From positions 2,555,501 through 2,619,500 of the forward strand of contig NZ_JAVSJA010000001.1 of NCBI RefSeq assembly GCF_032027425.1: DNA of 64,000 nt. Reading direction: 5' to 3'. Under the pieces are notes generated by a model. The model searched no databases, had not been told where the DNA came from, and was given only the letters and a program-made list of their open reading frames with translations. Both the position numbers and the translations under genes were made by a program. Shown piece after piece: positions 1-64,000 of the stretch; position 1 is the first letter of the stretch; each line of letters starts with the position of its first letter. The stretch comes from Microcystis wesenbergii NRERC-220 (GTDB lineage Bacteria; Cyanobacteriota; Cyanobacteriia; Cyanobacteriales; Microcystaceae).

Positions 1-364
1 TGAATCTATCAAGAGATTTACCATACCTTACCCGAAATAATAGTGAAATTTTGTGACAAAGTGCAGCCAGATACAAGAATCTTTGCTAGCTTTCTAGAAA
101 GCTTCTGTGATAAGTCTCCTTAAAAAGAGATTGTTTGCAGTAAGCTAATCTGGCTAACACGCTTTTGGGCGTGATATGGGGAAAAGTTTTGGCGATCGCG
201 CCTAAATAGGGTGATATGCCGAAAGTTGACCCATATCGTTACTCTGGAGAGTTTTTTACGGAAAGTTTTCGTATAATAAATGGTTAGGTGTCCTAGTTTA
301 TCTCTTATGTGCTTTACATCCTTTCAAAAACTTTATTATTTGGTTATTTAAGGTTATACAAACA
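1..364. other. Intergenic region, no gene seen
   Basis: I find no convincing coding frame here. The stretch is AT-rich and contains one HIP1 octamer (GCGATCGC) near position 191. The final part leads into the start of the 379-aa gene. The leftmost bases could be the 3' flank of a gene outside the window, but nothing identifies it. Confidence 0.4.
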
Positions 365-1504
365 ATGAGTTTACAAAGTTTGCCGCTCGATTCCAGAAAG
401 CTTGAAGTCTTGATAAAGAAGACTAGGCACTATAATATTTCCCCTATGTTTTTATCCCAATATATGCCTGAAGCTCAATCCCATCCAATTAGTGAGCATC
501 TAGGTGAATTGGTTAACGATGCATACGAATATTTATCAGCTTGTAGTCAAAGTGAAATTGAAGAACTTCTAAGTGCTATGCCTCGTGGCTACAGAACGTT
601 ATTTGATATAAAATTAGAGGTAGAGACTGAGCAGCAGCGGCGAAGATTTGCCCTTTATTATGTTTCATCAGAAGTCGAGCGAAGCTATTTTTCCTTTAAG
701 GGGGTACTTGAGCAAGATTTATTACAAAGTGAAGTGATAAAAATATATCCAGAATTAGCTGATAAGTTTGATAAAGATGGATTACTTCATATAGATTCTA
801 ATTTTGTTCTTTTTGATGGCGGAATTCAATATAAAGACCACATTCTTTATTATCATCAACTTCTCAGACGAGGATACCGATCTAATCCAAACTTTGATTT
901 TCTAGATGGATTTATAAGGTACTACCGATATACAAAAAATGAAAATCAGTTTCGGATTGCCATTGATCACCGACGAATCATGTTAAAAGAGTTTTATCGC
1001 CAAGTTATTGAGATGGACGGATGGCGTGGTTTACCATTTGATAAAAACAAGTTGGATGACCAAAATTATATTGGCTTGACTGTTGTAGAGCGAAACAAAA
1101 ATTCATTATTTGAACAGACGTGTAGCCTTGACCGTACTGAGTTCTATTGGAGTTATCGTGATGGAATTAAAACATTTGAGGCTGAGGAAATTTCAGGCGA
1201 TAGTTATATATTTGATCATTACTACTTTAATCGGTATGTGCATAGTGAACGTGACATTCAAATAAAAGCATTTCGTCATTTGGATGGAGCGGTTAAAGTT
1301 TATCTTAGAGATAGTTATCAAAATAGAAAGAATTCTTTTATGCCAAAAGAGTTCAAGAGTCATTGTAAAGTAAAGCTTTGGCGCATTGACGGGGACATAA
1401 AGTTAGAGATCTGGAGCGACCTTATCTCACACTTTTTCAAGTGCAATGAAATGATTATTAAATATTTTGATCCTGAAAAATTTGAGCAGATATTTGATTT
1501 ATGA
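365..1504 (+). CDS. Unrecognised 379-aa protein
   Basis: I do not recognise this family. The frame is open for 379 codons from an ATG preceded by an AT-rich stretch without a strong Shine-Dalgarno. The protein is rich in Tyr, Phe, Asp and Lys and looks soluble, with no signal peptide, no membrane segment and no obvious nucleotide-binding or metal-binding motif. Aromatic/acidic clusters such as FDHYYFNRYVHSE (about residues 285-297) recur. Codon use is more AT-rich than in the housekeeping genes downstream, and the gene lies at the edge of an island of toxin-antitoxin pairs and a CRISPR array. That suggests an accessory and possibly transferred gene. A role in defence is only a guess from location. 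Confidence 0.7.
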   Translation: MSLQSLPLDSRKLEVLIKKTRHYNISPMFLSQYMPEAQSHPISEHLGELVNDAYEYLSACSQSEIEELLSAMPRGYRTLFDIKLEVETEQQRRRFALYYVSSEVERSYFSFKGVLEQDLLQSEVIKIYPELADKFDKDGLLHIDSNFVLFDGGIQYKDHILYYHQLLRRGYRSNPNFDFLDGFIRYYRYTKNENQFRIAIDHRRIMLKEFYRQVIEMDGWRGLPFDKNKLDDQNYIGLTVVERNKNSLFEQTCSLDRTEFYWSYRDGIKTFEAEEISGDSYIFDHYYFNRYVHSERDIQIKAFRHLDGAVKVYLRDSYQNRKNSFMPKEFKSHCKVKLWRIDGDIKLEIWSDLISHFFKCNEMIIKYFDPEKFEQIFDL

Positions 1505-1524
1505 GTGCGATCGCATATCTTGTA

Positions 1525-1622
1525 GTGCGATCGCCGATCTTGTAGGGTGCGTTCCTTAATGTGACTCCTACTGCTCCACTGATCGATCGATTTTTGGGGA
1601 ACGCACCATGCCCATTGATTGA
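1525..1622. repeat. Dispersed hairpin repeat, copy 1
   Basis: This copy belongs to a family seen five times in full and twice in part between 1500 and 5930. It begins with GTGCGATCGCCGATCT, continues with TAGGGTGCGTTCC and closes with GGGGAACGCACCATGC, so the outer arms GGTGCGTTCC and GGAACGCACC form a hairpin. A half copy (TAGGGTGCGTCCCACGC) follows at about 1661-1677, just before the DUF433 gene. The family has no coding capacity and looks like a MITE or REP-type element. Confidence 0.75.
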
Positions 1623-1716
1623 AACTGTGATACCAAATCCTGTTATAATAAAACGAGATATAGGGTGCGTCCCACGCAGCCTTGACCTTTTTGAAAACAC
1701 TTTCAATGATGTAGCT

Positions 1717-1947
1717 ATGGACTGGGAAACTCGAATTACACTAAATCCCGATATTTTGGTGGGAAAACCTATCATTAAAGGAACAAGGATTGCGGTTGAA
1801 TTTATCATCGATCTTCTCGCCCAAGGTTGGAGTATTGATGAAATTCTGCGAAACTACCCAGGTATTACAGTAGAAGATATTCAAGCTTGTCTTAGCTATG
1901 CTAGTGTAATGCTCAAATCTGAGAAAGTCTATGCTATTCCTGCTTAA
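1717..1947 (+). CDS. DUF433 family antitoxin-like protein
   Basis: The 76-aa product matches the DUF433 family: ITLNPDILVGKPIIKGTRI near the N-terminus, followed by a helix-turn-helix-like segment with DLLAQGWSIDEILRNYPGI and the closing VEDIQACLSYA. DUF433 proteins are small DNA-binding proteins usually encoded directly before a DUF5615 PIN-like toxin and are regarded as antitoxins. The ATG at 1717 is chosen because the longer upstream frame runs through a repeat element and lacks family similarity. The start of the partner lies 3 bp downstream at 1951, but that toxin is truncated, so the antitoxin is probably orphaned. Confidence 0.85.
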   Translation: MDWETRITLNPDILVGKPIIKGTRIAVEFIIDLLAQGWSIDEILRNYPGITVEDIQACLSYASVMLKSEKVYAIPA

Positions 1948-1950
1948 CTG

Positions 1951-2085
1951 ATGCGTTTTCTAGCGAACGAAAATTTCCCCCTTGATGCGGTTGAAGCCCT
2001 AGTACAAAATGGCCATGATGTCCTGTGGATTAGGGTGGAATCCCCCGGAATCTCGGACCGGGAAGTGCGATCGCCGATCTGGTAG
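1951..2085 (+). pseudogene. Truncated DUF5615 PIN-like toxin
   Basis: The frame begins MRFLANENFPLDAVEALVQ and continues NGHDVLWIRVESPGISDREV, the typical first 39 residues of DUF5615 (Mut7-C-like PIN fold) toxins with the early acidic residue in NENFP. The family then normally continues into a conserved segment ending in a TxDxDFG-type motif and runs to about 110-120 residues. Here the reading frame enters the dispersed hairpin repeat (GTGCGATCGCCGATCTGG) and stops after 44 codons. The catalytic C-terminal part is missing, and the CRISPR array follows at once. The toxin is almost certainly inactive. Confidence 0.8.
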
Positions 2086-2089
2086 GGTG

Positions 2090-3036
2090 CGTCCCACGCG
2101 CTGGGGACCTTAATTGAATGGAAACATCAACTAATTCCCCCTTATTTTTAGACTGAGGTGATTTGAGTTCCCACTCGCTGGGGACCTTAATTGAATGGAA
2201 ACTATATTTAATTCATTGTGAGGTTCTAAAATTATGCAACTAATCAAATACACTACAGCGATCGCAATTTCTTGTCTACCTATATTCACAACACCTGTAT
2301 TAGCTCAAAATAAACAAGAAAAGTGGGTAGATTTTGGTCAAACTAATAACGGTGAAATCATAAAATTAAATGAGCGTAGTGTCAAATTTGAAATTATGTT
2401 AGCTGACGATACTCTCAATAATGAAGATGGATTTTATAGCGAGAATGATACATACCCAAAGGTAAAAGTTGTTATCTTTGAATACAGTATTGGTGGCAGA
2501 ACAAGAAATGCTTATACCAAGTCCTGTAATCATGGTAAATTAAGTGCTAATCCTAGCTGGAAAACCTACACTACTTTTATAGATTATTGGCCTCAATATT
2601 TTCTAGTTCCCGCTGATAGTATTGCTAGTCAGAATATGTTGCGACGAGTTTGTACTTTAAGTCTATCTAATCAGTAATCCTTTTTGATTATTTGAAGAAA
2701 TGTAAAGTTCCCACTCGCTGGGGACTTTAATTGAATGGAAACCATCTGTTTATTGGGTAATTGTTGATTAATGGCTTTGTTCCCACTCGCTGGGGACCTT
2801 AATTGAATGGAAACATTTGAAGCTATCTTTATCTTCAATCATACTACCCATAGGAGTTCCCACTCGCTGGGGACCTTAATTGAATGGAAACCACTTAGAA
2901 TCCCACCGACGTTTAGATTCGATCCACCGTTCCACTCGCTGGGGACCTTAATTGCATGGAAACACATATCCCTTTAGAATTAATAAAGATAATTGTTTTA
3001 GTCCCCACTCGCTGGGGATATTAATTAAATAGAAAA
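2090..3036 (+). CRISPR. Orphan CRISPR array, seven repeats, interrupted by a gene
   Basis: A 36-bp repeat beginning GTTCCCACTCGCTGGGGACC and ending TTAATTGAATGGAAAC occurs at 2090-2125 (5' end degenerate), 2167-2202, 2707-2742 (one C to T change), 2779-2814, 2856-2891, 2929-2963 (one base deleted, one changed) and 3001-3036 (several changes, ends GAAAA). Ordinary spacers are 36-41 bp. The GAAAC end suggests transcription along + and a degenerate trailer at 3036. No cas gene lies in the window. The interval 2203-2706 is 504 bp and contains a protein gene instead of a spacer. The first repeat is fused to the end of a dispersed hairpin repeat, so no leader is recognisable. Confidence 0.93.
2234..2677 (+). 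CDS. Small secreted protein encoded inside the CRISPR array
   Basis: This complete 147-aa frame sits between CRISPR repeats 2 and 3. The N-terminus MQLIKYTTAIAISCLPIFTT followed by PVLAQ is a signal peptide with a likely cleavage after VLA. The mature part is about 122 residues and begins around KWVDFGQTNNGEIIKLNERS, a W-x-x-(I/F)-G...G...LN-x-x-S pattern like that of small exported cyanobacterial proteins of unknown role. It has two cysteines (KSCNHG and RRVCTL) that could form a disulfide. The preceding TGTGAGG gives only a weak ribosome-binding site. I cannot name the family. An unbroken frame with a signal peptide argues for a real gene. Confidence 0.75.
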   Translation: MQLIKYTTAIAISCLPIFTTPVLAQNKQEKWVDFGQTNNGEIIKLNERSVKFEIMLADDTLNNEDGFYSENDTYPKVKVVIFEYSIGGRTRNAYTKSCNHGKLSANPSWKTYTTFIDYWPQYFLVPADSIASQNMLRRVCTLSLSNQ

Positions 3037-3057
3037 GCCGTAATCGGGAGTTAGTAT

Positions 3058-3333
3058 ATGCAAGCAATCCTTTTAAGCCGTGAAGAAGTTGCTCAACGGG
3101 CAGAGAAACTGTACGAAAGCAGAATCCGCCAAGAGGTGGAAGTTGAAGAAAACATTGGCAAGATGGTCATCATTGACATTGAAACAGGTGACTACAAAGT
3201 TGATAAAAATGGCTTACACGCTGCTGACTTATTGAGCGAGAAACACCCCCATGCTCGGCTCTTTGGGATCAAAATTGGCTACAACGTTGCTGCCGCTTTT
3301 GGTGGGGGTGTTATGGAGCGTGTAGTTAAGTGA
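3058..3333 (+). CDS. 91-aa protein of a protease-linked two-gene module, copy 1
   Basis: The family is unnamed as far as I know. Its sequence is clearly paralogous to the protein at 3945-4220: both carry a KLYES-x-IRQ-x-VE motif near residue 20, GK-(M/I)-V then IDIETG near residues 36-45, and a later HP-x-A segment before an IG-(Y/H) motif. It looks like a small soluble alpha/beta protein. The stop codon overlaps the GTG start of the aspartic-protease gene, so the two are translationally coupled. The same order and overlap recur in copy 2. The arrangement resembles a TA-style pair, but that is inference. Confidence 0.8.
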   Translation: MQAILLSREEVAQRAEKLYESRIRQEVEVEENIGKMVIIDIETGDYKVDKNGLHAADLLSEKHPHARLFGIKIGYNVAAAFGGGVMERVVK

Positions 3334-3695
3334 TTTCAGGTATTGTGGCTAATGGACACCCGCTTATCACTATCCCATTTCGGATTCCAAATCGCGCTGA
3401 CTTTCCGATTGAGTTTGTAGTAGATACAGGATTTACAGATGAGCTTTGTTTACCACCCGAAGCAGTAGCATTACTGAATCTTCCTTTCAGGTACGATATG
3501 CGTGCGAATTTAGCAGACAACAGCCAAGTAATGCTGCCTCTTCACAAAGCAATTATTATCTGGAATGGTGAGGAGTGAGAAACTCGTGTATTTGCCACAG
3601 GGCGGCGACCCCTGGTTGGAACTGCTTTATTAGATAGCTATGAACTTGTGATTCAGTTTACGGAAGGTGGGTTGGTAACGATTGATGATTTGTAG
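3330..3695 (+). pseudogene. Clan AA aspartic protease (AF_0612-like), interrupted by in-frame TGA
   Basis: The product is a retropepsin-like small aspartic protease. It starts with GTG at 3330 overlapping the preceding stop and has the catalytic motif in FVVDTGFTDELCLP. The frame hits TGA at 3576-3578 after 82 codons. The same frame then continues without a further stop through RPLVGTALLDSYELVIQF to TAG at 3693-3695, giving the family's usual ~121 residues. A single nonsense change therefore removes the C-terminal flap/hydrophobic-Gly region (LVGTALL). Unless the stop is read through, the protein is inactive. The intact paralogue lies at 4217-4585. Confidence 0.82.
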
Positions 3696-3814
3696 TGCGA
3701 TGCCGAAGGCACTGCGTAGCAGCACGCTGATCTTGTAGGGTGCGTTCCCTAATGCAAGTCCTACTGCTCCACTGATCGATTTTTGGGGAACGCACCATGC
3801 ACATTGATTGAAGC
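3695..3814. repeat. Dispersed hairpin repeat, copy 2
   Basis: Full copy: GTGCGATGCCGAAGGCACTG, then a CGTAGCAGCACGCTGATCT block, then GGGTGCGTTCCCTAATG and the closing arm GGGGAACGCACCATGC with ACATTGATTGAAGC. It follows the stop of the broken protease directly and separates the two protease modules. Confidence 0.78.
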
Positions 3815-3944
3815 GCCGATTCAAATTTGAAGTGCACCACTGGGGGGCTTCCGATGAGGCGGCTCATCAGTAGTAGAGCGGGAGCACTTCGTTAGAATAA
3901 ATCAGAGTATAATTAAGGCAAAATACTGAGTTGAGGTCAACCAG

Positions 3945-4220
3945 ATGGCAGTTCGTCAACGGCGTTATCCCAAAGATGAGTTAGCCGAGCGAGGGCAAAA
4001 ACTCTACGAATCTGGCATTCGGCAGCAAGTCGAAGCCGGTAATGAAGGTAAGATTGTAGCGATCGACATTGAAACTGGAGAGTTTGAAGTCGATGAAAAC
4101 GTTGTGCCTGCAACTAATCGGCTCTTTGAACGTCACCCCGATGCCCAACCTTGGATCATTCGTATCGGACATCGCGCTGTTTATCATTTCGGGGCACGGA
4201 GTTTGAAGAAAAATCCATGA
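3945..4220 (+). CDS. 91-aa protein of a protease-linked two-gene module, copy 2
   Basis: This is a paralogue of the 91-aa protein at 3058-3333, of identical length, sharing KLYESGIRQQVE, GKIVAIDIETGEFEVDEN and ERHPDAQ followed by IRIGHRAVYHFG. The ATG at 3945 is preceded by GAGGTCAACCAG, a usable ribosome-binding site. Its stop TGA (4218-4220) overlaps the ATG of the downstream aspartic protease at 4217. Family function is unknown to me. Conservation of IDIETG and IG-H in both copies suggests a real fold. It may be the substrate, inhibitor or antitoxin of the protease; this is an inference from coupling alone. Confidence 0.82.
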   Translation: MAVRQRRYPKDELAERGQKLYESGIRQQVEAGNEGKIVAIDIETGEFEVDENVVPATNRLFERHPDAQPWIIRIGHRAVYHFGARSLKKNP

Positions 4221-4585
4221 TGGAAGGTGTTGTCAATTGGCGGCGTGAAGCCACGCTAACGATTGTAGTCGGAAACTCAAATCGGCAACTGCAAGCGGTT
4301 GACGCGGTGATTGATACCGGGTTCAATGGATTTTTATCTTTGCCCTCTACAATCATCGCTACATTAAATTTACCTTGGAGTGGTTCTGATTTTGTCACGC
4401 TGGGTGATGGCAGTGAAACTTATTTTGATCTGTACACTGGGACTGTGATATGGGATGGGCAGTACCAAGAGATTGATATTGCAGAATCAGAAACAGAGCC
4501 TCTACTAGGAATGGCGCTGCTTTACAGATATCGGTTGCAGGTCGATAACATTGAGGGCGGTAAGGTCAAGATTGAAGCCTTATGA
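4217..4585 (+). CDS. Clan AA aspartic protease, AF_0612-like, intact
   Basis: A 122-aa retropepsin-like protein. The catalytic triad motif is in AVIDTGFNGFLSLP (around residue 38), and the later LLGMALLYRYRL is the hydrophobic-hydrophobic-Gly segment typical of clan AA proteases, which dimerise to form one active site. The ATG at 4217 overlaps the preceding gene's TGA; the longer frame starting at 4151 would begin inside the 91-aa gene and lacks family similarity. Next to it, copy 1 of the same protease is broken by a stop, so this is probably the only working one of the two. The substrate is unknown. Confidence 0.87.
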   Translation: MMEGVVNWRREATLTIVVGNSNRQLQAVDAVIDTGFNGFLSLPSTIIATLNLPWSGSDFVTLGDGSETYFDLYTGTVIWDGQYQEIDIAESETEPLLGMALLYRYRLQVDNIEGGKVKIEAL

Positions 4586-4632
4586 GCCAGTGCTAGAAGA
4601 GATTCGGTGAGGTGCGGTCTAACAACGCAGCC

Positions 4633-4730
4633 GTGGGGTGCGTTCCCTAATGTGGCTCCTACTGCTCCACTAATAGATTTTTGGGGAACGCACCATGCAC
4701 ATTTACTGTGGGTTTAAGTGCGATGCCGCT
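4633..4730. repeat. Dispersed hairpin repeat, copy 3
   Basis: GGGGTGCGTTCCCTAATGTG begins the left arm and TTTTTGGGGAACGCACCATG the right arm. The following TGTGGGTTTAAGTGCGATGCC matches the sequence after copy 4 (about 5910-5930), after which it runs directly into the PEP-CTERM tail sequence. Confidence 0.75.
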
Positions 4731-4835
4731 CCCCCCGCTCAAACCCCGGAACCCTCTGCCCTCGTTGGTCTGGGGGCTGTCGTCGCTCTGGGGGCTGGCT
4801 TCAAGCGCCGCCCCACTCAGGCAGACAAAAACTAA
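4695..4835 (+). pseudogene. PEP-CTERM sorting-signal remnant
   Basis: A 46-codon frame starts in the end of the hairpin repeat and ends with a textbook PEP-CTERM signal: TPEPSALVGLGAV, then a hydrophobic stretch VALGAGF, then the basic cluster KRRPTQADKN and a stop. In this family the signal is the last ~25 residues of exported proteins processed by an exosortase. Here no exported domain precedes it; the repeat element lies where the body of the gene should be. It is best read as the 3' end of a gene lost by insertion or deletion. A terminator follows closely. Confidence 0.75.
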
Positions 4836-4860
4836 GCTTTAATTGAAGGGATTACAACAG

Positions 4861-4885
4861 GAGAACCGCAAGGGTCTCTTTTTTT
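4861..4885 (+). terminator. Rho-independent terminator
   Basis: GAGAACC, a GCAA loop and GGGTCTC form a stem with one mismatch, followed by seven T residues. It sits 25 bp after the stop of the PEP-CTERM remnant and is probably that gene's original terminator. Confidence 0.7.
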
Positions 4886-5025
4886 GCTATTTAAAAGAGG
4901 ATTATTTGATATTTGCTTCTTTTTAACGGAGATTGGAGAAATCATAAACCTCCCTCAAGGCACTAGACACAAGCGAGCTATCATAAAACCATCGCTGATT
5001 TGACAATCGCCAACCCCTAAAAATT

Positions 5026-5271
5026 ATGAGCGTAGTTATTCCTAATGACATACTGACCGCATCAGGACTCTCCGAAGACGAGCTAAAACTAGAAATCGCC
5101 ATCATGCTCTTTAAACAAGACAAAATCAGCATCGGCAAAGCCCGTCATCTTGCAGGCATGAACCTCCTCCAATTTCAACACGAACTTAATCTACGAGAGA
5201 TTTGTGTCCATTATGACCTTGAAGAATTAGAAGAAGACATCCAAACCTTACAAAAACTAGGCAGACTATGA
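5026..5271 (+). CDS. UPF0175 family antitoxin
   Basis: The 81-aa protein fits UPF0175: an N-terminal strand, then LSEDELKLEIAIMLFKQDKI followed by SIGKARHLAGMNLLQFQHEL, the characteristic helix-turn-helix with GKARHLAGM. These proteins are DNA-binding antitoxins usually encoded just before a PIN-like DUF3368 toxin, as here. The C-terminal acidic tail (DLEELEEDIQTLQKLGRL) would wrap the toxin. The toxin ATG at 5268 overlaps the stop of this gene by 4 bp, indicating translational coupling. A binding site in its own promoter is likely but not visible. Confidence 0.88.
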   Translation: MSVVIPNDILTASGLSEDELKLEIAIMLFKQDKISIGKARHLAGMNLLQFQHELNLREICVHYDLEELEEDIQTLQKLGRL

Positions 5272-5753
5272 TCGTCGTGAGTGACACCTCACCCATTACC
5301 AACCTAGCCGCCGTTAACCAGTTAACCCTTTTGCATCAACTCTATGGAACAATTATCATTCCTCAAGCCGTTTATGAGGAAATGGCGAGTTTAGGTTACG
5401 CCGTTCCTGGCACGATTGAAATCATGACCTTATCTTGGATAGAAACACGGCCCGTCACCCAGCAAAACCAAGTTAATCAACTACTCAATAAATTAGACCG
5501 AGGAGAATCAGAAGGGATTATTTTAGCGCTAGAATTAGGCGCAGATATATTAATTTTGGATGAAAGAAAAGGACGCAAAGTTGCACGATCTCTTGGGCTA
5601 AATATTACTGGAATATTGGGCGTTTTACTCGAAGCCAAGCAAAAAGAATTGATTATGAATATTAAACCGATTGTTGATCAGCTAATCTCAAAAGCAGAAT
5701 TCCGAATTAGCGAAACACTCTACAGAAAGGTTTTGACAATTGCGGGAGAATGA
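5268..5753 (+). CDS. DUF3368 PIN-like toxin
   Basis: The 161-aa protein has the PIN-fold landmarks: VVSDTSPITNLA at the N-terminus (first catalytic Asp), LDRGESEGIILALELGAD in the middle (Glu/Asp of the active site) and ILILDERKGRKVARSLGL, the LDE/R-G-R-x-A signature of DUF3368. PIN proteins are metal-dependent RNases. Length and motifs look complete. With the overlapping UPF0175 gene it forms an intact toxin-antitoxin pair. The RNA target cannot be read from the sequence. Confidence 0.88.
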   Translation: MIVVSDTSPITNLAAVNQLTLLHQLYGTIIIPQAVYEEMASLGYAVPGTIEIMTLSWIETRPVTQQNQVNQLLNKLDRGESEGIILALELGADILILDERKGRKVARSLGLNITGILGVLLEAKQKELIMNIKPIVDQLISKAEFRISETLYRKVLTIAGE

Positions 5754-5789
5754 GTCTATTGCAATATTTATTTCAACCCATTTTACAAA

Positions 5790-5910
5790 GTGCGATGCCG
5801 AAGGCACTGCGTAGCAGCACGCTGATCTGGTGGGGTGCGTTCCCTAATGTGGCTCCTACTGCTTCACCGATCGATTTTTGGGGGAACGCACCATGCACAT
5901 TGATTGAAGC
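5790..5910. repeat. Dispersed hairpin repeat, copy 4
   Basis: A full copy with TGCGATGCCGAAGGCACTGC, GCAGCACGCTGATCTGG, GGGGTGCGTTCCCTAATGTG and the closing arm GGGGGAACGCACCATGC. It lies between two toxin-antitoxin pairs. A partial second start (GTGCAATGCTGATCTGGTG) follows at about 5921-5939. Confidence 0.78.
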
Positions 5911-6049
5911 TGTGGGTTAAAGTGCAATGCTGATCTGGTGGGCCAAGTTGAGGAATGTTAGCTTTGGTTAAAATAGAGGGGCAATCCTGTAGGCTAGACT
6001 GTAAGCAGCTAACTAAATCACCCCTAATTCTTGTGATAGAGATTTCCCC

Positions 6050-6292
6050 ATGCCCCAAGCTTTGAAAGCGATTTATCATAGTGGTACGTTCATCCTTCAA
6101 ACAGCTTACGATTTACCTGAAGGCACTGAGGTGGAGCTTTTTGTAAAATCACCTCAAATTATTCCCCCAAAGATTACCGATATTGCGGCTAGGCAGAATT
6201 TTTTAAGGCTGCTTGTTGAGCGAATGCAACAAAACCCCATTCCCTCTAATGCTCCCCAGTTTACGAGAGATATGTTGCATGAACGCCGTTGA
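6050..6292 (+). CDS. AF2212-like (DUF104) antitoxin
   Basis: The 80-aa protein begins MPQALKAIYHSGTFILQ and continues DLPEGTEVELFV, the swapped-hairpin N-terminal domain of AF2212-like antitoxins (formerly DUF104), with the A-x-Y-x-x-G-x-(F/L) and LPEGTEV motifs. The C-terminal half is a variable helix that would bind the partner. The PIN gene downstream starts inside this gene, overlapping its last 14 bp in another frame. Together they form a second intact PIN-type pair in this island. Confidence 0.85.
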   Translation: MPQALKAIYHSGTFILQTAYDLPEGTEVELFVKSPQIIPPKITDIAARQNFLRLLVERMQQNPIPSNAPQFTRDMLHERR

Positions 6293-6686
6293 CACAAATG
6301 TTTTAATTTACGTCAATGATTCGCGTTATCCTAGTGAGCAGGCAATCGCAGCTTCTCTAGTAGCTAATCTGACAGAGGGAGTTTTAATTTGGCGGGTTGC
6401 CTGCGAATATTTAGCGGCAAGCCGCAAACTTGAGCCATTTGGGTATGACAGAGCGCAAGCCTATCAGTACATTCGAGATTTGCAACAGGTTTGGTACACA
6501 GCTTTGCCAACTTGGGCTGTGATTAATCGTGCTGAGGACTTGATCAGCCGTTTTAGTTTGTCTCATTGGGATTCGATGGTGGTTGCTGCTTGTTTGGAAG
6601 CAAACGTCGAAACTCTCTATACAGAAGACTTTGGCTATTCAGACATTGATGGGCTGAAAATTGTCAATCCTTTCAAGAGTCCCTAA
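6279..6686 (+). CDS. PIN domain toxin
   Basis: The 135-aa PIN-domain protein starts MNAVDTNVLIYVNDSRYPSE with the first catalytic Asp in VDTN. It continues with WRVACEYLAASRK, an SLSHWDSMVVAACLEAN segment carrying the third acidic residue, and TLYTEDFGYSDIDGLKIVNP at the end, where the E/D residues complete the metal site. The ATG at 6279 is chosen because the upstream extension in this frame lies in the antitoxin gene and has no family similarity. It is predicted to be a ribonuclease neutralised by the AF2212-like partner. Confidence 0.88.
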   Translation: MNAVDTNVLIYVNDSRYPSEQAIAASLVANLTEGVLIWRVACEYLAASRKLEPFGYDRAQAYQYIRDLQQVWYTALPTWAVINRAEDLISRFSLSHWDSMVVAACLEANVETLYTEDFGYSDIDGLKIVNPFKSP

Positions 6687-6740
6687 ACCTGCCGCAGCAT
6701 AAGCCGTTCCCATACCCTGCTCCCACCAAAAACTTTTTCC

Positions 6741-7898
6741 CTATGTGGGGAAAGATTCGCCAATAGACTGGACAAGAACCTCTAGATGGGCGAGGCTATG
6801 GGTAGCCATGGCAGTAAACCGCAGACGACTGGTGGGAACGGTAGGAGGACGAATGGCGGGGGCAAAAATCCCTTTTTCTAGCAGTTTTTGTGATAATTCT
6901 AGGGCTTGACCCGGATTGGCTACCGGTAAACATAAAATCGCCGCTTCCGAAGGCAATATATTAAGATTATTTAAGTTACTCTTGACAAAATTAATATTTT
7001 GGTGTAAGCGTTGGCGACGTTCCGGTTCCAGACCAATAATCTCTAAAGCCATTCTAGCGGCGGCGGTGTCGGCGGGGGATAAACCGGTAGTATAAATCCA
7101 GGTGGCGGCGCGATTGCGGATAAAATCGATAATTTTGGCGTTTCCGGTCACATAGCCCCCTAAACTGCCCAAAGCTTTACTCAGGGTTCCCATCTGAATT
7201 AATTCCCGTCCCTGACAACCACAATATTCCACGCAACCTGTGCCATTTTCCCCCATAACTCCGGTAGCGTGGGCCTCATCCACCAAAACCATGCAATTAT
7301 AAATCTCGGCTAGAGCGAGAATTCCCGCTAGGGGACAGATATCCCCATCCATACTAAACACTGTATCGGTGAGCAGTAAACAATGACGATAGTGATGACG
7401 GTGGGCTAATAACTGATTTTCTAAATCTTCGAGACTATTGTGCTGGTATTCTTTCACCGTGGCACCGCTTAACTTGGCTCCATTTTTGAGGCTAGAGTGA
7501 TTGTATTGATCGCCTAAAATCAGGTCTTTCTGCCCCACTAAACAGGTAATTGTCCCCAAATTGGCTAAATATCCCGAACTAAAAACGATCGCGTCTTCGC
7601 TATTTTTAAAAGATGCGATCGCTAATTCTAAGTCTCGATGAAGATCTCGGTGTCCACTTAATAGACGCGAGCCGGTGCTTCCGGTTCCATAGCTTTGTGT
7701 CGCTGCTATGGCTGCCGCGATCATTCTTTCATCGGCTGCTAATCCCAGATAATCATTACTGGCAAAATTGAGCAGCGATCGACCCTCTAATTCTATAACG
7801 GCTCCGCCCCGGCCTTGAATGGTTTTAACCCTTCGATACCAATTGGCCCGATGGAGGGTTTTTAAGCTATCCTCGATCCAAGAATAAGGATGATTCAT
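6741..7898 (-). CDS. bioF: 8-amino-7-oxononanoate synthase
   Basis: A PLP enzyme of the alpha-oxoamine synthase family. It condenses pimeloyl-thioester with alanine to form 8-amino-7-oxononanoate in biotin synthesis. At 385 residues it has the usual length. Visible landmarks are ASNDYLGL (46-53), GSGGSR-like [12 protein letters not shown] (71-82), VDEAHATG (206-213) and the PLP lysine in [11 protein letters not shown] (K241). The oxoamine-synthase family also includes Kbl and HemA; the short length and lack of a transit-like extension fit BioF. It is transcribed alone on the minus strand; no other bio gene lies next to it. Confidence 0.87.
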
Positions 7899-8088
7899 AG
7901 GCGATTGATCAATATAGCGATTAAGCTGTTCTTAATTTAAATTGCTTGTTGAGACGAGGCAAGAGGCAAGAGGCAAAAGGCAACAGTAAAGGGATTGGGG
8001 GCGGTTCGGCTAATCTAAGAGTAAGCGGTTTAAATGCGTCTTAGCTTAGCTGGGGAAAATAGCCAGATTGTTGCCGAAAAAGGCTCTT

Positions 8089-8448
8089 TTAAGGGTTAAT
8101 AGTTTCGTAAAAACGACAATCTTGACAGGGACCGGAGGGGTTAATCGCACAGCGTAACAGTTCGGATCTGGCGTTAAAACGACAACTAGCATCCCCCATC
8201 ACCCAACGTCCTTCAATAAAACTTTTTTCGTTAGGAGTGGGAGCAGTTTGTACATAAAGGGATATTTTGCGTAAACAATAGCCACCAATCTTGTATTGAT
8301 ACTGGTGGTGACGTTCCAAAACCGCATAGGTTTGTCCTTTTAAGGCCAAATAATTACCCGGTTGTGGCATCCAATCCAACTGTATCTCTCCCAAACTTTG
8401 CCGCGGATGGGTCAGAATAACCTCCGTTGTTAATGAATCTTGCTCCAT
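8089..8448 (-). CDS. DUF6464-like small cyanobacterial protein
   Basis: A 119-aa protein of a conserved cyanobacterial family that I associate with DUF6464. It has a beta-rich central part (GNYLALKGQTYAVLERHHQYQ, about 31-51) and a C-terminal cysteine-containing stretch: GDASCRFNARSELLRCA followed by NPSGPCQDCRFYE. The four cysteines (around residues 87, 100, 108 and 111) could bind a metal or Fe-S cluster. There is no signal peptide. The function is unknown. It stands alone between bioF and a non-coding repeat. Confidence 0.7.
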   Translation of the reverse strand: MEQDSLTTEVILTHPRQSLGEIQLDWMPQPGNYLALKGQTYAVLERHHQYQYKIGGYCLRKISLYVQTAPTPNEKSFIEGRWVMGDASCRFNARSELLRCAINPSGPCQDCRFYETINP

Positions 8449-8681
8449 GATTATCCCTGTATTCTGGGCTACCTTTGCTCAATGGTAGCTTAGATCTCCG
8501 AGTCGATTAATAATTATATCTCCTGCAAAAATCAAAAATCTGACCTTAGGTGAGGAGACCCCCAGACAGAAGACTCCGAGACGGGGGGAGAAAAAAGACA
8601 AGAGACAACTATCCTAGAATTGCCAATTTCCCGATTAAAGTGGAAGATAAACAGCAGGATTTTTCCGAGAATTTACTTTAA
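8449..8681. other. Intergenic region upstream of a MITE-like repeat
   Basis: This stretch, together with the repeat after it, separates divergent genes. It contains AT-rich sequence and short G/A-rich runs (GACGGGGGGAGAAAAAAGAC). No gene, RNA or promoter could be supported. Confidence 0.35.
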
Positions 8682-8857
8682 ATCTCTTGCATAATTAATT
8701 TTTCAGGGTTCAAAAACGGCAAAAATAAGAATTAAATGGCATAAAGTCTGTAAATAGATTATTTAACTGATTATCATTCATTCTTAATTCTCCTGACTCC
8801 TGACTACTGGCTACTGACCCCTAACCCTAACAACAATTTTTGATTTTTACAAGAGGT
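8682..8857 (+). repeat. MITE-like repeat supplying a ribosome-binding site, copy 1
   Basis: About 175 bp closely matching 63717-63885. It opens with CTCTTGCATAATTAATTTTT and closes with TTTTTGATTTTTACAAGAGG, so CTCTTG and CAAGAG are inverted ends. The end sequence AAGAGGT lies 6 bp before the ATG of the RDD gene, where it acts as the Shine-Dalgarno. It has no coding capacity. Confidence 0.75.
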
Positions 8858-8862
8858 CTTTT

Positions 8863-9411
8863 ATGGTTTACCCCATCCCGCCTGAAGATAATCTACCGCA
8901 AAAATTTCCGAAAATTCCCTTAGATCGTCGCGCCTATGCTTTCCTGATCGACTTTGCCTCGATCTGGTTTTTAAGCTCCTTTGCTAATAGTGCGCCTGTA
9001 CTGCAATTTTTCCTTTTTCTCCTGATTTGGTGGTGTTTGCGGGTGTTATTGGTAGCGCAGAATCAGGGTCAGAGTTTAGGACGTTGGGCCCTGGATATGA
9101 AGATCATCGATCTACAACTTCAGCGTTTACCCGGAATTTTGGAGTTAAGCAAACGAGAGGCGATCGCTGGTGGCGGGGCAGCTTTAATGATGGTAGGGTT
9201 AAATACTTTTTTTGGCAATCCTTTAAGTTTGATTTTATTATCTTCGCCCCTTTTCGCCGACTGTGGTATGGCGATCGGTGATGAGCAATTTAACCGCGCT
9301 TTCCACGATCGCATCGGTGGCACGATTGTTATTCCCACCAGTCGGGGTTTTTCTCTCGATCTACGTTTAAGAAGGCTTTGGTATCAAGTTAAGGGCAGAA
9401 TGAGAAGATAA
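8863..9411 (+). CDS. RDD family membrane protein
   Basis: The 182-aa protein fits the RDD family: the first hydrophobic segment is preceded by the Arg-containing LDRRAYAFLIDFASIWF, and later SLGRWALDMKIIDLQLQRLP gives the conserved SLG-(K/R)-x-x-x-x-(L/M)-(K/R)-(I/V) motif. Three to four membrane segments are visible (about residues 25-38, 45-62 and 108-135). RDD proteins have mostly unknown roles; some are Na+/Li+ antiporters. Translation starts at ATG 8863 directly behind the AAGAGGT end of the MITE-like repeat, so the repeat has supplied or replaced its 5' untranslated region. Confidence 0.85.
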   Translation: MVYPIPPEDNLPQKFPKIPLDRRAYAFLIDFASIWFLSSFANSAPVLQFFLFLLIWWCLRVLLVAQNQGQSLGRWALDMKIIDLQLQRLPGILELSKREAIAGGGAALMMVGLNTFFGNPLSLILLSSPLFADCGMAIGDEQFNRAFHDRIGGTIVIPTSRGFSLDLRLRRLWYQVKGRMRR

Positions 9412-9559
9412 ATATCAGTGATCAGTGATCAGTGATCAGTTATCAGTTTTAAGTTTTGAGTTTTAAGTGAGCAGTATTAAATAGCAGTTTCCCAGCATCT
9501 TTTCACTGTTTACTGATCACTGGACGGCTACGCCGTGCCTTTGGCAACACTGAAAAAGG
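9412..9559. repeat. Short tandem repeats (ATCAGTG)n
   Basis: Just after the RDD stop there are four tandem units of a heptamer-like ATCAGTGATCAGTG sequence, followed by TTTTAAGT variants. Similar CAGTGATC/CTGATAA strings recur near 24916-24985, 51341-51372 and 51855-51888. These are the short tandemly repeated sequences common in cyanobacterial intergenic DNA. Confidence 0.6.
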
Positions 9560-9633
9560 CGGGATCGGCCGGGATCGAACCGGCGGCCTAGTGCTTAGGA
9601 GGCACTCGCTCTATCCAACTGAGCTACGACCCC
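9560..9633 (-). tRNA. tRNA-Arg (CCU)
   Basis: The minus strand folds into a full cloverleaf: acceptor GGGGTCG pairs CGATCCC (one G-U), D stem GCTC/GAGC, anticodon stem AGTGC/GCACT with loop CTCCTAA (anticodon CCT), and T stem GCCGG/CCGGC with loop TTCGATC. The discriminator is G and no CCA is encoded. Anticodon CCU reads AGG codons for arginine. A run of T residues on the plus strand follows the 5' end. Confidence 0.95.
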
Positions 9634-9795
9634 TTTTTTTCCCTAACCATAATAAGCCATCCACAGCTAAATTGCCGATTGCCATGGATTATTTAGGGTT
9701 TTTTGGGGGGGGTAATCTCGACTAATCCGGCAGAAAACGCCTCGATACCCACCCACTTTCTGTTTTATGGCCGTGACCTTGGCAGTATGTTAATT

Positions 9796-9987
9796 TTATT
9801 TGCCCTTGAGGGCTTTTTGAAAATTCTTGCGATAGGCGGGATTAACAGCCAACAGAAGCGGCCAGAACAGCGTTAGAGCTAAACGATTGGGTAAACTGGA
9901 ACTAAAATTAGTGCTTCTGTATCCATTCCAGAATTTCCAACCACCGGCACCATAAACAATTATTAAGAGAAAAATAACCAGTCTCAT
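9796..9987 (-). CDS. Small membrane protein of 63 aa
   Basis: A short frame beginning MRLVIFLLIIVYGAGGWKFW (hydrophobic segment 1-16) and a second hydrophobic stretch in NRLALTLFWPLLLAVNPAYR (about 34-53), ending in a basic tail KNFQKALKGK. It is a plausible two-pass membrane protein of the kind seen next to thylakoid or stress genes in cyanobacteria. The family is unnamed to me. The frame is supported by its hydrophobic pattern and a clean start, but no motif proves it is translated. Confidence 0.6.
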   Translation of the reverse strand: MRLVIFLLIIVYGAGGWKFWNGYRSTNFSSSLPNRLALTLFWPLLLAVNPAYRKNFQKALKGK

Positions 9988-10193
9988 GCCATCTCATCCT
10001 TAGATTTAGACAATTCACATCTCCTATTTTAAGCTTTGGTTTTGCTGGCTTGGGAAAAGAAAATATTGTTCTGAATCGGGGGGACGGTGTTAGAATGCCG
10101 GTTAGGGACTAGCTCGATCGAGGTCGGGAAACTCAAGCCAGAATTTGAAAAAAATATTTAAAAACGGCGAAAAGATAGCCTTGGGAGGAAATT

Positions 10194-12719
10194 ATGCGAG
10201 CGGTATTAATGGCAGGTGGTTCGGGGACAAGATTACGTCCGCTTACTTGTGATCTTCCCAAACCGATGGTCCCGATTCTCAACCGTCCGATCGCCGAACA
10301 TATTATCAATTTACTACGAAAACATGACATTACCGAAATTATCACCACCCTGCACTATCTTCCCGATGTCATGCGCGACTACTTTCAAGACGGCAGCGAC
10401 TTTGGGGTAAAAATTACCTACGCTGTCGAGGAGGATCAACCCCTAGGCACCGCAGGATGTGTGAAAAATATTGCCGAATGGTTAGATGATACCTTTCTGG
10501 TGATTAGTGGCGATAGTATCACCGATTTTGACCTGCAAAAAGCGATCGCATTCCATAAAAGTAAAAACTCGAAAGCAACCCTCGTCCTGACGCGGGTTGC
10601 CAATCCGATCGAATTTGGGGTAGTGATTACCGACAAAGAAGGCAGAATTCGCCGTTTTATCGAAAAACCATCCACCAGCGAGATTTTTTCCGATACTGTC
10701 AACACCGGAACCTATATTCTCGAACCAGAAGTCCTCGATTATCTCCCCTACAAAGAAGAAACCGACTTTTCTAAAGATTTGTTTCCGCTGCTGCTGCAAA
10801 GGGGCGAACCTATGTATGGTTATGTGGCCGATGGTTATTGGTGCGATGTCGGTCATCTGGAGGCCTACCGAGAAGCGCAATACGATGCTTTATCCGGCAA
10901 AGTTAACCTAGAATTTCCCTATCGAGAAAAATCCCCCGGGGTGTGGGTCGGCACTAATACCTATATCGATCCTAGCGCCCAGATCGAGGCACCGGCCATG
11001 ATCGGCAATCATTGCCGTATTGGTGCAAATGTTCTGATCGAGAGGGGTTCGGTTATCGGCGATAATGTCACCATCGGTGCTGGTTCCGATCTGAAACGTC
11101 CCATCCTCTGGAATGGTGTGGTGATCGGGGATGAGGTCAATTTAGCCGCTTGTACGATCGCTAGGGGAACCAGAATCGATCGACGGTCCCAGGTACACGA
11201 AGGTGCGGTGATCGGACAATTATCGATCGTGGGGGAAGAAGCGCAGATCAATTCTGGGGTCAGAGTCTGGCCGAGTAAACAGATCGAATCGGGAGCCATC
11301 CTCAATATTAACCTGATTTGGGGAAATACTGCCCATAAAAACCTCTTCGGTCAACGAGGAGTATCGGGCCTCGCTAACATCGATATCACGCCCGAATTCG
11401 CCGTTAAACTGGGGGCATCCTACGGTTCCATCCTGAAACCGGGGTCAACGGTAATCGTCTCCCGGGATCAACGTAGTGTCTCGCGCATGGTCAGTCGCTC
11501 GCTGATTGCCGGTTTAATGTCCGTGGGGGTGAATATCCAAAACCTACAAGCGAATGCTTTACCGATTTCCAGGACTTTAGTGGCTAAATTAAACGTAGTC
11601 GGTGGCATTCACGTTCGTATCCACCCGGATCGCCCGGATTTTCTCTTAATCGAGTTTTTAGACGAAAAAGGGATTAATGTTTCCAAAGCCAAGGAAAAGA
11701 AAATCGAAGGTGCTTATTTCAAAGAAGATCTGCGACGGGTGGGAATGCAGGAAATCGGCAGTATGTCCTATCCGGCTGATATTCTCGATAATTACCGCAA
11801 AACCTTTGAAACTCAGCTAAATGTGGAGGCCATTCGCAATAGTGGTTCCAAAATCGTCATTGATTACGCCTACGGAGTCTCAGGGGCAATTTTACCAGAA
11901 TTACTGGCCAAATTTGGCTGTGATGCCGTGGTTCTCAATGCCAGTTTACGTCAGAATGCCCTTTCCATGCAGGAAAGAGAGTTACTGATCCATCAATTGG
12001 GCCATGTGGTGGAGGCCCTGAAAGCGAACTTAGGCGTACAAGTTTCGGCCAACGGGGAACAATTAGTCCTCGTCGATGAGAGTGGTTTATCGATTCGCGG
12101 GGAACAATTAACCGCTTTAATGGTGAATACAATTCTGACCGCCCATCCTCGCGGTACAGTGGTAGTGCCGGTTCATGCTTCTAGTGCCGTGGAACAGATC
12201 GCGCGTCGTCACGATGGCCGGGTGGTGCGGACAAAAGCCAGTCCTAGCGCTTTAATGGAAGGATGTCAAACCAATCCTAATGTGGTTTTAGGAGGATCAG
12301 GGCAAACTGGCTTTATTTTTCCGCAATTACATCCTGGTTTCGATGCCATGTTCAGCGTGGCGAAACTTTTGGAGATGTTAACCATTCAGGAACGTTCTCT
12401 AGCTCAGGTGCGGGCCGAGTTACCGCGCATTTATAATAAGAATACGGCGGTGCGTTGTCCTTGGAAAGTAAAGGGATCCTTGATGCGCTATCTGGTGGAA
12501 ACTCACGCTACCGATAATCTAGAGTTGATCGATGGGGTGAAGGTGATTAATCCCCTTAATGATGACTGGGTATTGATTTTACCCGATGCCGGAGAACCTT
12601 TAGTGCATATCTACGCTAACAGTGAACATCGGGAATGGGTCGATCGGACAATTAAAGAATATCGTCATCGTGTCCAATATTTCGTCGAACATTACCAGGG
12701 CGAAATAGTGATGATTTAG
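10194..12719 (+). CDS. Nucleotidyltransferase / phosphomannomutase-like fusion protein
   Basis: An 841-aa fusion. Residues 1-235 form a sugar-phosphate nucleotidyltransferase with the signature [18 protein letters not shown] at the very start and the later GVVITD and FIEKP motifs. Residues about 250-380 are left-handed beta-helix hexapeptide repeats ([20 protein letters not shown]). The remaining ~460 residues are a phosphomannomutase/phosphoglucomutase-like region ([20 protein letters not shown] holds the remnant of the phosphoserine loop). The usual annotation is mannose-1-phosphate guanylyltransferase, supplying GDP-mannose for glycans. The mutase half lacks the canonical T-A-S-H-N phosphoserine loop, so it may be regulatory. 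GGAGG before ATG gives a good ribosome-binding site. Confidence 0.88.
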
Positions 12720-12798
12720 GATTTTTCTGCCCTATTATCCACGAAAATTGACTATGATGACTTTTTTGACCTAAGGAGGTGCGTAGCCCTGTAGATGC

Positions 12799-14181
12799 TC
12801 ATTTTTCGCGGAAAAGCAAGGCGATTCGATCGGCCGCTGCCTCACCGGTGCGGATCGCTCCCTCAAAAAATCCCGGCCAGCGATCGGCCATTTCTGTGCC
12901 GGCCCAGTGAATCGGTCCGACGGGAGTAAAAAGAGCCTCGCCGAAACTTGTCCAGACTCCGGGGGGCATAAAAGCGGAATATGCGCCACCAGTCCAGGGC
13001 TCCCCGGGCCAATCCACCTCATCGTAACTGATCGGGAAAAGGGCCTCTTGACCGAAATAAATAGCTAAATCCGAGAGGACGGCGGCACGGCGCGCCGGGC
13101 CACTCATCGAGCGCCAACGACTATAGCGATCGCCAACTAGGAAGGTGGCCATTACCCCCACGCCGGTTTCGGGATCGGAACTATCAGCACAGAGTTCCAA
13201 CCATTGACAATTCCCTTGAGCAAGTCCCGCTAGTCCCTGTTTTCGCCAGAAAGGTTGTTCATAGGAAATCAGGACTTTAGCGCAGCATCCCATCGGTACT
13301 CGTTGGGTTAGTTGTTCTCGCTGGGGTGGCAGCGGGGGATGATAAATAATGCGGCCGGCAAGATGGGGCGGCATGGCAATGATGGCAAATTTGGCGGTAA
13401 AAGTGTTCTGGCTGGTTTCTACGGTCACGCCGGCCGAGTCATAATTAAGGCGAAAAACCGGTTCCCCCAGTCGAATTCGCCCTCCTAACTCCGCCGCGAT
13501 CTTGTCGGGAATTTGTCCCGCTCCGCCATGGATCAGTTCGGCTTCTGGATGTTCAGCTTGAGCGGCGCAATTTTGTCCCCAAAGAACGTGCAGCAGTGAT
13601 ACTTGGTTGGGTTCGGCCGGCCCGAGAAACCCCACTGCACGGGCCATATAAGCAAAATACCATTGACCAAAATCTGTGGTGGTGTTTTCTTCAATCCACT
13701 GGGCAAAAGTTTTACTGTCTAGTTTTTTGGTGTGATCGTTGCTTTGGGGATAACCGGAAGGTAGGGTTTTGGCTAGTTCTTGAAAACGCGCCCATGCTGA
13801 CATCGCATCTTGCCATTCTGCCGGGCCGATATCCGGTATTTCTCCCTCGTGGAAACCTTGAAAAAAACCGTTGAATTCATAGCGTTTTTTGTTAAAGACT
13901 AGGACGGTTTTTCCCTGATTGGGAGAGGGAAAACGACGTATTTGATACTCATCAAGGAGGGCTAAAAAACGCTCTTGGGTTGGGCCCACCCACTGACCAC
14001 CTCGATCGATCCACTGTCCGGAGGGGAGATATTGACCAGACATTCTGCCACCGTAACGATTTCGCGCTTCGATTACCAGAACTTGATGACCTCGCCTCTG
14101 GAGATTACGCGCGGCGATTAATCCTGCTAATCCCGCCCCGATCACGATACACTCATAGCTAGTCAATTGGAGATTTGTCAT
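12799..14181 (-). CDS. Flavin monoamine oxidase family FAD protein
   Basis: A 460-aa FAD enzyme of the amine oxidase family. The dinucleotide-binding motif is VIGAGLAGL (13-21), followed by VIEARNRYGGRM (36-47), the Glu and GGR residues contacting FAD. The C-terminus carries the family's second FAD motif in HWAGTEMADRWPGFFEGAIR, and the G-A-Y-S segment occurs at about 400. Members oxidise amines, L-amino acids or tryptophan-like substrates; the substrate cannot be read from sequence. The N-terminal MTNLQLTSYECIV has no obvious export signal. It is divergent from the M28 peptidase gene, with about 110 bp of shared upstream DNA. Confidence 0.85.
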   Translation of the reverse strand: MTNLQLTSYECIVIGAGLAGLIAARNLQRRGHQVLVIEARNRYGGRMSGQYLPSGQWIDRGGQWVGPTQERFLALLDEYQIRRFPSPNQGKTVLVFNKKRYEFNGFFQGFHEGEIPDIGPAEWQDAMSAWARFQELAKTLPSGYPQSNDHTKKLDSKTFAQWIEENTTTDFGQWYFAYMARAVGFLGPAEPNQVSLLHVLWGQNCAAQAEHPEAELIHGGAGQIPDKIAAELGGRIRLGEPVFRLNYDSAGVTVETSQNTFTAKFAIIAMPPHLAGRIIYHPPLPPQREQLTQRVPMGCCAKVLISYEQPFWRKQGLAGLAQGNCQWLELCADSSDPETGVGVMATFLVGDRYSRWRSMSGPARRAAVLSDLAIYFGQEALFPISYDEVDWPGEPWTGGAYSAFMPPGVWTSFGEALFTPVGPIHWAGTEMADRWPGFFEGAIRTGEAAADRIALLFREK

Positions 14182-14290
14182 GATTTTAGCTCCACAGAAT
14201 ACTTGATCATTAACAATTGTTATTTTCTCCGATTTTTGCCTCAGTTTCTCTATCCATTGGCTCTTTTAATTAAATTATCTGCTGCTATCA

Positions 14291-15139
14291 ATGTTTGATC
14301 TTCTTAGCGATCGCTTAAGCCAACACCTAGAACAAATTGTCCGAGAAAGAAACCCTTTTTTCTCTAGTCAAGGACATTTTTATGTGCGAGAATACCTGCG
14401 ACAAGAGTTAGGACAGTGGGGAAAGGTTGAATCACATTTTTTCCATTTTCGGGGAAAAGCTTACGAAAATTTAATCTTGGATTTGCCTAACAACAGTCAA
14501 AAACCTCCGATTTTAATTGGCGCTCATTATGACACGGTGCCGGGGTCGCCGGGGGCCGACGATAACGCTACGGGATTAGCGGTATTATTAGAATTAGCGA
14601 GGTTTTTTGGGGAGAATCAGGCTAATTATCCAATTCGTTTACTTGCCTTCGATCTAGAAGAATACGGATTACTGGGGAGCATTGCCTACGCGGAAAAATT
14701 AAAACAAACTAAGCAGGATTTAAGGTTAATGTTATCCTTAGAAATGCTCGGTTACTGTGATAAAAATCCCCATTCTCAAAAATATCCGGCTTTTCTAGAA
14801 TATTTTTACCCCAACACTGGGGATTTTATCGCTTTGATTGGCAATCTCAAAACCCGCAAGGATTTAAATTTTCTCAGTCGAGTCCTGCGGGAAAATCAGA
14901 CTCCCTGCGAGTGGTTGCCCGTAATTTTTGGAGGTTATATCGTCCCCGATACTCGACGCAGCGATCATTCTCCTTTTTGGAGTCGCGGTTATTCGGCAAT
15001 TATGGTGACAGATACGGCTAATATGCGTAATCCCTATTATCATAGTTCTCGGGATACAATCGCTACTTTAGACTTAAATTTCCTAACACGAGTGTGTCAA
15101 GGTCTTTGTTTTGGATTGCAATCTTTACCGATGAGATAA
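14291..15139 (+). CDS. M28 family zinc aminopeptidase-like protein
   Basis: A 282-aa protein with the co-catalytic zinc site of family M28: H79 and D81 in IGAHYDTVPGSPGADDNATG, D90 bridging, E123/E124 in FDLEEYGLLGS, a later LSLEMLGY segment and the last His in RRSDHSPFWSRGY. All metal ligands are visible. There is no signal peptide, so it is presumably cytoplasmic. M28 members are aminopeptidases or glutaminyl cyclases; without export and PA domains this is the short bacterial form. The start ATG at 14291 has no strong ribosome-binding site. Confidence 0.87.
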   Translation: MFDLLSDRLSQHLEQIVRERNPFFSSQGHFYVREYLRQELGQWGKVESHFFHFRGKAYENLILDLPNNSQKPPILIGAHYDTVPGSPGADDNATGLAVLLELARFFGENQANYPIRLLAFDLEEYGLLGSIAYAEKLKQTKQDLRLMLSLEMLGYCDKNPHSQKYPAFLEYFYPNTGDFIALIGNLKTRKDLNFLSRVLRENQTPCEWLPVIFGGYIVPDTRRSDHSPFWSRGYSAIMVTDTANMRNPYYHSSRDTIATLDLNFLTRVCQGLCFGLQSLPMR

Positions 15140-15297
15140 AAGCAGACCGTGAGAGAAGTTTTCACAGCACATATAAGCAAATTTGTCAAGATGCCAGAAA
15201 CAATTTCTTTACCTTTGCGATCAATTATCGATATCGTTTTCAGAGAACTTCTCCGAAGACGTTTTCGCGGCGCTGAAGCTATGTAAGAATTATCACT

Positions 15298-15990
15298 TTA
15301 AGCGGTGACATTTTCTGTTTCTGCTGGTTGAATTTCCGGCATTTCTACTTTAATTAAACTCACTCTAGCACGATAAAGTAGTTTTTCCCCATGACGATAG
15401 CCCCGATAACGCACTATAACGGGTGTACCAATTGCTGCTTGACCATCGATCAATTGATGGATTTGCGGATCATAACTAACATGATCACCGACACTGTCAA
15501 TTGGTTGCACTCCCCAGCGCTCCAGTAACTGCATAATCGGTTTAACTAGGGAGAGGATTTTGACGGCTGCTAGGTCGGGATTTTTGCGGGCAACGGCCTC
15601 GGCCGTGGGCCATTGAACTAACCAAGATTCGATCGCTTCGATGCTTTGACGTTGAAATTCTGCGGCTAATTCTTCTTTTTGCTTGTCTAATTTTTGCTGT
15701 AAATTTTGATACTCTTGTTCGAGAATTTTTGATTCCCCTGAACGATCCTCTGTCCCCATCGTCGGGATTTGAAAATGAGCGAGAAGATCGCTAACTGGCA
15801 GCTGCAGCCCATTAGCTAATTTCACCAAAGATTCAGAGGATAATTTGGCGATTAAACCATGGCGAACTCTCTGCAATTGCCAAGAAGATAGACCCGATAA
15901 CCGACTCAATTCTTCTAGGTTTTTACAGCCAATTTCTGCCATTAACTGCTCTAATTTTTGCCGATGATATTTATATAAGGACTCATTCAT
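15298..15990 (-). CDS. HTH protein with GrpE-like C-terminal region
   Basis: A 230-aa two-part protein. Residues 1-70 resemble a lambda-repressor/Cro-type helix-turn-helix (LEELSRLSGLSSWQLQRVRH, then KLANGLQLPVSDLLAHF). A charged coiled coil follows (about 90-125). The end resembles the GrpE beta domain: YDPQIHQLIDGQAAIGTPVI, then VRYRGYRHGEKLLYRARVSL, compared with the family's P-x-x-H and GY-x-x-x-x-x-(V/L)-(L/I)-R-x-A-x-V. GrpE is the nucleotide exchange factor of DnaK. A DNA-binding domain joined to a GrpE-like module is unusual. It lies 13 bp behind the sulfiredoxin gene on the same strand, probably one operon. The GrpE assignment is by motif only. Confidence 0.65.
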   Translation of the reverse strand: MNESLYKYHRQKLEQLMAEIGCKNLEELSRLSGLSSWQLQRVRHGLIAKLSSESLVKLANGLQLPVSDLLAHFQIPTMGTEDRSGESKILEQEYQNLQQKLDKQKEELAAEFQRQSIEAIESWLVQWPTAEAVARKNPDLAAVKILSLVKPIMQLLERWGVQPIDSVGDHVSYDPQIHQLIDGQAAIGTPVIVRYRGYRHGEKLLYRARVSLIKVEMPEIQPAETENVTA

Positions 15991-16003
15991 GGGACTTCTC
16001 AGC

Positions 16004-16264
16004 TTAAGCGATGTGTTTAGCTAAAACAGATTTAGGAGCGCGACGAACTCGACAGAGAATTGTTTCTTTACCGAGACGCTGATGAGCTGCAAAGCGATGG
16101 CAACCGGAAAAACCGTAGTAGTTACCATCCACCTCCAAAACATCGATCGGTTCTCGTAATCCCTTCTCAGCGATCGATTGCATCAACTGATTAACTTTTT
16201 CGGGATCGGTTTGTCGCGGTAAAGGACGACGAATTTGGGACAGAGGAATGTTTTTAATTTCCAT
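16004..16264 (-). CDS. Sulfiredoxin-like protein
   Basis: The 86-aa protein has the ParB/Srx fold: IPLSQIRRPLPRQTDPEKVN, then SIAEKGLREPIDVLEVDG and the sulfiredoxin active-site motif YYGFSGCHRFAAHQRLG with its single cysteine in GCHR. Sulfiredoxin uses ATP to repair over-oxidised 2-Cys peroxiredoxin. The ATG at 16264 is chosen because the upstream seven codons (MCYSKNT) lie over a possible -10 element (TATAGT on the minus strand, about 16274-16279). If that is the promoter, the leader is very short. It is followed by the HTH/GrpE-like gene. Confidence 0.85.
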   Translation of the reverse strand: MEIKNIPLSQIRRPLPRQTDPEKVNQLMQSIAEKGLREPIDVLEVDGNYYGFSGCHRFAAHQRLGKETILCRVRRAPKSVLAKHIA

Positions 16265-16400
16265 AGTGTTTTTACTATAGCACATTTAGGCTAAACTGAA
16301 GATAAGTGGACTCGGTTGCTGATGCAGTGGTCCGCCTCGCTGCCGGTAGTTTTCTTGCCACAGACAAGATTTTATCACCCAATCCTCTCCTTTTCTGACT

Positions 16401-18164
16401 ATGACTATTCCTCCTATCAATGAAAAAATTATCCGGCAAAATACCACCAATGCTTCCTATCAGCGCGGTCGGGATTATTACGATAGCGGTGCAGTTATTT
16501 CTCTTTGGCAACGGGGGCAAAACCTGCAAGCTTTAGTCCGTGGTAGTGAGGTTAAACCCTATCGAGTTGCTATCGCTTTTAACCAAGAAAACCTTGAGAA
16601 TATCTCCTGTTCCTGTCCCTACGATTATGAAGGTTGGTGTAAGCATATTGTGGCAGTTTTATTAACCTGTTCTCGTCAACCAGAATTAATTATCAAAAAA
16701 GCCTCTCTAGAGGAGTTATTGACACCAATCAATGAAAGTAAAATAAGAAAATTGCTTAATCATTTAGTGGCTAAACACCCAGAAATTATCGAGACAATTG
16801 ATAAGTTTTTAGTGCCAGCTACCCCAGTTAATAAAGCGGGAGGGAAGATAACTATTAATATCAAAGCTTATCGTAATACTGTCCGTAATGAACTGCGGCA
16901 ATCCCTGCGAGCGATCGAAGAAGATTACTACGAAGAAGATCCAATTTCTGATGAAATTTATGCCTTGGTGGATGAGGCCCAAGATTATTATCAAAAGGGC
17001 GAACCGGATAACGCGATCGCTATTTTGGAAGCAATTATTAGCGCCTGTATCGAGGAATGGGATGATTTAGAAGATTACGGTGCTGTTAATGATGATTTAA
17101 GTGCTAGAATCGATCGAGTTCTAACGGCAGCAATTTTAAGCAAGGAATTTAATCCCCAAGAAAATCAAGATTTAAGGGAAAAAATCGAGCAATGGCAGGA
17201 TGAATGGAGTGCCGATTTTGAGATGAGTTTAGCAGCCTTACAACAGGGATGGGACGATCCAGTTTTAGAGAAGATTTTACGGGGAGAATCGGATAATTTT
17301 TCAGAAATGTGGTCAGGGAATATACCCTATTATGCCCAAACATTGACCTCTATTCGCTTAGAAATTTTCGAGAAACAGGAAAAAGATCAGGAATATTTGA
17401 ATCTAGCTTTAGCTTCAGGACAAGTGGTAGAATACCTAACTAAGTTAGTCTATCTTGATCGCATTGACGAAGCGATTGCATCGGCAAAAAACATGATAAC
17501 TAAAAACGATGAAGCCTTCTTTTTTGCCAAAGCTTTACGCGATGAATCCGCACCAGAATCGGCCTTAATAATTGCCCGAACTGGTCTAAATTTTCCAGGT
17601 AATTATCATTATCAATTAGCTCTCTGGACAAGTGAACTAGCAGAATCTTTAGGGGATATAGATACAGCTTTGGCTGCTAGAATTAAGGCGTTTCAAGACC
17701 AACCGTCCTTCTCCCATTACCAAACAATTGAGTCTTTAGCGGGGGAAGATTGGCCCGATTTAAAATTAGACTTGTTAGATTACTTGCGCGAGTTTAGCGG
17801 TGGACGTTCCACAGAGGCTAAAATCGATATATTTCTCCACGAAAATTTAGTTAGAGATGCAATTAAAGTCGTTTCTGATAATTCCTATGTGCAGTCTCAC
17901 CTAATTTGGCGGATAATGGATGCGGCTGCTACCGTCGATCCTAACTGGGTGATCGATCGCGCACGTCCTCCTGCGGAAAAGATACTCGACGAAAAAAAGG
18001 CTGATCGCTACGAAGAAGCGATTAAATGGCTAAAAAAAGCTCGTAATGCCTTTTATATGTCGGGAAGACGAGAAGAATGGCAAACCTATCGAGAAAATTT
18101 AATTAAGGAACACGGACGCAAATCGAAATTTATGGGGTTATTTAAATATCAGGATTTACAATAA
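16401..18164 (+). CDS. SWIM zinc finger protein
   Basis: A 587-aa protein with a SWIM zinc finger at residues 70-82: C70-x-C72, seven residues, C80-x-H82 (ISCSCPYDYEGWCKHIVAVL). The rest is helical and repeat-like (about 160-560, TPR-like segments such as ALRDESAPESALIIARTGL), as in other bacterial SWIM proteins associated with SNF2-type helicases or protein assemblies. No helicase lies next to it here. The middle is rich in acidic residues. No enzyme motif is visible and the biological role is unknown; DNA or protein binding by the finger is inferred from the family. Confidence 0.82.
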   Translation: MTIPPINEKIIRQNTTNASYQRGRDYYDSGAVISLWQRGQNLQALVRGSEVKPYRVAIAFNQENLENISCSCPYDYEGWCKHIVAVLLTCSRQPELIIKKASLEELLTPINESKIRKLLNHLVAKHPEIIETIDKFLVPATPVNKAGGKITINIKAYRNTVRNELRQSLRAIEEDYYEEDPISDEIYALVDEAQDYYQKGEPDNAIAILEAIISACIEEWDDLEDYGAVNDDLSARIDRVLTAAILSKEFNPQENQDLREKIEQWQDEWSADFEMSLAALQQGWDDPVLEKILRGESDNFSEMWSGNIPYYAQTLTSIRLEIFEKQEKDQEYLNLALASGQVVEYLTKLVYLDRIDEAIASAKNMITKNDEAFFFAKALRDESAPESALIIARTGLNFPGNYHYQLALWTSELAESLGDIDTALAARIKAFQDQPSFSHYQTIESLAGEDWPDLKLDLLDYLREFSGGRSTEAKIDIFLHENLVRDAIKVVSDNSYVQSHLIWRIMDAAATVDPNWVIDRARPPAEKILDEKKADRYEEAIKWLKKARNAFYMSGRREEWQTYRENLIKEHGRKSKFMGLFKYQDLQ

Positions 18165-18271
18165 TTTAAGCTTCTAGCCGTCAGTTATCGGCTAGAATCA
18201 GGCTGTTTTTAGCTTGTAGAGTGGAAATTGTCCTAATCTTAGGCTTAGTGATATTTTGGGGCAAAGTGGAG

Positions 18272-18277
18272 TATAAT
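18272..18277 (+). promoter_or_regulatory. Possible -10 element of argZ
   Basis: A perfect TATAAT lies 61 bp before the ATG of the ArgZ-like gene. No good -35 hexamer sits at the expected distance, so this would be an activator-dependent promoter if real. I see no perfect GTA-N8-TAC NtcA box. Confidence 0.4.
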
Positions 18278-18337
18278 GGAAGATTGGTCTAAACTTATCT
18301 CCAGACTACTTATACTGAATATTCATTGTCAAAAAAT

Positions 18338-20449
18338 ATGACTGAAACTATTCGCTTTTTGATGTGTTCTCCCGATCATTACGATGTGGATTATGTGATT
18401 AATCCTTGGATGGAGGGCAACATTCACAAATCTTCCCAGGAAAAAGCTAGGCAACAATGGCAGCAGCTTTATCATGTTCTCAAAGATCGGGCGCTTGTGG
18501 ATTTAGTCCCACCAGAAAAAGGCTGGCCTGACATGGTTTTTACCGCTAATGCAGGTTTAGTTCTGGAAAAAACTGTCGTTCTCAGTCGCTTTTTACACAA
18601 AGAAAGACAGGGAGAAGAACCCTATTTTAAGCAGTGGTTTGAAGATAACGGTTTTACGGTTCACGAACTGCCAAAAGATTTACCCTTTGAAGGTGCAGGA
18701 GACGCATTATTAGATCGGGAAGGACGTTGGTTATGGGCAGGATATGGCTTCAGAACCGAGTTAGATTCCCACCCTTTAATCGCTAAATGGCTCGATATCG
18801 AGGTTTTATCCCTACGTTTAATCGATGAACGTTTCTATCACCTTGATACCTGTTTTTGTCCCCTTAGTGGCGGTTATCTACTCTACTATCCCGATGCTTT
18901 CGATGCCTATTCTAATCGGTTAATTGAGTTAAAAATTCCCGAAGAAAAACGCATTATCGTTGAAGAAGCCGATGCGGTTAACTTTGCTTGTAATGCAGTG
19001 AATATCGGTCAAGTAATCGTCATGAATAAAATTAGTGACGATTTACAATATAAGTTAGCGTCAAAAGGGTTTGAAGTGGTACAAACTCCCCTAACGGAGT
19101 TCTTAAAAGCAGGAGGAGCCGCTAAATGTTTAACCCTGCGTACCACCGAACCCTTAATTCCAGACCATCACGCTAATGTCACCATTGAAAGTCGCATTCT
19201 CCAGTTAGAAGGTCATCTGCTCGACGCGGGAATTATGAATAAAGCTCTCGATGTTGTGGTAGGAAATGGGGGCAGCTTCAAGGTTTTAAACTTCACCTTA
19301 GGGATTGAGCGCCAAAGTACCTCCTCGGCCGAAGTGCGCGTTTCTGCACCCTCTCACGAGGTAATGGAGGAGATCATGGTACAATTGATCGACCTCGGTG
19401 CGGCCGCTCGTCCTCAAGAAATCTGTGATGTCAATACCGCAGTGGTGGCACAAGATGGGGTCGCTCCCGATGATTTTTATGTCAGCACCATCTATCCCAC
19501 GGAAGTGCGGGTTAACTGTGAATGGGTGCGGGTGGAAAATCAACGCATGGATGCAGCCATCGTCGTCACTGAAAGTCCGGAAGGCAAAACGGCAAAATGT
19601 ACTCTGCTGCGGGATTTAAAAGCTGGCGATCGCGTCATGGTGGGAGTTGAGGGCATCCGTACTATCCGACAGGCGGAATCCAGGGAACAACGCAACAGCA
19701 CCCAGGAATTTACCTTTATGGGTGCGGGGGTTTCCAGCGAGCGCCGAGTCGAGTTAACCGTGGAGCAGATTGCCTGGGAAATGCGCCAAATTCGCGACCA
19801 GGGCGGTAAAGTGGTAGTAACGGCAGGTCCGGTGGTCATTCACACTGGAGGAGCGCAACATCTCTCCCGTTTAATCCGCGATGGTTACGTTCACGCTTTA
19901 CTGGGGGGAAATGCGATCGCAGTTCACGACATGGAACAGGCGATCATGGGTACTTCTTTAGGGGTAGATATGCAGAAAGGCATCCCCGTGCGCGGTGGCC
20001 ATCGTCACCACCTCAAGATTATCAACCTCATCCGTCGCCACGGCAGCATCGCTAAAGCTGTATCGGCCGGGGTATTGACAAAAGGTGTAATGTATGAATG
20101 CGTCAAGAATAATGTCCCCTTCAGTTTGGCCGGTTCAATTCGCGATGATGGTCCGCTTCCGGATACGGAGATGGATTTAATTAAATCACAGGAAGAATAT
20201 TCCCGCTTAATTCAAGGTGCAGACATGATTCTCATGCTCTCTAGTATGCTCCATTCCATCGGTGTGGGCAATATGACACCGGCGGGGGTGAAAATGGTCT
20301 GTGTTGATATTAACCCGGCCGTGGTGACAAAATTAAGCGATCGAGGTTCTGTAGAATCCGTCGGTATCGTCACCGATGTGGGTTTATTCCTGAGTCTGTT
20401 AACCCAACAGTTGGATAAGTTAACCCGTCCCTTGGTAGAAACGGTTTAA
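18338..20449 (+). CDS. argZ: Arginine dihydrolase / ornithine cyclodeaminase-like protein (ArgZ/AgrE)
   Basis: A 703-aa bifunctional protein. The N-terminal ~275 residues match the arginine-guanidine-removing enzyme of cyanobacteria, converting arginine to ornithine, CO2 and two ammonia. Key residues fall at the positions I recall for ArgZ: N22 (INPW), N71 (FTANAG), E118 (FEGAGD), H168 (FYHLD) and C264 (AAKCLTL). The C-terminal ~420 residues are the LOR/SDH-like TIGR00300 region, which in Nostoc AgrE converts ornithine to proline. The enzyme drives the cyanobacterial ornithine-ammonia cycle and cyanophycin nitrogen release. The ATG at 18338 is preferred over an upstream TTG at 18326. Confidence 0.9.
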   Translation: MTETIRFLMCSPDHYDVDYVINPWMEGNIHKSSQEKARQQWQQLYHVLKDRALVDLVPPEKGWPDMVFTANAGLVLEKTVVLSRFLHKERQGEEPYFKQWFEDNGFTVHELPKDLPFEGAGDALLDREGRWLWAGYGFRTELDSHPLIAKWLDIEVLSLRLIDERFYHLDTCFCPLSGGYLLYYPDAFDAYSNRLIELKIPEEKRIIVEEADAVNFACNAVNIGQVIVMNKISDDLQYKLASKGFEVVQTPLTEFLKAGGAAKCLTLRTTEPLIPDHHANVTIESRILQLEGHLLDAGIMNKALDVVVGNGGSFKVLNFTLGIERQSTSSAEVRVSAPSHEVMEEIMVQLIDLGAAARPQEICDVNTAVVAQDGVAPDDFYVSTIYPTEVRVNCEWVRVENQRMDAAIVVTESPEGKTAKCTLLRDLKAGDRVMVGVEGIRTIRQAESREQRNSTQEFTFMGAGVSSERRVELTVEQIAWEMRQIRDQGGKVVVTAGPVVIHTGGAQHLSRLIRDGYVHALLGGNAIAVHDMEQAIMGTSLGVDMQKGIPVRGGHRHHLKIINLIRRHGSIAKAVSAGVLTKGVMYECVKNNVPFSLAGSIRDDGPLPDTEMDLIKSQEEYSRLIQGADMILMLSSMLHSIGVGNMTPAGVKMVCVDINPAVVTKLSDRGSVESVGIVTDVGLFLSLLTQQLDKLTRPLVETV

Positions 20450-20465
20450 AACCCAAAATAGATAT

Positions 20466-20501
20466 CGGGTGGGTTACGCTTTGCTAACTCACCTATTTTT
20501 A
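20466..20501 (+). terminator. Rho-independent terminator of argZ
   Basis: GGTGGGTTA and TAACTCACC form a 9-bp stem (one G-T wobble) around CGCTTTGC, followed by TATTTTT. It begins 18 bp after the stop codon of the ArgZ-like gene. Confidence 0.7.
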
Positions 20502-20590
20502 TCGATATTTTCAACCAATTATCGGAGAAAATTTGCCCACTAGAGTCGCCCTAGCTTGCTTTCTTTTTCTATAATACTAAATCTGGTTAT

Positions 20591-20750
20591 TAAGTAGCTG
20601 GTTATAATTAAATTAAAAATGTGTTTTAGGTTTGATCGCCCCTTAGTACTAGGTTTGATTCATAGTAGGGTTGATTCATGAATCAACCCTACCCTTAGTC
20701 CCCCCTTGATAAGGGTGGTGTCTGATAATTTTTAACGCCTACCTACTTAA
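20591..20750. repeat. MITE-like repeat (AAGTAGCTGG...CCTACCTACTT), copy A
   Basis: About 160 bp opening with TAAGTAGCTGGTTATAATTA and closing with TTTTTAACGCCTACCTACTT. Related copies lie at 38861-39018 (inverted) and 53545-53674. The ends AAGTAGCTGG/CCTACCTACTT are imperfect inverted repeats. This copy holds a perfect 28-bp palindrome centred on TTGATTCATGAATCAA, flanked by GTAGGG and CCCTAC. Confidence 0.75.
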
Positions 20751-20790
20751 AGACTGATTATTTATTCCCTTTTTTGCATGAGTGCATGAG

Positions 20791-20825
20791 CAGAAAACGG
20801 GTTTCTCGGAGAAACCCGTTTTCTG
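20791..20825. repeat. 35-bp near-perfect palindrome
   Basis: CAGAAAACGGGTTTCTC, a central G and GAGAAACCCGTTTTCTG pair along 17 bp. It lies 61 bp before the kinase gene. It could stop transcription coming from argZ or be a REP-type element. Confidence 0.7.
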
Positions 20826-20885
20826 TGCGTTACTCAACGGATTTAGTATAATAGGGGTTAATCTTCCCACACTTGTCAAACGGCT

Positions 20886-22844
20886 ATGAGTCTCTGTCTC
20901 AATCCCGATTGTTCGCACCAAAACACCCCCACGGATAAATTCTGTCATAAGTGCGGTTCTCAATTACTGCTCAGAGAACGTTATCGAGCGCTAAAATTAA
21001 TCGGTCAAGGGGGTTTTGGTAAAACATTTCAAGCGATAGATGAGGATAAACCTTCAAAACCCTATTGTGTGATTAAACAATTTTTCCCGTCAGCACAGGG
21101 AACAGGAACTTTACAAAAAGCAGCAGAATTATTTAAAGAAGAAGCGATTCGTTTAGATAGTTTGGGAAGATACCCACAAATCCCCGAACTTTACGCCTAT
21201 TTTACCGGTAATGACGGGCGACAATATCTCGTGCAGGAATATATCGAAGGACAAAATCTCGAACAAGAATTAAAACAGGAAGGAGTATTTAATGAAGCCA
21301 AAATTAAACATCTTTTGTCAGAGATTTTACCGATTCTAGAATTTATTCATAGTAAACAAGTAATTCATCGCGACATTAAACCCGAAAATATTATTCGCAG
21401 AAAAAGCGATAATAAATTGATTTTAGTGGACTTTGGAGCGGCAAAATTTGTCAGTCCTTTAAATCGTTCCATGACAGGAACAATTATCGGTTCTGCGGAA
21501 TACATCGCACCAGAACAGGGGAACGGGAAAGCAGTTAATGCCAGTGATTTGTATAGTTTGGGTGTAACTTGCCTTTATTTATTAACAGGAATATCTCCCT
21601 TTGATTTATTCGATGGGGGGGAACACCAATGGGTATGGCGACAGTGGTTGGTTAATAATCCTGTTAGTAATGATTCAGGGAATATTCTGGATAAATTAAT
21701 CGAGTTTGGTACAAAAAAACGCTATCAATCTGCCTCGGAAGTGTTGCAAGCTTTGCAGATAAAAACATCAGTCTCTATACCCCAGACAACTATTACACAA
21801 ACTCCCCCATCTATTCAGCTTAAAAGTGCCAAAGGAATCGATTATCGGAACTTAGAGGATTTACTGAAACGGCAGCAATGGAAAGAAGCGGACGAGGAAA
21901 CTGCGAACTTGGTACGAAAAGTAACTAATCGTGTCAAAGACTGGTTAAGAGATGAAGATATACAGAAATTTCCCTGCGAGGATTTGCGAACTATTGACCA
22001 ATTATGGGTTTATTACAGTAACGGAAAATTTGGCTTTTCTGTGCAGGGGCAAATCTATCGAGAAATCGGTGGCATGGAAGAATATAATGAAAGAAATTGG
22101 GATATTTTTGGCAGTTTGGTAGGCTGGCAAAAAAATAATAGTTGGAATTGGCAAGATATTAATTATAGTTGGCAAGCACCTCAAGGTCATTTGCCGCTAA
22201 TACGCTACGGTTATAAGGGAGAAGGAAGTTATATTATCTATCATCTAACCTCAAGAATATTTGTTTGTCAGACTTCTAGTCACCAGATTATTAATCAAAA
22301 ACAACCTGTAGCAACAATTATTCAACCTCCCATTATTTCCGTTCCTCAAACTCCCCCATCTATCCAGCTTAAAAGCGCCAAAGGAATCGATTATCGGAAC
22401 TTAGAAGATTTATTGAAACGGCAGCAATGGAAGGAAGCGGACATAATAACTTTTGAAACTATGCTGAGAATTTGTAACAGACATGGATTTTTAAGAGTTA
22501 AAGATATAGATATTTTCCCTTGTGAAGACTTACAAATAATTGATCAATTATGGTTAAACTATAGCCAAGAAAAATTTGGCTTTTCGATTCAAAAACAAAT
22601 ATTTGATCAGCTTGATAATGGTCAACAATATAATGATAAGCTCTGGGATGACTTCGGTTTGATTATAGGATGGCGAAAGGAGAATAAAAACATTAGATAC
22701 GACAGGGCTATTTTCGATATAAATGCACCTAGAGGACATCTACCATGCCGAATCTTTGATTTGTGGAATTGGGGAGGAGTTGGTGGTGGAACTGGGTCTT
22801 TATTTTATTCTCTCGCGTCGAGACTTGCAAAATGTAAAATCTAA
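20886..22844 (+). CDS. Ser/Thr protein kinase with zinc ribbon and two GUN4 domains
   Basis: A 652-aa protein. Residues 1-30 form a zinc ribbon (C4, C9, C20, C23). Residues about 34-295 are a Hanks-type kinase with GQGGFGKT (40-47), K64, HRDIKPEN (161-168) and DFG (182-184), all catalytic residues present. Two GUN4 domains follow, each opening with SAKGIDYRNLEDLLKRQQWK (about 315 and 495). GUN4 binds porphyrins and activates Mg-chelatase in tetrapyrrole synthesis; kinase-GUN4 fusions are known in cyanobacteria and have mostly unknown targets. The two GUN4 copies share nearly identical openings but diverge later. A TATAAT at 20847 is a possible -10. Confidence 0.9.
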   Translation: MSLCLNPDCSHQNTPTDKFCHKCGSQLLLRERYRALKLIGQGGFGKTFQAIDEDKPSKPYCVIKQFFPSAQGTGTLQKAAELFKEEAIRLDSLGRYPQIPELYAYFTGNDGRQYLVQEYIEGQNLEQELKQEGVFNEAKIKHLLSEILPILEFIHSKQVIHRDIKPENIIRRKSDNKLILVDFGAAKFVSPLNRSMTGTIIGSAEYIAPEQGNGKAVNASDLYSLGVTCLYLLTGISPFDLFDGGEHQWVWRQWLVNNPVSNDSGNILDKLIEFGTKKRYQSASEVLQALQIKTSVSIPQTTITQTPPSIQLKSAKGIDYRNLEDLLKRQQWKEADEETANLVRKVTNRVKDWLRDEDIQKFPCEDLRTIDQLWVYYSNGKFGFSVQGQIYREIGGMEEYNERNWDIFGSLVGWQKNNSWNWQDINYSWQAPQGHLPLIRYGYKGEGSYIIYHLTSRIFVCQTSSHQIINQKQPVATIIQPPIISVPQTPPSIQLKSAKGIDYRNLEDLLKRQQWKEADIITFETMLRICNRHGFLRVKDIDIFPCEDLQIIDQLWLNYSQEKFGFSIQKQIFDQLDNGQQYNDKLWDDFGLIIGWRKENKNIRYDRAIFDINAPRGHLPCRIFDLWNWGGVGGGTGSLFYSLASRLAKCKI

Positions 22845-22914
22845 GGATTACAGGCGTAGGTGGGGTGTTTTGATCTCTTCTCTCGCGTCGAGACTTGTAA
22901 AATGTAACATATAA
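22845..22914 (+). repeat. Duplicated C-terminal tail of the GUN4-kinase gene
   Basis: The last 27 bp or so of the kinase gene (TCTCTCGCGTCGAGACTTGC then AAAATGTAA) recur about 71 bp downstream at 22881-22908 with small changes, encoding LASRLVKCNI versus LASRLAKCKI. This looks like the stub of a third GUN4 unit or a slipped duplication. Confidence 0.65.
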
Positions 22915-22958
22915 AGGTAACAGCCAATTTTTAAGAATTGTATCGGAGGGAAAACCAA

Positions 22959-23153
22959 ATGCTAGAAATTAACAAAAACTATGTATTAGACAAGGATCAA
23001 AAGCCGATTGCCGTTCAGATTCCCATTGCTGAATTTGAAAAAATCGAAGAAATCCTAGAGAATTACGGACTAGGAAAACTCATCGAAGAAGTTGAAAATG
23101 ATCAAATCCTAGACAAAGAAAAAGCCTGGCAATACTGCCGGTATATACTGTAA
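22959..23153 (+). CDS. Orphan Phd/RelB-like antitoxin
   Basis: A 64-aa frame, MLEINKNYVLDKDQKPIAVQ, then IPIAEFEKIEEILENYGLGK and an acidic C-terminal segment. This is the common cyanobacterial antitoxin type with a short N-terminal beta hairpin and a long helix (Q-x-P-I-A-E-F-E-K-I-E-E) that accompanies RelE-type toxins. TCGGAGGG lies 7-13 bp before the ATG, a strong ribosome-binding site that fixes the start. The C-terminus ends earlier than usual (KAWQYCRYIL), and no RelE frame follows, so it is probably an orphan or decaying antitoxin. Confidence 0.7.
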   Translation: MLEINKNYVLDKDQKPIAVQIPIAEFEKIEEILENYGLGKLIEEVENDQILDKEKAWQYCRYIL

Positions 23154-23202
23154 AATCTATTTTATAGAAGTCTATAAAGAAATTGGCTAAATTACAATAT
23201 AA

Positions 23203-23523
23203 ATGCCTTATTTAAATCCCAATGCGACAATCCCACCAGCTAAATTAACCCGGTATTTGCTAGTTTTACAACCCAAAGATGATAAATCAGGCTTTCTGGC
23301 ACAAGCGGGATATAATTTAGACAACTGGCAGGTATTGGAACAAGATTTAAGACGTATTCTTCTCAACGAGGCCACCTTAAATAAACAAACAAAGTTCGGT
23401 GATATTTATGAAATTAAAGGACTTTTACAAGGGGTGAACGGGATAAACTTACGAGTCTCTACTTATTGGATTATCGACTCACTTACGAAAGAAACAAGAT
23501 TTGTGACTTTATTACCAGATTAA
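23203..23523 (+). CDS. DUF6883 domain protein
   Basis: The 106-aa protein fits DUF6883: LNPNATIPPAKLTRYLLVLQ at the start, then DDKSGFLAQAGYNLDNWQVL and the closing STYWIIDSLTKETRFVTLLP with the W-I and (R/K)-(F/L)-VT-x-x-P elements. DUF6883 occurs as a free-standing protein next to DUF4926 and as a C-terminal module of bacterial polymorphic toxins. Here it is followed after 12 bp by DUF4926, so the two form a pair. A toxin-immunity or TA role is possible but not shown. Confidence 0.78.
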   Translation: MPYLNPNATIPPAKLTRYLLVLQPKDDKSGFLAQAGYNLDNWQVLEQDLRRILLNEATLNKQTKFGDIYEIKGLLQGVNGINLRVSTYWIIDSLTKETRFVTLLPD

Positions 23524-23535
23524 AAGAGTTAGACT

Positions 23536-23772
23536 ATGAAATTTGATATGTTTTCCGAAGTTCAATTAACCGAAGATTTGCCAGAATCTAATTTGTCTCG
23601 TGGCACTCACGCGATTATCGTGGATTATTGTCCTCGACCCGAAGGCCAAGAGGATGGCTATGTTTTAGAAGTGTTAAATAATCAGGGAAAAGCCTATACA
23701 GTTATCGCTGTAGAAGTTTCCAAGATTGAATCGATTCAAAATCTTAAACAGGATGAATTGCAAATTATATAA
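23536..23772 (+). CDS. DUF4926 domain protein
   Basis: The 78-aa beta-rich protein matches DUF4926: MFSEVQLTEDLPESNLSRGT, then HAIIVDYCPRPEGQEDGYVL and EVLNNQGKAYTVIAVEVSKI. The family is a small SH3-like barrel (V-L-T-x-D-x-P-x-x-x-L-x-x-G-x-x-G/A) commonly encoded next to DUF6883, as here. It is presumed to be the partner of that protein. The short spacing suggests co-translation. Confidence 0.8.
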   Translation: MKFDMFSEVQLTEDLPESNLSRGTHAIIVDYCPRPEGQEDGYVLEVLNNQGKAYTVIAVEVSKIESIQNLKQDELQII

Positions 23773-23930
23773 TTCTGTTATTCTTTTTTTATGTATGTCC
23801 CCAGGGATGACGACTGTTTTCAGTTTGTTACTCTCAAGCGCCAATGAAATATTTACCGTCCGCTCTTTGGTGAAAGTTGAATAAGTTAAAATCAAAGAGA
23901 ATATCCCTATCGCTACAATTTTAATTATCG

Positions 23931-24923
23931 ATGAATCTCCTGAAAGATAGTAAAAAAATTCGTTTTATTGACCTCTTTTCTGGTTTGGGAGGGTTTCGAG
24001 TCGCTATTGAACAAGTTTGTCGCCAACAAAACTTAGAATCTGATTGTGTTTTTTCCTGTGATATAGATAAACACGCTCGGTCAATTTATCACGCTAATTT
24101 TGGCGACCAACCCCGGGGAGATATTACCGAAATTGCTGCCCTAGATATTCCCAATCACGATATTTTAATGGCGGGATTTCCCTGTCAACCCTTTAGTATT
24201 TGTGGTGATTTAAAGGGGTTTGAAGATACCAGAGGCACGCTATTTTTTGAGATTGCCCGTATTTTAAAAGCCAAACAACCCGCAGCATTTATTCTGGAAA
24301 ATGTCAAGCAATTGCAGGGACATCAACAGGGAAAAACCTTAGAAGTTATTCTCGATACTTTGCAAGATTTAGATTACTATACCGATTATCGGGTTTTGAA
24401 TGCGCTTAATTTTGGTTTACCGCAAAAACGGGAACGGATTTTTATCGTTGGTTTCCGAGAATTGCGGGGTTTTATCTGGCCAAAACCGGCTTTATCTAGA
24501 ACAAGTTTAACGGAAATCTTAGAGGAAAATGTCTCGGATTTTTATTATGCTTCCGAAAGAATTCAAAAAAGTCGCTTCCTGAAAAGAGAGGGAAAAAAAC
24601 CTTATAGTGAACCGACTATCTGGCACGAAAATAAAGGAGGTAATGTGAGTGCTTATCCCTATTCCTGTGCCTTGCGAGCAGGAGCATCCTATAATTATTT
24701 GTTAGTGGATGGGAAAAGACGCTTAACAGCAAGAGAAATGCTACGTTTACAAGGTTTTCCCGATAATTATCAAATTGTCGGCAGTTATCAAACTATGCGA
24801 AAATTAACGGGTAATAGTGTGGCAATTCCCTGTGTGGCTGCTGTGGTTAATTCTGCGATCAATTCTTTGTTAAATCTTTATCCAGCTTCAGGGCAGCGGG
24901 GAGCTTTTTTCAGTGATCAGTAA
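23931..24923 (+). CDS. DNA (cytosine-5) methyltransferase
   Basis: A 330-aa C5 methyltransferase. Motif I is FIDLFSGLGGFRVAIEQV, motif IV with the catalytic Cys is GFPCQPFSICGDLKGF, motif VI is FILENVKQL, motif VIII is LPQKRERIFIVGF, motif IX is REMLRLQGFPDNY and motif X is GNSVAIPCV. All are intact. The target recognition region between VIII and IX is short (about 50-70 residues), and the recognition site cannot be read from it. No restriction endonuclease gene is adjacent, so this is an orphan enzyme or half of a decayed system. The last residues (ASGQRGAFFSDQ) run into the CAGTGATCAG repeats, so the C-terminus may have been altered. Confidence 0.9.
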   Translation: MNLLKDSKKIRFIDLFSGLGGFRVAIEQVCRQQNLESDCVFSCDIDKHARSIYHANFGDQPRGDITEIAALDIPNHDILMAGFPCQPFSICGDLKGFEDTRGTLFFEIARILKAKQPAAFILENVKQLQGHQQGKTLEVILDTLQDLDYYTDYRVLNALNFGLPQKRERIFIVGFRELRGFIWPKPALSRTSLTEILEENVSDFYYASERIQKSRFLKREGKKPYSEPTIWHENKGGNVSAYPYSCALRAGASYNYLLVDGKRRLTAREMLRLQGFPDNYQIVGSYQTMRKLTGNSVAIPCVAAVVNSAINSLLNLYPASGQRGAFFSDQ

Positions 24924-24986
24924 ACAGTAATCAGTAATCAGTGAACTGATAACTCGCATCTGATCACTGATCACTGATAACTGATT
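24924..24986. repeat. Short tandem repeats (CAGTAATCAGTGATCA type)
   Basis: Repeated CAGTAATCAGTGAACTGATA and GATCACTGATCACTGATAAC strings that form an imperfect palindrome between the methyltransferase and ilvA genes. They are related to the runs at 9417-9440 and 51341-51372. Confidence 0.6.
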
Positions 24987-25087
24987 CAAGTCTGATGGCT
25001 GATCGCATCTTTATTGCTAATCGGACCGACGATGATCTATTCTGGATCCTAGCCCGACTCGCGAATCCCCACCGCCAAAAAAGAATA

Positions 25088-26599
25088 ATGTACTGCGATT
25101 ACCTGGTTCAAATCCTCACCGCACGCGTCTACGATGTCGCCCAAGAAACCCCCTTAGAACTTGCCCCCAATCTCTCCCAACGCTTGCACAATCAGCTTTT
25201 ACTCAAGCGCGAGGATATGCAGTCGGTTTTCTCTTTTAAACTGCGCGGCGCATACAATAAAATGGCGCATTTGTCAAGGGATTTGTTACAAAAAGGTGTA
25301 ATTGCTGCTTCGGCGGGAAATCATGCCCAGGGAGTCGCTTTGGGGGCGCGGCAATTGGGAACCCAAGCGATTATCGTTATGCCTGTCACCACTCCGCAAG
25401 TCAAAATCGACGCGGTAAAAGCTCGGGGCGGGATTGTTGTCCTGCACGGTGACACCTACGATGATGCCTACACCTACGCGCGGCAATTAGAAGCGGAAAA
25501 AGGCTTAACTTTTATCCATCCCTTCGATGACCCGGAGGTAATCGCCGGCCAGGGTACGATCGGTATGGAAATTTTACGACAATATCAGCAACCGATCGAG
25601 GCGATTTTTGTCGCTATTGGTGGCGGTGGCTTAATATCAGGTATTGCAGCCTATGTCAAGCGTTTACGCCCAGAAATTAAAATTATCGGGGTGGAACCTG
25701 TGGACTCAGACGCGATGAATCAATCCCTAAAAGCCGGTTATCGGGTGCGTTTGTCTCAAGTGGGATTATTTGCCGATGGGGTGGCGGTGCGCCAGGTGGG
25801 AGAGGAGACTTTTCGTCTCTGTCAGCAGTATGTGGATGAGATTATCCTCGTGGATACGGATGATATTTGTGCCGCGATTAAGGATGTTTTTCAAGATACA
25901 CGCTCGATTTTAGAACCTGCGGGGGCGTTAGCGGTAGCAGGAGCGAAAGCTTATGTAGAAAGAGAAGGAATTGAGGATAAAACCCTCGTTGCTGTGGCTT
26001 GTGGGGCGAATATGAACTTTGATCGTCTGCGGTTTGTGGCGGAAAGGGCGGAATTAGGGGAACGGCGCGAGGCGTTGTATGCTGTGACTATTCCCGAACA
26101 ACCGGGCAGTTTACGGCGTTTTTGCGAATGTGTCGGCAAACGCAATTTAACCGAATTTAGTTATCGCATTGCCGATGAAAAAGAAGCGCATATTTTTGTC
26201 GGCGCCCAGATCGAAAATCGCACCGATGCCAAGAAATTAGCCGAGAGTTTTGAAGCTTGCGGCTTTAAAACCCTCGATATTAGCGATGATGAATTGACTA
26301 AACTGCATCTGCGCCACATGGTGGGAGGGCGATCGCATTTAGCCGAGCATGAATTATTTTATCGCTTCGAGTTTCCCGAACGACCGGGGGCTTTAATGAA
26401 ATTTGTCGCCTCCATGAGTCCCCACTGGAATATCAGCGTTTTCCATTATCGCAATAACGGGGCCGATTATGGGCGCATCGTCGTGGGCATACAGGTCCCC
26501 CCCGATGAAATGAATCAATGGCAAGCTTTTCTCGATACTCTCGGCTATCGCTATTGGGATGAAAGTCAAAATCCTGCCTATCAGTTGTTTTTAGGTTAG
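25088..26599 (+). CDS. ilvA: Threonine ammonia-lyase, biosynthetic
   Basis: A PLP enzyme that deaminates threonine to 2-oxobutyrate, the first step of isoleucine synthesis. The start MYCDYLVQILTARVYDVAQE aligns with the family N-terminus and gives 503 residues. The PLP lysine lies in SFKLRGAYNKMA and the glycine loop in AIGGGGLISGIA. The last ~170 residues hold two ACT-like regulatory domains (YAVTIPEQPGSLRRFCECVG and YRFEFPERPGALMKFVASMS), which in this form confer isoleucine feedback inhibition. An in-frame ATG at 24995 would add 31 residues (MADRIFIANR...), which do not resemble the family, but that start cannot be excluded. Confidence 0.9.
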   Translation: MYCDYLVQILTARVYDVAQETPLELAPNLSQRLHNQLLLKREDMQSVFSFKLRGAYNKMAHLSRDLLQKGVIAASAGNHAQGVALGARQLGTQAIIVMPVTTPQVKIDAVKARGGIVVLHGDTYDDAYTYARQLEAEKGLTFIHPFDDPEVIAGQGTIGMEILRQYQQPIEAIFVAIGGGGLISGIAAYVKRLRPEIKIIGVEPVDSDAMNQSLKAGYRVRLSQVGLFADGVAVRQVGEETFRLCQQYVDEIILVDTDDICAAIKDVFQDTRSILEPAGALAVAGAKAYVEREGIEDKTLVAVACGANMNFDRLRFVAERAELGERREALYAVTIPEQPGSLRRFCECVGKRNLTEFSYRIADEKEAHIFVGAQIENRTDAKKLAESFEACGFKTLDISDDELTKLHLRHMVGGRSHLAEHELFYRFEFPERPGALMKFVASMSPHWNISVFHYRNNGADYGRIVVGIQVPPDEMNQWQAFLDTLGYRYWDESQNPAYQLFLG

Positions 26600-26826
26600 A
26601 GTTGGCTGAATAAATCTAAAAACCTTGTTGGATAAGGCTTTTAGACTTTTTTCCCCTCAAAAAGTGCTGACCATTGGAGTGATCGGGGGTAAAATTCAGG
26701 CACTTTTTCCCTGAAAATTAGGTAACTGACTACCTCAAAATCGGTAAAACCCTACACCCTACACCCCACACCCCACACCCCACACCCTGCCCCCACCAAC
26801 AAACTTTTTGCCGCAAACCCTAGGTT
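26598..26826. repeat. MITE-like repeat (GGGCTTGCTGAA family), copy 1
   Basis: It starts GAGTTGGCTGAATAAATCTA and ends GCCGCAAACCCTAGG. It shares with 42083-42305 and 57773-57984 the inner block AAAAACCTTGTTGGATAAG, GTGATCGGGGG, the CACTTTTTCCCTGAAAATTA segment and an ACACCCC tandem stretch. The outer ends of this copy are more worn than those of the other two. Confidence 0.75.
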
Positions 26827-26858
26827 AAATCGCCATTTTCAGGAAGTTATCAGTACAG

Positions 26859-27731
26859 ATGAATCAAGATTTTCCCCATATTTCCGTTTTGAGTCAAGAA
26901 TTAATCGCCGGCTTAAATATTCAACCCGGGGGGCATTATCTCGATCTTACCCTAGGCGGTGGTGGACACAGCCGCTTGCTTTTAGAAGCCCATCCCGAAA
27001 CCACAGTAACCGCCATCGATCGCGATCAAAGCGCCCTAGAAGCCGCTAAAATTAGTCTCGCCCCCTATCTAGATAGCCGTTTAACCCTCTGGTGGGGGAA
27101 CTTCGCCGATTATGATGGACAAAATAGCAGTTTTGATGGCATTATCGCCGATTTAGGAGTCAGTTCTCCCCAATTCGATCAGAGCGAGCGCGGCTTTAGT
27201 TTTCGCCACACGGCAGCCTTAGATATGCGGATGGATCGCTGTCAATCCCTGACGGCAGCCGATATTATCAACCATTGGCAGGAAAAAGAATTAGCAGATC
27301 TTTTTTATCAATACGGAGAAGAACGTTTATCTCGTCCTATTGCTCGATCGATCGTCCAAAAACGTCCTTTTACTACCACTACAGAATTAGCGGCTGTCAT
27401 CGCTAGTTCTGTCCCCGCTAGTTACCGTTATGGACGTATTCATCCAGCAACGCGGGTTTTTCAATCCCTACGCATCGCTGTTAATCAAGAATTAGATTCT
27501 CTGCAAAAATTGTTAAATCAAGCCCCCCAGTGGCTAAAATCTGGGGGAATTATCGCTATGATCAGTTTTCATAGTCTAGAAGATCGTCTGATCAAGTATG
27601 GCTTTCGCGAAGATAATTCCTTGAAAATTATCACGAAAAAGCCGATTATTCCCAGCCGGGAAGAACAGGCTAAAAATCCCCGTTCTCGTTCGGCTAAACT
27701 AAGAATAGCCCAAAAGATAAGCTGTTCTTAA
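26859..27731 (+). CDS. rsmH: 16S rRNA (cytosine1402-N4)-methyltransferase
   Basis: A 290-aa SAM-dependent methyltransferase of the RsmH/MraW family. The start [20 protein letters not shown] and the SAM motif [20 protein letters not shown] are standard. [21 protein letters not shown] holds the D-x-G-x-S-S-x-Q-x-D signature, and [18 protein letters not shown] and [12 protein letters not shown] are conserved late motifs. It modifies C1402 in the ribosomal decoding centre. Length and motifs are complete. In many bacteria it sits in the division/cell-wall cluster; here it stands alone, as is usual in cyanobacteria. Confidence 0.93.
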
Positions 27732-27825
27732 TTTAAATTGCTTATTGAGATGAGGCAAAAGGCAACAGGCAAAAGGGAGAAGAAATAATCAGTTTTTAAT
27801 AACTGGATTTAGTCTGAGCTTAAAG

Positions 27826-28780
27826 TATAGTCATTTCAAATAAGTATGATACAAGTAAAAAATAAGGTAAAATAAGGAGAAACAAGCAACCCATACAGAA
27901 AAATGTCCTATAGCCTAGACTTGAGAAAAAAAGTAATTGATTATGTAGAGAATGGAGGAAGCATAACCAAAGCCGCCGCTCTATTTAATATAGGAAGAGC
28001 CACAATATATAGATGGCTGAGTAGGGAAAAACTAGAAGCAACAAAGGTAAAACACCGTCAGAGAAAGCTGGACTGGAAAGCACTGTCAAAAGATGTCCAA
28101 GAAAATCCCGAGGCAAGATTAAGAGACAGAGCCGAGAAGTTTGGAGTGAGACCAAGTGCCATTTGCTATGCCTAAAAAAAAATGAAAGTTACCAGAAAAA
28201 AGAAGTAACTTCGTTATAAAGAAAGAAACCGAGAAGAAAGAATGAAATACTACAGAGTGCTGAGAGAATTGATTAAAATATATGGAAGTAAAAGCCTTGT
28301 ATTTATTGATGAATCAGGGTTTGAAGAATTTCAAACCTGTTTTTATGCCCGATGCACAAAAAGGGAAGAAAGTATTGGGAGATAGACAAGGAAAACGAGG
28401 AAAAAGAGAGAACCTTGTCGCTGGGAGAAGAAAGGGAAAAAAAGACTTTATTGCACCGATGATATTTACGAGAAGCCTGAATGCAGAAGGTTTTGAAGGG
28501 TGGTTATCTTTATATTTGTTGCCCTCTCTAACCATAACATCAGTATTAATTATGGATAAGGCACCAATTCATCGGAAGACAGTCATTAAACAACTGGTAG
28601 AGGAAGCAGGTCATCAGGTAGTGTTTTTGCCAAAATACTCTCCTGATTTAAATGATATCGAACATGATTTTAGTGCATTAAAGAGGGCAAGAATGTATGC
28701 TCCTGTGGGTACACCCCTTGATGAAATTATTCGTACTTATTGTGTCGCCTAGTGTCTCGTTCTTATTTGAAATAACTATA
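27826..28780 (+). mobile_element. Decayed IS630-family element
   Basis: A 955-bp element with near-perfect terminal inverted repeats TATAGTCATTTCAAATAAG (left) and CTTATTTGAAATAACTATA (right), one mismatch. Both ends are TA, consistent with IS630 insertion at TA. The single transposase gene inside carries several frameshifts and a stop, so the element is not autonomous. Confidence 0.85.
27903..28752 (+). pseudogene. IS630-family transposase, frameshifted
   Basis: The N-terminal frame (27903-28175) encodes MSYSLDLRKKVIDYVENGGS, a helix-turn-helix with TKAAALFNIGRATIYRWL. The DDE part is split: VFIDESGFEEFQTC, the first Asp region, is in one frame near 28300-28360, while the frame from 28282 to 28752 carries LIMDKAPIHRKTV (second Asp; the usual N after D is K here) and KYSPDLNDIEHDFSALKRA with the catalytic Glu. 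At least two frame changes and one stop (28173-28175) separate these parts. Productive transposase would require several corrections. Confidence 0.85.
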
Positions 28781-29729
28781 AAAACCAAGAAAGAAAGCTG
28801 GTATTTATTCTTGAAAATCATTGACTAAAATAACGCAGTCCTTTTACCAATCTTTCCACTGCCGCTAAAGCCGTTTCTGGAGATAAAGCACCGTAGGCAA
28901 GACGCAAATAACAGCCTTCTGTTATCCCAAAAGTTGAACCGGGTAACACCGCCACCCGCTGCCGCTCGATTAAACTTTTAACTAACTGAAAATCATTCTT
29001 GTCTGTGGGAATTTTCAGGAAGAAATAAAAAGCCCCTTCCGCAGTGGCAACATCACAGATATCGCCGATTGATTCTAGAGCATTCAGGCAAATTTCTCTA
29101 ACTTGACTGATGGTTTTTAACTGTTCTAAAGGATAGCTTTTACCCACCTGTAACGCCCCTAGGGCCGCGTATTGCGAAACCACCGGCGGACAGATTAAAA
29201 TAGTATCCTGAATCTTATTAATCGCCTCAGATAAATGTTCTGGTACTACCATATAACCAATGCGCCAACTGGCAAAACCGTAGGCTTTTGAGAGACTAAA
29301 TAAGGAAATAGTCCAGGATTCACTACCAACAATTGCCGCCGGAGAAAAGTGGCGAGCATGGTTATAGGTAAAATATTCATAAGCCTCATCATGAATGTGA
29401 TAGATGCCCTTTTTTTGACAGATTCGATTGACTTCTCTTAGGGTATTTTCTGGATAAACTACTCCCGTGGGATTATTAGGAGAAATCGTCACCACTGCCT
29501 TAGTTTTTGCAGTGATTGCCTCTTCAATGGCGGCTGGACGCAATTGATAATTTTTGTCTGTGGCGACCAAAATAACTTGACAATCAGCCATTTTTATGGC
29601 CATTTCATGATTGAAATAAAAGGGAGTGTTGAGAATAATTTCATCCCCCGGGGAAGTAATGGCCAAAATGGCATTCTTGACATCCTCACCGCCGGGGCCG
29701 GACGGTGATTCCCGGCAGATCAAACAAAC

Positions 29730-30953
29730 TTAATTGAACGATCTTCGGTTGGGCTTCGGCCGTGAGCTCAGCCGAACGGTTGACGCTTCACGGGATGATG
29801 CTTCTTTAACAGAAGTCTTACACTTTCCTCCACGTCCGTTTAAAGTCTCCGATTGCCCACCGGCGACCTTGATATTAATTGCGGCGTTTACATCCCTATC
29901 ATGAAAAGTCCCACAAAAAAGACATTCCCACTCACGGATATTTAATGCTTTCTTACCGCCGATATTCCCACAACAGGAACACCTTTGAGACGTTGGCTCC
30001 CATCGAGAAATTATCCGAAAATTACGCCCATATTTATCAGATTTTGCCGATAGCATATCTCGGAAAGAACGCCATCCTAAATCTGATATGGCACGAGATA
30101 ACTTGCGATTTTTAACCATTCCCGATGTGTTTAAATCCTCTAAAATTATCGTTTGATTTTCACGAACAACTCTAGTGGATAGTTTCTGCAAGAAATCAGT
30201 GCGAGTGTCTTTAATCTTTGCATGGATTTTAGCTACTCGTTTCCTAGCTTTTTCCCGTCGGTTACTTCCTTTCTGTTTTCTAGAAAGGTTTTTCTGTGCT
30301 TTTCTTAGTCGTTTTAATCGTTTCTTTAGCGGTTTCGGTGCGTCTATCTTTTCCCCTGTTGAGAGGGTAGCAAAGGTAGCAATCCCTAGATCAATTCCCA
30401 CTGACTCCCCATTATCAGGAAGTATTTCGGGCTGAACCTCGACGACAAAACTAAGAAAATAGCGATCTGATGCGTCTTTAATCACGGTGACACTAGAAGG
30501 TTTAGAAGGTAATGGACGACTCCAAACGATTCTTAAATCACCGATTTTTGCTAAAGTAACGCAGTGTTGGTTAACGGTAAAACCATTATCGGTAAATCTT
30601 GCTGATTGTTTAGATTTACGTTTTTTAAACTTGGGAGGTTTGACTTTCTTTCCTTTTCTCTCGCCCTTACAAGATGTAAAGAAGTTAGAGTAAGCAGTCT
30701 CTAAGTCTCTCAAAGACTGTTGTAAAGGAATAGAAGAAACCTCGGTTAACCACCGTCTTTCTTCTGTTTTTTTGACTTGAGTTAGTCTTTTAGATAACTC
30801 AGTATATTTTGGCTTTTTCTCCCCTTGTCGATAGAGTTCTTGGCAGTAAGCTAAAGTATCGTTCCAGACAACACGCACACACCCAAACAACTGAGACAAA
30901 AGCCTCTTTTGTTGGTCTGTTGGGTAAATACGGTATTGATACCTCGCTTTCAT
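29730..30953 (-). CDS. tnpB: TnpB RNA-guided nuclease of the IS605-type element
   Basis: A 407-aa TnpB (OrfB_IS605). The ATG at 30953 (MKARYQYRIYPTDQQKRLLS) is chosen over an upstream start because this is the usual family N-terminus. The RuvC-like residues are visible: D in SVGIDLGIATFATL, E in IILEDLNTSGMV and the last D in HDRDVNAAINIKVAGG. The zinc finger has CSCCGN and CLFCGT. The nuclease therefore looks intact although tnpA is broken. TnpB proteins cut DNA guided by a reRNA made from the 3' end of the gene and the element end. Here the guide would be copied from the aminotransferase sequence next to that end. Confidence 0.9.
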   Translation of the reverse strand: MKARYQYRIYPTDQQKRLLSQLFGCVRVVWNDTLAYCQELYRQGEKKPKYTELSKRLTQVKKTEERRWLTEVSSIPLQQSLRDLETAYSNFFTSCKGERKGKKVKPPKFKKRKSKQSARFTDNGFTVNQHCVTLAKIGDLRIVWSRPLPSKPSSVTVIKDASDRYFLSFVVEVQPEILPDNGESVGIDLGIATFATLSTGEKIDAPKPLKKRLKRLRKAQKNLSRKQKGSNRREKARKRVAKIHAKIKDTRTDFLQKLSTRVVRENQTIILEDLNTSGMVKNRKLSRAISDLGWRSFRDMLSAKSDKYGRNFRIISRWEPTSQRCSCCGNIGGKKALNIREWECLFCGTFHDRDVNAAINIKVAGGQSETLNGRGGKCKTSVKEASSREASTVRLSSRPKPNRRSFN

Positions 30954-31003
30954 TGGGTTAAGATGTGTGTGTCTGTAGTCTATTCTAACTAGGTCTGTTG
31001 ATA

Positions 31004-31405
31004 ATGTCAAGTCAGTTACGAAGAGAAAGAAACTCTGTTTCCGATCTAAAGATACACTTGGTCTGTGTGACAAAATACAGAAGAAAGGTCTTTACGGGTA
31101 AAAGTCTGACTTTGGTTGAAAAATCTTTTAGGGAAGTTGCGGAAAAGATGAATTTTCAGATATTGGAATTTAACGGGGAGTCCGATCATGTACACGCATT
31201 GATTGAATACCCGCCGAAACTATCTATTTCTGTAATGGTCAATTCTTTAAAAGGAGTCTCTAGTCGTAGATATGGACAAGCTGGATATCCTAAGCCATAG
31301 GGGAAAGACGCTCTTTGGTCGCCCAATTATTTTGTATCTTCTGTAGGAGGTGCGCCACTGGAAGTTCTTAAGTGCTACATCAAAAATCAGGAAAAGCCGT
31401 CGTAA
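31004..31405 (+). pseudogene. tnpA: IS200-type Y1 transposase (tnpA) with in-frame stop
   Basis: The frame from ATG 31004 encodes DLKIHLVCVTKYRRKVFTGK and the HUH motif in GESDHVHALIEYPPK. TAG at 31298-31300 stops it after about 98 codons. The same frame then continues GKDALWSPNYFVSSVGGAPL and EVLKCYIKNQEKPS to TAA at 31403-31405. The catalytic tyrosine (in LKCYI) lies after the stop, so the truncated product cannot join DNA ends. The element may still be moved by a transposase supplied in trans. Confidence 0.85.
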
Positions 31406-31753
31406 AACGACGGGGTTTTAACCCAAATTTTCGATAAAAGCCATATTACTGCCCGCCGTCACAAAAATTGCCTGTTTATCGCTGATTTCTATCCGATTAT
31501 CTTCGGCTAGTTTTTCCCGAATTACTGCTAATAAGGGGGGAATTCCCGCCACAGATTGATATTGATGATTTTTGGGATTAGCTAAGAATAAAGATAGAGA
31601 TTCGATCGCTTCCCGGGGTGGATCATAGGAAACAACCCCTTGACCTAGGGAAATAGTGCCGGGGTTCGCTTTAATTAATTGACCGACCACGGGAATGATC
31701 GGCGTTTGCACCCCGTCCATGCGGGAGAGAAGGTTTTTCATTAAACTAATCAA

Positions 31754-32141
31754 TGGAGCCGAGCAGAGTCGAACTGCTGTCCAAATTAGGTATTGACTGT
31801 CCGTTCATTCACAGGTTTAGTTTCGATTACCCTCGAAACGGGGACTGTCACTTATCCCGGACAGTGGGATGCTCTAGTTAAAGCTTAGACGGTTAACTAA
31901 CTAGAGAAAGTTAAACGTGGCATCCGTTGGGGGTTGATCCATAGTCCTTAACGGAGTCAAACTATGAATGCTCGAGTCGATTAGAGACTATTAGGCAGCT
32001 ACAGGAGCGGCTTTACGAGCGAAAGGAACGATGTTGTTCGCATTTACTTTTTGTTTGAGCCTTTGATTTACGAGAGGAGACTCACTCTCGACCTGTATCA
32101 CGGGGGAGCTTTCGCTAACCTGTCGAAACCGTTACGGCCCC
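31754..32141 (-). ncRNA. ssrA: tmRNA
   Basis: Transfer-messenger RNA that rescues stalled ribosomes. The minus strand starts GGGGCCGTAACGGTTTCGAC at 32141 and ends CTGCTCGGCTCCA at 31754, so GGGGCCG pairs with CGGCTCC and CCA is encoded. The T arm GCAGTTCGACTCTGC is present. The tag frame reads ANNIVPFARKAAPVAA followed by TAA, a typical cyanobacterial tag. A TATAAT (minus strand, 32158-32163) lies just upstream. The molecule is one-piece. Confidence 0.95.
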
Positions 32142-32157
32142 TTGTGCTTACATTCTG

Positions 32158-32163
32158 ATTATA
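32158..32163 (-). promoter_or_regulatory. Probable -10 element of ssrA
   Basis: Minus-strand TATAAT preceded by TGTGC lies 17 bp before the mature 5' end of the tmRNA. The -35 region is not consensus. Confidence 0.5.
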
Positions 32164-32229
32164 GCACATTTTTTGATTAAGCTAGTTTCCTTTCGCTTCG
32201 ACTGAGGATTTTTCCCCTCTTGCCAAGGG

Positions 32230-32400
32230 TTAGAGCCTGGCTAGATCGGTAAAAAAGGTTTTTATCGCTGATTTTTCGGCAATAGCATCGGTATTAAAGA
32301 GATAAGCCATCAGGTTCTCTCGTCCAAGATATTATCCAGTTCTTCGGCTAATTCTTCTGAATCTTCCCAATTTTCGGTTAAATTCCCTAACCCTCCCCTA
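32230..32400 (-). pseudogene. VapBC-like toxin-antitoxin remnant
   Basis: On the minus strand an antitoxin C-terminus (GNLTENWEDSEELAEELDNI, then LDERT and TGA ending at 32310) overlaps ATG of a PIN-toxin start: MAYLFNTDAIAEKSAI, then KTFFTDLARL and a stop at 32230, only 26 codons. The first residues match the start of VapC toxins (Y-L-F-x-T-D-x-I-S/A-E), but the rest of the ~130-residue protein is missing. The ATGA-type overlap is as in functional pairs. It is a decayed module. Confidence 0.65.
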
Positions 32401-33041
32401 ATTATTGATTGCCTCGGTTTGAATTGCCACCTATCAACAATCTATCTCCATACCACAATTTAGCCATTTTGTCAAAAAAAATTTGACTTTGCAACAAAAC
32501 TACACAAAAATTAGATCAACGTTGTTCGGGAAAAAAGGGGCAATTGGCGAAAGTGTTTGGTTTTGCTAAAAGGGAAAGTCTAGATTTAGCAGTGGTTTCA
32601 AGGCAAGCTAGACCTTGAAAACTTCAAAAAAGACAAGAAGAAACCATCCTAGCATAATGCAAAATTATACCAAAATCGCTGGAAGTATTGCAACCTCGTA
32701 AATAAATAGAAATTATTCTCAATAAATTCTTGAGTAAAAATAAATATTACTAATTGTAAATTTAAATATTTTTAAGTATTGAAGGTATTTGCATATAAAA
32801 TACTTATCATTTTGCCCCGATTGCCTCTAACTTTTCCCTCCCCACAGCAATCACCGGGTAAGTAGAAAATTTCTCATTCTTTCTCCTAAAGATGAAGTAC
32901 AGATTAATCCTTACTCATCAAGTATTTTAGCAACAATAACTAACCTCATCAATCTGAGAAAGGCTGTAACTGCCATAACCTCCCTTATATTATAAAAATA
33001 GCCAAGTTCTTAATTGTCGGTCTTACCGAGAATATCGTCCT
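32401..33041. other. Long intergenic region
   Basis: No gene supported in about 640 bp. AT-rich sequence with runs such as GTCAAAAAAAATTTGAC (an inverted repeat at about 32471-32487) and low-complexity A/T stretches around 32700-32810. It lies between the VapBC remnant and the antiporter gene and may hold a promoter for the latter, but none is clear. Confidence 0.4.
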
Positions 33042-34670
33042 ATGAGGGGAGAATTATTAGTAGCCTGGGCAGCACAACAAAAATCCTTGGATAGCAATTC
33101 TGCTGTGAACAGCCAAACGGTGGGAGACATTCCTGAACTGGTTCTTGTCTTGATCCTGCTGCTACTGATTGCCACTGCCGTTGCTCTAGTAACCCAGCGA
33201 TTACGCATTTCCTATGTGGCAGGTTTAGTCTTAGCAGGATTACCGATTACCGATCTGTTATCTCATCGTATTGGCTTAGATCCGTTTTTAGTGCTTAACC
33301 TTTTTCTGCCGATTCTGATTTTTGAAGCGGCGATTAATACCGATATCAGCCGTCTTCGCAGTACCTTTAAACCGATCGCACTGCTCGCAGGTCCCGGCTC
33401 GGTTTTTTCTGCGGCGATTATTGCAGTTCTGGTAAAATTTGGCCTGGGTCTAGATTGGATTCCCGCCTTACTGGTGGGAGTGATTCTGGCAAACACGGAT
33501 ACTGTCTCGATAATTGCCGTCTTTAAAGAAATTCGGGTTCCCTCTAGGCTCTTGACTATTGTGGAAGGGGAAACACTATTTAATGATGCAGCCGCACTCG
33601 TCACCTTTAATTTGCTCTTGGTGATTTACGCGACTGGAACCATCAGCACTACACAAGTCATCAAGGAAGTGTTGATCGTTGCTCTGGGTGGGGGATTAGT
33701 GGGCGCTGTCCTAGGCTACCTGTGTCTGCCTATCTATGTGCGCTTACGGGATCCTCTGAGTAGCCTGCTTCTTACGGTTGCGCTTGCCTTGGGAGCTTTT
33801 CAACTTGGGCAGTTTTTGGGTGTATCGGGAGCGGTGGCGGTAGTTATTGCCGGACTTGTCTTTGGTAACTTGGGGCTGCCTCGCAGCGCCTCTGCATCCG
33901 ATCGCATTACCCTGATCAGTTTTTGGGAATATGCCGGTTTTATAGTCAATACCTTTATTTTTCTGCTTATTGGCATTGAAATCAACCCCTTGACCCTATG
34001 GCAAACCTTGCCATCGATTGTGCTGGTCATTTTGGCTTATCAATTGGGGCGTATTCTGTCAGTGTATTCTTTACTATGGGTACTTCGCTGGATTGATCGA
34101 CCGATCCCCTTGCGCTGGCAACATATTCTGATTTTGGGCAACATCAAGGGTTCCCTCTCCATGGCCCTAGCGGTTGCTATTCCTTTGACTCTAACAGGGC
34201 GGGAATTGATCATCGAGCTAGTCTTTGGGGCTGTGTTATTTTCTCTGGTCATCCAAGGATTAGCCTTACCCTGGTTAATTAAAAAGCTCGATATTAGTCA
34301 GGTTTCGGCAGTAACACGGGAGATTGGGCAGTTGCAGCTGCAGTTGATTGCGTCGAAAGCGGCACAGGATGAGTTAGCCAATTTACTGAAATCGGGCGTT
34401 TTACCGAAAGCAGTGTACGAAGAACTGTGGGCATCTTATCAGGCAAAAGTGGCGGTATCGGAACGGGTGCTGCGGGATGCTTATAATCAGTCTCGATCGG
34501 GGCAAATGGAGCCTAACAACGGTCAACTAGATGCCATTCGACGACGATTGTTCCTCGCTGAGAAGGCAGCCCTGGGGGATGCACTTCGCAAACGTATCGT
34601 CCCGGAAGACTTGGTACAATCCTACGTTAAAGGTTTGGATGAGAAACTTCTATCGTTGGACGATGATTAG
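33042..34670 (+). CDS. Na+/H+ antiporter (CPA1/NhaP-type)
   Basis: A 542-aa membrane protein with about 12 hydrophobic segments beginning near residue 30 (LVLVLILLLLIATAVAL) and running to about residue 410. The antiporter landmarks are LLVGVILANTDTVSIIAVFK (the N-T-D-T form of the ion-binding loop) and VEGETLFNDAAALVTFNLLL with the conserved FND. The last ~120 residues are a soluble tail rich in Lys, Glu and Gln, probably regulatory. Its stop lies within the convergent TrkA-type gene (44-bp overlap). It exports Na+ in exchange for H+ in the cytoplasmic or thylakoid membrane; ion choice is inferred. Confidence 0.88.
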   Translation: MRGELLVAWAAQQKSLDSNSAVNSQTVGDIPELVLVLILLLLIATAVALVTQRLRISYVAGLVLAGLPITDLLSHRIGLDPFLVLNLFLPILIFEAAINTDISRLRSTFKPIALLAGPGSVFSAAIIAVLVKFGLGLDWIPALLVGVILANTDTVSIIAVFKEIRVPSRLLTIVEGETLFNDAAALVTFNLLLVIYATGTISTTQVIKEVLIVALGGGLVGAVLGYLCLPIYVRLRDPLSSLLLTVALALGAFQLGQFLGVSGAVAVVIAGLVFGNLGLPRSASASDRITLISFWEYAGFIVNTFIFLLIGIEINPLTLWQTLPSIVLVILAYQLGRILSVYSLLWVLRWIDRPIPLRWQHILILGNIKGSLSMALAVAIPLTLTGRELIIELVFGAVLFSLVIQGLALPWLIKKLDISQVSAVTREIGQLQLQLIASKAAQDELANLLKSGVLPKAVYEELWASYQAKVAVSERVLRDAYNQSRSGQMEPNNGQLDAIRRRLFLAEKAALGDALRKRIVPEDLVQSYVKGLDEKLLSLDDD

Positions 34671-35343
34671 TTTGAATGCCGAGGTAATCGATCATCGGTT
34701 TGACGTATTCCGGACGAGTGACCACTAGAATAGTTGAACCTGCTTCTAGGACGGTATTGCCGTTGGGAATCTCTAAACTGGCACAAGGGTGACACTGATA
34801 GCCAATAATCAGCGAACCGGTCGGAAAGTTGGCATCTTGAGCGATTTGGGCAACGGTACGCCCAGCTACATAACAATCCTTGGGGACGGGCAGCTTTAGC
34901 ACCTCCACTTGTCCCTGTTCAAAGTGCATCATCGATTCTACTTCAGGGTATTCGATCGCATTGGCCATGGTGGCAACGGCTAAATCAATCGTGCTGATGA
35001 TGTGACTAGCTCTAGCAAGACGATAGGCCTCGAGAAATTCGCGATCGCACATTCTCACCACAATATGGGAAATGCCATAACTTCTAGACAGGGTGACTAG
35101 GGCTAGATTCATGGCATCGTCCCTCAGGGCGGCAACAACTGCGTTAGCTTGTCGAATCCCCGCCTCCAGCAGAACTTTCGTGCTGACAGCACTCCCCTCA
35201 AAGGCCATGACACCAATTTTTTCCCGGGCAAACCGACAAGCTAAAGGGTCTACATCAACGATGGCTACGGTGTGTCCCAAGTCTAAAAGTTGTTGGGCTA
35301 AACCTAGCCCCATCATTCCCGCCCCACCAATTAAAACGTACAT
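34627..35343 (-). CDS. TrkA-type NAD-binding protein
   Basis: A 238-aa protein with an N-terminal RCK/TrkA-N Rossmann domain (MYVLIGGAGMMGLGLAQQLL, then VDVDPLACRFAREKIGVMAF) and a C-terminal TrkA-C-like domain (about 150-225). Such proteins gate potassium or other cation transporters in response to nucleotides. It lies tail to tail with the Na+/H+ antiporter and overlaps its 3' end, so the two may act in cation homeostasis. The partner channel is not in the window, and a link to the antiporter is inference. The longer start option is not supported. Confidence 0.85.
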   Translation of the reverse strand: MYVLIGGAGMMGLGLAQQLLDLGHTVAIVDVDPLACRFAREKIGVMAFEGSAVSTKVLLEAGIRQANAVVAALRDDAMNLALVTLSRSYGISHIVVRMCDREFLEAYRLARASHIISTIDLAVATMANAIEYPEVESMMHFEQGQVEVLKLPVPKDCYVAGRTVAQIAQDANFPTGSLIIGYQCHPCASLEIPNGNTVLEAGSTILVVTRPEYVKPMIDYLGIQTNHRPTIEVSHPNL

Positions 35344-35411
35344 AGCGGCTCTTTACTTAACAAACTTGACTTCTAGGAAATAATAGGTGGATGAGGCTGC
35401 ACCTATCCACC

Positions 35412-35819
35412 CTAGATATCTAAATCTGCGGGGCTAAATTTCTTGTGAATCTGAGGAAAACCTAACTGTTTAATCACTTGATGTTTGCGTTCTTCCTCAA
35501 GGAATTGCAAATTATTATAATTAACCCAGTGAATACAGTTAACCGGACAAGTCTCGATCGCTTCTTGAATAATTTCTTCTTCGTCACCGTCCTGATTATA
35601 GACGCGAGAGCGACCGTATTCACCTTCAATAAAAAAGGTATTGGGGGCAACGTGGGCGCAGTGTTTACAACCGATACAAGTGACCTCATCGACGTAAACC
35701 GCTTTCTGGCGCAGTAAACCGCCCAATTCTGGTTCAAAACCGGTGCGATCGGGGGAATCTCTTAGGAATCCCCCTAACTCTGGTTCAAAACCAGAGCGTT
35801 TGGGAGAAAAATCAGCCAT
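35412..35819 (-). CDS. Ferredoxin of the DUF2997-Ycf35 cluster
   Basis: A 135-aa ferredoxin-like protein. Residues 48-54 are C-I-G-C-K-H-C and residues 91-95 C-P-V-N-C, the spacing of a single [4Fe-4S] or [3Fe-4S] cluster with the VAPNTFFIEGEYGRSRVYNQ segment between them. The N-terminus has an internal duplication, GFEPELGGFLR (10-20) and GFEPELGGLLR (27-37), not typical of the family. The ATG at 35819 overlaps the last base of the Ycf35 gene stop. The three-gene order DUF2997-Ycf35-ferredoxin is conserved in cyanobacteria; the role is not settled. Confidence 0.88.
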   Translation of the reverse strand: MADFSPKRSGFEPELGGFLRDSPDRTGFEPELGGLLRQKAVYVDEVTCIGCKHCAHVAPNTFFIEGEYGRSRVYNQDGDEEEIIQEAIETCPVNCIHWVNYNNLQFLEEERKHQVIKQLGFPQIHKKFSPADLDI

Positions 35820-36205
35820 TAGGCACTCCAACGTTGTACCACTAGACGAATAGAACCATCAGTATTTTTTTCCTGTGCTGCCACCTGAAAACCCTGTTTA
35901 GCAGTTTCTGCCAGAATGGTGTGGTAGGCATAACCTTGATTTACTTTTCTTAAAAATCCTTCTACGGTTAGGGGTTGTTGCCAGTATTGCAAATCGGCAA
36001 CCAACTCGTACTCGTTACCATTCCAGCGAAAACCGATATCGTAATTGTTATCTTGCTCGATTACCACCTCTGCGGTTAAAGTTTGACCTTGATAACCTTT
36101 GACGGGGTGGGAACCCTCTTTCCATTCCATACCCATATCGCTGAGGGCGGCTTTTAGGTAGGATAGATCGCGGATTTTGGTTTTGATATTGCTAAAGTGT
36201 GACAT
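35819..36205 (-). CDS. ycf35: Ycf35 (DUF1257) protein
   Basis: The 128-aa protein matches Ycf35/DUF1257: MSHFSNIKTKIRDLSYLKAA, then MGMEWKEGSHPVKGYQGQTL and DIGFRWNGNEYELVADLQYW, and near the end GYAYHTILAETAKQGFQV. It is also encoded in some plastid genomes. Function is unknown. It lies between DUF2997 and the ferredoxin gene, in the same direction and very close to both, pointing to one transcription unit. Length and motifs are complete. Confidence 0.9.
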   Translation of the reverse strand: MSHFSNIKTKIRDLSYLKAALSDMGMEWKEGSHPVKGYQGQTLTAEVVIEQDNNYDIGFRWNGNEYELVADLQYWQQPLTVEGFLRKVNQGYAYHTILAETAKQGFQVAAQEKNTDGSIRLVVQRWSA

Positions 36206-36249
36206 GGTTTTTCAGTGGCTTAAATAAAGGGATTGGGAAAGATGAAAAA

Positions 36250-36465
36250 TTACCAGTCGCTAAAAGTGGCTGCGTTGCTGACTTTCTCTGACTGGCTGAC
36301 GGTTTGATGGTAATAATCCGAGGTTTTCTCTTGAGACATCAGCTGCCCGAGTTGTGCCTCGATCGCCGCCGTCACCTCTTGACAAGATGAACCGACTATG
36401 CCTGTCACCTTTTCCATGACGCGACCATCGGGATAGATGATAAACTCTAGGCTTTCCATGCTCAT
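36250..36465 (-). CDS. DUF2997 protein
   Basis: The 71-aa protein starts MSMESLEFIIYPDGRVMEKV and continues TGIVGSSCQEVTAAIEAQLG, the DUF2997 signature (I-Y-P-D-G-x-V-x-x-x-V-x-G...C-x-x-x-T-x-x-L/I-E). It is the first gene of the DUF2997-Ycf35-ferredoxin cluster. The ATG at 36465 or the one two codons later could be used. Function is unknown. Confidence 0.85.
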   Translation of the reverse strand: MSMESLEFIIYPDGRVMEKVTGIVGSSCQEVTAAIEAQLGQLMSQEKTSDYYHQTVSQSEKVSNAATFSDW

Positions 36466-36775
36466 AGGTCTTCTCGGCGTGATCTGGGGTTTGCAAAGCT
36501 CCCTATCGTTTTAATTTACGATAGTTTGCTAATCGTAGCAATCTGGTTAAAATTTTAGCAAAACTTTATATTATCTCGGCCAACCACTTTCATTTTTTGT
36601 AAGTTTCCCGTAACTTTTCTTTACCGTCAAGGGCAAACCTGTCCCCGGAGGGCATAATTTAACAAAACTACACAAAAAAGACGACCTGAAGCGATAAATT
36701 GAAAATAAAGGAGATGCAACGGCGAACCACGACCGCCGAGATCGGAGAATTTTGTCTATAGGAATCAGAACAAAT

Positions 36776-37777
36776 ATGAATAAACAAACAGCAGGCGATC
36801 GCCTTCGGATCGGTGTTTTAGGTTTTGGTGGTTTGGGACAGGCCGCCGCTAGAATTCTCGCCCCCAAACAGGAAATGCTCTGGACTGCCGCCGCCGATAA
36901 AGCTGGTTTTGCATACCACAAAGACGGTCTAGATGTCAATACCTGTAACAAAATTTATCATGACCGGGGTTCGATCGGTTATCTGGAAAATTACGGCAGT
37001 CTCAGCGAGAAAAGTATCGAGGAATTAATCAAAACTGCCGATGTAGAGGGCTATTTTCTCGCCTTACCGAATTTACCTAACAATTTCATGGCCGATATCG
37101 CTAAAACTTTCATTCGCTTAGGTTGGCGCGGAGTTTTAGTCGATGCCCTCAAACGTACCAGCGCCATGGAACAAATCTTAGCACTACAAGCAGACCTAGA
37201 AGCCGCCGGCATCACCTACATGACCGGCTGCGGCGCTACCCCCGGACTGTTAACTGCGGCCGCTGCCCTAGCTGCCCAGAGTTATGGGGAGATTCATAGC
37301 GTTAAAATTACCTTTGGCGTGGGAATTGCCAACTGGGAGGCTTATCGTGCCACTATTCGCGAAGATATCGCCCATTTACCCGGTTACGACCCAGAAACGG
37401 CGCACCGGATGAGTGATGCGGAAGTGGAAATGCTGTTAAATAAAACCAATGGCATTCTCAGCCTCGAAAATATGGAACACGCGGACGATATTATGCTGGA
37501 ATTGGCCGGAATCTGTGGACGCGATCGGGTTTCCGTCGGGGGTGTGGTGGATACGCGCAACCCGAAAAAGCCGTTAAGTACCAATGTTAAAGTCACGGGG
37601 CGGACTTTTGAAGGCAAAATTTCCACCCATACCTTCACTTTAGGCGATGAAACCAGTATGGCGGCTAATGTCTGCGGGCCGGCTTTCGGTTATCTGAAAG
37701 CGGGGGTTTCCCTGCATCGTCGCGGTATCTACGGATTATGGACAGCAGCGGAGATTATGCCGCAATTTGTGCGCTAA
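36776..37777 (+). CDS. Saccharopine dehydrogenase-like NAD(P)-binding protein
   Basis: A 333-aa protein with a Rossmann motif [17 protein letters not shown] near residue 12, and conserved [34 protein letters not shown] and [17 protein letters not shown] segments. The fold is saccharopine-dehydrogenase-like; the cyanobacterial family has no confirmed substrate. ATG 36776 is preferred over an upstream TTG at 36752. Its stop overlaps the stop region of the convergent RluA gene by 4 bp. No lysine-pathway neighbour supports a more exact call. Confidence 0.78.
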
Positions 37778-38700
37778 GGGTTTCTCTGCCGTAAAATAGC
37801 TAAAACTTTCGGGAAAATAGCGGGTAAGGGAGCGATCGCTTCTAGGCTCTCTCCCGTGACCGGATGTATTAAAATTAGACGATGGGCGTGGAGTAATTGC
37901 CCGGGTAGATTAATCCCGATGGAACGACCGGAACTATAAAGGGGATCCCCAAGAATCGGATGACCGATGTGGCTGCTATGAACCCGAATTTGATGAGTTC
38001 TGCCAGTTTCTAGGCGAAATTCCATTAAGGTGTAGTTGCCTAGTCTTTCCTTGACTTGCCAGTGAGTGACGGCATTTCTACCGCCTTTTTCCACGGCAAT
38101 AATAGCCATCTTTTGGCGATCGCTGCGGTGACGACCGATCGGCAGATCAATTGTACCTGTCTCCGTTTTGGGGACACCGTGGACGAGGGCGATGTATTCC
38201 CGGCGGGCAGTTTTGGTTTTTAGTTGTGCCTGTAGGTGTTGATGGGCCTGGTCGGTTTTGGCAATAACGATCGCACCCGTGGTATCCTTATCTAAGCGGT
38301 GAACTATTCCGGGCCGTTGAATTCCACCGATTCCGGCTAAATTTGGGCAGTGATGCAGTAAAGCGTTGACCAAGGTTCCCGATTCGTGGCCGGGGGCCGG
38401 ATGAACCACTAAATCGGCCGGTTTATTGATAATAATCAGATATTCGTCTTCGTAAAGAATATCAAGATCGATCGCCTCGGCGCTTAATTGCAGGGGTTGA
38501 CTGTCGGGAATGGTAATCTTTAAGCGATCGCCTTGAGCAACTTTAGTATTTTTATTAGTACAAATTTGACCATTTAACTGTATATATCCCTGTTCTATCA
38601 GTTTTTGCAGCCTCGATCTCGATAAATCGGGCAATTGTGACCCCATCCAAGCATCTAAACGTTCTTTTTTTCCCGCAACTTCTAAGTTTAATTGGTTCAT
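37774..38700 (-). CDS. RluA-family pseudouridine synthase
   Basis: A 308-aa enzyme with an N-terminal S4 RNA-binding domain ([20 protein letters not shown], about 24-43) and a catalytic domain with the RluA/RluD motif [18 protein letters not shown], where the Asp is the catalytic residue, and later [20 protein letters not shown] and GDPLYSSG. It isomerises uridines in 23S rRNA or tRNA; sequence alone does not give the site, although the S4 plus catalytic arrangement is RluD-like. Tail to tail with the saccharopine-dehydrogenase-like gene. Confidence 0.87.
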
Positions 38701-38860
38701 CGATTTTTAGTGATCAGGGTGTAGGGTGTAGGGGAATCAAGAAAAACTGACTGGAGATTAGTTAATCTACTTAGCTCAACAATTCCAGTTATTTTAACAG
38801 TAATTGAACTTGCTCTGGCTGCTTGAGATGGAAATCTTGGGATTAAATTTTCCTGATTTT

Positions 38861-39018
38861 TAAGTAGGTAGGTGTTAAAAACGTTGAGATGTCCCCTTGT
38901 TAAAGATGGATTAAGGGTAGGGTTGATTCATGAATCAACCCTACGATGAATCAACCCTAGGATTAAGGGGGGATTAAGGGGGGATCTATCTTCAATTTAA
39001 TTATAACCAGCTACTTAA
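38861..39018. repeat. MITE-like repeat, copy B (inverted)
   Basis: Reverse orientation of the 20591 family: it opens TAAGTAGGTAGGTGTTAAAA and closes TTTAATTATAACCAGCTACT. It carries the same GTAGGGTTGATTCATGAATC palindrome as copy A, followed by a second half unit (GATGAATCAACCCTAGG) and ATTAAGGGGGG repeats. Confidence 0.75.
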
Positions 39019-39059
39019 CGACAAAAGCCACAGCAAATCAGTAGAGATTTCCTCATCTC

Positions 39060-39096
39060 CAAAAAATAGAGAGACGTTGATTATAGCAACGTCTCT
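39060..39096 (-). terminator. Rho-independent terminator on the minus strand
   Basis: AGAGACGTTG and CAACGTCTCT form a perfect 10-bp stem with loop ATTATAG. On the minus strand it is followed by CTATTTTTT. It lies downstream of the minus-strand PF04020-like gene. Confidence 0.75.
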
Positions 39097-39158
39097 AGAT
39101 CAGAAATTAATCGATTAGAGTAAGCCAAGCTGTTTTAAACAACCGAATTTTGCCCACT

Positions 39159-39512
39159 TTAGTCACTGAAAATGCTATTTAAAACTCCTGAAACGATCGA
39201 AACCACGATCGAACCGAATAAAGCAGCAAAGAATGATTCTACCTGAAAACCAGGGATAAAATAGGAGGCTAAAGAAAAGGAAATGGCATTGACCACAAAA
39301 ATAAATAACCCTAGGGTCAAAATAGTTAAAGGCAGGGTAAAAAGAATCAACAGGGGTCTAATAATAGCATTAATTAAACCCAAGACGACAGCAGCTATCA
39401 AAGCCACGGTAAAATTTTTAATTTCTATACCTGGTACTATTTGCGCTGTAATCAATAAAGAGACGGCGGTAATCAACCAACGGAGGAAAAAAGATAACAT
39501 AAGTCCATCCAT
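39159..39512 (-). CDS. PF04020-like (phage holin 4-type) membrane protein
   Basis: A 117-aa membrane protein with four hydrophobic segments. The stretch RWLITAVSLLITAQIVPGIE is followed by KNFTVALIAAVVLGLINAII then RPLLILFTLPLTILTLGLF, the characteristic G-L-(V/I)-N-A-(I/T)-(I/L)-(R/K)-P-(L/I)-L motif of this family. The name phage holin family IV is historical; most members are chromosomal proteins of unknown function. Either the Met at 39512 or at 39500 may be used. A minus-strand terminator follows. Confidence 0.85.
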   Translation of the reverse strand: MDGLMLSFFLRWLITAVSLLITAQIVPGIEIKNFTVALIAAVVLGLINAIIRPLLILFTLPLTILTLGLFIFVVNAISFSLASYFIPGFQVESFFAALFGSIVVSIVSGVLNSIFSD

Positions 39513-39537
39513 CTAAGATAGTTCATCCTCATCTATT

Positions 39538-40341
39538 TTAATCGACATCGCCACTTAAAGGGATGCCGGTTTTCAGGGGATGGGAACGAAAAGTGATATT
39601 GACTCCTTCTTCTGATTGTTCCAATACCAATAAAGGAGTCGGTTTCGCTTTTTCATCCCAACTCATTAAAACTATTTGTCCATGAATAGTTGGTTGCCAA
39701 TTAGCTTTATCTGAGTCCGCAGAAAGAAAGGTTTCTATACAATTAGTAATCTCGTTAACGGTAGCGGAACTGGTTTGGGTGGGAAGTTTTGTCAGTTTAA
39801 TCTGAATCCGAAATAAAACCCCTTTATTCGATTTTCCTTCCTGTGCTTCCACTTCGTAGGTGACATCAAAAGTTTCATTAATCTGTCTTCCTGCACCGAC
39901 AATTCCTCCGGCATTTTTTGCTGTATTTGGTCGTAAAGCTTCGCCGATTAAGTTAGTTATTTTCATCTTAATCTGGTTAAAAATGACGGAACGAAAAACC
40001 GCCTCATCCATCCTCATCCGCAAATAATCGAGATTAAATGCCCTAGAATGGACAAGATCGGGGTCGGTTTCCATTTTTTTGATGGTATGAAGTGCTAACT
40101 TCAACTTTTTTTTCAACTCTTTACTTTTAAATTGTTCAATCCTAACTTGTTTCTTGATCTGTTCTATTTTGAATTTGCCGTAAATAATTAAACCGATCAA
40201 AGCAATAGTTAAGGCAATTGTGCTATAAAGCCAAGGAGAATTGGAGGGAGAGATTTCAACCGCCGGTTCAGGAGAAGGAACTTGGACGATGGAATTTTCT
40301 TGAGAAAACACCGATGGACTCGACAACCAGAGAGGGAACAT
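39538..40341 (-). CDS. Conserved membrane-anchored protein of unknown function
   Basis: A 267-aa protein with an N-terminal region that could be a signal segment, then a membrane span at about 39-55 (YSTIALTIALIGLIIYG), a basic coiled-coil stretch to about residue 90 (KFKIEQIKKQVRIEQFKSKE) and a soluble C-terminal domain containing NAGGIVGAGRQINETFDVTY. No catalytic motif is visible. I do not recognise a named family. It would face the cytoplasm or periplasm from one membrane anchor. Immediate neighbours give no clear hint. Confidence 0.75.
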   Translation of the reverse strand: MFPLWLSSPSVFSQENSIVQVPSPEPAVEISPSNSPWLYSTIALTIALIGLIIYGKFKIEQIKKQVRIEQFKSKELKKKLKLALHTIKKMETDPDLVHSRAFNLDYLRMRMDEAVFRSVIFNQIKMKITNLIGEALRPNTAKNAGGIVGAGRQINETFDVTYEVEAQEGKSNKGVLFRIQIKLTKLPTQTSSATVNEITNCIETFLSADSDKANWQPTIHGQIVLMSWDEKAKPTPLLVLEQSEEGVNITFRSHPLKTGIPLSGDVD

Positions 40342-40415
40342 AGTTTCGATTACACTGATAATAAACAGGAAGATATGATCAGACTATCAATCCCAGAAAA
40401 GAGACAGGACTAAAC

Positions 40416-40805
40416 ATGATATCTAGAAAGAATTTTAGCCAGAACCGGCCAGGGCCAATCGGTACAACGAGAATCGTTCAGGGAGCAACTGCTATTTTAA
40501 TACTAGGGAGTCTGCTTTCTCTCCTCTTGGTACAACCTAGTTTAGCATCTCCTGGGCCACCTAATTCGGTCATCGAGGCCGCCCGTCAAGATTTGAGTCA
40601 GAAAACCAAGATATCCGTTAATCGCTTGCAAATTCAAGCAGCACAACGACAAACCTGGCCCGACGGTTGTTTAGGATTAGCTAAACCGGGAGAATTATGT
40701 ACTCAAGCACTGGTGCCAGGATGGCGAATTGTTCTGACTGATAACCAAAAAACTTGGGTTTATCGCACCAATAGCAGTGGCGCTAATCTCCGCTTAGAAA
40801 AGTGA
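40416..40805 (+). CDS. Small exported protein of unknown function
   Basis: A 129-aa protein with a hydrophobic segment at about 24-42 (GATAILILGSLLSLLLVQPS) after a basic N-terminus, ending LASPGPP; it looks like an uncleaved or cleaved signal peptide. The mature part has the conserved W-P-D-G-C-L-G-L motif (TWPDGCLGLAKPGELCTQAL), two cysteines likely disulfide-bonded, and VLTDNQKTWVYRTNSSGANL at the end. Proteins with this W-x-D-G-C-L-G signature are common in cyanobacteria but unnamed to me. Confidence 0.75.
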   Translation: MISRKNFSQNRPGPIGTTRIVQGATAILILGSLLSLLLVQPSLASPGPPNSVIEAARQDLSQKTKISVNRLQIQAAQRQTWPDGCLGLAKPGELCTQALVPGWRIVLTDNQKTWVYRTNSSGANLRLEK

Positions 40806-40883
40806 ATTTCTCAATTTCCCTTGATCTTTTCTGGCTGCTTTTTGGGCATCCTCAAAGCAGTTAGTCCGGCAGCAGGAGACAAT

Positions 40884-41639
40884 ATGTTTTTAGCACATCG
40901 ATCGATTATTGGCACTCGTTTGGATGCCACCAGTTATCAAGATGCTTGCGATCGCATTCAGTCCTGGGTGGAAAATAATCTCTCCTGCTATATTGTCGCC
41001 GCTAACGTCCATCTGGTGATGATGGGTTATTGGCACAAAGCCTATCGTCGTCTGATTAATGGCGCTAATCTGGTGACACCGGATGGAATGCCTCTCGTCT
41101 GGGGATTGCGCTTACTGGGGATTAAACAACAAAGTCGCGTCTATGGCCCTGATCTTATGTTAGCCTGTTGCGAGCGGGCTGCCCGCTGCCAAATCCCCAT
41201 CTATCTCTACGGTGCCACAGAAAAGACCCTAATTGATCTGCAAGCCAATCTTAAACAGCGTTTTCCTGATTTAATTATCGCTGGTAGCTATTCCCCCCCT
41301 TTTCGTCCCCTCAGCGACGATGAAGAAGCGCAAGATAGGGACAGAATCCAGCAATCCGGGGCTAAATTGGTTTTTGTCGGGTTGGGATGTCCCAAACAAG
41401 AACAGTGGATGGCCCGACAACAGGGAAAATTAAAGGCTGTTATGTTGGGAGTCGGCGCCGCTTTTCGTTTCCACAGTGGTGAAGTGTCTCAAGCACCCGG
41501 TTGGGTGATGAAAATCGGCTTAGAATGGCTCTATCGTTTGTTTCAAGAACCTGGTCGTCTCTGGCAACGCTATTTAATTAATAATCCCATTTTTTTGCTT
41601 CTTTTTGCCCTGCAACTCCTGCGAGGCCGGGAAAAGTAA
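40884..41639 (+). CDS. WecG/TagA/CpsF family glycosyltransferase
   Basis: A 251-aa transferase of family GT26. The motifs TPDGMPLVWGLRLLGIKQQS, VYGPDLMLACCERAARCQIP and FVGLGCPKQEQWMARQQGKL are characteristic (N-x-D-G...G-P-D...G-C-P-K-Q-E). Members transfer N-acetylmannosaminuronic acid or similar sugars to lipid-linked intermediates for surface glycans. AGGAGA lies 7-12 bp before ATG 40884, which decides the start over an upstream TTG at 40821. The acceptor and sugar are unknown. The gene stands alone. Confidence 0.87.
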   Translation: MFLAHRSIIGTRLDATSYQDACDRIQSWVENNLSCYIVAANVHLVMMGYWHKAYRRLINGANLVTPDGMPLVWGLRLLGIKQQSRVYGPDLMLACCERAARCQIPIYLYGATEKTLIDLQANLKQRFPDLIIAGSYSPPFRPLSDDEEAQDRDRIQQSGAKLVFVGLGCPKQEQWMARQQGKLKAVMLGVGAAFRFHSGEVSQAPGWVMKIGLEWLYRLFQEPGRLWQRYLINNPIFLLLFALQLLRGREK

Positions 41640-41727
41640 ACAGTAATCCAGTCATCAGTCCTCAACTATCGTTAAGATGGATAGGAGAAGGCAAAGTTTT
41701 ATCTACGTTTAGGAGTTCCTGCTAACG

Positions 41728-42084
41728 ATGACACAAGCTACTCAGATTCAAGGAAAAGGAATTTTACTCAGTGAGGCTGCCCTCAAACACCTTACCATGC
41801 TCAAAAAGCAACAGGGCAAGGATTTATGTCTGCGCGTGGGTGTGCGTCAGGGTGGTTGTTCGGGAATGTCCTATATGATGGATTTTGAGCATCCTAGCAA
41901 TATTGGCCCCCAAGATGAGGTTTTCGATTACGATGGCTTTAAAATTGTCTCTGATAAAAAAAGTCTGCTCTATCTCTACGGTCTCATGTTAGATTACAGC
42001 AACGCGATGATCGGCGGCGGTTTCCAATTCACTAATCCTAACGCCAGTCAAACCTGCGGCTGTGGTAAGTCTTTCGGCGTTTAA
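41728..42084 (+). CDS. Iron-sulfur cluster assembly A-type protein
   Basis: The 118-aa protein is an A-type carrier (IscA/SufA/HesB). The three conserved cysteines are C44 in [10 protein letters not shown] and C110/C112 in [11 protein letters not shown]. It binds Fe or [2Fe-2S]/[4Fe-4S] clusters and hands them to target proteins. The cyanobacterial SufA and IscA are both possible. The stop codon lies at the edge of a MITE-like repeat. It has AGGAG upstream. Confidence 0.9.
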
Positions 42085-42305
42085 TTAGGGCTTGCTGAAT
42101 AAATCTAAAAACCTTGTTGGATAAGACTTTTAGACATTTTGTCAATCAAAAAGTACCGGATATGGGAGTGATCGGGGGGAAATTTAGGCACTTTTTCCCT
42201 GAAAATTAGGTAATTGACCGCCTGAAAATGGGTAAAACCCTACACCCCACACCCCACACCCCACACCCTGCCCCCACCAACAAACTTTTTCAGCAAACCC
42301 TAATT
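42083..42305. repeat. MITE-like repeat (GGGCTTGCTGAA family), copy 2
   Basis: The best-preserved copy, 223 bp, with AATTAGGGCTTGCTGAATAA at one end and CAGCAAACCCTAATT at the other; the outer AATTAGGG and TTTGC/GCAAA parts are inverted. It begins within the stop codon of the Fe-S gene. It includes an (ACACCCC)n stretch. A 95% or so similar copy lies at 57773-57984. Confidence 0.8.
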
Positions 42306-42338
42306 ATTTCTCCAGGGTGATACCTTTCACCCCCGCCT

Positions 42339-42359
42339 CCCAGAGGCGATTTTTTTTTG
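42339..42359 (+). terminator. Rho-independent terminator
   Basis: CGCCTC, loop CCA and GAGGCG are followed by ATTTTTTTT. It lies after the MITE-like repeat and just before the promoter of the R-M gene, insulating the two. Confidence 0.7.
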
Positions 42360-42369
42360 GCCAAAACCC

Positions 42370-42398
42370 TTGACAAAATCGGAGACTTGACATATACT
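42370..42398 (+). promoter_or_regulatory. Strong sigma-70-type promoter of the R-M gene
   Basis: TTGACA (42370-42375), a 17-bp spacer and TATACT (42393-42398). A second TTGACA starts at 42387 and a TATAAT at 42404, but their spacing (11 bp) does not form one promoter; a shifted alternative is possible. The gene starts at 42479, so the leader would be about 70 bp. Confidence 0.7.
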
Positions 42399-42478
42399 TT
42401 TTGTATAATGGGAATCCGTGCCTGCCTGCGAACCCTTCATTTTTAGGCTAGATACCCTCAATGTTAGGATAATCGGCC

Positions 42479-45400
42479 ATGTCAGGACAAACGGGCAATA
42501 AACCACTTTTTTCTCAACACTATCTTGAGCATCGGCTGCCGGATTCTCCGGAATGGCAAGAGGATGTATCGGTGGCATTTTCCCGCTTAGAGAGTCTTTA
42601 TCAACAAAAAAAGGCGATTTTGCCGACTCTTAACGAAGCGCAAACGGAAGCAGAATTAATACAACCGATTCTAGAAATTCTCGGTTTTAGTTATATACCG
42701 CAAGTAAGCAGTAGGGGAAAAGGAAGGTCAGAAAGGCCAGATTATGCCCTATTTGCCGGAGAAAATGACCGTTATCAAGCCTATTCTCTCCAGAATAATG
42801 AAAGAGCCTTTTATAGTCAAGTTTTAGCGATCGCTGAGGCCAAATACTGGCAACGTTCTCTTAGTGACGTTTCTAAGAATGATCAGCGAGATATCTGGAA
42901 AAATAGTAATCCTTCCTTTCAGATCACCAATTATCTGACGGGGACGGGAGTAGATTGGGGTATTCTCACCAATGGTCGAGAATGGCGCTTATATTACCGT
43001 CAAGCGTCCTCCACAGCCACGGAATTTTATCCAGTGGACTTGATGGAACTATTAGAAGGGGGAGACCGGCAAAAATTTCGGTATTTCTGGTTATTTTTCC
43101 GTCAAGAGGCTTTTATTAAGGATATTCACGCTCAGAATTTCCTTGAACGGGTCCGGGAGGAGAGTACCACCTATGCCACCAGAGTGGGTAACGAGTTAAA
43201 AGAGTTAGTCTTCGATCGCATTTTTCCCGATATTTCTAAGGGTTTTGTATCATTAAATACAGACATACAGCCAGATTTATTGTATGAAGCGAGTTTATCC
43301 CTGCTGTATAAATTATTATTTCTGCTCTACGCAGAAGCGCGGGACTTGCTGCCGGTGAGGGGAGACTATCGCGATTACAGCTTATTGCAAAAGACGCGAG
43401 AAATTGCCGTTAAAATCGATCGTCAGCAGGCCTTTAGTGGCACCTCGACGGGAATATACGATGCTCTCCTCAGTTTATTTCGCATTGTCGATCGAGGGGA
43501 TGCTAATTTAGCCGTACCTCGTTACAACGGGGGTTTATTTGACATGGAAGAAGGCCGGGTGAATTGTTTTCTCGGTCAATACAAGTTATCCGATGCGGTT
43601 TTAGCGCCCATCTTAGACAAGTTAGCACGTTTTGAGGGACAGCCGATCGACTATAGTTTTTTAGGTGTGCGACAGTTAGGATCAATTTACGAAGGATTAC
43701 TGGAATATCGCATCGTGATTGAGGGGGAATCGGTGCATCTGGAAAATGATCGGGGAGAAAGAAAAGCCACCGGTTCCTATTACACTCCCGATTACATTGT
43801 TAAATATATTGTCAGTCATACCCTCAAACCAATTTTAGAGCAAAGAGCGCAACAGTTCGGGGATGTGATGACAGAAATCGCCACCCGAAGACAAGAAAGC
43901 AGCGATAGACGTTTAGGAAATCTCAGTCAGCAGGGATTAGAAAAAGAGCTACAACGCTTAGAAAAAAAAGCGATCACTACCTTACTTGATCTTAAACTCT
44001 GTGACCCCGCCATGGGAAGCGGACATTTTTTAGTAGAAGCAGTGGACTATCTCACCGATGAGTTAATCCAGATTCTCAATCTTTATCCCGAAGATAATCC
44101 CGTTTTAACCATGTTGGAAACCACCCGACAAAACATTATCGACAATCTCCGACAACAGGGAATTATTCTCGATTCTCCCACCCTTGAACCCACGCAATTA
44201 TTACAGAGAGTGGTGATGAAGCGCTGTATTTATGGGGTGGATATCAATCCGATGGCTGTAGAATTGGCCAAGGTTAGTCTCTGGTTACATTCTTTCACAG
44301 TGGGCGCACCTTTGAGTTTTTTGGATCATCATTTACGTTGTGGTAATTCTCTGATCGGAACTACCGCCAAGGACGCAGAAGCCGCTATGATTGAGGAAGA
44401 AGGTGGTCAATTAACTCTTTTAACTGGCCCTTTTGTTGGGTTACTTCGGGCAGCAGAAATTATGCGGGGAATTAGTACCCTCAGCGATGCGACTTTTGCT
44501 GAAGTGGAAGCAAGTGAACAGTTATTCCGTGATTTTGATAGTCAAGCTAAACCCTACAAGCGTTTATTAGATGTTTTCCTCTCTCGCTTTTTTGGGGTTA
44601 AAACTGCTATCGAGTTTCTGCAGCGCTACGGTGGCAATATATCGGCAATTAATTGGGATAAGTTACCCCGATCAGATCAAGGAATTTTAGACCAGGCAGC
44701 TAGTTTATATAAAAGTAAGCGCTTTTTTCATTGGGATCTGGAATTTCCTGAAGTTTTTATCGATCTTGATTCCGCTTCTTGGAAGGATAACCCCGGTTTT
44801 GATGCAGTAATCGGTAATCCTCCTTATGATGAATTGTCAGAATCCGCTCTCGGTAGAGTAATTGACGAAAAACAATTTATAGATAATACAGAAATTTATA
44901 AAGAAGCTAGAGCATTTAGAGTTAACTTATATCGTTTATTTGTTGCCAAAGCTATAAGTCTCGCTAAGAAAAATGGCTATCATAGCTTTATTGTTCCTAT
45001 GTCACTGCTAGGTGATCGTTTTACATTTGAGTTAAGACGTAAGCTTTTACAAAAAACCAGTTTGATATGTATTGAAGCTTTTCCGCAAAAAGATGACCCC
45101 AATAATCGGGTTTTTCGTGAAGCAAAATTATCCACTTGTGTGTATGTTCTTTTTAATGGCATATTACCGCTAGATTTCTCGATGAGAACTCATGAGGGCA
45201 AAGATATTCTAGATCATTCTCGTCGATATTATGCTAATGCTGAAAAAATCGATAAATTTGATCCTGATAATTTATCTATACCAACAGTCAATCAGGAGTC
45301 TTGGAAATTGTTATTAAACCTATGTGAAAATCCTAGATGTGTTTTATTTAAAACCATTGGTTATCCGACTCCTGGAGAGATTATGTTCAATCAGCAATTC

Positions 45401-46351
45401 AAAGAATTTATATCAGATGATCCTCCAGGTGAAATAGTTCTTCGTGGAGCGCATATAGGTCGTTATGAGTTTTACGAAAAGCCAAAACAAGGAAACCCAG
45501 TGTATTTAAATAAAACAAAATTCCTTGAAAAACGTGGTACAAATAAAGAAGTTAAAGCATACGATCATTTAAAGAGAAGAATCGCCTATCAAAGAGGTGC
45601 AGCAATCGATAATTATCGACGGATAATAGCAACAACTATTCAAGAGGGATTTTTTTGTTCTGACACAGTTGGTTATATTGTAGATACACAATATAAACTA
45701 GAAACAGTTCTAGCTTTTTTAAATTCAAAATTATTGGAATGGAGATTCAGCCTTACAAGTACGACTAATCATATTAATGCCTACGAACTAAACGTAATTT
45801 TTATTCCTAAAATATCTTTTAGCACTAATAGCGATCGCCGTCAACAGAGTTTAGAGAAACTTATCAAAAGTTATCAAGAAAAGCAAGAAATATTAAAAGA
45901 AATCGAGGAGCATATTAGGAGAGAAGAAACCGATATAGTCCATGATATTTTGGCCTACTTAGCAGAACAGATGATCGAGATAAATCGGGAAAAACAAAAA
46001 GAAATCAAAAGCTTTTTAAGATATTTAGAGAGAATAATCGGCAGTGCGATCGATAATTTAACCAACAAATCAAAAATCCAAAACTATCTCGGTGACTACC
46101 AAAAAAGCGAACCTCATCTTAGCTGCGATCAACTGTGGGAGATACTGAAAAAGAACAAAAAGAAAATTACCGTTAACTTACTCGATCGTCAAATACAGGA
46201 AACCCTAGAAAAAGAATATCAAACCAGTCTAGATAAACTTTTGCCACTAAAACAACAATTAAGCGCCACCGATGAATTGATCGATCTAATTGTTTATAAA
46301 CTCTATGGATTAAGCGAGGAAGAAATTAAAATTATTGAGGGGAGAGAGTAA
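42479..46351 (+). CDS. Single-chain type IIG-like restriction-modification enzyme
   Basis: A 1290-aa fusion. The N-terminal ~130 residues contain a PD-(D/E)XK-like nuclease pattern: RPDYALF (D88) and AIAEAKYW (E120, K122). Near residue 507 is the SAM motif DPAMGSGHFLVEAVDYL and near 780 the catalytic NPPYDEL, the gamma-class N6-adenine methyltransferase of the Eco57I type. The C-terminal ~450 residues hold a target recognition region and a Lys/Glu-rich helical tail. A single protein doing both methylation and cutting needs no partner gene, and none lies next to it. The TRD-like part (about 45000-45900) is more AT-rich than the rest. The recognition sequence is unknown. Confidence 0.9.
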   Translation: MSGQTGNKPLFSQHYLEHRLPDSPEWQEDVSVAFSRLESLYQQKKAILPTLNEAQTEAELIQPILEILGFSYIPQVSSRGKGRSERPDYALFAGENDRYQAYSLQNNERAFYSQVLAIAEAKYWQRSLSDVSKNDQRDIWKNSNPSFQITNYLTGTGVDWGILTNGREWRLYYRQASSTATEFYPVDLMELLEGGDRQKFRYFWLFFRQEAFIKDIHAQNFLERVREESTTYATRVGNELKELVFDRIFPDISKGFVSLNTDIQPDLLYEASLSLLYKLLFLLYAEARDLLPVRGDYRDYSLLQKTREIAVKIDRQQAFSGTSTGIYDALLSLFRIVDRGDANLAVPRYNGGLFDMEEGRVNCFLGQYKLSDAVLAPILDKLARFEGQPIDYSFLGVRQLGSIYEGLLEYRIVIEGESVHLENDRGERKATGSYYTPDYIVKYIVSHTLKPILEQRAQQFGDVMTEIATRRQESSDRRLGNLSQQGLEKELQRLEKKAITTLLDLKLCDPAMGSGHFLVEAVDYLTDELIQILNLYPEDNPVLTMLETTRQNIIDNLRQQGIILDSPTLEPTQLLQRVVMKRCIYGVDINPMAVELAKVSLWLHSFTVGAPLSFLDHHLRCGNSLIGTTAKDAEAAMIEEEGGQLTLLTGPFVGLLRAAEIMRGISTLSDATFAEVEASEQLFRDFDSQAKPYKRLLDVFLSRFFGVKTAIEFLQRYGGNISAINWDKLPRSDQGILDQAASLYKSKRFFHWDLEFPEVFIDLDSASWKDNPGFDAVIGNPPYDELSESALGRVIDEKQFIDNTEIYKEARAFRVNLYRLFVAKAISLAKKNGYHSFIVPMSLLGDRFTFELRRKLLQKTSLICIEAFPQKDDPNNRVFREAKLSTCVYVLFNGILPLDFSMRTHEGKDILDHSRRYYANAEKIDKFDPDNLSIPTVNQESWKLLLNLCENPRCVLFKTIGYPTPGEIMFNQQFKEFISDDPPGEIVLRGAHIGRYEFYEKPKQGNPVYLNKTKFLEKRGTNKEVKAYDHLKRRIAYQRGAAIDNYRRIIATTIQEGFFCSDTVGYIVDTQYKLETVLAFLNSKLLEWRFSLTSTTNHINAYELNVIFIPKISFSTNSDRRQQSLEKLIKSYQEKQEILKEIEEHIRREETDIVHDILAYLAEQMIEINREKQKEIKSFLRYLERIIGSAIDNLTNKSKIQNYLGDYQKSEPHLSCDQLWEILKKNKKKITVNLLDRQIQETLEKEYQTSLDKLLPLKQQLSATDELIDLIVYKLYGLSEEEIKIIEGRE

Positions 46352-46430
46352 AAAAAAAGAATCAGCTGCCTGCGTATTTAAATTACTTGTTGAGATACAG
46401 ATACCCGTCGAGGCGGTATAACCGTTAAAT
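46352..46430. repeat. AATCAGCTGCCTGCGTATTT repeat, copy 1
   Basis: AATCAGCTGCCTGCGTATTT then AAATTACTTGTTGAGAT occurs here and again at about 47131-47170 after the DUF29 gene. The inner TTTAAATTRCTTRTTGAGA part also occurs at about 7935 and 27734. Short dispersed repeat of unknown nature. Confidence 0.6.
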
Positions 46431-46892
46431 TTACGGCCAATCCTGACTCGTATCGCAGAGGAAATGGTCGGCCATGATGTCCTCGAAGGTGAAGGGACAG
46501 TGAGAGGGAAAAGTCCGTATCGGTAAATCCGTCTCGCGTAAAGCCAAATCGACTCCGGCCTCGAAAGCATCGGATAAAGCCGTCGGTATCCGGGATTTTA
46601 AACTAGGATTACCCTCTAGATGCCGTCTGATCCCTCGTCTCTGTTCTCTAATCGTCAAAAACCAGCTGCGAGAACGTTTATCCGGCTGATATTCCCATTT
46701 GAGAAGATGTCCTACCAAAACGGTTAGACGGCTCACCAGTTCTCGATATTCTTGTTTACCCAAGGAAATGATTTCCTCCCGTAAGTTTTGCCAGTCCAGA
46801 GCTTCTACCTGTCGGTTGGCTAGAACTTTCGCTTGTAGCTCTGTCCACCCGTAGAAGTCGGATTCATACAGGGAATTCGCTCGATCTTTCAT
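46431..46892 (-). CDS. DUF29 family protein
   Basis: The 153-aa protein is of the DUF29 family, abundant in Microcystis and other cyanobacteria: SLYESDFYGWTELQAKVLAN, then DWQNLREEIISLGKQEYREL and LVGHLLKWEYQPDKRSRSWF. It is helical and probably cytoplasmic. DUF29 copies number many per genome and their role is unknown; a link to mobile or TA-like loci has been suspected. It lies between the R-M gene and zds, flanked on both sides by copies of a short repeat. Confidence 0.88.
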   Translation of the reverse strand: MKDRANSLYESDFYGWTELQAKVLANRQVEALDWQNLREEIISLGKQEYRELVSRLTVLVGHLLKWEYQPDKRSRSWFLTIREQRRGIRRHLEGNPSLKSRIPTALSDAFEAGVDLALRETDLPIRTFPSHCPFTFEDIMADHFLCDTSQDWP

Positions 46893-47223
46893 ATTGGAGC
46901 AGCCTTGACAATTAAAGATATGGCGTTCTATTCAGTAGTTCTAGTATTCTAGTTGTGGATAGGTAAAATCGGCTCTCTTCTTCTTTGTGTGATCTCGCGT
47001 AGCGAGCGCGTTGCGACCAGTTTAACTTATATAGGAGCGATCGATCTTTGTGTTCTTTGTGTCTTTGTGGTTCCTTCCACTCCCTCGCCAGCAGGACTGT
47101 ATCTTAAAATACATTTTACCCACCAAACCCAAGAGAGAATCAGCTGCCTGCGTATTTAAATTACTGGTTGAGATGAGGTAAAAGGCAATCCCTTCTCAAG
47201 AGAGGAGATTGCCGGCTGTTTGC
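46893..47223. other. Intergenic region with repeat copy 2
   Basis: No gene supported. It contains CTCGCGTAGCGAGCGCGTTGC, an imperfect palindrome at about 46996-47016, and at about 47131-47170 a second copy of the AATCAGCTGCCTGCGTATTT repeat. The remaining sequence is unremarkable. Confidence 0.5.
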
Positions 47224-48684
47224 TCAAACCGTGGCTAAAGATTTCCAGCGCTCGGCCTGTTGTAAGATGGCCCTGGCTGCCTGTTTACCCGATAAAGTGG
47301 CCCCTTCCATGCTATCAATGTAATCCTGTTGGGTATAACTACCGGCAAGGAAAAAGTTAGCAATAGGAGTCGCTTGCGAGGGACGATAGACATCCATCCC
47401 CGGTGCTTCCCGATAGAGACTCTGGGCCAATTTCACCACACTAAACCAAGTCATCTTTAACTCCCGCGAGGAGGGAAATAACTGATGGACTTGCGCTAAA
47501 ACGTGCTGGGCAATATCTTCATTTTTAGCTTTAATAAAAGGATCCCCAGGGGTTAAAACCAACTGTAATAAAGAACCTTCTCCGGGGCGATAATAATCCC
47601 TAGGACTGGTGAGGGCAAGATCTGCAAAACAGGAGAAATCCGCTTGGTGGGTGTACAAAAGATTGTCAATTCCCACCGCTTTTTGCAGTTGTCGGCGTTT
47701 TTCGGCATCATTTAACTCCGTCACCCAACCGTCAAAACGCAATTGTACCGTGGCGACGGGGACGGCTTCTAGTCGGAAAATATTGTCAAAAATCGGCATT
47801 TTCCGCCAATCTTGGGGAATAAGACGCTGAATACCGGGGACATCACCAGCGCAAACATAGGCATCTGCGGTGATAGTTTCTGTGGTTTCTCCGTTAGCGA
47901 CGATCATGCCATTAACTTGCAGATTTTCGCCCTCTCCAGAATAGAGAATTTCCCGCACCTGACGACGGGTAGAGATTTTGGCACCCCGAGCTTCCAGATA
48001 GTTAATAATCGGTTTATGTAGGTATTCGTGGGGGGAACCTTCCAACATCCGCAGGACGGAAGCTTCGGTTTTAGCGGCAAAAAATTGGAAAATCGTCAGC
48101 ATACAACGGGCCGAGATATTTTCCGTATCGATAAATCCTAGGGCATAGGCGATCGGATTCCACATTTTTTTTAAACTGCCGTCATTACCGCCATGGCTAC
48201 GAAACCAATCGGCAAAGCTAATCGAGTCTAGATCCCGAATCGTTTTCATCGCTCCTTGAAAGTCTATCAGACCACGGACGATGGGACTGGTACCTAGGGC
48301 CAGAGAATTAAAGATTTTATCGGCTGCCGAGAGTTGGGAGGAGGTAAAAAAGGCTTTTAAACCGTTAAAAGGCGCACCTGCGACGAAACGGAAGTCTAAT
48401 TCGCCGATTTTTCCCCCTTCGTTGATAAAAGTGTGGGTGTGTTCTTTGAGTAGTAGGGATTGAAAAGCGCCCACTTTTTTCATTAACTCAAAAAGATTAT
48501 AGTAACAGCCAAAAAAGACGTGCAGGCCCATCTCGATGTGATTACCGTCCGCATCTACCCAACTACCGACTTTTCCCCCGACAAAGGGACGAGATTCTAA
48601 TATTTCTACTGTACAGCCCGCATCGACCAGATCGATAGCTGTTGCCATTCCCGCTAATCCTGCACCAACGATCACCACTCGCAT
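47224..48684 (-). CDS. zds: Zeta-carotene desaturase
   Basis: A 486-aa FAD enzyme (CrtQ/Zds) that converts 9,9'-di-cis-zeta-carotene via neurosporene to lycopene in carotenoid synthesis at the membrane. The FAD motif is [19 protein letters not shown], then [20 protein letters not shown]. The later [20 protein letters not shown] and the C-terminal [13 protein letters not shown] then [20 protein letters not shown] are diagnostic for Zds rather than phytoene desaturase. Length is normal. It depends on plastoquinone-linked electron transfer. No other carotenoid gene lies next to it. Confidence 0.93.
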
Positions 48685-48821
48685 TTGTCAAGTTCCTGTT
48701 ACAATTTTTCACTAAATCTTTATTTTACCCCGATCCGTCTGGTGTTTCTCGCTGGCGATTTTTTCAGGGTCGCTTGAGGGCGTGGCAGAATAATTGAGAG
48801 TTGCACTAGGGAGAAGTCATT

Positions 48822-51260
48822 TTGAAGCGATCGCTAGATGGGAGACAGGGATTAATTATTGTCAGTATTATTTGGATATTGGGGATATTAGTCGATAGAT
48901 TCTGGTTTAGTCTCGATCATACCGTTCCCGCTTGGGATCAGGCCGATTATCTCAACGGTGGCATTATCTATACCCAAGCTTTCCAAAATCCGCGCTGGTT
49001 TGATGGGGATTGGTGGCGCAGTTTATGGCTAATGTCCCCGAAAATTCCCCCTTTAACCTATCTTTTAACGATTCCCTTCTTTAATCTCTTTGGTATTAGT
49101 CTTGACGCGGGTATGTGGGTAATGGCTATCTATAGCGCCCTACTGCTCTTTTCTGTGTACGGATTGGGAATTATCCTCTTTAATGGGACTGTGGCTTTAT
49201 GGGCGGTCTTAATCTGTCAATTTCTACCCGGTTTATACTATTATCGCCTCGAATATCTCTTAGATTTTCCCTTAGCGGCAATTGTAACGTTTTCTTACTT
49301 TTGCTTGACATGGTGGCGATTTAGTGGTCAAGGCTGGCTAAAAGCGATCGCTTTCGGGATTTCTTTCGGTTTAGGGATGTTAGTCAAACAAACCGCCCTA
49401 TTTTTCCTCTTTTTACCGATTTTGTGGGTATTGGGCGAAAATCTCCGGCGAAAACGTTGGGGCAATCTAGCGCAATTAATGCTGAGTTTTTTGACGGCAG
49501 CATGGTTAATGTTTCCCTGGTATCGGACGAATTGGTTATTAATGTTAACTGCGGGCAAACGTGCCACGGTAGATTCGGCGATTTTGGAGGGAGATCCGCC
49601 TCTTACCAGTCCAGATGCCTGGACATTTTACGCCCAAGTTTTACCCTATTTTCTTTCTTGGGTATTGTTATTAGTTCCCGTGGTGGGATTATTAATCTCC
49701 TTACGTCATAGAAAAACCGAAGATAAGGTTAATCGTCCTGTGTGGATTTGGTTAGGAGTTTTTCTGCTGGGGGGATACCTATTATCATCCCTAAATATCA
49801 ATAAAGATGCTCGTTATATTTTGCCGCTTTTACCGACTTTATCCTTAATTTTATCCGTCGGTTTATTATCTTGGCGCGGTCGTTTTGCCCCCAGTATCCG
49901 TTGGGGAACGATAACTATTGCCGCTATCCTCACCAGTTTAAATTTATTCCCCTTGGGGGGAGATATAATTACTAACGTTTTCAGTCCCGAATTACAACAC
50001 CATCCCTATTTAAAAACTGGCTGGCAGCAGGAAGAAGTAGTTAAAGAGATTCTAGGCGATTCTCCCTATCTTCGCAGCACCCTAGGGGTTTTACCTTCCA
50101 CCCCGGAATTAAATCAACATACTTTCTCTTTCTACGGTGGTAAACATAATTCCCAGGTTGCCGGCAGACAGGTGGGAGTTAGGGAAGAAGATATAGAAAA
50201 GGATGTCAATTCTTTAGATTGGTTTTTAACTAAAACTGGTGAACAGGGTTCCGTCCCCGATGTCCAGAAAAAAATTGTTAATCGAGTCGCCACTGGGCCA
50301 GATTTCCAAGTGGAAAAAACTTGGCAGCTACCGGATGATAGCACCCTGTCCCTACACCGAAAAATATATCCTTCCGTCACGGTTAACCCCCTTGAAAATG
50401 CGCCAAAACGGGTGGAATTAAGAGAGATTGCTATTGCCGAAAAAGCTTCTCCTAATCAACCCATTCCCGTGGTTTATAAATGGGCCGGAGACTGGCAACA
50501 ATTAAAGTCAGGAATAGTAATTTTAACTTGGCAAGAAGTGGACGGTAAGGATTATTGGATGCACGATCATGGTATTGCTATGGGGGGATTAATGGCAGAA
50601 AAATTAACTCCAGAAGAGCAACAAAAAGGTTTTGAAGTCACTGAAAAAACCGCCATGCAGTCGGCAGCAACCCCCGGAGTTTATCGCTTATCTGCTGTCT
50701 ATCTCAATCGGGAAACTGGCGAAACCTATCCGATTAAAACTAATGCTCAAATTACTATCGATCCTCAAGTCTCCAAGTTAGCAACGCCCCAATTAGATTT
50801 AGTGACCCAATTGCGCTTAAAGTCTGCTAATATTGGTCAAGGATTAACGGGTATTGAGCCAATTTTTCAGTTAACTAATCGTATCAATCAATACGATTCG
50901 ATTCAGGATTATGTGCTGCAAGCAGACAAGGCTTTTTCCTATCGTTTACAGCAACAAAACCCCCCCGATAAATTATCTTTAGCCTACGGATTAGCAATTT
51001 CTAAGGTACTACAACAGGATGTAGCAGGGGCAATAAAAGCCACGGAGGAAATGATTAAAATTGACCCCCATAATCCCTATCATTATGCTTATCAAGGTTT
51101 TATTTATCTCTACGATTGGCAACCGCAAGCAGCCCAAAAAGTCTTAGATCAGGCCAGAAAATTAAATCCGGATAGTGAGGAAATTAAGACTTTAAATGCA
51201 GTGGCTGCCTTGATGGGAGGAAATCTCGTTAAAGCTTGGCAATTATGGCAGTCAAATTAA
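48822..51260 (+). CDS. GT39-like membrane glycosyltransferase with TPR-like tail
   Basis: An 812-aa membrane protein. About ten hydrophobic segments run from residue 12 to about 400; the first loop has DHTVPAWDQADYLNGGIIYT, the D/E-x-x-Y motif typical of GT-C (GT39/ArnT-like) enzymes that use lipid-linked sugars. The C-terminal ~400 residues are soluble, ending in a TPR-like stretch (IDPHNPYHYAYQGFIYLYDW). The start is TTG at 48822, preceded by AGGGAGAAG 7-14 bp upstream; there is no nearby in-frame ATG. Sugar and acceptor are unknown. The tail could bind the acceptor. Confidence 0.8.
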   Translation: MKRSLDGRQGLIIVSIIWILGILVDRFWFSLDHTVPAWDQADYLNGGIIYTQAFQNPRWFDGDWWRSLWLMSPKIPPLTYLLTIPFFNLFGISLDAGMWVMAIYSALLLFSVYGLGIILFNGTVALWAVLICQFLPGLYYYRLEYLLDFPLAAIVTFSYFCLTWWRFSGQGWLKAIAFGISFGLGMLVKQTALFFLFLPILWVLGENLRRKRWGNLAQLMLSFLTAAWLMFPWYRTNWLLMLTAGKRATVDSAILEGDPPLTSPDAWTFYAQVLPYFLSWVLLLVPVVGLLISLRHRKTEDKVNRPVWIWLGVFLLGGYLLSSLNINKDARYILPLLPTLSLILSVGLLSWRGRFAPSIRWGTITIAAILTSLNLFPLGGDIITNVFSPELQHHPYLKTGWQQEEVVKEILGDSPYLRSTLGVLPSTPELNQHTFSFYGGKHNSQVAGRQVGVREEDIEKDVNSLDWFLTKTGEQGSVPDVQKKIVNRVATGPDFQVEKTWQLPDDSTLSLHRKIYPSVTVNPLENAPKRVELREIAIAEKASPNQPIPVVYKWAGDWQQLKSGIVILTWQEVDGKDYWMHDHGIAMGGLMAEKLTPEEQQKGFEVTEKTAMQSAATPGVYRLSAVYLNRETGETYPIKTNAQITIDPQVSKLATPQLDLVTQLRLKSANIGQGLTGIEPIFQLTNRINQYDSIQDYVLQADKAFSYRLQQQNPPDKLSLAYGLAISKVLQQDVAGAIKATEEMIKIDPHNPYHYAYQGFIYLYDWQPQAAQKVLDQARKLNPDSEEIKTLNAVAALMGGNLVKAWQLWQSN

Positions 51261-51915
51261 AATAGAGTGGGGTGTAGGGTGTAGGGTGTAGGGTGTAGGG
51301 TGTAGGGTGTGGGGTGTAGGGTGTGGGGAGTTTTCTCAGTGAACTGATAACTGATAACTGATAACTGATAACTGACTCCTGACTTCTAACCCAATGTTGG
51401 ACAAAGATAAGCAAAAGTTATTTATTGAATGCAAAAACTTGAGAATATTTAAATTAACATTCCGCAATATTTATAAATTCTTAAGAATTAATTGAGAAAG
51501 ATTTTTATTTAACAACGACGTTATGCTAGTTACAGCGATTTGATAGAATTTCATAATGGGATATTCTATGCTTTTTTGGGCAGCAATGGTTGAAACCCTT
51601 GCCACACCTAGAAGGTGATCCTAATTAAGACGGGTAAATTAGTCAATTTCACCCGCAACGATGATCTTTTTTTTATGTAGTTTTATTGCAAAAAAAAAGT
51701 TTTTTTGACAAAAAGCACAAAGTATGATAGGAACCCAAGGTATTTCTGGTTGCGAGTAATTATTGTAGAGAAGGGAGATGGGAGGGGGGTGTGGGGTGTG
51801 GGGTGTGGGGTGTGGGGTGTGGGGTGTAGGGTGTGGGGTGTGGGGAGTTTTCTCAGTGAACTGATAACTGATAACTGATAACTGAATACTGACTCCTATC
51901 TCACCATTGAGACAA
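51261..51915. repeat. Intergenic region with two heptamer-repeat blocks
   Basis: 655 bp without a gene. At 51268-51330 there are about eight units of GTGTAGG/GTGTGGG, and at 51784-51846 about nine units of the same heptamers. Each block is followed by GAGTTTTCTCAGTGAACTGA and tandem TAACTGA heptamers (51341-51372, 51855-51888). The composite unit is therefore duplicated within 520 bp. The sequence between is AT-rich, with a run of eight T residues at 51667. Confidence 0.7.
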
Positions 51916-53316
51916 CTACTGTAACAACTCCCTGGGATCGGTGACTTCCCCTTTAATTGCTGCCGCTACCACCATCGCCGGACTCATCAACAAAGTACGC
52001 CCAGAAGCGGAACCTTGACGACCTTTAAAGTTACGATTGGAGGAGGAAGCGCTGATCTGATCTCCCTGCAATTTATCGGGATTCATGGCTAAACACATGG
52101 AACAGCCAGCCTCGCGCCATTCAAAGCCCGATGCTAGGAAAATTTGGTCTAATCCTTCTGCTTCCGCTTGTTTTTTGACTCTTTCGGAACCGGGGACGAT
52201 AAAAGCTTTCACATGGGGGGCCACACGATGACCTTGGGCAAATTTGGCCGCTTCGCGCAGATCACTGATCCGGCCGTTAGTACAGCTACCGACGAAGCAG
52301 ACATCGATTTTTGTGCCTTTAATCGGGGCGCCGGGGGTGAGTTTCATGTATTGATAGGCTTCCTCTGCGATCGCTCTTTCACTGGCCGGTAAACTTTCGG
52401 GAGTGGGAATGACTTCGTTAACCCCGATTCCTTGGCCCGGGGTGATACCCCAAGTAACGGTGGGTTCGATTTCGCCGGCATCAAAGACCACCACATCGTC
52501 ATAAACCGCATCGGCATCGCTTTTAATGCTTTCCCACCAATTAACCGCACTTTCCCAGTCTTTAGGCGCAAAATCACGACCTTTGAGGTAATCGTAGGTG
52601 ATCTGATCGGGGTTGATATAACCACATCGGGCCCCACCTTCGATCGCCATGTTACAAATCGTCATCCTTTCTTCCATGGACATCCGTTCGATTGTACTAC
52701 CAGCATACTCGTAGGCGTAACCAACACCGCCTTTAACGCCCAATTGACGGATAATATGGAGAATTACATCTTTAGCATAGACCCCGGGGTTTAAATCGCC
52801 GTTTACCTCCACTCGACGCACTTTTAATTTCGATAGGGATAGGGTTTGGGTAGCAAGAACATCGCGTACTTGGGAAGTGCCGATGCCAAAAGCGATCGCC
52901 CCAAAAGCGCCGTGGGTGGAGGTGTGGGAGTCACCGCAGGCGATCGTCATCCCCGGTTGGGTTAGACCCTGTTCGGGAGCGATCACATGAACTATGCCCT
53001 GATTGCCGGAACCGATGCCGTAGAAAGGAATATTATTGGTTTGAACATTAGTTTCGATCGCCCGGATCATTTCCTCGGCCAAATCGTCAAGGAAAGGACG
53101 CGCCTGATTTTCGGTGGGGACGATGTGATCGACGGTGGCAATAGTCCGTCCTGGAAATAATACTTTTAAACCCCTTTCTCTCAGCATCGAAAAAGCTTGC
53201 GGACTGGTGACTTCATGGACTAGATGCAGTCCGATAAATAATTGTGTCTGTCCACTGGGAAGAATCTTAACCGTGTGTGCGTCCCAGACTTTATCGAATA
53301 ACGTTCTTGCGCTCAT
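51916..53316 (-). CDS. leuC: 3-isopropylmalate dehydratase large subunit
   Basis: A 466-aa aconitase-family enzyme with start [20 protein letters not shown]; the earlier in-frame Met at 53337 and 53349 would add residues outside the family. Three cysteines ligate the [4Fe-4S] cluster: one in [20 protein letters not shown] and two in [16 protein letters not shown]. The active-site HEVTSPQAF and [20 protein letters not shown] motifs are present. It converts 2-isopropylmalate to 3-isopropylmalate in leucine synthesis, together with LeuD, which is not next to it. CAAGG precedes the ATG. Confidence 0.92.
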
Positions 53317-53349
53317 TGACCTTGGAATGATAGTCATCTCCCTAATCAT

Positions 53350-53544
53350 ATCAGCTAACCCCAGCCGATAAATATTAATTTTTTCTTTTCTCTTGGTTAG
53401 TAGGGATAATAGGTAAATAGCTCTGTTTTTGCCCGCTTAAAACCATCAGTTTTTGAGTGAAATAAAAGACTTTCGCTAATAACTATTTGAGTGATTACTT
53501 CTGATCCTTACCCTCGATACATATAATTTTGAAACAGGATTCAG
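53350..53544. other. Intergenic region upstream of leuC
   Basis: No gene supported. AT-rich; the minus-strand promoter of leuC should lie here, but no clear -10/-35 pair could be assigned. Confidence 0.4.
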
Positions 53545-53674
53545 TAAGTAGCTGGTTATAATTAAATTGAAGATAGATCCCCCCTTAATCCCCCCTTGAT
53601 AAGGGGGGTGCCGATCCGCCCTTAATTCCCATTGATAAGGGGGGAACTGACAATTTTTAACACCTACCTACTTA
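53545..53674. repeat. MITE-like repeat, copy C
   Basis: Opens TAAGTAGCTGGTTATAATTA and closes TTTTTAACACCTACCTACTT. It lacks the TTGATTCATGAATCAA palindrome of copies A and B and instead has CCCCCCTTAATCCCCCCTTG-type repeats and TTGATAAGGGGGG. It shares AATTGAAGATAGATC with copy B (as the reverse complement). Confidence 0.75.
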
Positions 53675-53723
53675 TAACATTTTCTAGGTTTGAATAACCC
53701 CTAGGTCTATAGCCATAAAAAAT

Positions 53724-54722
53724 TTATTCTTTTCTTGTCACTGATAAATTATGCTCGCTAACTCTCCTGTTCAGATAAATTTCTCCGAGAACAATTAATC
53801 CTAGAATCAGAGGTAAACTCAGCCATGATACTAGGATTCCTAAGTAGTTAACACTAATAGCAATCAGGAGAGTTACCCCCATATAAATAATTGCTACTTG
53901 TGGATGAGACAAGCCAGATTTTTGTAATCTTTGATAAAGGTGACTGCGGTGAGCTTGGAAGATATTTTCCTTTCTTAATAATCGACAAATCAGGGTATAA
54001 ATAGCATCACCAATCAGAGGTAAAGTGATAGTTAAAGCTGACCAAGCTTGACTTTGATTCCCCTGGTTATTAAGTAAAACCATAGCGACAATTGCCCCTA
54101 GACTGGTGCTACCCACATCACCCATAAAAATTTTCGCTGGCGACCAATTCCAGAGGAGAAAACCGCCTAAAGCTGCCACTAAAAGCCATAAAATTGGTTG
54201 CTGAAAATAGAGAGCGAGAAATCCTAATTGTACCGCCGTACAGCCAGCCACCAAGCCATCGAGACCATCCATAAAATTATAAAAGTTAATGATCGCGGTC
54301 AGGCCGATAATTGTGAGAATAAAAGCCAAAATTTTGCCGCCAAAACCCAAATCTAATAGCCACGATTGGGGAAAAGCGCCGAAAAAAGTGACCGCAACAC
54401 TAGCGGAGGATAACTGCACTAAATAGCGAATACTAGAGGGAATACCGCGACGATCATCGAGAAGGCCGATAATAATTAAAGGAGTCAGGGACAACCACAG
54501 GGGAATAAGAGGTAGGGAAGGAGGAAGGAGAAAATAACTGAGGCCGCTGGTCAGAGCAAAAGCGACGACAAAACCGAGTCCACCCCCCCTAGGTGTGGGT
54601 TGACTATGGCTGCTACGCTCATTGGGAATATCTAACAATTGTTGACTAAAACGTTGTTTAATCAGGGCAACCACCAGAAAACTAATCAGAAAACTGATGA
54701 CTGAGAGTAGGGATAATAACAT
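53724..54722 (-). CDS. WecA/MraY-family glycosyl-1-phosphate transferase
   Basis: A 332-aa membrane protein, about ten hydrophobic segments. The cytoplasmic motifs of the family are clear: ERSSHSQPTPRGGGLGFVVA, PLIIIGLLDDRRGIPSSIRY (the D-D Mg2+ site), NFYNFMDGLDGLVAGCTAVQ and AKIFMGDVGSTSLGAIVAMV, with HRSHLYQRLQKSGLSHPQVA near the end. It transfers a sugar-1-phosphate to a polyprenyl phosphate, starting O-antigen, exopolysaccharide or similar glycan synthesis. The ATG at 54722 is preferred to a GTG at 54773. The lack of peptidoglycan neighbours favours WecA-like over MraY. Confidence 0.88.
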   Translation of the reverse strand: MLLSLLSVISFLISFLVVALIKQRFSQQLLDIPNERSSHSQPTPRGGGLGFVVAFALTSGLSYFLLPPSLPLIPLWLSLTPLIIIGLLDDRRGIPSSIRYLVQLSSASVAVTFFGAFPQSWLLDLGFGGKILAFILTIIGLTAIINFYNFMDGLDGLVAGCTAVQLGFLALYFQQPILWLLVAALGGFLLWNWSPAKIFMGDVGSTSLGAIVAMVLLNNQGNQSQAWSALTITLPLIGDAIYTLICRLLRKENIFQAHRSHLYQRLQKSGLSHPQVAIIYMGVTLLIAISVNYLGILVSWLSLPLILGLIVLGEIYLNRRVSEHNLSVTRKE

Positions 54723-54879
54723 AGGGATTTTCGCACTCAGATTAATTATCGATCCTACGCTGTTCGGTGACAAAAAGTGCCGATATTGCCATCGTGGTTT
54801 TAGTCAGTGTCAGCATCCCACTTCCAAAGCTAAGGCGCTTCGGGTTTTGGGGAATATGATCAGCAATTTTAGGTTTAAC

Positions 54880-57177
54880 CTACTCTCGATCGCTTTTTAC
54901 CTGACTGGTGCGACGAACGTTTAAAACATCGCTCATCAGCTTAATTTGACTAACACAGCGTTCAAATTGTTGCAGGTCTTTTACTTCAATTTTCAGGGAA
55001 ATTAAAGCGGGTTTGCCGAAATTAGTCTTAACTCCAGCATTGCGAACATTAATATTTTGGTCACTTAAACGAGAGAGAATATCTTTTAAAACCCCGACGC
55101 GATCAATCACTTCAATCTGAATATTTACCGGATAAGTTGGATAACGTCCCTGGTCATCTACGGGGTTCCAACTAACAGGAATTAAGCGTTCAGCTTCGGC
55201 TTTTTCCACATTCGAGCAGCCCTGACGGTGAATAACAATACCTTCCCCCGCATGGGCAACTATACCAGTAATATTTTCTCCGGGTAAAGGACAACAACAA
55301 CCGGCCAAACGATAGACTAATCCCTCCACACCGGCGATCGGTGATTTACTAACGGGTAAAGCCCTTTGAACGGGAGAAGGTGGTAGAATCAATTGGGAAT
55401 CAGTCAAGACATCGGGCGGATTTTTGACCGTTAAAATTTCCTGTTGATTTTTAACCGCTTCTTGCAGACGATTAACCACATTTTTTAGGGTAACTTCGCC
55501 GTAACCTAAGGCCGCCAATAAATCATCTACTGCCACATAATTGCACTGTTTAGCCACGGATTGCATTCGTTCCGATTTCAGCAGGGCATCGAAGCCAGTT
55601 TTACCCAATTCTTTCTCTAATAAATCACGACCACGGCTAATATTTTCTTCTCGTCGCGATTTTTTGTACCATTGCCGGATGCGATTTCTGGCGCTAGGAG
55701 TAACGACAAAATTTAACCAATCTAAACTAGGGTGACTATGCTTGCTGGTGAGAATTTCCACCAGATCACCATTTTGCAAGGGAGCATCAAGAACTGACCA
55801 TTTACCATTAATTCTTGCCCCTTTCATCTGATTACCTACTTCGCTATGAATATGATAGGCAAAATCTACCGGTGTCGCACCTTGGGCAAGGGCCACCACA
55901 TCACCTTTGGGGGTGAAAACATAGATATCTTCTTCAAAGAAATTATTTTTCAGGCCATCCATGTATTCTTGACCATCTTTAAGGTCTTTTTGCCAGTCGA
56001 GCAGATTACGCAGCCAAGCAAATTTTTCATCCTCGGCGGTTAAAGTTGTCTGACTAGAACCGGTTTCTTTATACTTCCAATGGGCTGCAATACCGTATTC
56101 AGCAACATGGTGCATTTCTAGGGTGCGAATCTGCACTTCTAGGGGACGGGCATTTAAACCAACAACGGTGGTATGGAGGGATTGATAACGGTTAGCTTTT
56201 GGTAAACCGATATAGTCTTTAAAACGGTTAGGAATCGGGGTAAATTGGTCGTGAACTATGGCTAAACAACGATAACATTCCTCTTTGGTTTCGACGATAA
56301 TGCGGACGGCGGCTATATCATAAATCTGCTCGAATTCTTTGCCTTGATTGTGCATTTTATGATAGATGCCGTAGAGATGTTTGGGGCGACCTTGCAAATC
56401 AAGAACTTTTATGCCAATTTCTTGCAATTTTTCCCGCAATGTGTTAGTGACAGTTTCGATGCGGGCCTCTCGATCGATGCGTTTTTCCGATACCAATAAC
56501 TGCACGGCGCGATAAGCATCGGGTTCGAGGTATTTAAAGCATAAATCTTCTAATTCCCATTTAAATCGCCCAATCCCTAAACGGTTAGCCAGGGGAGCAA
56601 AGATTTCTCTAGTTTCGAGGGCGATGCGTTGCTGCTGTTGCGGGGTGAGGTGTTCGAGGGTTTGCATATTGTGCAGGCGATCGGCTAATTTGACCACGAT
56701 GACGCGGATATCTTGAGCCATCGCCAGGAACATTCGGCGAAAATTCTCCGCTTGCCGTTCAGTTTTGCTAGAAAAGTTGAATTTGGAGAGTTTTGTCACC
56801 GCTTCCACCAAATTACGCACCTCAACACCGAATCTAGCCTCGATTTCTTCGGGGGTGACTTCCGTATCTTCCACCACATCGTGAAGGAATCCCGCCGCGA
56901 TCATTGCCCCATCACCCCCCAGATCCCGCAGTAATCCCGCTACAGCTATGGGATGGGCGATATAGGGTTCCCCAGATTTGCGATACTGCCCCTCGTGGAG
57001 TTTGTGGGCGAAATTAAAGGCCCGACAGATTAAATCGCTATCGGGATTCTGGGGGTCGTTTTCGTAGGTAATTAGGCATTCTTTCAGCCAATCGGGTAAA
57101 ACTAACGCTTTTTTCGGTTCCGTGGCCCGGGGAAGGGCGGTGAGGGTTTCTGGTTGGATGGCAGTGATGGCGTTCAT
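54880..57177 (-). CDS. Bifunctional (p)ppGpp synthetase/hydrolase RelA/SpoT
   Basis: A 765-aa long Rel protein. The N-terminal HD hydrolase has PYIAHPIAVAGLLRDLGGDG, then AAGFLHDVVEDTEVT and KLADRLHNMQTLEHL, all HD residues present, so hydrolysis is expected. The synthetase has GRPKHLYGIYHKMHNQGKEF and YKDYIGLPKANRYQSLHTTV (RXKD-type region: H-L-Y-G-I-Y-H-K). Next come a TGS domain (IYVFTPKGDVVALAQGATPV), a zinc-finger region (GCCCPLPGENITGIV) and a C-terminal ACT domain. It makes and removes the stringent-response alarmone. The minus-strand ATG at 57177 has a weak ribosome-binding site. Confidence 0.92.
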   Translation of the reverse strand: MNAITAIQPETLTALPRATEPKKALVLPDWLKECLITYENDPQNPDSDLICRAFNFAHKLHEGQYRKSGEPYIAHPIAVAGLLRDLGGDGAMIAAGFLHDVVEDTEVTPEEIEARFGVEVRNLVEAVTKLSKFNFSSKTERQAENFRRMFLAMAQDIRVIVVKLADRLHNMQTLEHLTPQQQQRIALETREIFAPLANRLGIGRFKWELEDLCFKYLEPDAYRAVQLLVSEKRIDREARIETVTNTLREKLQEIGIKVLDLQGRPKHLYGIYHKMHNQGKEFEQIYDIAAVRIIVETKEECYRCLAIVHDQFTPIPNRFKDYIGLPKANRYQSLHTTVVGLNARPLEVQIRTLEMHHVAEYGIAAHWKYKETGSSQTTLTAEDEKFAWLRNLLDWQKDLKDGQEYMDGLKNNFFEEDIYVFTPKGDVVALAQGATPVDFAYHIHSEVGNQMKGARINGKWSVLDAPLQNGDLVEILTSKHSHPSLDWLNFVVTPSARNRIRQWYKKSRREENISRGRDLLEKELGKTGFDALLKSERMQSVAKQCNYVAVDDLLAALGYGEVTLKNVVNRLQEAVKNQQEILTVKNPPDVLTDSQLILPPSPVQRALPVSKSPIAGVEGLVYRLAGCCCPLPGENITGIVAHAGEGIVIHRQGCSNVEKAEAERLIPVSWNPVDDQGRYPTYPVNIQIEVIDRVGVLKDILSRLSDQNINVRNAGVKTNFGKPALISLKIEVKDLQQFERCVSQIKLMSDVLNVRRTSQVKSDRE

Positions 57178-57404
57178 GGTTAGATCGGGGGGATAATAGG
57201 GGGGGGGAGGAGACGGATAACTAGAAAACTATTAGGCCGAAGGGATGCCAGATTACTTAACTCTCTAACACTGGCATCGGATCGATCGGCGAAAAGGACG
57301 CGATTCTTTTAAGTTTTTGTCTCTGGTCGGGAGGAGAGAGGACTTGCAACCGTGACGGCAAATCGTTAATCTTATGTAACAAATTCTAACGCGCTTTGTA
57401 TTGG

Positions 57405-57761
57405 ATGCTACCGACAAATTACCGTCAAGCCTACGAATCTTTGTTAAGAAAACTGGAGGATTTCAGTCTTGCCCTTCTGGATGGGGACGCTTCCACGGGG
57501 TTACAATCTTTTCAAGCTTTACAAACCTGTCTAGAAGGGGAGATATTGTCACTAAATGATGACAATTTCAGCCCAGAGGTGGCTAATCGTTGGCGCACTG
57601 TCCAGACGGAACTATATCGATCCTGGCGATTGCTGGAGACGGATTGGTTATTTTTGGCCTCGGCCCGGCAAGGACGGGAGAAGCGTTTACAGATAATTAG
57701 CGAGCGAGTGGCGACTTTAAAGGGGTATTGTCGGGTTTTGTTAGGGGAAGTTGTCGATTAG
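57405..57761 (+). CDS. PatD-like protein
   Basis: A 118-aa helical protein, start MLPTNYRQAYESLLRKLEDF. It resembles the PatD family (heterocyst frequency control protein) of cyanobacteria, with the later WRTVQTELYRSWRLLETDW and FLASARQGREKRLQIISERV segments. In Nostoc PatD affects heterocyst frequency and interacts with division protein FtsZ; this genome type does not form heterocysts, so a division-related role is more likely. The family call is from memory of the motif. ATG 57405 is chosen over a TTG at 57396. Confidence 0.7.
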   Translation: MLPTNYRQAYESLLRKLEDFSLALLDGDASTGLQSFQALQTCLEGEILSLNDDNFSPEVANRWRTVQTELYRSWRLLETDWLFLASARQGREKRLQIISERVATLKGYCRVLLGEVVD

Positions 57762-57772
57762 TAATTAGGGCT

Positions 57773-57984
57773 TGCTGAATAAATCTAAAAACCTTGTTGG
57801 GTAAGACTTTTAGACTTTTTGTCAATCAAAAAGTACCAGATATGAGAGTGATCGGGGGTAAAATTCAGGGACTTTTTCCCTAAAAATTAGGTAATTGACC
57901 CCCTGAAAATGGGTAAAACCCTACACCCCACACCCCACACCCCACACCCTGCCCCCACGAAAAACTTTTTCGGCAAACCCTAAT
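57773..57984. repeat. MITE-like repeat (GGGCTTGCTGAA family), copy 3
   Basis: 212 bp starting AATTAGGGCTTGCTGAATAA and ending TTTTTCGGCAAACCCTAATT, very close to copy 2. The (ACACCCC) tract is present. It lies 12 bp after the PatD-like stop and may serve as that gene's 3' region. Confidence 0.8.
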
Positions 57985-58055
57985 TAAATGCTCGATCGCC
58001 GTTTGTGTGGCATACTTGACCCTAAGTCCTAACTTTTATCGTTACCGCTCGCGTC

Positions 58056-59681
58056 ATGTTGGAAATTAAAGACCTAAAAATTGCCTACCCGACCGAATTA
58101 AGTTCTCCCTCTTGGGCGATCGATGGGGTATCTTTTAGTATAGGCCAAGGGGAAACTCTGGGATTAGTGGGTGAATCCGGTTGTGGAAAATCGACCATCG
58201 GTAAGGCTATTTTAAGGTTATTACCCAATCGCACTCACGTGGAAGGTGAGATTACCTTTGAAGGGCGATCGCTTTTATCTTTATCTAGCAAACAGTTAGA
58301 AAAGTTTCGCGGGGAAGCGGTGGGATTAGTCTTTCAAGATCCGATGACGCGACTGGATCCCCTAATGACTATTGGCGATCATTGTGTGGAAACTTTGCAA
58401 GCTCATCGAGGGAATTTAACCTATCGTCAAGCTAAAAGTGAAGCTTGTACTGTCCTAGAAAAAGTGAAAATTCCCGCTAATCGGTGGTCCCAATATCCTC
58501 ACGAATTTAGCGGGGGAATGCGGCAAAGAGTGGCCATTGCTTTAGCTTTATTATTAAACCCTAAGTTAATTATTGCCGATGAACCCACCACCAGTTTAGA
58601 TGTGACAGTTTCGGCGGAAATTCTGCGGGAATTAAAGCGTTTATGTAGCGAGAAACAGATGGGATTATTGTTAATTTCCCATGATTTAGCGCTGGTGGGA
58701 GAATATTGCGATCGATTAGCGGTGATGAAGGGGGGCAAAATTGTCGAATCGGGAGCGGTAAAAACAGTTTTTAATACACCTCAACACCCCTACACTCGTT
58801 CTCTTTTGGCCGCCGCTTTACACCTACAGTTACGGGAGGAAAAATCAACGGCAATTCAAGGCAAAGAAACGGTGTTAAAGGTGGATAATTTAAAACATTA
58901 TTATACCCTAGAAGATAACTTTTTAGATAGTTTTTTCAAGAAAAAAAAGAAATTTATTAAAGCGGTGGATGAAGTCAATTTTGAACTGTATCGAGGGGAA
59001 ATTTTCGGTTTAGTTGGGGAGTCGGGGTGTGGGAAAAGTACCCTATCGAGAACCCTATTACAGTTAATTAAACCCACTGGGGGAAAAGTGGAATTTTTAG
59101 GAGAAGATTTAACAACTTTGTCGGGGGAAAAAATGCGTCCAAAACGGCGCTTAATGCAGATGATTTTTCAGGATCCCCTCGCTTGTCTCAATCCTTTAAT
59201 GACGGTGGGAGAAAGTATCGCCGATCCGCTTTTGATCCATCAAAAAATTAGTCTAGAAACGGCTAAAGAACAGGTTTTAGAAATGTTAGATCGAGTCGGT
59301 TTGACACCAGTAGAGGAGTTTTATCGACGCTATCCTAGGGAGTTATCGGGGGGACAACAGCAAAGGGTAGCCATTGCTCGCGCTTTAATTACCCATCCAG
59401 AATTAGTTATTTGTGATGAACCGGTTAGTATGCTCGATGCTAGTGTCCAGACACAGGTTTTAGAGTTAATGTTAGAGTTACAAAAGTTATTTAATCTCAC
59501 TTATTTATTTATAACTCATGATCTTTGGTTAGCGAGATTCCTCTGCGATCGAATTGCGGTGATGACTGCGGGTAAAATTGTTGAAATGGGTGACACTGAA
59601 CAGATTTTTAGCCATCCCCAACACCCCTACACCCAAAAATTAATCGCCGCAGCCCCGAGAATTTATCCCGACAGCAACTAA
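58056..59681 (+). CDS. Peptide-type ABC transporter, double ATP-binding protein
   Basis: A 541-aa protein with two ABC ATPase domains in tandem, as in YejF and the DppD-DppF pair. Each has Walker A (LVGESGCGKSTIGKAIL, LVGESGCGKSTLSRTLL), signature (FSGGMRQRVAIALALL and LSGGQQQRVAIARALI) and Walker B (LIIADEPTTSLDV, LVICDEPVSMLDA). After each domain the oligopeptide/nickel-family C-terminal segment (TPQHPYTRSLLAA and HPQHPYTQKLIAA) is present. It would power uptake of peptides, nickel or similar substrates. Permease and binding-protein genes are not next to it. Confidence 0.9.
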   Translation: MLEIKDLKIAYPTELSSPSWAIDGVSFSIGQGETLGLVGESGCGKSTIGKAILRLLPNRTHVEGEITFEGRSLLSLSSKQLEKFRGEAVGLVFQDPMTRLDPLMTIGDHCVETLQAHRGNLTYRQAKSEACTVLEKVKIPANRWSQYPHEFSGGMRQRVAIALALLLNPKLIIADEPTTSLDVTVSAEILRELKRLCSEKQMGLLLISHDLALVGEYCDRLAVMKGGKIVESGAVKTVFNTPQHPYTRSLLAAALHLQLREEKSTAIQGKETVLKVDNLKHYYTLEDNFLDSFFKKKKKFIKAVDEVNFELYRGEIFGLVGESGCGKSTLSRTLLQLIKPTGGKVEFLGEDLTTLSGEKMRPKRRLMQMIFQDPLACLNPLMTVGESIADPLLIHQKISLETAKEQVLEMLDRVGLTPVEEFYRRYPRELSGGQQQRVAIARALITHPELVICDEPVSMLDASVQTQVLELMLELQKLFNLTYLFITHDLWLARFLCDRIAVMTAGKIVEMGDTEQIFSHPQHPYTQKLIAAAPRIYPDSN

Positions 59682-59736
59682 AATCGCTCTAGGGGTTTAT
59701 AATTGTTATTGTCTAGATATGGTTAGGAAAAACAAA

Positions 59737-59982
59737 ATGCCCAGACAACTTCAGATAACTCTCCCTGAAGATACCATGCAACTTCTCGATCGATGGTTAG
59801 CGAGTAGTGATGATCCTGAAAAAGAATATAATAATTTAATCAATGAAGCGATTAAATTATATATTATGAAACAACCGAGAAACTACCTCAAGCAACAATT
59901 AAAGGAAGGAGCTATTATTAGAGCAGAAAGAGATTTAAATTTAGCACAAAATTGGGTTTCTCTAGAGGAGTATTTATGGTAA
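59737..59982 (+). CDS. Orphan antitoxin-like ribbon-helix-helix protein
   Basis: An 81-aa protein starting MPRQLQITLPEDTMQLLDRW with the short N-terminal beta strand of ribbon-helix-helix antitoxins (QLQITLPEDT), then DDPEKEYNNLINEAIKLYIM and a C-terminal acidic helix ending WVSLEEYLW, the usual S-L-E-E-Y tail. In cyanobacteria such proteins precede a MazF/PemK-type toxin whose ATG overlaps their stop. Here the ATGGTAA overlap is present (59976), but the frame leads into a glycosyltransferase, not a toxin. The ATG at 59737 is preferred to an upstream one at 59719. Confidence 0.75.
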   Translation: MPRQLQITLPEDTMQLLDRWLASSDDPEKEYNNLINEAIKLYIMKQPRNYLKQQLKEGAIIRAERDLNLAQNWVSLEEYLW

Positions 59983-62111
59983 TAATGATTATTTTCAAAC
60001 TTAAAAAACTGCTGAAAAAATTTGTCTTTAGTCTCCAAGAGGAAGGATGGAAACCAGCACTCAAAAAGACGAAACGAAAAATTATTAAAATTCTCACAGG
60101 AAAGAGTTCCTCTGAATTTGAAGAACAGGTGATCGAAAGGGCTAAATTAGCTGAACCGCGACCCCTAGAAATTGCCAGTAGTGATGATCCTTTAGTCTCG
60201 ATTATTATTCCTGTTTATAACCAATTTGCCTACACCTTTAACTGTCTGGAATCCTTGAGTGTTAACCTAAGTTCTGATTTAGCCTATGAAATAATCATTG
60301 TTAATGATGCTTCCAGCGATGAAACTTTAGAACAATTAGCAACTTTAGTTAAAGGAATTAAAGTATTAACCAATACAGAAAACTCTGGTTTTATCCGTTC
60401 CTGTAATTATGGGGCTAGTAAAGCAAAAGGTCAATACCTATATTTTCTCAATAACGACACTAGAATTCTGGAAAATTGTCTAGAAAGTTTAGTGAAATTA
60501 ATCGTCAATAATCCCCGAGTTGGTGCGGTGGGTTCTAAGTTAATTTATGCTAATAGTAAACAACAAGAAGCGGGGGGAATTATCTGGAATTCTGCCGATG
60601 GTTGGAATTATGGACGCTTAGATAGTTCCGAGGAACCGGAATATAATTATGTGCGTCCCGTGGACTATTGTTCGGGGGCCAGTTTATTAGTTCCTACGGA
60701 TTTATTTAAGCAATTAGGTGGTTTTTGTCAAGACTTTATCCCCGCATATTACGAAGATACAGACTTATGTTTTGCCATCCGAGAATTGGGTTATCAAGTC
60801 CTCTATCAACCCCAATCTAACGTCATTCACTACGAGGGAATTACCTCGGGAACAGACCTTTCCAGTGGGACAAAACAATATCAAATTATTAATCAAACTA
60901 AGTTTCGAGAAAAATGGTCAAAGGTATTAACTAAACACCTAGATAACGATGCTAATAATGTACCCAAAGCTGCCCGACGTTTACAAGGAAAACCGACAAT
61001 TTTAGTCATCGATTCCTATGTGCCACTATACGATCGAGAATCTGGCTGTGTGCGTTTATTAAATATTCTTAAGCTACTGCTCAATTTGGGCTATTCAGTG
61101 ATATTCTTTCCCGATAATGGCTATCCTGAACAACCCTATACTTCTGTACTGCAACAGCTGGGAATTGAAGTTATTTATGGCACACCGCAAAGATATAATC
61201 TAGAAGAAAAATTAATCAAATATTTACCCCTGATAGATGGAGTTTGGTTGTGTCGGCCCGAATTGTGCGATAAGTATATGGATTTAATTCGCTTAAAAAC
61301 AAAAGTACCAATTATTTATGATACAATTGACCTGCATTTTCTGCGTTTAAAACGTCAAAAAGACTATCTCGATCCCAGTTACCAAAATACTAGCTGGAGT
61401 TGGCAAACCTATCAGAAATTAGAGTTAAACTATGCTAACCAAGCGGAAGCAACCGTGGTAGTAACGGAAGATGAAAAGCAGGTTTTATCCTCTTTAGGAG
61501 TGAAAAATGTTTGGGTAATCCCCAATATCCATGAAGAAATTTCCCTGTCAGAAAAAGTTGCCTTTGACCAGCGATCGGGTTTAGTATTTATTGGTAGCTA
61601 CAATCACCCTCCTAATATTGATGCCGTTAAGTGGTTATGTTTAGAAATTATGCCCTTAGTTTGGGCATCCCGTCCCGATATTACCGTTAATTTATTGGGA
61701 AGTAACCTCAAGGATGAAGTGAAGGAATTAGCCAGTGATAAAGTGATTGTTACTGGTTATGTTCCCGAAGTAGAACCCCATTTCCAAAAGAGTCGCATTT
61801 TTGTTGCCCCCCTGCGATTTGGTGCGGGAATGAAGGGTAAAATAGGTCAAAGTCTTTCCCTAGGATTACCGACTATTACCACAAAAATTGGTGCCGAAGG
61901 TATGGGATTAATTGACCACCAAGATGTTTTAATTGCCGATACTGACGAGGAATTTGCCCGAGGGGTGATCGAACTCTATGACAATAGGGAATTGTGGCAA
62001 AAACTCGCTGATAATTCCCTAGAAACTATTAAGAGATACCAACCCGCTACCGTGCAAACTAACCTACAAGCTTTGTTATCGAATCTAGGAATTGTTGCTA
62101 AGGATAGTTAA
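59976..62111 (+). CDS. Two-domain glycosyltransferase (GT2 + GT4)
   Basis: A 711-aa protein. A basic N-terminal segment (about 1-65) precedes a GT2 domain: VSIIIPVYNQFAYTFNCLES, then EIIIVNDASSDET and YLYFLNNDTRIL, and DFIPAYYEDTDLCFAIRELG with the acceptor-site acidic residues. From about 330 on is a second, GT4-like domain with GSYNHPPNIDAVKWLCLEIM and VAPLRFGAGMKGKIGQSLSL. Such fusions build cell-surface polysaccharides. The first ATG (59976) overlaps the stop of the antitoxin-like gene; ATG 59985 is an alternative. Its sugar donors are not deducible. Confidence 0.87.
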   Translation: MVIMIIFKLKKLLKKFVFSLQEEGWKPALKKTKRKIIKILTGKSSSEFEEQVIERAKLAEPRPLEIASSDDPLVSIIIPVYNQFAYTFNCLESLSVNLSSDLAYEIIIVNDASSDETLEQLATLVKGIKVLTNTENSGFIRSCNYGASKAKGQYLYFLNNDTRILENCLESLVKLIVNNPRVGAVGSKLIYANSKQQEAGGIIWNSADGWNYGRLDSSEEPEYNYVRPVDYCSGASLLVPTDLFKQLGGFCQDFIPAYYEDTDLCFAIRELGYQVLYQPQSNVIHYEGITSGTDLSSGTKQYQIINQTKFREKWSKVLTKHLDNDANNVPKAARRLQGKPTILVIDSYVPLYDRESGCVRLLNILKLLLNLGYSVIFFPDNGYPEQPYTSVLQQLGIEVIYGTPQRYNLEEKLIKYLPLIDGVWLCRPELCDKYMDLIRLKTKVPIIYDTIDLHFLRLKRQKDYLDPSYQNTSWSWQTYQKLELNYANQAEATVVVTEDEKQVLSSLGVKNVWVIPNIHEEISLSEKVAFDQRSGLVFIGSYNHPPNIDAVKWLCLEIMPLVWASRPDITVNLLGSNLKDEVKELASDKVIVTGYVPEVEPHFQKSRIFVAPLRFGAGMKGKIGQSLSLGLPTITTKIGAEGMGLIDHQDVLIADTDEEFARGVIELYDNRELWQKLADNSLETIKRYQPATVQTNLQALLSNLGIVAKDS

Positions 62112-62377
62112 CAAGAAAAAAGCTCATTTCTCCCACAGGTCTATTCTATGTCACCGCAACCAAATAAACTCTAGAATCCGCAATTTTGCAGAATTAAAAA
62201 CCTATTGAGAAAGTCGGCGTTGCTGATTTGATAAACGCCAACTTTCTCTAGAAGGAATTCCTGACTATAATGCGCTCGTTTGCCTCGAAAAACTTGCAAA
62301 GAAAAGTTAAAGTTTTGCTCACTTTTGTACTTTATATGCTACCTAAAAACTATAGGTAATCAGGCAAAAAAATCCTC
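62112..62377. other. Intergenic region with a long hairpin
   Basis: No gene supported. At about 62205-62251 GAGAAAGT, GGCGTT and the matching AACGCC, ACTTTCTC form a stem interrupted by one mismatch around GCTGATTTGATA. It could end transcription of the glycosyltransferase, although the T-run is poor. Confidence 0.55.
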
Positions 62378-62586
62378 ATGCTGGTGGGCGATTTCGTCGA
62401 AGATTACGAAGTAATGGTTCCCTTTCAAGCTTTACAAATGGTTGGTCATCGGTGCGTACTGCCGTCCACGATTTTGAAGGATATCAAACCTATGGCGAAA
62501 AAATCGGTCATAATTGCACCCTTAACGCCACTTTTGACGAAATTAACTCCGAAAACTACGATGCCCTCCTTATTTGTCCGAAGTAG
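62378..62586 (+). pseudogene. DJ-1/PfpI family protein remnant
   Basis: The first frame encodes [20 protein letters not shown] followed by MVGH, the typical start of DJ-1/PfpI-type glutamine amidotransferase-like proteins. The second frame (from about 62451) resumes with [40 protein letters not shown] and stops at 62584. The part between (about 12-15 residues in relatives) is deleted, and everything after the LL-x-C-P position, including the nucleophile elbow, is gone. Total decay to about a third of the gene. Confidence 0.75.
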
Positions 62587-62708
62587 TACCTTGTAGTTTT
62601 GCTGCCAACTAAAAACTAGAGATTTTTTCAACGCAATTTTATCGACTGATTGACGAATTTTCTAAGATAAGCTAGACTGAACCCAGACAAAAATTCAGAC
62701 AGTGATTA

Positions 62709-63488
62709 ATGAATAGTTATTGTTTTTGCGGTTTAGCTCTCGGCAAAAAGTATCGTTCCTGTGCAGTCAACGTAGCGCGGGATCTGGAAAAATACCATCC
62801 CGGTATTCAATATCTGATATTGACTGATGAGCCAAGGGATTTTCAAGATTTAAGTAACGTAATTGCCATTAAACATATTCAGGATAGTATCATGTTTCCC
62901 TATAATGACAGGCGTTTTGCTATTGAGAAAGCCTTAGAACGCTATGACATGACTATTCAAATTGATACGGATATTCGATTAATAAAATCCTTAGTGTTTC
63001 CTGAACAATTTAATAATCTTGACGGAGTTTTCGGCACAATCAAGAATCTAAAAGCTCATCTAACTCGTTATCAACCCGAAAATATTCCTTATTATGAGAA
63101 AGTGGCGCAGAAGTTGGATATAGATTTTGAAAACGCTCCCTATGTTGGGGAATTTATCTTTGCTGTCGGAAAAAATCGGAAAAAAGAACAAGAATTCATT
63201 TACTATTGGGGAATAATTGCCAAATATTTAGAAATACACCGCCTTCACGGTGCAGATGGTCCAGTAATGGGGTTAGCTGCGGCGAAAGCAGGTTTACCTA
63301 CCTATCCTAGCGAATGGTCTGACATAATCGAGCATGAATTTGTCGAACATCTTAAGTTTTCCTCTGGTAAAAACAGAATTCAAAAAAGCGACTGGGAAAA
63401 GTTAAAGTTTCGTGTGGCCTATCATTATCGCTTAAATAAGCAGAGAATATTAGCCTTAAAAGATTTTAACTTTTATTATACTGATTAA
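62709..63488 (+). CDS. GT-A-like protein of unknown specificity
   Basis: A 259-aa protein starting MNSYCFCGLALGKKYRSCAV. The YDMTIQIDTDIRLIKSL segment near residue 80 carries a D-x-D motif like that of GT-A glycosyltransferases, and the N-terminal strand-helix pattern (KYRSCAVNVARDLEKYHPGI then QYLILTDEPRDF) fits a nucleotide-sugar fold. The RLHGADGPVMGLAAAKAGL segment could be the acceptor region. It lies downstream of a two-domain glycosyltransferase, so a role in surface glycan synthesis is a reasonable inference. I do not recognise a named family. Confidence 0.7.
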   Translation: MNSYCFCGLALGKKYRSCAVNVARDLEKYHPGIQYLILTDEPRDFQDLSNVIAIKHIQDSIMFPYNDRRFAIEKALERYDMTIQIDTDIRLIKSLVFPEQFNNLDGVFGTIKNLKAHLTRYQPENIPYYEKVAQKLDIDFENAPYVGEFIFAVGKNRKKEQEFIYYWGIIAKYLEIHRLHGADGPVMGLAAAKAGLPTYPSEWSDIIEHEFVEHLKFSSGKNRIQKSDWEKLKFRVAYHYRLNKQRILALKDFNFYYTD

Positions 63489-63716
63489 TGGGACAGTATA
63501 AACTTGATAAATTGATAAACTAGGCCTATGATTTTCAATTTTTAGATCAGCTTGTTTATCCGTAGCAGTTATCTTAATGGTGAAGCACAAAGTTTTCCTT
63601 TTGAGGAGTCGGTCGTCAACATCAAATTAGGTTACACTTTATCTTTAAGATAACCGCTGTATCAAGCATTTGTATAGGATCAATTTAGGACAAATTTTGA
63701 CTTTTTTATTCTATAA
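63489..63716. other. Intergenic region before a MITE-like repeat
   Basis: No gene supported. Contains an ATCTTAATGG... and TCTTTAAGATAACC pair and other weak inverted repeats. The following repeat provides the leader of the M48 gene. Confidence 0.35.
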
Positions 63717-63885
63717 ACCTCTTGCATAATTAATTTTTGAGGTTTCAAAAACGGCACAAATAAGGATTAAATGGCATAAAATCTCTAAATAGACCATTTA
63801 ATTGCTTATTATTCATTCTTAATTCTCCTGACTACTGACTACTGACTCCTAACCCTAACAACAATTTTTGATTTTTACAAGAGGT
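63717..63885 (+). repeat. MITE-like repeat supplying a ribosome-binding site, copy 2
   Basis: Second copy of the 8682-8857 repeat: ACCTCTTGCATAATTAATTT at the left end and TTTTTGATTTTTACAAGAGG at the right. ACCTCTTG and CAAGAGGT are perfect inverted ends here. The right end lies 9 bp before the ATG of the M48 peptidase gene and supplies AAGAGGT as Shine-Dalgarno. Confidence 0.78.
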
Positions 63886-63894
63886 TTTATTAAT

Positions 63895-64000
63895 ATGCCA
63901 ACTTATCCTGATATCTCCAGTCAAGCTTTTAAACATCCCCTAGATCAGCAAGCTGAACAGGCCTTAAGATCGGTTCCAGGGTTTGACTTATTAGCGAAAA
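63895..64000 (+). CDS. M48 family peptidase, N-terminal part (runs off the window)
   Basis: The first 35 codons read MPTYPDISSQAFKHPLDQQA, then EQALRSVPGFDLLAK. This matches the start of a family of Zn-dependent M48-type proteases with chaperone function found in cyanobacteria (S-x-x-A-F-x-H-P-x-D-x-x-A...L-R-x-(L/V)-P-G-F-D). The zinc motif HExxH lies outside the window. The start is fixed by AAGAGGT from the preceding repeat. Confidence 0.75.
   Translation, partial: MPTYPDISSQAFKHPLDQQAEQALRSVPGFDLLAK

Follow-up and report, generated by a model that had tools for sequence, protein, structure and literature searches.

A small protein encoded just upstream of retropepsin-like proteases in Microcystis and other cyanobacteria, and its possible role as their restraining partner

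Single-domain retropepsins of prokaryotes share the fold of the HIV protease. In the staphostatin/staphopain and SpeB/Spi pairs, a protease is encoded next to a dedicated inhibitor or propeptide-like protein, and the enzymes are cysteine proteases. Prokaryotic proteins of about 120 residues, grouped as COG3577 and COG5550, are described as little known (PMC2642776). In Microcystis, protease and toxin-antitoxin (TA) biology are linked by the orthocaspase MaOC1, a cysteine protease that is reported to cleave the antitoxin of a separate RelE/ParE toxin belonging to a ParE/ParD-like pair (PMC7935541). Here, we analysed a stretch of 64,000 nucleotides from Microcystis wesenbergii NRERC-220, hereafter referred to as the window, in which a small protein, A, is twice followed by a clan AA aspartic protease, B. 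The pair resembles type II TA systems in having two small overlapping genes in constant order, an upstream member that is tolerated alone and a downstream member that is not, a spread over plasmids and in multiple copies, and TA-like neighbours. It differs from them in that the downstream member is an aspartic protease, with putative toxicity and neutralisation, and in that A has no antitoxin-family match among the families tested, PF09720 being found in fused forms only; furthermore, many type II antitoxins have a DNA-binding domain, and none is evident in A. Like staphostatin/staphopain and SpeB/Spi, a protease stands beside a dedicated partner, but those enzymes are cysteine proteases with other inhibitors. 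MaOC1 differs in that the protease of A-B would itself be the restrained member. On balance, A is probably a dedicated partner that restrains B, in a protease-inhibitor pair that evolves like a TA module.

Two A-B units stand in tandem on the plus strand of the window, at 3058-3695 and 3945-4585, as read from the sequence and its open reading frames (Table 1). Their common design, a 91-residue protein with the core IDIETG followed by a protease gene with a 4-bp overlap, had been described in an earlier note on this DNA and was confirmed, coordinates included. The overlap is GTGA in the first unit, where the B1 start codon GTG at 3330 falls within the A1 stop codon, and ATGA in the second, where B2 starts with the ATG at 4217 and a further ATG is found at 4220. 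The same note had read one of the two proteases as lost by a nonsense change beside an open partner, which is borne out for B1 by a TGA at 3576-3578. This internal stop lies near profile position 83 and the frame runs onward to 3692, while the same two units have an open B1 in Microcystis viridis FACHB-1342 (L012) and M. wesenbergii FACHB-1317 (L013), in both of which the A2 protein is 100% identical. Recoding or read-through of the TGA was set aside because L012 and L013 have a sense codon at that position. The two units had also been taken for a paralogous duplication. They are paralogues, but the duplication is not a recent one: identity is 42% between A1 and A2 and 32% between B2 and a B1-type relative (L068), and B1-type and B2-type units also stand in tandem in L012, L013 and L068. 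Judged from these identities, they are old paralogues, members of two old subfamilies placed side by side, and a recent duplication is excluded.

Table 1 Features of the window in and around the two A-B units.
Feature	Position in window	Strand	Basis
A1: 91-aa small partner protein, MQAILLS subtype, intact	3058..3333	+	ORF; A-profile match G000:C1:2558558-2558812
B1: clan AA DTGF aspartic protease, GTG start, ended by in-frame TGA	3330..3578	+	ORF, TIGR03698
B1 remainder past the TGA, same frame, natural stop included	3579..3695	+	TIGR03698 match over profile positions 77-106 (E 0.013)
A2: 91-aa small partner protein, MAVRQRRY subtype, intact	3945..4220	+	ORF, alignment, mean model pLDDT 76
B2: clan AA DTGF aspartic protease, ATG start, intact	4217..4585	+	TIGR03698 E 2.4e-15; invariant D-T-G and L-x-G; model pLDDT 94
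DUF433 match	1561-1947		Family search
UPF0175 and DUF3368 matches	5026-5753		Family search
AF2212-like match, then putative PIN-like ORF (stretch to 6686)	6050-6292		Family search

The genome that contains the window (4.68 Mb) has A at four places by single-sequence search, a row at E 0.485 not being counted as a match, and a fifth A, of a different subtype, was reached by profile search. There are five TIGR03698 matches, B1 and B2 included. The match at 2,260 kb stands after an A, the one at 400 kb stands after a subtype-3 A (L009; L172), and for the one at 2,273 kb (L133), which is of the DTGA type, no adjacent A was seen. At 3,149 kb (L201), the B that accompanies A is reduced to a remnant.

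B2 and the B1 tail match the family TIGR03698 with the E-values given in Table 1, and B1 up to its stop does so with an E-value of 3.1e-15. The scores of B2 and of B1 up to its stop, 56.7 and 56.4 bits, are marginal, slightly below the curated cut-off of 57.35, and the B1 locus read through the TGA scores 82.6 bits, above that cut-off. Residues D33, T34, G35, L96 and G98, which make up the D-T-G and L-x-G motifs, are invariant in 41 aligned B proteins. The model of B2 is confident and comprises a single, mostly β, domain, and the B profile matches the solved retropepsin-like enzymes ApRick and DDI1 of the PDB (E about 2e-4). By these matches and motifs, B is a single-domain retropepsin-like aspartic protease, a clan AA DTGF member of TIGR03698, in agreement with what had been proposed from the window alone, and it is presumably active as a homodimer. 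COG5550 may be another name for B. The family model also covers DTGA-type members, which stand alone where their loci were read, whereas the DTGF-type B is paired with A. Among loci with room upstream, A precedes 119 of 121 ORFs with DTGF, DTGY or DSGF and none of 12 with DTGA, DTGS or DSGA, a count from which 20 motif-less ORFs were left out, in which overlapping loci of one place are unmerged, and which is biased because most of those loci were fetched through A. The two exceptions are a locus with a transposase between A and B (L106) and one with A and B in one frame (L127). On this count, the paired members of the wider protease family are of the DTGF/DTGY type.

Protein A occurs in three subtypes, which can be described as MQAILLS.., M-VRQ-RYSKEE.. 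and ..WYIAIEPDSGDYF.., respectively. In profile comparison, the alignment of all subtypes matches subtype 3 alone with a probability of 99.9%, two sets with members in common, and searches with the subtype-3 profile recover other A proteins at E-values as low as 4e-6; by this measure the three subtypes are one family. The sole invariant residue in 50 members is the Gly of IETG/DSG. The model of A2 consists of a helix (10-30), two strands (37-41 and 47-50), a second helix (53-63) and a third strand (69-73), followed by a tail, residues 79-91, with a pLDDT below 50. For the 50 members, Pfam gave a best E-value of 0.019 and no better family, and the members tested had no relevant match in NCBIfam, PADLOC or PHROGs, the fused form excepted. 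A1 itself has zero matches above cut-off in Pfam, NCBIfam, PADLOC and PHROGs, and neither A protein of the window matches an antitoxin family in Pfam, NCBIfam or PADLOC. Compared by sequence with solved structures, A has a best match with an E-value of 0.82, and no recognised DNA-binding domain or known effector domain was found among the families tested. The fused form, in which A lies in frame behind a putative-addiction-module domain of the PF09720 type, was found in three genomes of one family (L100, L275 and L277); PF09720 is over its cut-off in L100 (E 2.5e-9), and the other two were assigned by reading and by likeness. As had been suspected, no named system with this pair was found in the family libraries or in the open-licence literature searched, and that literature yielded no description of a partner of DTGF proteases.

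That A and B form a module, as the earlier note supposed, is upheld by their homologues, which occur mostly together. In 80 contig loci and the genome of the window, four loci that repeat its own region having been dropped, 85 of 94 A hits are followed directly by a B ORF, intact or broken. These 85 junctions comprise 66 with a 4-bp overlap through the start codon, 14 with a 1-bp overlap and 5 with neither. Searches of 292 cyanobacterial genomes with the two profiles found A in 65 and B in 63, with both in 61, A only in 4 and B only in 2 (Fisher p 2e-55), and B has up to 10 copies per genome. Counts led by B and by A were made on the best 150 matches of each in the 292 genomes, lists in which weak and decayed copies are under-sampled and the counts are phylogenetically non-independent. 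A lies just upstream in 147 of the best 150 B matches and within 1.3 kb in the other three, and no B without A within 1.3 kb was found among these 150. A listed A on the same strand pairs with 101 of them, and 46 more have A just upstream on reading, the regions of the 49 other B and of 49 unpaired A having been read individually. The profile ends are -1 to 23 bp apart in 99 of the 101 listed pairs and about 175 bp apart in two, and no pair is on opposite strands.

Some loci depart from this arrangement. In L147/L196, a transposase-like gene (IS630-like by eye) lies between A and an open B. In L184/L242, genes resembling DUF433 and DUF5615 (by eye) separate A from a B that has lost its start. 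In L155/L204, B is 5'-truncated, with its first 25 positions missing, and is about 600 bp from A. The cassette inside the module of L184/L242 also has a HicB-like ORF (by eye). An A-B fusion in one frame (G116:C98, L127/L148) was rejected as a functional fusion because frame changes have removed both ends of A. At other loci (L128, L129, L130 and L166), two or three A-B pairs follow one another in tandem, and in L166 two A genes precede one B.

The pair is carried by plasmids. A subtype-3 B query hit 22 of 72,556 plasmid records, each time next to an A place, and an A query of the same subtype hit 27, of which 5 lack a B match. The plasmids are without exception cyanobacterial, and several are near-identical plasmids of related strains. 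An A-B pair adjoins ParA on a 37-kb mobilizable Tolypothrix plasmid, and A alone adjoins ParA on another. No relative was seen in 65 pattern stretches of viral contigs, from a non-exhaustive search with one motif, and no match to subtype-3 A in 50,697 phage records; a phage origin was set aside on these searches. A metagenome bin titled Bacteroidetes (L014 / G292) has a near-identical Microcystis-type module, which is probably a binning error. Across the phylum of that genome, TIGR03698 has 24 matches in 17 of 198 genomes. Of the 13 loci read there, A is present in both DTGF ones (L295 and L303) and was not seen in the remaining eleven. L295 closely copies the Microcystis unit and may stem from a binning error. 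The A profile has 7 matches in 5 of 296 genomes of this phylum. Six A loci were read, L303 and the first five of the list. A stands before a DTGF-type B in L303 and L318 and before a decayed one in L316 and L317, and no B was seen in L315 and L319. The order to which the L303 genome belongs has 13 B matches in 10 of 114 genomes, with A directly upstream in 10, two at an edge and one weak partial match without A. A broken B beside an open A is found in this second phylum in L324, L326, L328 and L334, and in the last A is joined in frame to the B remnant.

The two proteins have changed together. The distance matrices of A and B over 141 distinct pairs correlate at 0.93 (best of 1000 permutations, 0.084), and within one subtype (n=58) at 0.846 (best permutation, 0.293). 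When B is sorted into three classes, the closest A always comes with a B of the same class (141 of 141). The median dN/dS is 0.116 for A (731 comparisons) and 0.127 for B (640 comparisons), and both genes are under purifying selection. For intact solo A, measured against the nearest paired relative, dN/dS is 0.090 (n=39) compared with 0.100 for paired A (n=134), values that leave room for recent relaxation because the comparison includes the paired branch.

Loss of the two genes is asymmetric. Among the best 150 A matches, 49 have no paired listed B, and 38 of these, from 27 genomes, combine an intact A with a missing or remnant B. The 38 divide into 14 with a B remnant and 24 without a B match within 400 bp; of the latter, L204 and L242 have a 5'-truncated B farther away, and a short B start was seen by eye in some (L202, L209, L211). 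The other 11 unpaired A comprise nine broken ones, one with a transposase and one at a contig edge. Intact B is missing in all 7 listed A that have stops inside. An internal stop in B beside an intact A was found 7 times (B1 of the window, L099, L165, L170, L278, L280 and L281), with L099 and L278 sharing the stop position and perhaps representing one event. An open B with a damaged A was found at a single locus (L148); for the 101 listed pairs, A was judged from the listing, as free of stops within its match. In L128, L164, L166, L173 and L279, the stops flagged in B were natural ends and were rejected as damage. If decay followed length alone, about 43% of singly broken units would have A broken; the observed asymmetry departs from this expectation with a binomial p of 3e-10, or of 4e-6 with genomes counted once. 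Lost coupling fails to explain it, because an untranslated B would still show an open frame for a time. In TA modules the toxin is not kept without the antitoxin and the antitoxin may persist alone, and here 38 intact solo A and 7 stopped B stand against one reverse case, in agreement with the plasmid records. Such a loss pattern, which the earlier note had put forward from the window alone, is what would be expected if A were protective.

A possible relative of A is DUF5678 (PF18929), a small domain that likewise stands just before, or is fused to, retropepsin-like proteases. It matches in 24 of 146 cyanobacterial genomes. In 6 of 12 loci read (L248, L249, L253, L256, L257 and L258), it is fused N-terminally to a retropepsin-like part; in L255 it precedes a retropepsin-like gene as an overlapping gene, and in the Microcystis loci L250-L252 it stands alone. 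In L253, Pfam gives DUF5678 with an E-value of 1.4e-13 and Asp_protease_2 with one of 4e-6, and L257 is likewise. The two differ in that A has no PF18929 match, with zero matches at E 0.5 for 50 A members, and in that the protease partners of DUF5678 carry DSGAE, or NSGAE in L256. For want of a Pfam match, DUF5678 was rejected as a name for A and kept as a possible distant relative. The first A alignment compared with DUF5678 gave a probability of 4.6% (score 18.7; 60 shuffles reached at most 16.2) and subtype 3 alone gave 0.3%. A widened A set gave 35% (score 25.1, E 4e-4, against a maximum of 15.6 in 100 column shuffles), its added rows being hand-chosen and including a DUF5678-like ORF selected by eye, a choice that may bias the comparison towards a match. 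The widened alignment is in register over the strand-turn-strand core. A may be distantly related to DUF5678, and the arrangement hints that bacterial retropepsins may generally be controlled by a small domain, either N-terminal or encoded upstream. In L333, an A-B pair is closely followed on its 3' side by a short ORF that resembles DUF5678 by eye (1774-1944, minus-strand reading).

In the mechanism that we propose, B would be translationally coupled to A and made right after it, and A would hold it in check as an inhibitor or a trans-acting pro-domain, its α/β core and flexible C-terminal tail engaging the protease. A would be the antitoxin-like member, B without A being selected against and A without B being harmless, and on loss or degradation of A the freed protease would cut cellular targets. 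Whether this amounts to a true TA system is more doubtful, and we lean against it. Some points tell against the proposed mechanism itself. Where DUF5678, the possible relative of A, is fused to other retropepsins, the two make up a single chain, as would befit a lasting regulatory domain more than a short-lived antitoxin. Solo A shows no detectable relaxation and may have a function independent of B, and the fusion to an addiction-module domain was seen in no more than three genomes, which are related. Only tentatively would we place A-B in a new TA class, with a retropepsin-like toxin and an unnamed family of small inhibitors as antitoxin, found in cyanobacteria and on their plasmids as well as in one or more further phyla, and of common origin with the DUF5678 built-in regulators of other bacterial retropepsins.

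Three other explanations compete with restraint of B by A. A could be an effector or regulator and B its processing protease, which would cut it, for example in the tail, within a small regulatory circuit. The low pLDDT of that tail, the purifying selection that persists on solo A and the tight co-evolution would suit such a circuit, but B alone should then be about as tolerable as A alone, with about three cases of broken A beside open B for every four of the reverse, whereas 1 was seen against 38 plus 7; moreover, A has no known effector domain, and we regard this explanation as rather unlikely. A could instead be a folding or activating cofactor of B, as the fusions of DUF5678 and its overlapping gene in L255 might suggest, A and B making up one enzyme for a housekeeping or stress task; coupling and the order of decay would then account for the resemblance to TA modules. 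Decay would be expected of a cofactor that has lost its enzyme, yet B is often lost with A kept, and presence in 63 of 292 genomes, multiple copies and plasmid carriage are unlike a housekeeping enzyme, which makes a cofactor role improbable. Finally, the association could be a hitch-hiking relic of the spread of mobile elements, with no functional link, given that the modules are multi-copy, lie on plasmids and are in two cases split by a transposase or a gene cassette. Against this, the genes keep their order and stay close together in two phyla and three subtypes, along with the overlap, the matched distances and the purifying selection, and the linkage counts largely refute it; we give hitch-hiking hardly any credence.

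A dedicated partner offers a direct handle on the little-known function and control of prokaryotic retropepsins. If A does restrain B, the pair would be an addiction module built on a protease, and A would be a natural protein that inhibits a retropepsin-like enzyme; to our knowledge, both are unusual. A family that carries the annotation 'hypothetical protein' in the plasmid records read would then gain a role.

The surroundings of the two units agree with the earlier description of them as lying among TA-type genes, the neighbours matching DUF433, UPF0175, DUF3368 and AF2212-like families, which are common in TA pairs. Promoter and terminator scans gave counts no higher than in shuffles. At 2706-3038 there are five CRISPR-like direct repeats, spaced 72-77 bases from start to start, with the last two copies degenerate; they end about 20 bases 5' of A1.
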